IMG/VR virus record: IMGVR_UViG_3300010938_000123
Coordinates: 1-27,140 of that record
Origin: a virus
Direction: 5' to 3' (one strand)
DNA length: 27,140 nucleotides
Of this stretch, positions 1 through 27,140 are shown piece by piece (the first letter of the stretch is position 1; every line of letters begins with the position of its first letter). A program made the position numbers and the translations under genes. The notes beneath the pieces are model-generated. The model made no database searches, had not been told where the DNA came from, and worked only from the letters and a program-made list of their open reading frames with translations.

Positions 1-201
1 AACATCAAACAAACTCGGTTGACCATTCGCACGCATTATCCACTCTTCTGGGATGCCCCGCGTGTAATTGCAATCGGGGTAATTCGGGCAACCGAGAAAC
101 TGATTGCCATTATTGCGATTTGTTTTGACAATCAACTTTCGCGGCGGGTCGCATTGTGGACACAAAATATCACTTTCGGTATTCTCGACAAATTTTTTCA
201 T
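1..201 (-). CDS. Topoisomerase-type C4 zinc finger protein (partial, runs off left edge)
   Basis: This frame is open from an ATG at 201 to the window edge (67 codons), so the C-terminus is missing. It has two CxxC-like pairs: CPQC about 16 residues in, and CPNYPDC after a basic stretch with KLIVKTNRNNG and FLGC. That spacing and the following NYT match the C-terminal C4 zinc finger of bacterial type IA topoisomerases (zf-C4_Topoisom), which is also found alone or fused to nucleases and restriction-like proteins. An AGGTG ribosome site lies 5 nt before the ATG. It follows the gene ending at 223 in the same direction and is probably the next member of the early operon. A single-stranded DNA-binding role is family knowledge; what the rest of the protein does cannot be seen. 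Confidence 0.7.
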   Translation of the reverse strand, partial: MKKFVENTESDILCPQCDPPRKLIVKTNRNNGNQFLGCPNYPDCNYTRGIPEEWIMRANGQPSLFDV

Positions 202-222
202 GGTAGCACCTAACGGATGGCT

Positions 223-486
223 TTACCAGCGCGGGGCGGGATGAGAGTCCGCCTGTGATGGGGATAAAACTTCGGGTGTAGATTCATCTTCTAAAGCCGC
301 AGAATCCCCCGCGTCTGCGTGCAAGCATTGTTGGGCGTCTTCGCACGACGGACAAATAAACATCGGCGAATTGTCATCCCAACCAAACAAATGCATATCT
401 GGCAAGCCGAAAAACTTATCTCCGCAAAATGAGCAATCCAAAAGACGCTCATCAAACACATCGCTATCATCGTATTTTTGCATCAT
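223..486 (-). CDS. Small zinc-ribbon protein, unknown function
   Basis: The product is 87 residues from tandem ATGs at 486/483. I chose this start because AGGAG lies 5-8 nt upstream; the longer open frame up to 594 has no ribosome site and overlaps the upstream gene. There are two CxxC pairs, CSFC near residue 18 and CPSC near residue 45, which suggests one bound zinc, followed by an acidic, proline- and serine-rich tail that is probably disordered. I do not recognise the family. It sits in the leftward early operon between a 70-residue unknown and the topoisomerase-type finger protein, in a neighbourhood with three separate CxxC proteins. Confidence 0.7.
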   Translation of the reverse strand: MMQKYDDSDVFDERLLDCSFCGDKFFGLPDMHLFGWDDNSPMFICPSCEDAQQCLHADAGDSAALEDESTPEVLSPSQADSHPAPRW

Positions 487-553
487 GACTTCTCCTTTTG
501 AAAAGTGACGCCCAACTATGTATTGAACGGAATGTACATAAAAATTTTCATAA

Positions 554-766
554 TCAAAACTTCCATGTCTCATACCGCTTTCTTTTCCGAACAATCACAA
601 AATCAGGGCAATACTCCTTCATTGCCTTCTCAATTAACAACTTCATCAAATCTTCAATAGACATTTTATAAACACTATCCTCATTTAACCTCTCCAACAA
701 AACTTCAATATAAACACGGTAATCTGTCAAATCAGGTCTTGTGATTGGAATAGGGTTATTTTTCAC
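554..766 (-). CDS. Small hypothetical protein
   Basis: This 70-residue protein starts at GTG 766, with AGGAGGT about 6 nt upstream, an unusually strong site. The GTG overlaps the TGA of the 24-codon gene before it (GTGA), so translation is probably coupled. The sequence is mixed alpha-helical with a leucine-rich middle (residues about 22-48) and a basic end (RKRKRYETWK). There are no cysteines, membrane segments or motifs I can name. It has the look of a small early phage protein. Confidence 0.65.
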   Translation of the reverse strand: MKNNPIPITRPDLTDYRVYIEVLLERLNEDSVYKMSIEDLMKLLIEKAMKEYCPDFVIVRKRKRYETWKF

Positions 767-837
767 AAACGACCTCCTCTTTCACTTGATATCTCAAATC
801 CCCCGCCATCAACGTAGAGTTCGATAATCTCTGCCAT
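763..837 (-). CDS. Tiny 24-residue protein coupled to both neighbours
   Basis: The frame runs ATG 837 to TGA 763 and encodes 24 residues ending SSERGGRL. The start overlaps the stop of the upstream zinc-finger gene as TGATG, and the stop overlaps the GTG start of the downstream gene as GTGA. GGGAGG lies about 6 nt before the ATG. Two overlapping junctions plus a strong ribosome site argue that it is translated, either as a real micro-protein or as a coupling device. No function can be assigned. Confidence 0.55.
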   Translation of the reverse strand: MAEIIELYVDGGGFEISSERGGRL

Positions 838-1208
838 CACACACCTCCCGTGCCATCACAATCAGGACAAAGACCGATTGCCTCTGCTTCTTGATCTTGG
901 AATGTTCCATAACCATTGCAAGACGGGCAAGGTTGAATGGTTCGGGGCTTTTTACAGTCGGCGCAAATATCATTTACCGCCGAGTTTCCTGTTCCGCAAT
1001 AAACACAACCCCAATACAAGACCATGCTGTACTGATTCTCCCGCGCCGTTTCCATCCTACGCTTTACATCTGCCAAACCCGCCACACGCCCAGCGGACTC
1101 TAAATCATCTAGTACTTTTGCCCATGCAACAGCATCAAACTTCGGCGCGGATTCGAGGCGCATGATCTCCGCTCGCACATCATCAATATTGTGTAATAAG
1201 GTGGTCAT
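837..1208 (-). CDS. Four-CxxC (DnaJ-like) zinc finger protein
   Basis: The product is 123 residues. The first 60 are helical and charged. The rest carries four CxxC pairs at about residues 68/71, 82/85, 94/97 and 114/117. The last two are in CPSCNGYG and CPDCDGTG, the CxxCxGxG signature of the DnaJ cysteine-rich domain, so two zinc ions are likely. No J domain is present. The gene overlaps the helicase loader by 4 nt (ATGA), placing it in the replication operon. Proteins of this kind often act as small nucleic-acid or protein-binding accessories, but the specific partner is unknown. Confidence 0.75.
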   Translation of the reverse strand: MTTLLHNIDDVRAEIMRLESAPKFDAVAWAKVLDDLESAGRVAGLADVKRRMETARENQYSMVLYWGCVYCGTGNSAVNDICADCKKPRTIQPCPSCNGYGTFQDQEAEAIGLCPDCDGTGGV

Positions 1209-2002
1209 CGCTTTTCTCCTAACAAAGGTCTCATGTCAGTATCGTTATTCTCAACAACTGTGAATTGACTTAATCGGCTCAACACCCACGGCAAATCAAT
1301 TGCGTTGAAATCACCGTTCCATGCCACCACCGTGCCTACCAAATGGCTTTTGCGATAGCGCACATCAAACAAATGAGTTTGCACTTCACGCGCATAATCT
1401 GTCACTCTGGCTTTATCTACTTCGTCTATCACCAGCACTTGCACTTGTGCCAATTTGGTAATGCGCCCGTAATCTGTGTCACCTTGCCGTGTATTTTCAA
1501 AGGCTTCACGGGCATAGTTCATCACTTCGGTCATGGTGATATATCTTGCAGAAACGCCCTGATTGACGCACTCGTTGATGATGGCTTTTAACAAAGTCGT
1601 TTTGCCATTACCGAAACCACCGTGTATGGTCAGAAAACCAGTTTTGCTGAGCATGAATTCTTTTGCTGATTTCAGCATCTTGCCTGCACCTTGTCTGCCA
1701 TCAACATCAATGTCTGAAAACGTTATCTTTCGTTCCAGCGGATTTAATCCTGTGCTTTCAGCCACTGCATCTTTGTTGCAAGTTTGGCATGGAAAACTTT
1801 TACCAAAGAGCGGATGTTCTCTGTCAACATCGTACCGAAAATACCCTGTGCTATTGCAATCACTGCACACTTGCTTGAGCACGTTGTTTGGCTTTGACTC
1901 GCTCTGCGGCGGCAATGTCTGCTTCGCTAGGTTGGGTATTGTTTGTTGGCGCGGGTCGTTTGGGTTTTGCGCCTTTTGAATTGCTTGTGCTATTGTTGCC
2001 AT
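1205..2002 (-). CDS. DnaC-like helicase loader, AAA+ ATPase
   Basis: The product is 265 residues from ATG 2002, which has GGAG about 7 nt upstream; an earlier ATG at 2044 has no ribosome site. The order of domains is a basic/glutamine-rich N-terminus, a zinc-ribbon-like set of cysteines (46, 49, 72, 75), a P-loop GGFGNGKT (128-135) and a Walker B VLVIDE (189-194), as in the DnaC/IstB/DnaI loaders. Such proteins deliver the replicative helicase to the origin and act in the cytoplasm with the initiator encoded just before it, like lambda P or DnaC beside O. The first 48 codons overlap the 3' end of the initiator gene in another frame, which is unusually long. Confidence 0.88.
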   Translation of the reverse strand: MATIAQAIQKAQNPNDPRQQTIPNLAKQTLPPQSESKPNNVLKQVCSDCNSTGYFRYDVDREHPLFGKSFPCQTCNKDAVAESTGLNPLERKITFSDIDVDGRQGAGKMLKSAKEFMLSKTGFLTIHGGFGNGKTTLLKAIINECVNQGVSARYITMTEVMNYAREAFENTRQGDTDYGRITKLAQVQVLVIDEVDKARVTDYAREVQTHLFDVRYRKSHLVGTVVAWNGDFNAIDLPWVLSRLSQFTVVENNDTDMRPLLGEKR

Positions 2003-2762
2003 TTTGTTTCTCCAATCTGTTGAGTGATGGTCGTTTACCTGCATCTTTACAATTTTTCAAAATGCCACGCACAAATTTCCAATTACGCACGCCGCGCGCT
2101 ACTGCAATTTCAATCGCTTCGGGAATCCAGTCGGCTGGGTAGGTTTTGCAATCATCCCGAATCATGTCAGCAACCAATGGTGTCAGTGCGCCAATCTCTT
2201 GCTCGTAAAGTTTTGAAATTCTTGAAAATTCGTCGCGCGAATCATTATCATTAATATTGGCTTTTGATAGTGTCTTTTGTGTAGGTTGACCAACAACCCC
2301 ACCCCCACCTTGTTCAACATGGTCAGGTTGACCAACAACCCCACCCCCACCTTTATTCTTTCTGACCTTCTGCATCTTGGCTGAATTTCGCTTCGTAATT
2401 TCCTGCTCGCGTTTCATCAACGCACCCCAGCCAATCTTTTTTTCATCGGTTTGCAAACCCCATAAAACACCATGATTGAAATTTGGGTCATTCTCTGCCA
2501 AGCGCACTACCAAGCCAAAATCAACTAACGCATCCATACATGCGTCAACAGCCGTTTCTCCAAGACCAGCCAATTCCATAATTTGGCTTTTCGCAATTCT
2601 GTCGGCAGATTTATGCCAGCCAAATGTTTTTCGCACGATAACTAAATAGCACTTTGTTTCGTTGCCAGTCATAAGAGACATAATCAAATCATCTACCAAT
2701 GCGTTTGGCGTTTGAAATGTGTTTGGAATAAGTCTTGATGGTGCTGGGTTGCTGTCACTCAT
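1860..2762 (-). CDS. Phage replication initiator, O-like N-terminus and DnaD-like C-terminus
   Basis: The product is 300 residues. Residues about 10-105 match the winged-helix pattern of phage replication protein O (IPNTFQTPNALVDDLI, then VIVRKTFGWHKSADRI, then a second helix pair). Residues about 180-240 (YEQEIGALTPLVADMI to the RNWKFVRGIL motif) match the DnaD C-terminal domain that binds DNA and helicase loader. The linker contains GGGGVVGQP twice, encoded by a 29-bp direct repeat that may be the origin. The C-terminal 45 residues are low complexity (N, S, K, P) and overlap the loader gene. The gene overlaps its upstream neighbour by 4 nt (ATGA). Role inferred: origin binding and recruitment of the loader. 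Confidence 0.85.
   Translation of the reverse strand: MSDSNPAPSRLIPNTFQTPNALVDDLIMSLMTGNETKCYLVIVRKTFGWHKSADRIAKSQIMELAGLGETAVDACMDALVDFGLVVRLAENDPNFNHGVLWGLQTDEKKIGWGALMKREQEITKRNSAKMQKVRKNKGGGGVVGQPDHVEQGGGGVVGQPTQKTLSKANINDNDSRDEFSRISKLYEQEIGALTPLVADMIRDDCKTYPADWIPEAIEIAVARGVRNWKFVRGILKNCKDAGKRPSLNRLEKQNGNNSTSNSKGAKPKRPAPTNNTQPSEADIAAAERVKAKQRAQASVQ
2283..2353. repeat. Two perfect 29-bp direct repeats inside the initiator gene; putative replication origin
   Basis: Identical 29-bp copies lie at 2283-2311 and 2325-2353, starts 42 bp apart. Each contains GGTTGACCAACAACC, which has GGTTG/CAACC arms, and a C-rich stretch. An AT-rich segment (about 2242-2270) sits next to the cluster on the side of the 3' end of the gene. 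Lambda ori has the same plan: iterons within gene O, then an AT-rich region. The repeats also keep the reading frame and encode a duplicated glycine-rich linker, so a simple linker duplication is the alternative. Confidence 0.55.
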
Positions 2763-3646
2763 TTCTTCACCGCCTGCTTCAACTCTGAAGAAACATCAAC
2801 GCCCATAAATGCCACACCATCAGCATTCATACCAATCACACCATTCTTGATTAACTTCTCACGGCGTTGTTGAATTGCCTGTCTGCTTTTACCAAAATGC
2901 TTCGCCACATCACCATCACTTGCTTGCGGGTTGACGCGCCAATATGCAAGCAAGGCTTCATCTTGCACAGGTTGCTTGTCAGGCTTGCTTGTCACTTGCA
3001 CCTGCAACTTGTCAGTGCTTGCACCTGCAACTTGCACACCTTGCTTGTCACTTGCACCCTGCAACTTGGCAGGCTTGCTTGTCACTTGCAGGGCTTGCTT
3101 GCTGGGCTTGTCGCTTTTCTTCTGAGTGCTGACCGCTGACGGCTTCTCTTCACCCGAAATAAACCCACCGACCGCGATTGCCACATCAGGTGAAATTGCG
3201 CCAACAAACGCCATCACCACAATAATTGACCAATGAAAAGTAGTCAGCGTTTCAGACCATAAAATAAAAAGTGCGGGTGCCACCATCACCACCGAAAGAG
3301 CCAACAACACCACAAAGCCTCTTTGAGAATAGATGTTTTGCGTTTTGGCTTCATTCATCTTCTTTAGGTCTTTGGCATATTTGCGTTTTTGCTTATCGTC
3401 GGCTTTACTGCCCAACTTCGGCATCAACGCTTTCATCGAATCAAACGTAGCCGCAATACTCGGCAACCGCAGTGATGCTTGTGCCACGATGACATTCATA
3501 ACCGCACCAAGTATCAAGCCACCAAAATTCACGTTGAAGAAATGCCAGCCATGCGGGTCATACACATGAAACGCACGCCCCATGTGATACGCCTGAAACA
3601 ACGCCGCACCATACACCAAAAACTTGCCCATATCTTTACTCGCCAT
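2759..3646 (-). CDS. Membrane-anchored winged-HTH protein
   Basis: The product is 295 residues, ATG 3646 with AGGAG 7 nt upstream. Hydrophobic segments lie at about 41-59, 110-131 and 138-161, with a basic charged stretch (about 76-100) between the first and second. Residues about 165-228 form a low-complexity linker with repeated TSKP and DK..VQV units. The C-terminus (about 229-272) is a helix-turn-helix: ALLAYWRVNPQASDGDVAKH then GKSRQAIQQRREKLIKNG. The DNA-binding part would face the cytoplasm, tethered to the membrane. It follows the DNA translocase gene and shares a small in-frame SAVST insert with it, so the two may work together. I do not recognise a named family. Confidence 0.6.
   Translation of the reverse strand: MASKDMGKFLVYGAALFQAYHMGRAFHVYDPHGWHFFNVNFGGLILGAVMNVIVAQASLRLPSIAATFDSMKALMPKLGSKADDKQKRKYAKDLKKMNEAKTQNIYSQRGFVVLLALSVVMVAPALFILWSETLTTFHWSIIVVMAFVGAISPDVAIAVGGFISGEEKPSAVSTQKKSDKPSKQALQVTSKPAKLQGASDKQGVQVAGASTDKLQVQVTSKPDKQPVQDEALLAYWRVNPQASDGDVAKHFGKSRQAIQQRREKLIKNGVIGMNADGVAFMGVDVSSELKQAVKK
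2985..3090. repeat. Three copies of a 16-bp direct repeat encoding the linker of the membrane HTH protein
   Basis: TTGCTTGTCACTTGCA (plus-strand sense) occurs exactly at 2985-3000, 3041-3056 and 3075-3090, with degenerate relatives such as CCTGCAACTTG between them. On the minus strand they encode the repetitive TSKPAK / VQVTSKP linker. The tract looks expanded by slippage or unequal recombination. Confidence 0.7.
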
Positions 3647-3706
3647 GATGTTCTCCTATCGGGGCACAACTACGCCACCGCAGTTTCAATAAGTCAAGTT
3701 CTACTT

Positions 3707-5709
<2,003 letters not shown>

Positions 5710-5713
<4 letters not shown>

Positions 5714-5955
5714 GGTTTGTCCTTCCATACAATCCATAATTCATAAAAATCTTGCTCTTCCAACTTCACCAACCAGCCCGAAAGCTCAGCACCGTTGGCT
5801 TCTTTCTCGAAAGCCATCATCCACGCTTCCACATCTGGCTCCACACCTTTTCTTGCCACCGCACGCCTATGTAACCCATACCGCGTGCAGTCCTTCAACA
5901 CCAACCGATCCTCACCAACCCAAGCAATCGGGTCTATCAAATTAATTTGTTGCAT
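5710..5955 (-). CDS. Small hypothetical protein
   Basis: This 81-residue protein starts at ATG 5955. Its stop overlaps the translocase start (ATGA), and its start overlaps the preceding gene by 14 nt, so the three form a tight leftward unit. The sequence is acidic with several tryptophans and no cysteine pairs or membrane segment. The N-terminus (INLIDPIAWVGEDRLVL) looks like a short beta structure. I do not recognise it; a helper of the translocase is possible only from position. Confidence 0.6.
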
Positions 5956-6094
5956 CTAGTTCCCATGCTTCTAAATAAGAAGCAAGTGGATTGATAAAAC
6001 CTTCATAGCGCAGACCATAACCTTTTGGTACTTTCTTCGGTTTTCCGTTCACCCATAGGTCAAGTTTTTTCTTATCAAACTCGACCATCTGCAT
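5942..6094 (-). CDS. Small hypothetical protein, start uncertain
   Basis: The frame ends at TAA 5942. It is open back to GTG 6175, but that codon lies inside a perfect inverted repeat and gives an atypical N-terminus. I prefer ATG 6094 (or 6088), giving about 50 residues with MVEFDKKKLDLWVNGKPKKV near the start. No convincing ribosome site precedes either ATG, so the start and even the gene are uncertain. The product is basic then aromatic, with no recognised motif. Confidence 0.45.
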   Translation of the reverse strand: MQMVEFDKKKLDLWVNGKPKKVPKGYGLRYEGFINPLASYLEAWELDATN

Positions 6095-6132
6095 ATACAG
6101 CCAATTCTGCTTTCTTTTATTATTTTCTTCTT

Positions 6133-6175
6133 GTGACCTTGCACTTCTTAGGCAAACTGGCAAGTGCAAGGTCAC
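6133..6175. repeat. Perfect 14-bp inverted repeat with 15-nt spacer
   Basis: GTGACCTTGCACTT at 6133-6146 is repeated in reverse complement at 6162-6175, with 15 nt between. Neither flank has a T-run, so it is not a typical intrinsic terminator. It occupies the largest gap of the early operon (between genes ending at 6206 and starting near 6094). An operator, a recombination site or an RNA stem that controls the downstream genes are all possible. Confidence 0.75.
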
Positions 6176-6205
6176 GGAGGAGAAGAGAATGCGTATCAGG
6201 GGTCA

Positions 6206-6418
6206 CTACGCCCTGCTATCACCAATATCAATCCTGTTACTCTCACGGTCTTCTACCCAAATCACATATTCAGGAAAAGCATGCTTCAATCTCAACAACG
6301 TGCCACGCGCTTCTTCCTTCGTGTTGAATAAAAACGCACCATATTGCACCCCCTCTACTTTTGGGCAAGTCCACACCAATCGCATTTCGTTTTCATTTAC
6401 ATACACATCTGCTTGCAT
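6206..6418 (-). CDS. Small hypothetical protein
   Basis: This 70-residue protein starts at ATG 6418, which has AGGAG about 7 nt upstream. The frame is open further upstream to 6679, but that part overlaps the 6438-6857 gene antiphase and is rich in Cys/Trp/Met, typical of an out-of-frame reading. The chosen product looks like one compact alpha/beta domain (about MQADVYVNENEMRLVW, then KEEARGTLLRLKHAF, then YVIWVED). The gene ends in two adjacent stop codons, TAG TGA. Function unknown. Confidence 0.65.
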   Translation of the reverse strand: MQADVYVNENEMRLVWTCPKVEGVQYGAFLFNTKEEARGTLLRLKHAFPEYVIWVEDRESNRIDIGDSRA

Positions 6419-6437
6419 TTCAATCTCCTTGATTAAT

Positions 6438-6857
6438 TTATTTCCACTCCACCAACTGCACGGGTTGCACGTCCGCCACCATCTTAAAGCCCGAAATTTC
6501 ACTCTGCACGCCATCCAGTAATTTCTGCTCTTCTTGCAAAACCAAAGCATCTGCTGGCAGGCTCTTCCACTTTTGCACCCACTGCACAAACACATTCTCA
6601 GATTCATGCAACAGCGGGTTATACAGAAAATCAAAACCTTCAGCCCAATACTTTTGAACTTCTGTTTGCAAATCACCAAGTGATACCCCCACCGCCAACT
6701 TCCATTCGTAATAATTCGGCATCGGCTTCACCCACTGACACAACAAACCACCTGCCACAAACAGAGCGTTATCAATTGCATAACCGCAACCCAATACACT
6801 CTTTACCTGATGCTCAAAATTTTCTGGCTTGCGAGCCGTAATCAAAAATGGTTTCAT
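6438..6857 (-). CDS. Hypothetical early protein
   Basis: The 139-residue product starts at ATG 6857, overlapping the previous gene by 4 nt (ATGA). It contains many aromatic residues and a hydrophobic but not membrane-spanning centre (YAIDNALFVAGGLLCQWV), followed by a helical second half. The N-terminus MKPFLITARKPENF is compatible with a cytoplasmic protein. No motif is recognised. It is the second gene after the early promoter. Confidence 0.65.
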   Translation of the reverse strand: MKPFLITARKPENFEHQVKSVLGCGYAIDNALFVAGGLLCQWVKPMPNYYEWKLAVGVSLGDLQTEVQKYWAEGFDFLYNPLLHESENVFVQWVQKWKSLPADALVLQEEQKLLDGVQSEISGFKMVADVQPVQLVEWK

Positions 6858-7189
6858 GCCTGCACCGCCTCACGAAGCTCAATTGCATCTTGATAAATCG
6901 GCAAATTGACATACACCCGATTACAGGTTGCACAAAACCAAGCCTTGCGAGTTTCTTTAGAATTTAGTTGTGTAGCATTTGGAAATGTTTCCACCGTCAC
7001 CGCTACTTTTTCATGTTCACAGTTAGGAAGTTCCGCTTCAACCCACACCCGAATTTGGTCGCCCATCCTGCGATTGTTTGCCTCTGCAATCATTTTCACT
7101 TTGCCGTAGATATCGAATTCATCATCAATTACAGGGATGTTGTTGTACTTGCTTTTAATCTTAGGAGTTGTTTTAATTAGTTTTGCCAT
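6854..7189 (-). CDS. First gene of the early operon, zinc-ribbon-like protein
   Basis: The product is 111 residues, ATG 7189, AAGGA about 7 nt upstream. The N-terminus is basic (KLIKTTPKIKSKYN) and is followed by a KMIAEANNRRMGDQIR segment reminiscent of small ribbon-helix-helix DNA binders. The second half holds a possible zinc site (CEH near residue 57 and CATC near residue 89). It lies directly behind the promoter at 7238-7266, opposite the plus-strand regulator, which is where a Cro-like or other immediate-early product would be expected. The regulatory role is inferred only from position. Confidence 0.6.
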   Translation of the reverse strand: MAKLIKTTPKIKSKYNNIPVIDDEFDIYGKVKMIAEANNRRMGDQIRVWVEAELPNCEHEKVAVTVETFPNATQLNSKETRKAWFCATCNRVYVNLPIYQDAIELREAVQA

Positions 7190-7223
7190 TGTTCTGTCCT
7201 TTTGTTTAGAAAGTCATAATTAC

Positions 7224-7341
7224 GTCTATTTATAGACATACTACAACAGTTTCAATTAATTGTCAATAGGTAGACATAAACTCGTTTCCCAAGAGACGTA
7301 CAAAAATATGATAATTCTCTTTACTCACAATAATATGTCTA
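7224..7341. promoter_or_regulatory. Putative operators: repeated TAGACATA boxes
   Basis: TAGACATA occurs at 7233-7240 and 7271-7278 and in inverted orientation (TATGTCTA) at 7334-7341. The first copy is part of the near-palindrome GTCTATTTATAGAC (7224-7237) that overlaps the early -10 box; the third overlaps candidate start codons of the regulator gene. The layout fits a repressor that controls the early promoter and its own gene. Confidence 0.55.
7238..7266 (-). promoter_or_regulatory. Leftward early promoter
   Basis: On the minus strand TTGACA (7266-7261) is followed after exactly 17 nt by TAGTAT (7243-7238), a good sigma70-type promoter. It fires towards the early gene starting at 7189. 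The -10 box overlaps a TAGACATA element, so it can be controlled by the divergent regulator. Confidence 0.7.
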
Positions 7342-7565
7342 TGGATTCTGGTCAGAAATTTATTGATTGGTTAGATGAACAAGAAACCGTTTTGGGTTTC
7401 TCGGATTATGAAGTTGCCTTAAGGGGTGGCTTTTCTCACTCTGCACTCAGCAAAGCTCGCAAAGATAAAATCCCGCCTGGCTTTGAAATTTGTATAAAAA
7501 TATCAAGAGTTTTTAATGTTTCTGAAATTACAGTATTGCGGGCATCTTTCCGCAGACCCAAGTGA
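7308..7565 (+). CDS. HTH (cI/Xre-like) regulator, N-terminal part
   Basis: This is the only convincing plus-strand gene. From ATG 7308 (alternatives 7335 and 7341; a TTG at 7260 is open too) it encodes a helix-turn-helix domain: FSDYEVALRGGFSHSALSKA followed by basic KIPPG and the cooperative helix CIKISRVFNVSEITVLR, the usual pattern of Xre-family repressors. The frame then ends at TGA 7565, but the expected next segment (GHLSADPSEE and a charged helix) continues in the +1 frame from about 7540. It is therefore either a broken repressor or one made by a +1 shift. It faces the early promoter, so a lysogeny repressor is the likely role. No strong ribosome site is visible. Confidence 0.65.
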   Translation: MIILFTHNNMSMDSGQKFIDWLDEQETVLGFSDYEVALRGGFSHSALSKARKDKIPPGFEICIKISRVFNVSEITVLRASFRRPK

Positions 7566-7747
7566 AGAGATAAATTTTGAAGACTGGAAAAATCTTCTCA
7601 AAAAAATGACGAAAGAAGAGCGAGAACGTCATCTTCAATTAGGAAACATGACTATTGATTTGCGCCAAATGCCCTTCGCAAGTGACAGACAAGACCGAGC
7701 TCTTGCGCCTGCTGGATGCGATTAAGAATCAAATACAGAATTCGTAA
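7540..7747 (+). pseudogene. C-terminal remainder of the HTH regulator in shifted frames
   Basis: After 7540 the +1 frame reads GHLSADPSEEINFEDW and then KMTKEERERHLQLG, the typical sequence following an Xre-type HTH (a proline/acidic link and a helix with EERE). It closes at 7725 with an unlike tail. A third frame, from GTG 7682, encodes 21 residues of amphipathic helix (DKTELLRLLDAIKNQI) to TAA 7747. The three frames are successive +1 steps. I read this as a decayed or error-containing C-terminus, or less likely a short separate gene. Confidence 0.45.
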
Positions 7748-7754
7748 AAAAAAA
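7746..7754 (-). terminator. Possible terminator T-tract at the end of the tail operon
   Basis: About 50 nt after the stop of the last tail gene the minus strand has a run of nine T. The preceding sequence forms only a weak imperfect stem (CAATTAT/ATAAATTG), so termination is inferred mainly from the T-run and from the convergent position of the regulator gene. Confidence 0.3.
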
Positions 7755-7803
7755 CACTAAGGCAATTTATCATCACTCACCTGCTTTAATAATTGGCTGA
7801 ACA

Positions 7804-8082
7804 CTATAATTTTCTTTTTTCTTTGAGGAATTCAAGTTTGTAATCGAAGTACCTCACAAATTTCACAAAAGTAATATCCTCTACATCACTATAGTTTTGA
7901 GGTGCATTCCGCAAGAAATCTCGATACAACCGATATTCTTCTTTCTCTTCTTCATTTAATGGCGCATCAGGCAGTTGTGTCCAATCCGTCAAACGCAATT
8001 GTGTATCACGCCAGATACGGAATTGATTCCACTTATCTTCTTTCTTTGCATCTGGAAAATCGGGGTTAAGTGTAAATTTCAT
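7804..8082 (-). CDS. Tail fibre/tail assembly chaperone-like protein
   Basis: The 92-residue product starts at ATG 8082 with AGGAG upstream. The core RDTQLRLTDWTQLPDAPLNE followed by YRLYRDFLRNAPQ matches the small tail-assembly chaperone proteins (Phage_tail_APC-like; pattern R..LL..TDW.QLPDAPL..E......YR..LRD.P) that follow tail fibre genes. Such proteins help fold or attach the fibre and are not thought to be in the virion. It immediately follows the fibre gene, with 9 nt between, which fits. Confidence 0.72.
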   Translation of the reverse strand: MKFTLNPDFPDAKKEDKWNQFRIWRDTQLRLTDWTQLPDAPLNEEEKEEYRLYRDFLRNAPQNYSDVEDITFVKFVRYFDYKLEFLKEKRKL

Positions 8083-8091
8083 TTTAGTCTC

Positions 8092-9507
8092 CTAATTCCA
8101 ATACTCAGCATCAATTTGAACAATGTCGGTATTACCAATCGTAAATGGAACGCCCGAAGTAACATAGGCAAAAGTCCCATAAGTAGCAGAGCTATTGATT
8201 ACACGTAGTGACATAGACGTTGTGTTTTCAAGCAAAGCTATACCTGAATAAAGAGACACACCCGCATCTACAATAGAAATGCTACCAACAGCCATATACG
8301 TTACTCCCGTTGGTGCATGTTTTGCAGTCGTCGGTAATGCGATGCTTGCGTTTCCACCAATGGTAGTTGTTGAACCAGCATTTAGACGGACACTTAAAAC
8401 TGTTCTTCGCATAATTCGTTGATAGTATGTTTCCCATGTCCCATTACCGAGTGTAATGTTAGTAGGTTGCACATTGAAAGATAATTTACGGGTTTCATAA
8501 ATCGGATAGTTTTTGGTATTGTCCGCAGTTGGCGCTGATTGAGATGTGGAAGTCCACGTGTACCCTGGACCTGCACTGAGGGTGGCGGCAATCCGTCCAA
8601 TCACAACATAAGGATCATTCGCCGCCGCATTGGTGATGTTTGATATTTTGCAATAGGTCTCATTTGTGTTAGTAACAGAGAAATCACTGTATTTAGAGGC
8701 ATAAGGAATTGGTGAAACACCAAATGTAACGCCGTCAGTGGCGTTATATCCCAAATAAACAAACAAATCTTGTTCAAGAGCGGCTTTATCGGCACTCCCA
8801 AAACCAAACCAATTCGTAGCATCTGCAAGGGTTACAGATAGTGCGGCAGAGATAGTGCGTTCTGTGCCACCAATTACTATTTTAATAGGATCGCCCACTG
8901 ACGGGTTTGTTCCTGCCAGCGTTTTCAGTGATACAACTAAATCATTCGCGGTAATAGCAACATCAAATTTGTAATTCTTTCCTTGCCCTTCGGCATTCGC
9001 AAGTACACTTGCACCTGATTGGGTCGTTTCAGTCCATACAGCTGCACCAACACTATTATCAAGACAAACATATTCTTTGTCATTGGTCTCATCTATCCAG
9101 TGATCACCAATTAAATATCCATCTGCACTATCATCATTAACTGTAGGTGCAGTGGTTTTTCCTAAGTACTTAACTTGATAACGTGCATCGCCTCTGGTGT
9201 CGTTGTGATATTGAGTATGATCATCATCACCAAGACCAGTCAATGCGCCGTGGTCTGTGACACCGCCCGCAATGGTTATGTCGGTTCGGCTTGCACCAGC
9301 GTTATTGGTAGCAACAACCCCAGCACCTTTAAAATTCAAACGTTGCTGTTGAGGTAAATCACTGCCTTCATTTTGAATAATATGACCATCTTTTTCAGTG
9401 AGCATAATATCGGTGATGGCTTGATCTATTTCTGCAAGCGGGTTATTAAACTCTTCTGCATTTGCAGGTGCGCCCTCTTGAATCGGTGTGTGATAATTTG
9501 TTGACAT
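8092..9507 (-). CDS. Tail fibre / receptor-binding protein
   Basis: The product is 471 residues, with GGAG about 8 nt before ATG 9507. The first 60 residues (with AEEFNNPLAEIDQAITDI) resemble the virion-attachment segment of phage fibres. Residues about 83-110 contain HGALTGLGDDDHTQYHND and RGDARYQ, a recurrent trimeric fibre motif. The middle is a beta-rich shaft and the last 120 residues (many T/S/G, repeated SISIVD and SSATYGTF-like strands) form a probable C-terminal beta domain for receptor contact. It lies at the end of the tail operon before its chaperone. Host range is likely set here; the receptor is unknown. Confidence 0.7.
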   Translation of the reverse strand: MSTNYHTPIQEGAPANAEEFNNPLAEIDQAITDIMLTEKDGHIIQNEGSDLPQQQRLNFKGAGVVATNNAGASRTDITIAGGVTDHGALTGLGDDDHTQYHNDTRGDARYQVKYLGKTTAPTVNDDSADGYLIGDHWIDETNDKEYVCLDNSVGAAVWTETTQSGASVLANAEGQGKNYKFDVAITANDLVVSLKTLAGTNPSVGDPIKIVIGGTERTISAALSVTLADATNWFGFGSADKAALEQDLFVYLGYNATDGVTFGVSPIPYASKYSDFSVTNTNETYCKISNITNAAANDPYVVIGRIAATLSAGPGYTWTSTSQSAPTADNTKNYPIYETRKLSFNVQPTNITLGNGTWETYYQRIMRRTVLSVRLNAGSTTTIGGNASIALPTTAKHAPTGVTYMAVGSISIVDAGVSLYSGIALLENTTSMSLRVINSSATYGTFAYVTSGVPFTIGNTDIVQIDAEYWN

Positions 9508-9510
9508 AAT

Positions 9511-9705
9511 TCATTCTCCACATATATATAATACGTCACCCGCTGAAAGTGTGACGACATAGTTTGTTGCAAGGTTGGCTTCTGTGAAAATTTCAATGCC
9601 TTGATGTACAGTTTGCATTTTGCAACCTTTTTTAGACGCTGTAGCAATACTGCCGCTCACAATCACGGCGAAAATCAACAACCAGAATAATATTTTCTTT
9701 TTCAT
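9511..9705 (-). CDS. Small exported protein, SH3-like fragment
   Basis: The 64-residue protein has AAGGAG 8 nt upstream of ATG 9705. The N-terminus is a signal peptide or anchor (KKK then ILFWLLIFAVIVSGSIATAS), followed by about 40 residues that look like one or two strands of a bacterial SH3-like fold (IEIFTEANLATNYVVTLSAG). It sits between the tail-tip gene and the fibre gene. Export of a phage-encoded small protein might relate to superinfection exclusion or envelope binding, but that is speculation. Confidence 0.55.
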   Translation of the reverse strand: MKKKILFWLLIFAVIVSGSIATASKKGCKMQTVHQGIEIFTEANLATNYVVTLSAGDVLYICGE

Positions 9706-9716
9706 TTTTTTTCTCC

Positions 9717-11678
9717 TTATCCGTAAGCCACTGCCTGTATCACGCCGCGCACAGTGATCTGCCCTTCGATGCGCGCTGTTTTTGCTACGGAAGTGGTGAT
9801 GGCAATTTCATTATTTTCTTGGCTTGGACGAAAAACTTCATCCACTAATTCTTCGGTGATATCAAGCTCATACCAGCCATTGCCAATGTCAACTACATCA
9901 GCATTCAAATCTGCTCCGCCGTTAAGTTTTATGACCAAATCAGCAAGCGCCAAGGTGTTGCCACCACTCTCCTCAAAAATCCCATACACTGTTGTTATGT
10001 TTGGGGTTAAAGCGTGAGTATGATTTGGTGTTGAATGCGTATGCGCAGGGACGGTCACAGTATGATTATGATTGACACTGTTGTTTTGGATTGCATTTAC
10101 TGTTCCGCCACCCCACCCAGCGTTGGCCACCAAAGCACCCAATGCGGTTAAGCCTACGTCGTAAACAATAGTGCCTGCACCGATAGATAAACCGTGTGCA
10201 TGACTTGCACTTTCTGGGCCTGATGTAGGTGTCGTACCGCCTCCACTCCCACTAGTTGACCCACCGCCACTGGATGTTGTTGTGGATTCACCGGCCACAC
10301 TTTTAACGGTGCTTCTTAAAGGTTGAATGCGAAAACGCAAGACCGCTCGTTGAATGGATGTGTATTCATCGCCTGTCCAAAAACGGAAGGATGCACCTTT
10401 GAAGTTATCCATTTCATCTCGATAGGTAAACGTATCGACACTTGCCCCCAGCTGTTGATGCGCGGTGATGACCCTGCCTGCCTGCACGTTTTGTGCCAAG
10501 AAATCTGAATCCGATTGAGGCAGACGGTCAATCGTTGAAACCATCACAGCGGTTGTATGTGCGCCTGCATTCGTGATTTCGTTTTCTACTTCAAGAATGT
10601 TAAAGGTGTCATTCAAATCATAGATGACTACACCATCCACCAACACGCGATAGACCAAAGGCAAGGTTGTACCAGGTTGAAGCAATTGGTCAACCTTCGA
10701 TAAACTGACGCGATAGAATTTTTGTGGCATACCATACCGACGCAAATGCTCCACACTTGCTTGCAACAACATATTGGCAGCGGCTTGAATATCCAGTGTG
10801 GTGTTGGAAATCGGCTTGATGTCTTTGAAATCCAATGCCCGTTCGATGCGCCCATAGGTGTTTTCCGAATCATCTCGCTTCAGGTAATTACTCCCCGCGT
10901 TCAAGGTGTAACCCACAGGCGGAGACTCCGTCACCGCAGACAAGGTCAACATCACACCACCATTGCCTGAGCCACGCGGAATGATGCGCGTCAACACATC
11001 TACCGCATCGCTTTCTTCTTCCAAACTGGTGATGATCGCAATGGCAGGGGCTGTTTCTGCAGCAACAGGGTCGTTGAGATGTTGGATGGCGCGCACGCCA
11101 CTTGCCACAAATGTATCCGCAGTGCCGAGCCATTCAATCACGCGCCCTGCCCCCAATCGCCAATGTTCCCCAATATATTCGCCCACGTGCGCCAATGCCG
11201 CCAATACAGATTCGCCATTGAAACCTGCATACACGTTCACGGCGGTCTTACCGTTATTAATCGTCCAGCCTGCGGGTGCGAGTGCCATAATTTGTTCTGG
11301 AGCATTGTCTACGCCTGCCCCACCCACGCCTGATAAATCCAACGCAGCCACACTGCGATAATGCAACTCGCGGGCTAGGTTGTTACCTGAGACATGTAAT
11401 TCCAATCGTGACTCTTGATTGATTTGGCGCGTGATCTTATCAATAATGCCACTGCCAAATTCTTGCACGTCGCCGTTGATATCCACATACTTACAGACTG
11501 CCACTCGTTTTTCTTGCAAGGCACTCAGGTTCGGATCGGAGGCAGAAACAACAAAAGAGAACGTGCCTGCCGCAGAGAGTTTGCTACTAACGCGAAACAT
11601 TGAGGCGCGCAACGGTCCAGCACCCACTCGGGCACCACTGCTGTTTTGAATGTCAACCCAAAAATTACGAATCTGCAC
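9717..11678 (-). CDS. Tail hub/tip protein with histidine-rich fibre-like insert
   Basis: The product is 653 residues, from GTG 11678 with AGGA 5 nt upstream. The N-terminal 370 residues have the pattern of siphovirus tail hub proteins (Gp37-like/prophage tail protein: MQIRNFWVDIQ, FSFVVSASDPNLSAL, GSGIIDKITRQ, then a long beta region ending VLVDGVVIYDLNDTFNI). A Gly/Ser/Thr linker (about 458-486) follows, then HAHG, NHNHTV, AHTHSTPNHTHAL motifs. HxH repeats bind metal along the axis of trimeric fibres such as T4 gp37. The last 110 residues are a beta domain. It follows the distal tail protein and a 58-residue protein with a 14-nt overlap. It is probably the adsorption/hub component. Confidence 0.72.
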   Translation of the reverse strand: MQIRNFWVDIQNSSGARVGAGPLRASMFRVSSKLSAAGTFSFVVSASDPNLSALQEKRVAVCKYVDINGDVQEFGSGIIDKITRQINQESRLELHVSGNNLARELHYRSVAALDLSGVGGAGVDNAPEQIMALAPAGWTINNGKTAVNVYAGFNGESVLAALAHVGEYIGEHWRLGAGRVIEWLGTADTFVASGVRAIQHLNDPVAAETAPAIAIITSLEEESDAVDVLTRIIPRGSGNGGVMLTLSAVTESPPVGYTLNAGSNYLKRDDSENTYGRIERALDFKDIKPISNTTLDIQAAANMLLQASVEHLRRYGMPQKFYRVSLSKVDQLLQPGTTLPLVYRVLVDGVVIYDLNDTFNILEVENEITNAGAHTTAVMVSTIDRLPQSDSDFLAQNVQAGRVITAHQQLGASVDTFTYRDEMDNFKGASFRFWTGDEYTSIQRAVLRFRIQPLRSTVKSVAGESTTTSSGGGSTSGSGGGTTPTSGPESASHAHGLSIGAGTIVYDVGLTALGALVANAGWGGGTVNAIQNNSVNHNHTVTVPAHTHSTPNHTHALTPNITTVYGIFEESGGNTLALADLVIKLNGGADLNADVVDIGNGWYELDITEELVDEVFRPSQENNEIAITTSVAKTARIEGQITVRGVIQAVAYG

Positions 11679-11841
11679 GTTTTCCTACTTTGTTGGCGAG
11701 AATTGATTTTGCTTCTTTAATGGTTTCATCATCAAAGAAAAATAATAGGTGTTTCTTAACTTGCTCGTACGTGAATGTGGTTTCATAAAAAGCATACACA
11801 AGCATCTGCATACATAGCGTTGTCTTGCGGTTATTCGTCAT
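11665..11841 (-). CDS. Small tail-region hypothetical protein
   Basis: The 58-residue product starts at ATG 11841, which overlaps the stop of the distal tail gene as TAATG; GAGG lies about 10 nt upstream. The open frame further up to 11943 is out-of-phase reading of the distal tail gene. The protein is helical (MQMLVYAFYETTFTYEQVKK, then an acidic/aromatic turn, then a basic end). It overlaps the tail hub gene by 14 nt. No family recognised; perhaps a small assembly helper. Confidence 0.55.
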   Translation of the reverse strand: MTNNRKTTLCMQMLVYAFYETTFTYEQVKKHLLFFFDDETIKEAKSILANKVGKRADS

Positions 11842-12713
11842 TAGAACCAAACCTCGTAATAAGAAAAAGAAATCTTCCTGCCAGTTCCACCACCTGTAAA
11901 TGTGACCGTGATGGGATTGTCGCCTGGCTGAAGTGAAAACCAAACCGCCATATCGGCAGTCGGTGAGAGTGTTAAATCAGCATAGGCATCCACGCCATCA
12001 TTCAAGATCTGCATCACGCCTGTATCAATCACAAGTTGGTCATTGGCAAGAATCGTGCCATCAAATGTGATCGATTCACCACCGTCCCGCTCAATGGTGA
12101 TGTCACTCATGTTGGATGTGCCTGCATCGATCACCATGCGGACCGCTCGCGTTGCCCCTCGACCCGCATCTGTACTTTCACCAATAGAAATTGTGAACTC
12201 TGTTGGGCTAGACGTTAAAGGAAATATTTGTGCGCTATCCAATGCCAGACCTGTATCAAAATATTCGCCGCTGTCAAGAAACCACTCACCACCAAAATCA
12301 CCACGCCAAAAGGCTTCTTGGGTGATGAAGCGCAGTTCTATATCCTGAATGCGTTTGTATTTGGTTTGTTCGTAACTACGCTCTGCAATCACTTCCACGA
12401 GCCTTGCAAATTGCCAATGGATATCACCGCTGATGGTCTCTCGATACAAGCGATCGCGCTTGCCACGTAATTTCAACAATTGAAAATAAATTCTTTCAAG
12501 GTTTATTTCAGCCGTTGCACCTTGTGGCACACCCAACCTCAAAGATTTTGTGCGCTCAACCGTAGCAGGATGTTTTTGCAAAGACCCATATAAATCCAGT
12601 GCGCCACCTTCAGGCAATGCTTGATAAGCAGTTGGCGTGACACCAGAGCCAATTGAATCGATCTCGTTGAAGTACGTTAAGGAAGTTGTGCCAAAACGAA
12701 TTAAGCGATACAT
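11841..12713 (-). CDS. Distal tail protein (Dit-like)
   Basis: The product is 290 residues from ATG 12713, 4 nt after the tape measure stop; GGTG precedes it. The earlier open part to 12746 overlaps the tape measure gene and lacks a ribosome site. The N-terminal half (YRLIRFGTTSLTYFNEID, then LRLGVPQGATAEINLERIYF and DIELRFITQEAFWRG) fits the siphovirus distal tail hub. The C-terminal half is a beta sandwich ending in WFSLQPGDNPITVTFTGGG, the usual end of Dit or phage tail-family proteins. Placement straight after the tape measure is standard. It forms the ring between the tail tube and the tip. Confidence 0.75.
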   Translation of the reverse strand: MYRLIRFGTTSLTYFNEIDSIGSGVTPTAYQALPEGGALDLYGSLQKHPATVERTKSLRLGVPQGATAEINLERIYFQLLKLRGKRDRLYRETISGDIHWQFARLVEVIAERSYEQTKYKRIQDIELRFITQEAFWRGDFGGEWFLDSGEYFDTGLALDSAQIFPLTSSPTEFTISIGESTDAGRGATRAVRMVIDAGTSNMSDITIERDGGESITFDGTILANDQLVIDTGVMQILNDGVDAYADLTLSPTADMAVWFSLQPGDNPITVTFTGGGTGRKISFSYYEVWF

Positions 12714-12717
12714 ACCA

Positions 12718-14991
12718 TCACCCGATTCCTTTTGAGCGCATGGCATCTAAGACACCATTTTTGGTAGCAGTTGCAATTTGCGGAGCGGTTAAATTGGTGC
12801 CAGCCACACTGATGATGATGTCGCCGATGCTGATTGAAGAAGACGCAGACCCGCCTCCTGCCACGCCGATACCTGCTTCTGCACTAGTAGGGCTTGCCGC
12901 TTGCGTTAGGTCGTTGGTTAAACCCAGCATTTGTTGCGTCAACATCTTTCGCATTTGTTTAGCAGAACGCACACCGCCTGAGCCAACACTATCAAATAAG
13001 TTTTCACCGATGTCTTCACCAACCCCAGATGGCGAGTGCATGTCTAATAAATCTTTGATGCGGGCAATCATGCCATTGATGATGTTCGTGATAGCGGTAT
13101 ACAACATGCCTTGTGAGCTTTTCAGACCATTCACCAATCCTTGAATAATCTCTTTGCCTCGTTCAGGTGTGCGCTTGATGAATTCAAGCAAAGCATTACC
13201 TACAGCCAAAATCAGCTCTCCGATAGCAACCACGACGACAGGAATGTTTGCCAGAATGCCGTATGCTAATGCGAAGATCAATTGAATTGCAGCTAGTCCA
13301 ATTAACGGCAAACTTTCAAGAATGGCTGTCAAAATAGCTGCTATTAATTGTGGCATGGCGGCTATTAGAACTGGAAGTGCCATTAAGATGCCCTGCACCA
13401 GGGCCAGGATTAATTGCAATGCGGCGTCAATTAATAAAGGTAGATTCTGTATTAATGTGGTCACAATCAATAAGATAGCTTGTACAATCGCAGGAATCAG
13501 GGTCGGCAAGGCTTGCGCGATGCCAGTTACTAATGCGATGATGATATCCAAGCCTGCTTGAATCAAAACAGGTAGATTAAGAATAATAAAGTCAAGCAGT
13601 GACATGACAATATCAATCGCGGCTGTAACGAGTGTAGGTAGGTTGGTTACTATCGCATCAATGATGGATTGCAAAATACCCAAACCCGCTTGAAGCATTT
13701 GCGGGGCTTGTGTGGCAACATCACTGATAATTTTTCCGAGCAAGCCGCCTACGCCATCAGCTATTTTTCCAAAGTCACCATCTGCGCCTCTAACGATGTC
13801 GGAAAATTCGGTTAAGTACCCGCCTAGTTGGTCAAAGACCATTTGAAAGCCAGGTAGAAACGCCGCTGCTAATGTGCCGAGTGTGCCTTTCAGACTTGCT
13901 TGTAATGAAGCAAGCGTGTCATCGAAGGCTTCCATCGCCGCTACATCTTCTTCAGACATAATCGCACCCACACGATGAGCCTGTTCTGCTAAGTTAGCCA
14001 TCTCACCTGCCCCCGCTTTAATGAGCGGGTTGAGTTCCATTGCGGATTTTCCAAAAATCCGCAATGCTAAGGCATCACGTTCAGCTTCATTGCTTATCAT
14101 GCCAAGTGCGGTGATGGTTTCGTCAAAAACTTCTTGACGGTCTCTGAGTTCCCCAGTGGATGTGAGTACACTAACACCGAGCTGTTCAAATGCGGCGGCA
14201 CTATCACCGAGTTGCCCATTAAACTCTTCACCATTTGCTTGTGCTTCGGCTTGGGCGGCGTTGTAATCTTCATATTGCTCTTGTGCTCCAGACATCGAGA
14301 TCGTCAGTTTTCTAAATGAGCCTGTGATTGTTTCTTGGGTTGTACCCAGTTGACCAGCGATGTAATCTAGCTCTTGCAGGCGCGTTGTAGAGATGCCTGT
14401 CTTTGTAGATAAATCCACAAGTTCTGCTGAAGAGTTCGCAGTTGCAAATACCAAACCACCAATTGCTACAGTAACAGCAACGACCGCCGCCGCAAGTGCG
14501 GCAACGACTGCGATTGTGCCCGATACGACTGCACCGATTCCTCCAATTACATTTTTGAAACCATCCATTTTGCCACTGGCTTCATCGGCACTGTTGCCTG
14601 CTTCGTCTTCTGCGGTGCTTAATTCTTGTAATGCTTGTTCAGATTCGCCGAGCTCTTTTTCCATTTCACCCAGCGTTTGAACTTGTTTATTAAGTGCAAT
14701 CTCGGCTTCTTTTGTGGCGCGGCTATTTTCGCCTGTCTCTTGTTTGACGCGCTCATACTCTTCACGCACGGCGGCAACCTTTGCGCGTTGAATATCCACT
14801 TTGCTGGTGAGGGAAACGATTCGTTCTTCTAATCCACTGGCTGATTTTGACCAATCTCCAAGCGTGGCAGTAGAAGCCTTGAAACCACTTTCAAGACGGC
14901 GCATTTCACGGTCCGCTTCACGTACGCCTGTTTTGAAGTCGGTTACGTCAATGCCTAACTTGCCAGAGAGTTGTTCGAGTGCTTGGCTCAT
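12718..14991 (-). CDS. Tail tape measure protein
   Basis: The product is 757 residues. The N-terminus (DVTDFKTGVREADREMRRLE) is the usual tape measure start and leads into a long coiled coil to about residue 145. A hydrophobic alanine/valine segment follows (about 150-190), then a second helical domain with ELVDLSTKTGISTTRLQEL and SFRKLTISMSGA. Residues about 430-620 hold tandem hydrophobic repeats, each with a NLP or ALP kink. The C-terminus has DLMDMHSPSGV-type sequence (MHSPS) common in tape measures. Length sets the tail length: by the usual ruler of about 1.5 Å per residue, roughly 110 nm. It follows the tail chaperone genes. Confidence 0.92.
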   Translation of the reverse strand: MSQALEQLSGKLGIDVTDFKTGVREADREMRRLESGFKASTATLGDWSKSASGLEERIVSLTSKVDIQRAKVAAVREEYERVKQETGENSRATKEAEIALNKQVQTLGEMEKELGESEQALQELSTAEDEAGNSADEASGKMDGFKNVIGGIGAVVSGTIAVVAALAAAVVAVTVAIGGLVFATANSSAELVDLSTKTGISTTRLQELDYIAGQLGTTQETITGSFRKLTISMSGAQEQYEDYNAAQAEAQANGEEFNGQLGDSAAAFEQLGVSVLTSTGELRDRQEVFDETITALGMISNEAERDALALRIFGKSAMELNPLIKAGAGEMANLAEQAHRVGAIMSEEDVAAMEAFDDTLASLQASLKGTLGTLAAAFLPGFQMVFDQLGGYLTEFSDIVRGADGDFGKIADGVGGLLGKIISDVATQAPQMLQAGLGILQSIIDAIVTNLPTLVTAAIDIVMSLLDFIILNLPVLIQAGLDIIIALVTGIAQALPTLIPAIVQAILLIVTTLIQNLPLLIDAALQLILALVQGILMALPVLIAAMPQLIAAILTAILESLPLIGLAAIQLIFALAYGILANIPVVVVAIGELILAVGNALLEFIKRTPERGKEIIQGLVNGLKSSQGMLYTAITNIINGMIARIKDLLDMHSPSGVGEDIGENLFDSVGSGGVRSAKQMRKMLTQQMLGLTNDLTQAASPTSAEAGIGVAGGGSASSSISIGDIIISVAGTNLTAPQIATATKNGVLDAMRSKGIG

Positions 14992-14994
14992 AAT

Positions 14995-15237
14995 TTATGC
15001 AAAATCAGTTAAGTCACCAGGTGTGTATTTTTTCTTCGGTTCAACAATTTCTTTTTTATGAATTGGATATTCCATCATAAAAAACAACACGTCTCTAAAA
15101 TCAGTTTTTTGAATGTCGCGCAGGCTTCCTAACTTCTCTGTATCGAGGAGCATATACTTGACTCTGCGCGCCCAGTTTTTTATCGGGCTGACGGTTTCAG
15201 GTTCTTGCTCCTGTTCACTGCCTGCCCGATCGTAGGG
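14995..15237 (-). CDS. Tail assembly chaperone extension, made by -1 frameshift
   Basis: This frame has no ribosome site of its own and opens inside the upstream chaperone gene. Read in the -1 frame after the slippery site at 15237-15243 it continues as YDRAGSEQEQEPETVSPIKN and then WARRVKYMLLDTEKLG, the helix after ...DFRDVLFFMM, and ends PGDLTDFA at TAA 14995. The fused protein would be 186 residues. This equals lambda gpGT and its many relatives, which chaperone the tape measure. The next gene is indeed the tape measure, starting 3 nt later. An internal ATG (MLLDTEKLG) exists but has only a weak site. Confidence 0.72.
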   Translation of the reverse strand, partial: PYDRAGSEQEQEPETVSPIKNWARRVKYMLLDTEKLGSLRDIQKTDFRDVLFFMMEYPIHKKEIVEPKKKYTPGDLTDFA

Positions 15238-15554
15238 TTTTTCTTCATAATGGCTGAGACCATCGTGAAGATTTGGGTGTATGCCGCAAACATATCTTCA
15301 ATGCTTACACCTTTATTAATTTCATCTACAGTCACTTGATCGCCAAAGATAAAAATAATAAATTCAGTTAACTTAACAATGTTTTCTTTTTCAATCCCGA
15401 TCACTTTTCCATCTTCATCTTGCTCGAGATTTTCAAAATCTTGTTGCAGGTCAATCGCCATTTCCAAAATGCCCCACGGCAAAAACGAACGCGTAAGCGT
15501 GCGCTTCGGCTCATTGTTGGAATCGTATAAAGTTAATGTAATGGATGAAACCAT
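15180..15554 (-). CDS. Tail assembly chaperone (gpG-like)
   Basis: The 124-residue product starts at ATG 15554 with AGGAAGG upstream. It begins with beta strands (SITLTLYDSNNEPKRTLTRS), followed by FLPWGILEMAIDLQQDFE and helices to residue 110, the arrangement of siphovirus gpG-like chaperones lying between the major tail and tape measure genes. The last 15 codons overlap the -1 extension. It is likely translated mostly as the short form, with a minority shifted product. A hairpin separates it from the major tail gene. Confidence 0.75.
   Translation of the reverse strand: MVSSITLTLYDSNNEPKRTLTRSFLPWGILEMAIDLQQDFENLEQDEDGKVIGIEKENIVKLTEFIIFIFGDQVTVDEINKGVSIEDMFAAYTQIFTMVSAIMKKNPTIGQAVNRSKNLKPSAR
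15237..15243 (-). other. Candidate -1 frameshift slippery site
   Basis: The minus strand reads G AAA AAC within ATG AAG AAA AAC CCT. A -1 step here joins the gpG-like frame to the extension ending at 14995. It deviates from the ideal X XXY YYZ by the first base (G instead of A), as lambda's own site deviates from the simple rule. Other slip points in the shared open stretch remain possible. Confidence 0.55.
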
Positions 15555-15568
15555 TAATATGCCTTCCT

Positions 15569-15604
15569 AAAGTGACAGTCACCTCGTGAGGTGACTGTCA
15601 CTTT
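15569..15604. terminator. 16-bp perfect hairpin between major tail and tail chaperone genes
   Basis: AAAGTGACAGTCACCT at 15569-15584 and its exact reverse complement at 15589-15604 enclose a 4-nt loop. On the minus strand the stem is followed by only a short T-run before AGGAAGG, so it would be a partial terminator or RNA stabiliser that lowers chaperone expression after the highly expressed major tail gene. A five-T run exists only on the plus-strand side. Confidence 0.7.
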
Positions 15605-15612
15605 TTATAAAA

Positions 15613-16536
15613 TTATGCAGTCTCAAAATTGACAACTGTGTTCGCCAATGCTTGACCGTGAATATCCACAACATCATGGACGATGATCAAGTAATTGGTA
15701 GAAGCACTCAAGTTTGAATTTGGATTCAATGTGACCACAGTGCGGGCAGAGTTAAGCGTGCGTGCCACAGCCACAGCGGCTTGTGTATCGGCATCCACTA
15801 AGATGATGCCCGCTTCACGACCACCCGCCAGCGGGTTGCTGAATGTGAGCGTTAAGTTTGCAGAGACGGAGATACCGCTTGCGCCATCAGCAGGTACTGG
15901 TGTGAGTGTGAACGCGCTGGGTGTTCCAGCCACAGGTACTTGCACGGCGGCAAACCAAGTGGAGGCATCAAAACCATCGGTGTCTTGGTCACCGTGTACA
16001 CGTTTGACACCATCCATCAACGAGCCATCACCTAACAAATCAAATTTGTAAATAGTCTTCAAAGCACTGACCTTGATGCTTTTGGCTTTCATGTTGACTG
16101 AATCCGATTGAGACTGTGCTTCTTCAGCATCAGGTTCAACGCGGCATTTGTTGTACCAACGATAGCGATAACTGCCGTTGCTTTTCTTAAAGCGATAACC
16201 AAGTGCAAAATACGGTGCGCGTGCAGGGTCAGCATTATCAAAAATGCGTCCTGTGGCGGTATCTACCACTGCGCCTTTTAAGGTTGCAAGCAATGGCTCG
16301 GCAATGTTGGGAAACATCAACTCCAGTTCACTTGCACCTTCAGCACTGATGTCATCATGCGGTCCATTATCGGCATACAAGGTTTCACTTGCACTTTTTG
16401 GCGTGGCTTTGATTTCCATCGCGGGTGCGAGTCTGGCTGGCACACCAGCCACATAATTATCTGCATCGTCTTGTGTGATGAGTGCGTAATACACTTCATC
16501 TACACCAACGACAACTTTCTCTTCAGCGTTGCTCAT
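15613..16536 (-). CDS. Major tail protein with C-terminal Ig-like domain
   Basis: The product is 307 residues. The N-terminal 200 residues have the features of phi13/TP901-type major tail proteins (VVGVDEVYYALIT, LAPAMEIKATP, SASETLYADNG, ELELMFPNIAEPLLATL, YFALGYRFKKSNGSYRYRWY). Residues about 215-307 form a Big_5/SbsA-like Ig domain (TLTPVPADGASGISVSANLT then TLNPNSNLSASTNYLII and VVDIHGQAL), a common decoration on tail tubes. The hairpin follows its stop. It is preceded by the tail terminator gene with 3 nt between the stop of that gene and this start region. The tail tube would be built from many copies. Confidence 0.85.
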   Translation of the reverse strand: MSNAEEKVVVGVDEVYYALITQDDADNYVAGVPARLAPAMEIKATPKSASETLYADNGPHDDISAEGASELELMFPNIAEPLLATLKGAVVDTATGRIFDNADPARAPYFALGYRFKKSNGSYRYRWYNKCRVEPDAEEAQSQSDSVNMKAKSIKVSALKTIYKFDLLGDGSLMDGVKRVHGDQDTDGFDASTWFAAVQVPVAGTPSAFTLTPVPADGASGISVSANLTLTFSNPLAGGREAGIILVDADTQAAVAVARTLNSARTVVTLNPNSNLSASTNYLIIVHDVVDIHGQALANTVVNFETA

Positions 16537-16539
16537 GCT

Positions 16540-16884
16540 TTACTCCTTTGTTTCTAAATAGGTATATTCAATTGCCAGTCCGTAATGATGCGTTTGCAAA
16601 TCCTGCGGTAACTGGTTTACATCGCCTTTCATAAAGCCTGCGGCTAATGCGGCGGTATCTACATTGGTTTCATTTGGAAGGCCTGCTTTATCCCAAATAG
16701 AAACTTGAATGGTATAAAAACGTTCTTCTTCGAGATTATCGGCATGTAATTCGGGCGGCGAAGGCATGAGTTGATACACAATAAAGTGACTAGGTAAATC
16801 ACCTTTGTATGGGGCAACTGCATACGGCACAGCTGGGCTGAGGGTTGCGAGTGCCGCATCCATGCGTTGCATGACTGTGGTCAT
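16540..16884 (-). CDS. Tail completion/terminator-like protein
   Basis: The 114-residue product overlaps the preceding gene by 4 nt (ATGA, start 16884). Its sequence, MDAALATLSPAVPYAVAPYK then HFIVYQLMPSPPEL and ERFYTIQVSIWDK, fits the DUF3168/tail-terminator group that caps the tail tube and joins the head. The order (connector, closure, gp10-like, this, major tail) supports this. The ending TYLETKE is charged. The name rests on position and weak sequence likeness. Confidence 0.65.
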   Translation of the reverse strand: MTTVMQRMDAALATLSPAVPYAVAPYKGDLPSHFIVYQLMPSPPELHADNLEEERFYTIQVSIWDKAGLPNETNVDTAALAAGFMKGDVNQLPQDLQTHHYGLAIEYTYLETKE

Positions 16885-17276
16885 TTCAAACCTGCATCAT
16901 TCGCTATTTTCTTCATGCCTGCTTTCAGTCTGTTTCTCAAGCGATGACCTCGAAAGGTGGTTCTAAAAAACGGCTCAGCGGCTTGGCGTGTTGTACCAAA
17001 TTCCTTGAAGCCTGCTTGGGGCACATTACTACCGCCAGCGAGGGTTTCGACAAAGATGTAATTGCCTTCTTTTTGTGTGCTTCCAGTTTGAATCGAGTCA
17101 GCGGTTTCACCTGTATATTCTTCAGATGTCCTTTGAAGGCTATCTACCATCTCTGGTTTGATGGTGGGTGCAATATCTTCAAGCAATTCCGTGACTACAT
17201 CTTCAACATTCTCGTCAGCGTTCGCAAGGTTTTCCAGCCAATCATCAAAACCTTTGAATTGCAAATCAACTTTCAT
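16881..17276 (-). CDS. HK97 gp10-like protein
   Basis: The 131-residue product starts at ATG 17276, overlapping the head closure gene by 4 nt. It has the HK97 gp10 pattern: N-terminal helix with KGFDDWLENL, a middle TGETADSIQ with beta strands, then GFKEFGTTRQAAEPFFRTTF and a helical basic tail GMKKIANDA. The FGT..APFFR motif is diagnostic of the family. These small proteins work at the head-tail interface, probably in tail completion. Confidence 0.85.
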   Translation of the reverse strand: MKVDLQFKGFDDWLENLANADENVEDVVTELLEDIAPTIKPEMVDSLQRTSEEYTGETADSIQTGSTQKEGNYIFVETLAGGSNVPQAGFKEFGTTRQAAEPFFRTTFRGHRLRNRLKAGMKKIANDAGLK

Positions 17277-17620
17277 ACTGTGCCTTTCACACGTTCGACT
17301 CGCAAGACGGTCCAGCGGTTTTTCTCACGCACGTGGTCAATCGAGACAATCTTCCATGTGTCGCTACCGTTCAGCACCTGCCATTTTTCAGATACATCGC
17401 TTCGATATCGGATTGTGACCGTGGCACGCTGGCTTGATTTTTCTGCTTCACTGGACACCAGCTCTTGCCCATGGTCATATTCCCATTTCGACCACACGGT
17501 TAAATTCGTGCCCACGTTCGCGTACGTCTCCACTTGCGCGCCATTCACTTTTGTAATGGTTGGTGTTTGAAACGTGATGCGTCGATTCAGTTCATTGATA
17601 TGCACTTTCAAATCAGCCAT
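17273..17620 (-). CDS. Head closure / head-tail adaptor protein
   Basis: This 115-residue product overlaps its neighbours at both ends: its start at 17620 shares one nt with the previous stop, and its stop overlaps gp10-like by 4 nt. It matches the phage head-tail joining family (SPP1 gp16-like): INELNRRITFQTPTITKVNG, WSKWEYDHGQE, then RATVTIRYRSDVS and SDTWKIVSIDHVREKNRW. It would bind below the connector and stop DNA leakage before tail attachment. Confidence 0.82.
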   Translation of the reverse strand: MADLKVHINELNRRITFQTPTITKVNGAQVETYANVGTNLTVWSKWEYDHGQELVSSEAEKSSQRATVTIRYRSDVSEKWQVLNGSDTWKIVSIDHVREKNRWTVLRVERVKGTV

Positions 17621-18165
17621 TAGAACCAGCTCGATCTGTCAGACACAAACAACTGCGCGGCATGGGATGGCACATCACCAATGGCTTCTCGGTTTTCATA
17701 CCAATACGCAACCGTCAATAAGATGGCTTGCACAAACGTAGCGGGCACTGCCGCTGCTGTACCATAACCAGCCACAAATCGAATCGCCACTGCACCTGAT
17801 TCAAGCAATGCCACACTGGGGGTGCTATTGAACACAATCACACCAGGATCACTGCGGGCATCTACGACGTAATCGGTCCATGTATATTCAACAGCATTTT
17901 CATCGAGATATTTGACCGAGGTCACGGACTGCAACGGCGGACGTGGTAATTTGATTCTGCCTTCGCTTGGAAAAGCATCCAGCACCAGCTCCCATGTCTC
18001 GGTCACGAACGATCGCCGCGCCAAGCCTTCTCCCTGCTCGCGTGCCGTTTTGAGGTATGAAGCAATCAACGCATCATCGGTGGCGTAATCCACGCGCAAA
18101 TGCAACTTCGCCGTTTCCAGAGAAACGGGTTCAGCTTCGGGGGCGGTGATCAGTTTTAGATTCAT
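17620..18165 (-). CDS. Head-tail connector protein (gp6/gp8-like)
   Basis: The 181-residue product begins LITAPEAEPVSLETAKLHLR then DDALIASYLKTAREQGE, typical of the HK97 gp6/phiE125 gp8-like connector, with the AR..E.LARRSFVTETWEL motif, LPRPPLQSVTSVKYLD and GAVAIRFVAGYGT. It would form the ring under the portal. The start ATG at 18165 has no strong ribosome site. Between it and the preceding gene lie two hairpins. The end overlaps the closure gene by one nt. Confidence 0.85.
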   Translation of the reverse strand: MNLKLITAPEAEPVSLETAKLHLRVDYATDDALIASYLKTAREQGEGLARRSFVTETWELVLDAFPSEGRIKLPRPPLQSVTSVKYLDENAVEYTWTDYVVDARSDPGVIVFNSTPSVALLESGAVAIRFVAGYGTAAAVPATFVQAILLTVAYWYENREAIGDVPSHAAQLFVSDRSSWF

Positions 18166-18178
18166 TGGTTTGTGCAGT

Positions 18179-18250
18179 GCCTGTGCCAGATGGGGAAGGT
18201 TTATCCATCTGACACAGGCGTTCGGGACAACAAGCAGATGGCACTGCTTG
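18179..18250. repeat. Two adjacent stem-loops before the connector gene
   Basis: Arms of 15 nt at 18179-18193 and 18205-18219 (one mismatch, 11-nt loop) and arms CAAGCAG/CTGCTTG at 18231-18237/18244-18250 (6-nt loop) fill most of the gap. AGATGG occurs in the loop or stem of both. No T-run follows, so RNA stability or translation control is more likely than termination. Confidence 0.65.
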
Positions 18251-18257
18251 CGATTCC

Positions 18258-18512
18258 TTATCCTTTGGCTTCATCCTTCGATTCAGCAGTCGACTCGACT
18301 TTAGCATCGGCATCTTTCTTGCCTTTGTTTTTATCTGCTTTCTTTTCAGCAGTCGGCTCAACTACCGCTTCTACATCTTTGGCTTTCACGGGTTCGGCAT
18401 ACCCACCATTGATTAACTCTTTGGCTTCTTTTTCAGGTACGTCGTATTCTTTGCCGATTTCGCGCACACCATTGGGACCAGCTTGTAAGGCAAGCATTCG
18501 AATATTCATCAT
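18258..18512 (-). CDS. Small structural-region protein with charged Lys/Glu/Ala tail
   Basis: The 84-residue product starts MMNIRM (18512) or better at the second ATG (18509), because AGGTG is only one base before the first. The N-terminal 40 residues, ALQAGPNGVREIGKEYDV then EAKELINGGYAEPV, match small phage proteins that lie between the capsid and connector genes in many siphophages. The remainder is a repeat-like, disordered Lys/Glu/Ala tail. The function of this family is not known to me; a structural or scaffold role is inferred from position only. Confidence 0.6.
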   Translation of the reverse strand: MMNIRMLALQAGPNGVREIGKEYDVPEKEAKELINGGYAEPVKAKDVEAVVEPTAEKKADKNKGKKDADAKVESTAESKDEAKG

Positions 18513-18519
18513 TCACCTG

Positions 18520-18930
18520 TTAGGCTGGTGGTGCGACACGTGCACCTGCTTGCAACCAAACTGCGGAAAGTAAAGCGGCACTGGCATTACCCGTTGGTGT
18601 GATGGTGGCACGGATATAACGCTTGGCGCCAATGTAACCAATCTTACGGGTTTCATTGTCATCATCAAATTGGAAACCTGCTTGTGCTTCCGTGCCGAGT
18701 AAATCGGCATCTGCAACAGCGGCAGCGTCACTTAAGTTAGAAGCGTCACCTTCTTCCATCAAAACTGCAAAGGTTGCATCGGCATCCGCAATTGAACCTA
18801 ATGCAATCACCAATTCGTTGGCATTGAAGTTGGCTGTATCCAAAATTTGACTAACCTGGGCTGTGTTATCCCCAACAGACACAGGACTAATCGCACGGCT
18901 GACTTTGATGTTGTTATGTAAATCTTTCAT
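18520..18930 (-). CDS. Putative capsid decoration protein
   Basis: The 136-residue product starts at ATG 18930 with AAGGAG about 7 nt upstream. The opening LHNNIKVSRAISPVSVGDNT and the later strands VIALGSIADADATFAVLMEE and RKIGYIGAKRYIRATITPTG match a protein group common in siphophages beside the major capsid gene. The pattern suggests a beta sandwich, and a decoration or head-stabilising role is usual for this slot, though not proven here. It is followed by a charged small protein. Confidence 0.6.
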   Translation of the reverse strand: MKDLHNNIKVSRAISPVSVGDNTAQVSQILDTANFNANELVIALGSIADADATFAVLMEEGDASNLSDAAAVADADLLGTEAQAGFQFDDDNETRKIGYIGAKRYIRATITPTGNASAALLSAVWLQAGARVAPPA

Positions 18931-18985
18931 TGTCTATCTCCTTATAAAATTCTTCTACATCAACGAACAATCACACCATCAAAAA

Positions 18986-20185
18986 TTAAGATGGAGCGAG
19001 TTTCACACGCACAAAGGCTTCTTCTAATACTGGCATACCATCTGATTCGAGGCGACCAATGAAGCCAGTTTGATTGGTGGCGGCATACAACTCATTGAGA
19101 CGTTGAACGCTAAAATCCAGTGCATCAGCAATGTGATAAAACGAGAAATCACCCAGGATGCCCACATACAAACCAGCTGTGAAGGTGTTCGGTGCATATT
19201 CACTGGTGAATAGCGGAATGCCTTCGAGCATATCGGGTTGACCTTGTTGAATCGCAGATTGCCAAAGATAACGATTCTCTGAATCTTTGAGTTTGGCAAG
19301 CATCTTGACTGCGTCACGATGGAAAACCCACTTGGCGCGGGGCCAGTAGCCAGCTTTCAAGGCATACTTGGCGTTTTTCAAACCATCGGCAGTGAAGGCG
19401 GTGGTGGTGTTATCGGTGCTGACATCACGACCTGTGCTGATACCATTTGATGAAGCAGTGAATACACCTAAGTATTGATTGGCACCGTTACCGGTCATGC
19501 CTGCTTTTTCAAGCGTGATACCGAACTTGTAAGCCATGCGGTCAATCACCAATTTTTCAACATCAGGGTTGAGGCGCAATAATTTATTACTGACCTTGAT
19601 GCGTTTGGCTAATGGGTGCGGGTGCAATTCACGCTTGCCAAAATTCATACCGCTATCTTCATTGCCTGTGCCGAGTTCACTCGTCCAATCGGCATCGTCA
19701 GGGTCACTGGCTAAATAAGGCATGCCGAGTGATTGCGCATTCGCGATTACATTTGGCGTTGCCCATTGACGAATAAATGTTTGATTGTCAATCGCTTGAA
19801 TTAAGCGGTTAACAAATTGTTGTGGCGTGGTGACGAATCCACCCGATACATCTGAATCGGCTTGCAAAGCACGCAATTCAGCACCGATTTCACCTTTGCG
19901 GAAGAAGGCTTGCAACGCACGGGCTTGTTTTTCTTCATCAACATTGCGAGTTGAGTCACCTTCTGGGCGCACAGGTTCACTGGTGCGGAAATCAGGAGCA
20001 TCCACTGTGCCAAGCTTGCGGATGTTTTCAATTTGCTTATCAATTTTTGCCACATCTGCAAAAATCGAATCGTAATTGGTTTGCTCTTCAGCATTGAAAT
20101 CACGATTTTCTTTTTGGCAGAGGTCAAGCATAGTTCTGGCTTGAGTCACCAGTGTGTTACGTTTTGCTAAAAGTTCTCGTTCCAT
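18986..20185 (-). CDS. Major capsid protein, HK97 fold
   Basis: The product is 399 residues from ATG 20185, with AAGGAG 7 nt upstream; earlier in-frame codons overlap the protease stop and lack such a site. The first 60 residues are coiled coil (the scaffold-like delta domain; ERELLAKRNTLVTQARTMLD). A charged linker follows, and then DVSGGFVTTPQQFVNRLIQA and the E-loop/P-domain sequence (WTSELGTGNEDSGMNFGKRE, HPHPLAKRIKVSNKLLRLN) typical of HK97-type capsids. The end has LDFSVQRLNELYAATNQTGF. Cleavage of the N-terminus by the protease gene upstream would be expected before DNA packaging. Confidence 0.93.
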   Translation of the reverse strand: MERELLAKRNTLVTQARTMLDLCQKENRDFNAEEQTNYDSIFADVAKIDKQIENIRKLGTVDAPDFRTSEPVRPEGDSTRNVDEEKQARALQAFFRKGEIGAELRALQADSDVSGGFVTTPQQFVNRLIQAIDNQTFIRQWATPNVIANAQSLGMPYLASDPDDADWTSELGTGNEDSGMNFGKRELHPHPLAKRIKVSNKLLRLNPDVEKLVIDRMAYKFGITLEKAGMTGNGANQYLGVFTASSNGISTGRDVSTDNTTTAFTADGLKNAKYALKAGYWPRAKWVFHRDAVKMLAKLKDSENRYLWQSAIQQGQPDMLEGIPLFTSEYAPNTFTAGLYVGILGDFSFYHIADALDFSVQRLNELYAATNQTGFIGRLESDGMPVLEEAFVRVKLAPS

Positions 20186-20189
20186 GTTC

Positions 20190-20864
20190 TTACTCCTTCT
20201 TAATTGGATATTTAAGTGCAATCAAATCCAATTCACGGGTTCGCAATACTTGTCGCACTACGAGTTCCTCTTCTGTACCGCCTGATACAGCCTGAGGTTG
20301 TGGTTCTGATTCGGTTGCTGGTTGAAATTTCGAGCGCACAGCTGCACTCGTTTGTGGATATGCCCCAAAGGTTGCAGGGCATACATCAAACAATTCAGAA
20401 ATTTCAGTAATCGTGCGTAAGGGTAGTTCTTTACTTTCATCGGGCGGATAAAACCATTTTTCTTTGCCTACTTGAAACGCGAAAGACGATTGACTGACAT
20501 CGCCACGTGCCACTTTGGCATAAACACTCATGGCTTCGGGATCATCGGGGTTGATATCAATTTCATAATCCAAGCCGTTTGGTGTTTCATTCAAAAGTAA
20601 TGTGTTGGCAGTGGTGCGCCCTAAGACAACATTCCAATTGTGATTAAAACAACCAATCGTGTCAGGATTGTTTTCGAGCACCTTACGAAATGCGCCGGGC
20701 TCAATTTGTTCACGAAACCAACCGCGAATGACTGTCTCCTGATTGAAGACTGCGGCTTGCCCTTTAATAACGAGCTTGTCATCGGCGCGTTTTTCAGCAC
20801 GCACTTCTAACTGGATAAAGCGTGTCTCGACAAAGTCGGGTAATTGATTATTTTCATTCGGCAT
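20190..20864 (-). CDS. HK97-family prohead protease
   Basis: The product is 224 residues from ATG 20864, with GAGGAG about 7 nt upstream; a longer in-frame start at 20879 overlaps the portal gene and has no such site. The pattern includes LVIKGQAAVFNQETVIRGWF, IEPGAFRKVLEN, the catalytic His region CFNHNWNVVLGRT (His75) and the Ser motif RGDVSQSSFAF (Ser126), and ending in TFGAYPQTSA. These define the U35 prohead protease. It cleaves the capsid delta domain and itself. The C-terminal 50 residues are acidic, Gln- and Pro-rich. The gene order portal-protease-capsid is standard. Confidence 0.92.
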   Translation of the reverse strand: MPNENNQLPDFVETRFIQLEVRAEKRADDKLVIKGQAAVFNQETVIRGWFREQIEPGAFRKVLENNPDTIGCFNHNWNVVLGRTTANTLLLNETPNGLDYEIDINPDDPEAMSVYAKVARGDVSQSSFAFQVGKEKWFYPPDESKELPLRTITEISELFDVCPATFGAYPQTSAAVRSKFQPATESEPQPQAVSGGTEEELVVRQVLRTRELDLIALKYPIKKE

Positions 20865-22407
20865 TTTTATACTCCTCAACCAACCGCAACATAGTTTCTA
20901 CACTTGGTTCATGGGCTTCATCTGCGGACACAGTCTGCCAACGCAGTTCACAGTATTCAGCAATAATTTCACTTGCACGTTCTTCTTGTAAATAATTTGC
21001 TTCAACAAATGGCTTGAATAATTGCGCAATAAATTCACGGTGTTCTTTTTGATAAAAATTCTCAAGCCATGCGGCATATTTTTCAGGCTTATCTTTGCAA
21101 CGTTTGCTTGCATCACGTACTTCATTTGCTTCACGGCGCGCCAGTCGTTCGAGCATGTCTTTGAACAGTGGTTCGATATCAACATCGCGCTTGCTTGGGG
21201 CTGGCTTTGTATCAGACTTGCCAACCACGGTCATATTCAACGGAATCAGCATTGCATCCAAGCCTGCCATCGGCATTTTGTTTTCCATCTCACGTACTTC
21301 ATTGCGCGTGAGTATGCCGTTATTAATCGCTGAAACATAAGCACTCATGCGAGTGGCGATGTCTGTTCGCAAGAAATCTTCCACCAAATGTTCAATGACA
21401 ATCTTCTTGCGTTCGCTTTCGAGTAATAAATCTTTCTGTGCGCTTTGCTCGATGCGCTTTAACCACGGGCGCAAGGTGTGTGATAAATAACCAATCTCTT
21501 GTTGTTCAATACCCGTACCCCAACTGGTACTGCGTTCTACATCACCAAGCATGTGAGGTGGCACTCTGAACATACGCGCAATTTCACCAAGTTGAAAGCG
21601 ACGCGTCTCGATAAATTGGGCATCATCAGGTGGGATGCCAATCTTCTCGATGGTCATGCCTTCTTCCAGAATTGCCATACGATGTGCTTTATCTGCACCA
21701 CGATATTCTTCATTCCAAGATTCTTTGAGGCGGTTGTAGGTTTTATCTTCCATCTGTCTGGGGTGTTGAATCACCACGCCCGGCACTGCACCGTTCTCAA
21801 AGAATTTGCTACCAAACTTTTCTGCCGCAATCGAAAGCCCGATGGCATGTCGTGCTTGTGTGATACGCGAGTATCCGACCAAACCATCAAAGCCAAAAGC
21901 AGGGATGTGCCAGATTTCTTCTTGACGAAATGCACGCTTGTTACCATTCATTTCGGTATATAAATATTTGCGCTCGCCGTTTTCACGAAATACTTTCATG
22001 CGGTCGGGGCGCAGGGGCCACAACTCACGCAAGATGCCGCGACGATCCCATATCTTCTGACTGAAGTGATTGCCCCAGCCAAGCAAGTGACCCATAATGA
22101 ATTCACGGTAGACCAAGCTGGTGTGTTCTGGATTTGGAATGTCATGTAATAGTACGTAGTATGGACTGTCATAAAAACGTTCTTTGCCACGCTCTAAACG
22201 CTGATAGGTAATCAACGGCAGGCTGGCAGTGTCTTCCATCAATATAGTGAATGCCGCAAGCACCGAAGCCACTGTTAATGCGGCTTCAACGGAAACTTCT
22301 TCGCCTGCATACGACCCCATGCCATAGCCACGCACCACCCAACCAGGCGGTGATTGAGAGACGTGAAAAGCTGAACGTTCCTCCACCATCTTTGCCGTGA
22401 TAGGCAT
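20854..22407 (-). CDS. Portal protein (HK97 family)
   Basis: The 517-residue product starts at ATG 22407, with AGGAAAG upstream. It has the HK97 portal features: VSVEAALTVASVLAAFTILM, SPYYVLLHDIPNPEHTS, then WGNHFSQKIWDRRG with ELWPLRPDRMK, AEKFGSKFFENGAVPG, and the RMFRVPPHMLGDVERSTSWG motif with QEIGYLSHTLRPW. The dodecameric portal forms the DNA channel at one vertex. The C-terminal 130 residues are helical and charged, as usual. It follows two small membrane proteins. Confidence 0.93.
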   Translation of the reverse strand: MPITAKMVEERSAFHVSQSPPGWVVRGYGMGSYAGEEVSVEAALTVASVLAAFTILMEDTASLPLITYQRLERGKERFYDSPYYVLLHDIPNPEHTSLVYREFIMGHLLGWGNHFSQKIWDRRGILRELWPLRPDRMKVFRENGERKYLYTEMNGNKRAFRQEEIWHIPAFGFDGLVGYSRITQARHAIGLSIAAEKFGSKFFENGAVPGVVIQHPRQMEDKTYNRLKESWNEEYRGADKAHRMAILEEGMTIEKIGIPPDDAQFIETRRFQLGEIARMFRVPPHMLGDVERSTSWGTGIEQQEIGYLSHTLRPWLKRIEQSAQKDLLLESERKKIVIEHLVEDFLRTDIATRMSAYVSAINNGILTRNEVREMENKMPMAGLDAMLIPLNMTVVGKSDTKPAPSKRDVDIEPLFKDMLERLARREANEVRDASKRCKDKPEKYAAWLENFYQKEHREFIAQLFKPFVEANYLQEERASEIIAEYCELRWQTVSADEAHEPSVETMLRLVEEYKNAE

Positions 22408-22410
22408 GGA

Positions 22411-22620
22411 TTATTTCTTTCCTGTTGTTAAGGTACGAGGTGCAACCCACGCCAAGAAGTACGAGGTCAACACCGATTCGGCGACAATAATGCCGCCGCA
22501 AATCATCAAGGCTGTTGCCATAGAAACATGCAAGGCGACACCTGCAAATAACATCAGCAAGCCAAGCCAGTAGGCAACTTCGTTGCGGTCGAGCGATTGA
22601 AAAAAAGAAAATAATTTCAT
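22411..22620 (-). CDS. Small membrane protein with two transmembrane helices
   Basis: The 69-residue product has hydrophobic helices at about 16-32 and 35-58, with a charged N-terminus (SLDRNEV) and a short basic tail TTGKK. It overlaps the preceding gene by 4 nt (ATGA). Proteins like this recur before the portal of siphophages, and holin or envelope functions have been suggested; I regard its role as unknown. The end of the gene shares about 20 nt with the junction before the other small membrane gene. Confidence 0.6.
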   Translation of the reverse strand: MKLFSFFQSLDRNEVAYWLGLLMLFAGVALHVSMATALMICGGIIVAESVLTSYFLAWVAPRTLTTGKK

Positions 22621-22859
22621 TTGTCTCTGCCACGCATTTCGGATATTTCGCGCCCCAGCTGTTTGACTTCTTCGGCGATGCGCCCGATGGCTTGATTGGT
22701 TGATTCAGTGTGTTTGTTTAAGAATTCCCTCCATTGCTCATCGCGTCTTTCCATTGCTGTCAGGAAGTCTTTGTTTTGGCGTAAGGTAAACCAAATAAAC
22801 ATCCCCACCAATGGAACTTGAATGAGCAATCCAATGTATGAATTTATAGCGGCTTCCAT
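22617..22859 (-). CDS. Putative holin-like protein (single N-terminal TM, coiled coil)
   Basis: The 80-residue product has one hydrophobic helix (INSYIGLLIQVPLVGMFIWF) at its N-terminus followed by a charged helix (ERRDEQWREFLNKHTEST, then RIAEEVKQLGREI). One membrane helix plus a charged tail resembles small bacteriocin-/BhlA-type holins, but no endolysin is visible nearby, so a lysis role is uncertain. AGGAAA is 12 nt upstream of ATG 22859. It is the first gene after the terminator hairpin and is preceded by an 8-codon leader. Confidence 0.5.
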   Translation of the reverse strand: MEAAINSYIGLLIQVPLVGMFIWFTLRQNKDFLTAMERRDEQWREFLNKHTESTNQAIGRIAEEVKQLGREISEMRGRDK

Positions 22860-22862
22860 AGA

Positions 22863-22889
22863 TTATTTTTTTCCTGTCTGTATTGGCAT
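22863..22889 (-). CDS. Eight-codon leader open frame with strong ribosome site
   Basis: AAGGAG stands 5 nt before ATG 22889. The frame is MPIQTGKK then TAA, ending 3 nt before the start of the holin-like gene. Its last five codons match the end of the other membrane gene (TTGKK). It could be a coupling leader or the remnant of a deleted gene. Confidence 0.45.
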   Translation of the reverse strand: MPIQTGKK

Positions 22890-22903
22890 AAAACTCCTTA
22901 AAC

Positions 22904-22938
22904 AAAAACCGCCCGAAGACAAATATGTCTTCGGGCGG
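22904..22938 (-). terminator. Strong intrinsic terminator in the late-operon leader
   Basis: A perfect 13-bp GC-rich stem (22909-22921 with 22926-22938, loop AATA) is followed on the minus strand by TTTTTG. It lies about 60-90 nt after the promoter at 23003-23030 and before the head genes. Without anti-termination it would block the head and tail operon. Confidence 0.85.
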
Positions 22939-23002
22939 CATCACTCCGAAAGAAACGCCACAAATGAATCGCGGCACGCCTAGTCGTTATTCAGTTGAAA
23001 AT

Positions 23003-23030
23003 ATTATAGCACTTTTGTAGATTTTGACAA
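23003..23030 (-). promoter_or_regulatory. Putative late promoter
   Basis: On the minus strand TTGTCA (23030-23025) and a perfect TATAAT (23008-23003) are 16 nt apart. Start is expected near 22996. The transcript would run into the terminator 22904-22938, as with lambda pR' and tR'. Confidence 0.75.
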
Positions 23031-23040
23031 GCCTGTTAAA

Positions 23041-23081
23041 TGATAAATCCCAGAGTGAGGGGGGCACCCTGAGATTTATCA
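23041..23081. terminator. Long imperfect hairpin after the terminase block
   Basis: Perfect 9-nt arms TGATAAATC (23041-23049) and GATTTATCA (23073-23081) are extended inward by CAG/CTG and GTG/CAC with two single mismatches, with a G-rich loop. On the minus strand it is followed by TTTAAC. It may end the terminase transcript just before the late promoter. Confidence 0.55.
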
Positions 23082-23112
23082 AGATAAAATTTAGAACAAG
23101 ATTTCTAATTCG

Positions 23113-23281
23113 TCAAGGGTTGCGCGGGCGAATGAAGTTGTTGATGTTTTGCAATTCATCGAGGATGTGATTCAAATCGCCAACGTGGGTCCAGTTGTGA
23201 CCACCTTGTGAACTGGCTTTGCGGTCGTGATTGATTAAGTTCGCGTCAAGCCGATTCTTTTGCTTGTTTTACGGTTGCCAT
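23113..23281 (-). pseudogene. Small phage protein gene with a +1 frame break
   Basis: ATG 23281 has AAGGAG 6-7 nt upstream but reads only MATVKQAKESA before TGA. One base later the +1 frame reads KQKNRLDANLINHD and then GGHNWTHVGDLNHILDEL to TGA 23113, clearly coding-like. Skipping one A in the GTAAAACAAG stretch would give a continuous 55-residue protein. It may be a sequencing error, a mutation or a +1 programmed shift. Helical and polar, probably cytoplasmic; unknown function. Confidence 0.55.
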
Positions 23282-23337
23282 TTCAATCTCCTTGTTGCCA
23301 TCATTAGGACGCAACTGCCAAAGGAAGTCAAGTCTGT

Positions 23338-25014
23338 TTATATAAAGCGAAGCCCGCGATCTTCATATACACTTTTTGTTTCTGGATGGCGCAGTGCTAA
23401 ATCTAAACCCATGATGCCTGCCACGATACCATCTATTTTGTATTTAGATTTGCTTTTGCTTGGTTTGATAGAACCTGCGGCGTTTTGCTCTGCAACTAAG
23501 TTACCTGCCATCCAAGATAAAACTGGGTTGCCTGCATGGTGTAATTTTTTGGAAGCCACCAAACGTAAAAATTCTTTTGTCGGTGCAGGCATAGACTTGA
23601 AACCTTGACCAAAATCAATCATTTCAAAACCCATGTCTTGTAGGTCTGCGACTACTTCACGCGCACCCCAGCGGTCAAAAGCAATTTGCTTGATATTGTA
23701 TATCTCGCCTAGTTCGCCGATTTGTTTTTTTATTAAGCGCAGGTCTATGACGTTGCCTGGTGTGGTTCTTAGAAAGCCATCACGCTCCCACGCTTCATAA
23801 TTGACACCGTGACTGCGTGCTCTTTCAACAATATTTTCTTCTGGTATCCAAAAGAATGGAAGCCAGAAATGGGCTTCATCATCATACGCAAAATCTAAGA
23901 CGAAGGCGGCAATGTCGTTGGTAGCGGCAAGGTCTAGCCCGCCAAAGCACACCTGACCTTCCAGTGCAGGCAAAGGTTTCAAGTTGGCTAACCACATTTC
24001 GTTGGTAATGAGGCGCGATTCTTGTTCAGTCCAAACGTTCAATGCCAAGCGTTTGAATGTGTTTTGATAACCAGGTATTGCAATCGCCATTTGTACTTCT
24101 TCTTCAAATGTGTTGATCGGAATGGTGACCCCTAAGTTTGGGTTGGCTTTCTGCCATGTTTTGGGATTGGTCCAATCATCGCCTTCGTCTATGGTGTAAA
24201 TGACACCCCAATATGAATCATCTTGGACCACGCCTTCTAATATGCGCTGGGTGTATTCCCACATTTCATAACATATAGATTGGCGGTCGTAGCCTGCGGT
24301 GGTAAGCATAATAAACATAGGTTGGCGGCGAGCTTTGCCTGCTTGCCATAGCGCATCAAACAGCTCACGGTTTTGTTGAACGTGAAGTTCATCTATTGTG
24401 ACTGCGTGGGCATTCCAGCCATGTGCTGTGCCTACCTTAGATGCTAAGACGTGAAAAGCCGAGTTGGTATCTTGGCGGATGATTGTTTTTTTGAAAGGCT
24501 CACATATTTTTATCAGTTCAGGGCTTGCCTCAACCATTGCTTTTGAAGCGTTAAATACAATGCCCGCCTGTTCACGTGAACCTGCTAAGGCATAAACGAG
24601 TGATGATATTTCGTTATCAGCAGTTAATAAAAAAATATCTAATCCACTGGCGATGGTACTCTTGCCGTTCTTTTTAGGAATGGCGCAAAAGATGCGGCGG
24701 TATTTTCTTGTGCCATCAGCGATGCGCTTCCAACCAAATGGAATGTAGATGAGCATAGCAACTTGCCAATCTTCTAATACAAACGGGTCGCCTGCTTCGC
24801 TATGCACAGAACTTTGCGGGTGCTTTAATACTTCGGTAAAAAAATCTTCGGCATACTGCGCGGCTTCAGGGTCAAAATAAAATCCGCGTTCTTTTGCAGT
24901 TTTCAAGTCATCTATGTGGCGTTGACAAGCCAACTTGACCCATTTGCAAGCGGGTATTTTGCCTTTGATGACAGCTCGCATGTAACGTTCGGCGCGGTGT
25001 AGTTTACGAGCCAT
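23338..25014 (-). CDS. Terminase large subunit
   Basis: The product is 558 residues. The ATPase half has a Walker A-like IPKKNGKS (112-119), Walker B AVTIDELH (204-211) and LTTAGYDRQSICYEM. The nuclease half has GGLDLAATND (Asp361), AFDRWGARE (Asp447) and KIDGIVAGIMGL (Asp528), the three acidic positions of the Terminase_1/HK97-type nuclease. It cuts concatemers and pumps DNA into the prohead through the portal. It follows a 95-residue protein and the P27-type small subunit. Family and motif match leave little doubt. Confidence 0.95.
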   Translation of the reverse strand: MARKLHRAERYMRAVIKGKIPACKWVKLACQRHIDDLKTAKERGFYFDPEAAQYAEDFFTEVLKHPQSSVHSEAGDPFVLEDWQVAMLIYIPFGWKRIADGTRKYRRIFCAIPKKNGKSTIASGLDIFLLTADNEISSLVYALAGSREQAGIVFNASKAMVEASPELIKICEPFKKTIIRQDTNSAFHVLASKVGTAHGWNAHAVTIDELHVQQNRELFDALWQAGKARRQPMFIMLTTAGYDRQSICYEMWEYTQRILEGVVQDDSYWGVIYTIDEGDDWTNPKTWQKANPNLGVTIPINTFEEEVQMAIAIPGYQNTFKRLALNVWTEQESRLITNEMWLANLKPLPALEGQVCFGGLDLAATNDIAAFVLDFAYDDEAHFWLPFFWIPEENIVERARSHGVNYEAWERDGFLRTTPGNVIDLRLIKKQIGELGEIYNIKQIAFDRWGAREVVADLQDMGFEMIDFGQGFKSMPAPTKEFLRLVASKKLHHAGNPVLSWMAGNLVAEQNAAGSIKPSKSKSKYKIDGIVAGIMGLDLALRHPETKSVYEDRGLRFI

Positions 25015-25020
25015 GATTAC

Positions 25021-25308
25021 TTACTCACTTTGCGCTTCATCATTGATGGACTGGTTGGTGATTTTGTGAACAGATACGATTTTCGCGTCATACCAATAGG
25101 TGTCGTTGTGAAACACACACTTTGCCCCGCAGGGAATCTCTCGGCTTTCGTGCCACATATCAAACGGGAAACCTTGTGTAGCCTTTACAATGGCACGCTC
25201 ATTTTCAATTTCTATTATTTCTACTTCTATTTCACTCTTACCCAACCAGCCTGAATGAACGATGTAATTTTTGGTTTGAGATTGCGTCTTTATCTCTGTA
25301 TCTGTCAT
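25021..25308 (-). CDS. Small hypothetical protein between the terminase subunits
   Basis: The 95-residue product overlaps the small terminase stop by 4 nt (ATGA). It consists of beta-like segments (YIVHSGWLGKSEIEVEIIEI, then AIVKATQGFPFD, then WYDAKIVSVHKIT) and an acidic C-terminus. No transmembrane helix or cysteine pair. I do not recognise the family; its place between the two terminase genes suggests a packaging accessory or simply an inserted gene. Confidence 0.65.
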   Translation of the reverse strand: MTDTEIKTQSQTKNYIVHSGWLGKSEIEVEIIEIENERAIVKATQGFPFDMWHESREIPCGAKCVFHNDTYWYDAKIVSVHKITNQSINDEAQSE

Positions 25309-25776
25309 GGTACTTTCCTATCTGCTGTAACAGGTGCATTAAAAAACTTTTCAGCTAAGCTTTTGGGCTTGGCTTTTTTGTTGTATGATTTCACTTTTGT
25401 ACGATCCACAGGTGACATGCCAAACATGGAAAGCATCTTGATCATTTTTTCTTCGCGTTGGTTGGCAATGCTTAAGAATGGGTTTTGCATGAGGTTGCCT
25501 TTGTCTGTTTTTACAACTTCGCCACCAAAGTCTTTGACTTTTTGTTTGGCATCCACGTAGCCTTCATAGTTTTGGCAATACAGCATTAATAAATCCAAAT
25601 CCAATTCGGTGAGAATGCCTTGGTTGTAGAGCTTCAACGAGATTTCATCCCATTTGGCTTTGCCAATTTCGCTGAGTGTTTCTGGGGCAACAGGCAGAAT
25701 CACATCAGGCTCAGGCTCTTGGTCGTTCAACTTACGCCTGCCTGGATTGCCTGCCAATATTTTTATTGCCGTTGGT

Positions 25777-25799
<23 letters not shown>
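25305..25799 (-). CDS. Terminase small subunit, P27 family
   Basis: The 164-residue product starts with GRKNKPTAIKILAGNPGRRK then EPEPDVILP, the hallmark of P27-family small terminases, followed by a helical centre LTELDLDLLMLYCQNYEGY and NPFLSIANQREEKMIKM and a C-terminal basic tail. It recognises the phage DNA and hands it to the large subunit. The start overlaps the end of the methyltransferase frame by 23 nt. Low lysine-rich tail residues (KSYNKKAKPKSLAEKFF) are typical. Confidence 0.9.

Positions 25800-27140
<1,341 letters not shown>

Follow-up and report, generated by a model that had tools for sequence, protein, structure and literature searches.

A conserved promoter, structured leader RNA and terminator as a probable late-gene switch in phages related to an uncultured viral contig

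The window, by which we mean the whole stretch of DNA analysed, is an IMG/VR virus contig of 27,140 bases and an incomplete record. All of its genes lie on the minus strand except that of the repressor. An early operon carries DnaD-like and DnaC-like genes; from the other end of the window, a ParB/methyltransferase locus is followed by the genes for the small and large terminase subunits (TerS and TerL), the leader described here, two small proteins, portal, protease, capsid and tail. At the ParB/methyltransferase locus, a perfect TGAT repeat of 9.5 copies (26531-26568) sits at the junction of a ParB-like frame and an N6/N4 DNA methyltransferase frame (26525-27025 and 25777-26610, minus strand). 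Relatives carry a single fused gene of ~420-450 amino acids, and the locus looks like a phase-variable methyltransferase. The features around the leader are, in the direction of transcription:

23338 to 25014, minus strand: terminase large subunit gene (PHROG 9, 2e-156), upstream of the switch
23088 to 23116, minus strand: upstream promoter P1, TTGACG-17-TAAATT (9/12 match)
23042 to 23080, minus strand: C-loop hairpin GATAAATCTCAGGGTGCCCCCCTCACTCTGGGATTTATC, near the P1 start site (-22.7 kcal/mol in the window)
23030 to 22904, minus strand: the whole promoter-terminator feature, a near-consensus extended -10 promoter and then a terminator
23003 to 23030, minus strand: promoter P2, TTGTCA-16-TGcTATAAT (11/12 match, TG-extended -10), with -35 TTGTCA at 23030-23025, a 16-nt spacer and -10 TATAAT at 23008-23003
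22955 to 22977, minus strand: leader hairpin H1, whose helix changes on both sides at 4/4 modelled pairs (33 sequences)
22946 to 22951, minus strand: segment X (TTTCGG), able to pair with the terminator 5' arm
22926 to 22939, minus strand: terminator 5' arm T1, whose CCGAAG can pair with X
22904 to 22921, minus strand: terminator 3' arm T2 and T5 tract (-27.8 kcal/mol)
22894 to 22899, minus strand: Shine-Dalgarno-like AAGGAG, immediately past the terminator
22617 to 22859, minus strand: first gene past the switch, 80 amino acids, with one likely membrane segment and then a likely coiled coil
22411 to 22620, minus strand: conserved 69-amino-acid membrane protein gene, between the leader and portal
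20854 to 22407, minus strand: portal protein gene, the first of the head and tail genes (PHROG 12, 9e-114)

The preliminary description of this DNA had placed the promoter and terminator just before the head and tail genes, and rightly so, as the genes for the 80-amino-acid protein, the 69-amino-acid membrane protein, portal, protease, major capsid and tail follow downstream. The 80-amino-acid protein has a relative 81% identical in another phage record (G006). Between the terminator and its gene lies an 8-codon open reading frame, MPIQTGKK* (22889-22863, minus strand), for which AAGGAG would be a good ribosome site.

P2 is the best promoter match in the 12 kb scanned, with a predicted start site at ~22996 on the minus strand. 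The terminator stem (22939-22926 with 22921-22908) consists of 13 Watson-Crick pairs and one G-U pair around a TATT loop; it is followed by T5 (22908-22904) and lies ~89 nt past the predicted start. The leader as a whole folds at -42.9 kcal/mol (z = -6.1). By generic counts, neither promoters (23 vs 19.8) nor terminators (16 vs 13.8) exceed the chance level in this region, yet their combination is beyond chance, because an 11/12 promoter and a terminator of at least 12 bp within 120 nt occurred in 0 of 200 shuffled windows; a weaker pair (10/12 promoter and 8-bp terminator) occurred in 0.5%. The promoter and its predicted start site, the GC stem and T tract expected 60-90 nt later, and their direct succession had all been read from the letters beforehand, and each held up.

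We collected relatives by a portal search. The preliminary description had named conservation in related phages as a check on the leader, and conserved it is: a promoter-leader-terminator unit precedes portal in every relative at least ~48% identical with enough upstream sequence, in the common order -10 box, H1, segment X, terminator and ribosome site. Four of these leaders, with loops that deviate from our model, were recognised by eye (L127, L128, L132 and L148). Portal relatives more distant than ~48% identity gave no convincing leader match. A covariance model built on 14 leader copies (R1) scores the window leader at 56 bits and finds two copies in most longer records. Where both copies are seen, the first stands at the head of the late operon, with a holin-like gene 80-130 nt further on and then HNH, TerS and TerL genes; the second separates TerL from portal. 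The last early gene directly precedes the first copy in several relatives. Chloroflexi bacterium CFX6 carries the pair in its prophage, and HGW-Chloroflexi-6 has it too. A scan of 400 Chloroflexota genomes with R1 gave the phage-type pair in that prophage alone, plus two weak single matches, one of which precedes a holin-like gene. In one further record (L138), two leader copies are just 490 bp apart (3116 and 3607), each preceding a small gene.

Altogether, 69 distinct switch copies have the hairpin, segment X and the terminator in common. In most leaders the ribosome site and start codon of the next gene lie ~20-45 nt past the T tract, leaving little room for an extra promoter, and so the late genes should depend in cis on the leader promoters or on read-through. 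Some first-copy leaders (L215, L217, L216 and L233, the last near 1299) carry a full Shine-Dalgarno sequence, AAAGGAGG, between promoter and H1, mostly with no usable start codon. Searches of Rfam 15 returned no family at or above the gathering threshold in the window, and spurious sub-threshold matches only for the window region and its relatives. The H1/terminator and C-hairpin sequences had no credible match in cultured phage records, and we found no description in the literature of such a leader in these phages. A simple pattern search of viral contigs (TATAATN{35,65}CGGAGTGATG) was discarded, as the matches listed were mostly chance.

Next to its terminator, the leader RNA has a second way to fold. 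Segment X (TTTCGG, 22951-22946) is complementary to CCGAAG (22934-22929) in the terminator 5' arm. In the 33 copies aligned to R1, 10 of the 14 pairs of H1 and terminator vary on both sides, and the covariation score was 0.40 vs 0.21 for shuffled alignments and at most 0.12 with partners slid, in an alignment made to fit the structure of H1 and terminator and hence biased toward it. X was not included in R1. Because the loops differ in length, MAFFT misregistered the short X/T1 cores, and we counted their pairs by script. In counts that kinship among the phages inflates, with X placed by eye in 39 copies, 96.9% of X/T1 cells were paired vs 85.6% when shuffled (0 of 5000 as high); for the 16 distinct X/T1 combinations the values were 93.8% and 75.7%. 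For all 69 distinct copies, we chose the best pairing automatically and used permutation across phages as the control; a phage's own X scored 13.4 vs 10.7 ± 0.3 with the X of other phages, and none of 10,000 permutations scored as high. Single X:T1 pairings are mostly non-significant, the significance residing in the set. The solutions differ among phages (GTCGG/CCGAC, TTCGG/CCGAA, GTCAG/CTGAC, CGAAG/CTTCG, ACGAG/CTCGT, TGACGA/TCGTCG and GCTGG/CCAGC), which argues for real pairing despite kinship. X pairs poorly in a few copies (L146, L147, L130 and L243). The earlier proposal that TTCGG at 22946-22950 pairs with CCGAA of the terminator is thus borne out with slightly wider limits, and on these comparative grounds X:T1 is a real, conserved alternative fold of the predicted RNA.

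The X:T1 hairpin has 5-6 bp, a loop of mostly 9-12 nt and an energy of ~-1 to -10 kcal/mol, compared with -20 to -37 for the terminator. With the terminator so much stabler, X:T1 would lose to it if left to itself. Termination should thus be the default outcome, and read-through must depend on something that tips the balance toward X:T1. Two other accounts of the module were considered. A leaky terminator might act as an unregulated insulator that tunes the level of head-gene expression and shields these genes from upstream read-through. A terminator between terL and portal would indeed block read-through from the terminase operon, but neither the conservation and covariation of H1 and X nor the recurrence of the module where the late operon begins would be explained, and we consider this very improbable. 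Most improbable of all, to our minds, is that the leader is a small trans-acting RNA of the lysogen whose terminator merely ends it. A strong promoter, a compact 90-nt transcript with a terminator and two copies that would raise dosage fit such an RNA; its fixed place before the late genes, which start within tens of nucleotides of the terminator, does not, and X:T1 would have no need to covary.

Upstream of P2, promoter P1 overlaps the palindrome TTAGAAATCTTGTTCTAA (23108-23091), one mismatch off TTAGAAC-N4-GTTCTAA, and this promoter/palindrome layout recurs in ~20 related phages. The palindrome resembles a LexA box. The genome of one host (G014) has four exact copies of TAGAAC-N4-GTTCTA (L408-L411) vs none in the control, two of the four overlapping promoter-like sequences; the shared motif suggests that a host repressor may use the same operator as phage P1. 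With no lexA or recA recognised beside the palindromes in G014, LexA would be no more than a tentative candidate for the operator's protein. The C-loop hairpin near the P1 start site has an almost constant, C-rich loop, TGCCCCCCTCA, in a set of 67 or more distinct copies from viral contigs for which a constant loop was itself a requirement of the search; the stem pairs vary compensatorily among the 67. In relatives the hairpin lies between P1 and P2 or between the promoter and H1, and many copies are near terL or late leaders; many of the leaders have it within them or just ahead of them. A role as a recognition hairpin is possible. The initial reading of the window had overlooked this hairpin and P1, as well as the second switch copy per genome and the apparent lack of a Q-position gene on the contig.

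That reading had called the locus a Q-type antitermination switch with the lambda pR'/tR' arrangement. Part of this stands. A promoter and, soon after it, a terminator precede the late genes, an alternative pairing exists, and all of this is conserved; in several relatives the first copy is placed as pR' is after Q, immediately downstream of a gene for a small protein. In the strict sense the Q-type reading is not supported, as no member of the lambda-Q or Q21 family was found in 15 records, no pause element is conserved and the conserved parts are leader RNA structures, with two complete copies per genome. Lambda Q requires a DNA site and a sigma-dependent pause (PMC7171158). In the window, no NANNAT occurs in the first 32 nt past the -10, nor is such an element conserved in the 19 leaders examined, all 19 of which have a near-consensus -10 lying 46-99 nt before the terminator arm. 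A true processive system of the lambda-Q kind, in which an early protein loads onto polymerase near promoter DNA and makes it terminator-proof, could still use the short X:T1 hairpin purely as a pause hairpin that buys time for loading, and the pR'-like position with its upstream small gene speaks for it. The missing Q families and pause element speak against it, and a second complete switch before portal would be superfluous; we regard such a system as unlikely.

Attenuators controlled by RNA-binding proteins offer closer parallels. In the ANTAR dual-hairpin attenuators (EutV, NasR and AmiR), the second hairpin overlaps the terminator 5' arm and the folds exclude each other (PMC3369931). The leader likewise has two hairpins, the second overlapping the terminator 5' arm, and mutually exclusive folds; unlike the ANTAR targets, its X:T1 loop of mostly 9-12 nt is not an A1/G4 hexaloop. 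None of the 15 phage records contains an ANTAR domain above the cut-off (one sub-threshold match, in G008), though such a protein might come from the host. With the RAT-type antiterminators of BglG and LicT, the leader shares a short hairpin that overlaps the terminator and is presumably stabilised by protein, but no CAT_RBD protein was found in the 15 records, in a search whose controls matched. HK022 put, compared here in architecture from a single source, is a promoter-proximal RNA of two stem-loops with two sites per phage, as in our phages, and is tied to terminator read-through, as proposed here; put, which binds the zinc domain of the RNAP beta' subunit, differs in lying in early operons, in working without a phage protein and in having no strand in common with the terminator (PMC9378689). 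By this comparison, the leader's anatomy appears nearer to ANTAR or BglG-type attenuators than to lambda, and the best reading would be a switch that is lambda-like in logic and RNA-based in anatomy.

We then considered which protein might open the switch. Profiles of the lambda-Q and Q21 families (PF03589 and PF06530) matched 0 of 15 records, the window included, while their controls matched; these records may be incomplete. The Q82 profile (PF06323) matched none of the records and none of the controls either. A small zinc-ribbon-like protein of 90-140 amino acids is often encoded in relatives right ahead of the first copy, at the position that Q occupies in lambda; it shows a W-x-C or W...H start and a C-x2-C motif at its C-terminal end (alignment A6). 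In nine phages the end of this gene lies 59-110 nt ahead of the terminator arm; five of the nine (L305, L312, L316, L378 and L403) were outside profile building, and for L316 the motif was read from sequence and not from the terminator scan. In G004, for instance, the gene spans 20828-21094 and the leader 20684-20773. A profile of the protein matched 8 of 17 leader-bearing records vs 0 of 20 leader-less portal relatives, a co-occurrence that may stem from shared ancestry alone, and records without the first copy tend also to be without its neighbour gene. Its fold is predicted at pLDDT 82 and pTM 0.69. Foldseek and VIA searches with this fold gave no credible or informative match, and Pfam gave weak zinc-ribbon matches. 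We found no such protein in the window or beside the first copy of G007, and in G012 there is a doubtful counterpart and no clear homologue. We tentatively name the zinc-ribbon-like protein as the best candidate for the controlling factor, a choice that could well prove wrong.

The window itself had been described as having no recognisable Q. This is true for the lambda-Q and Q21 models searched; the window is incomplete, however, and seems to be without the relevant stretch. Its early operon ends near a gene whose G010 counterpart is ~2 kb upstream of the first leader copy; the Q-position segment is thus probably missing from the contig, which would partly explain why no Q-like gene is seen there. 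One window protein (837-1208) had been tried as a Q on the strength of a weak zinc match, of DnaJ type, to a Q-like PHROG (7e-4). It was rejected, since the part matched in G010, ~2 kb ahead of the first copy, is confined to the N-terminal region and leaves out the zinc motifs.

That some leader-bearing phages lack the recognised zinc protein would also suit a leader that senses a host factor or small molecule, by riboswitch-like or ribosomal-protein-like attenuation with no phage protein, and such control classically takes the form of two structured hairpins ahead of a terminator, together with a competing fold. Against this, the 400 Chloroflexota genomes yielded just the single pair and two weak singles, Rfam had no match and the leader has no large conserved core resembling a ligand pocket; we hold this account to be quite improbable.

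We think it probable, with real room for doubt, that the feature is an attenuation switch governing transcription of the phage late genes, one that stays off by default until an early phage factor opens it. What the sequences show directly is the set of parts and how they are conserved, the layout in two copies, and the covariation of H1, of the terminator, and of X with the terminator arm; from these we infer regulated read-through, with X:T1 as the antiterminator and a protein as its driver. RNA polymerase would start at P2, and probably also at P1, and make a leader of ~90 nt; by default it would stop at the intrinsic terminator, keeping the head genes off. Once T1 is transcribed and T2 not yet, X would pair with T1 as a small hairpin. 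Toward the end of the early phase, the phage would make a factor that stabilises X:T1 or the H1/X region and lets polymerase enter the late genes, and the two copies, at the start of the late operon and before portal, would respond to this one factor. A fuller proposal is possible, if rather unlikely in all its parts: the C-loop hairpin, H1 and X/terminator would make up a novel family of RNA switches for phage late genes, usually present twice per genome and opened by an equally new family of small zinc-ribbon-like antiterminators that stand in the place of lambda Q and act on RNA, with the C-rich loop maybe a second recognition site and P1 maybe tied to a host repressor through TAGAAC-N4-GTTCTA.

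To our knowledge, late-gene control has been detailed mechanistically for few phage groups beyond the lambdoids. Here, a structured RNA that is absent from Rfam and has strong covariation appears to gate the late genes in many uncultured phages, and the candidate factors make a short list; two relatives sit in Chloroflexota genomes, and it is from Chloroflexota bacteria that the family is known so far. Some 130 bp are enough for promoter, leader and terminator, which makes the switch and its candidate protein testable in a simple reporter strain. If the zinc-ribbon-like protein is the factor, it would represent a new antiterminator family, one that works through a competing RNA fold instead of promoter DNA.
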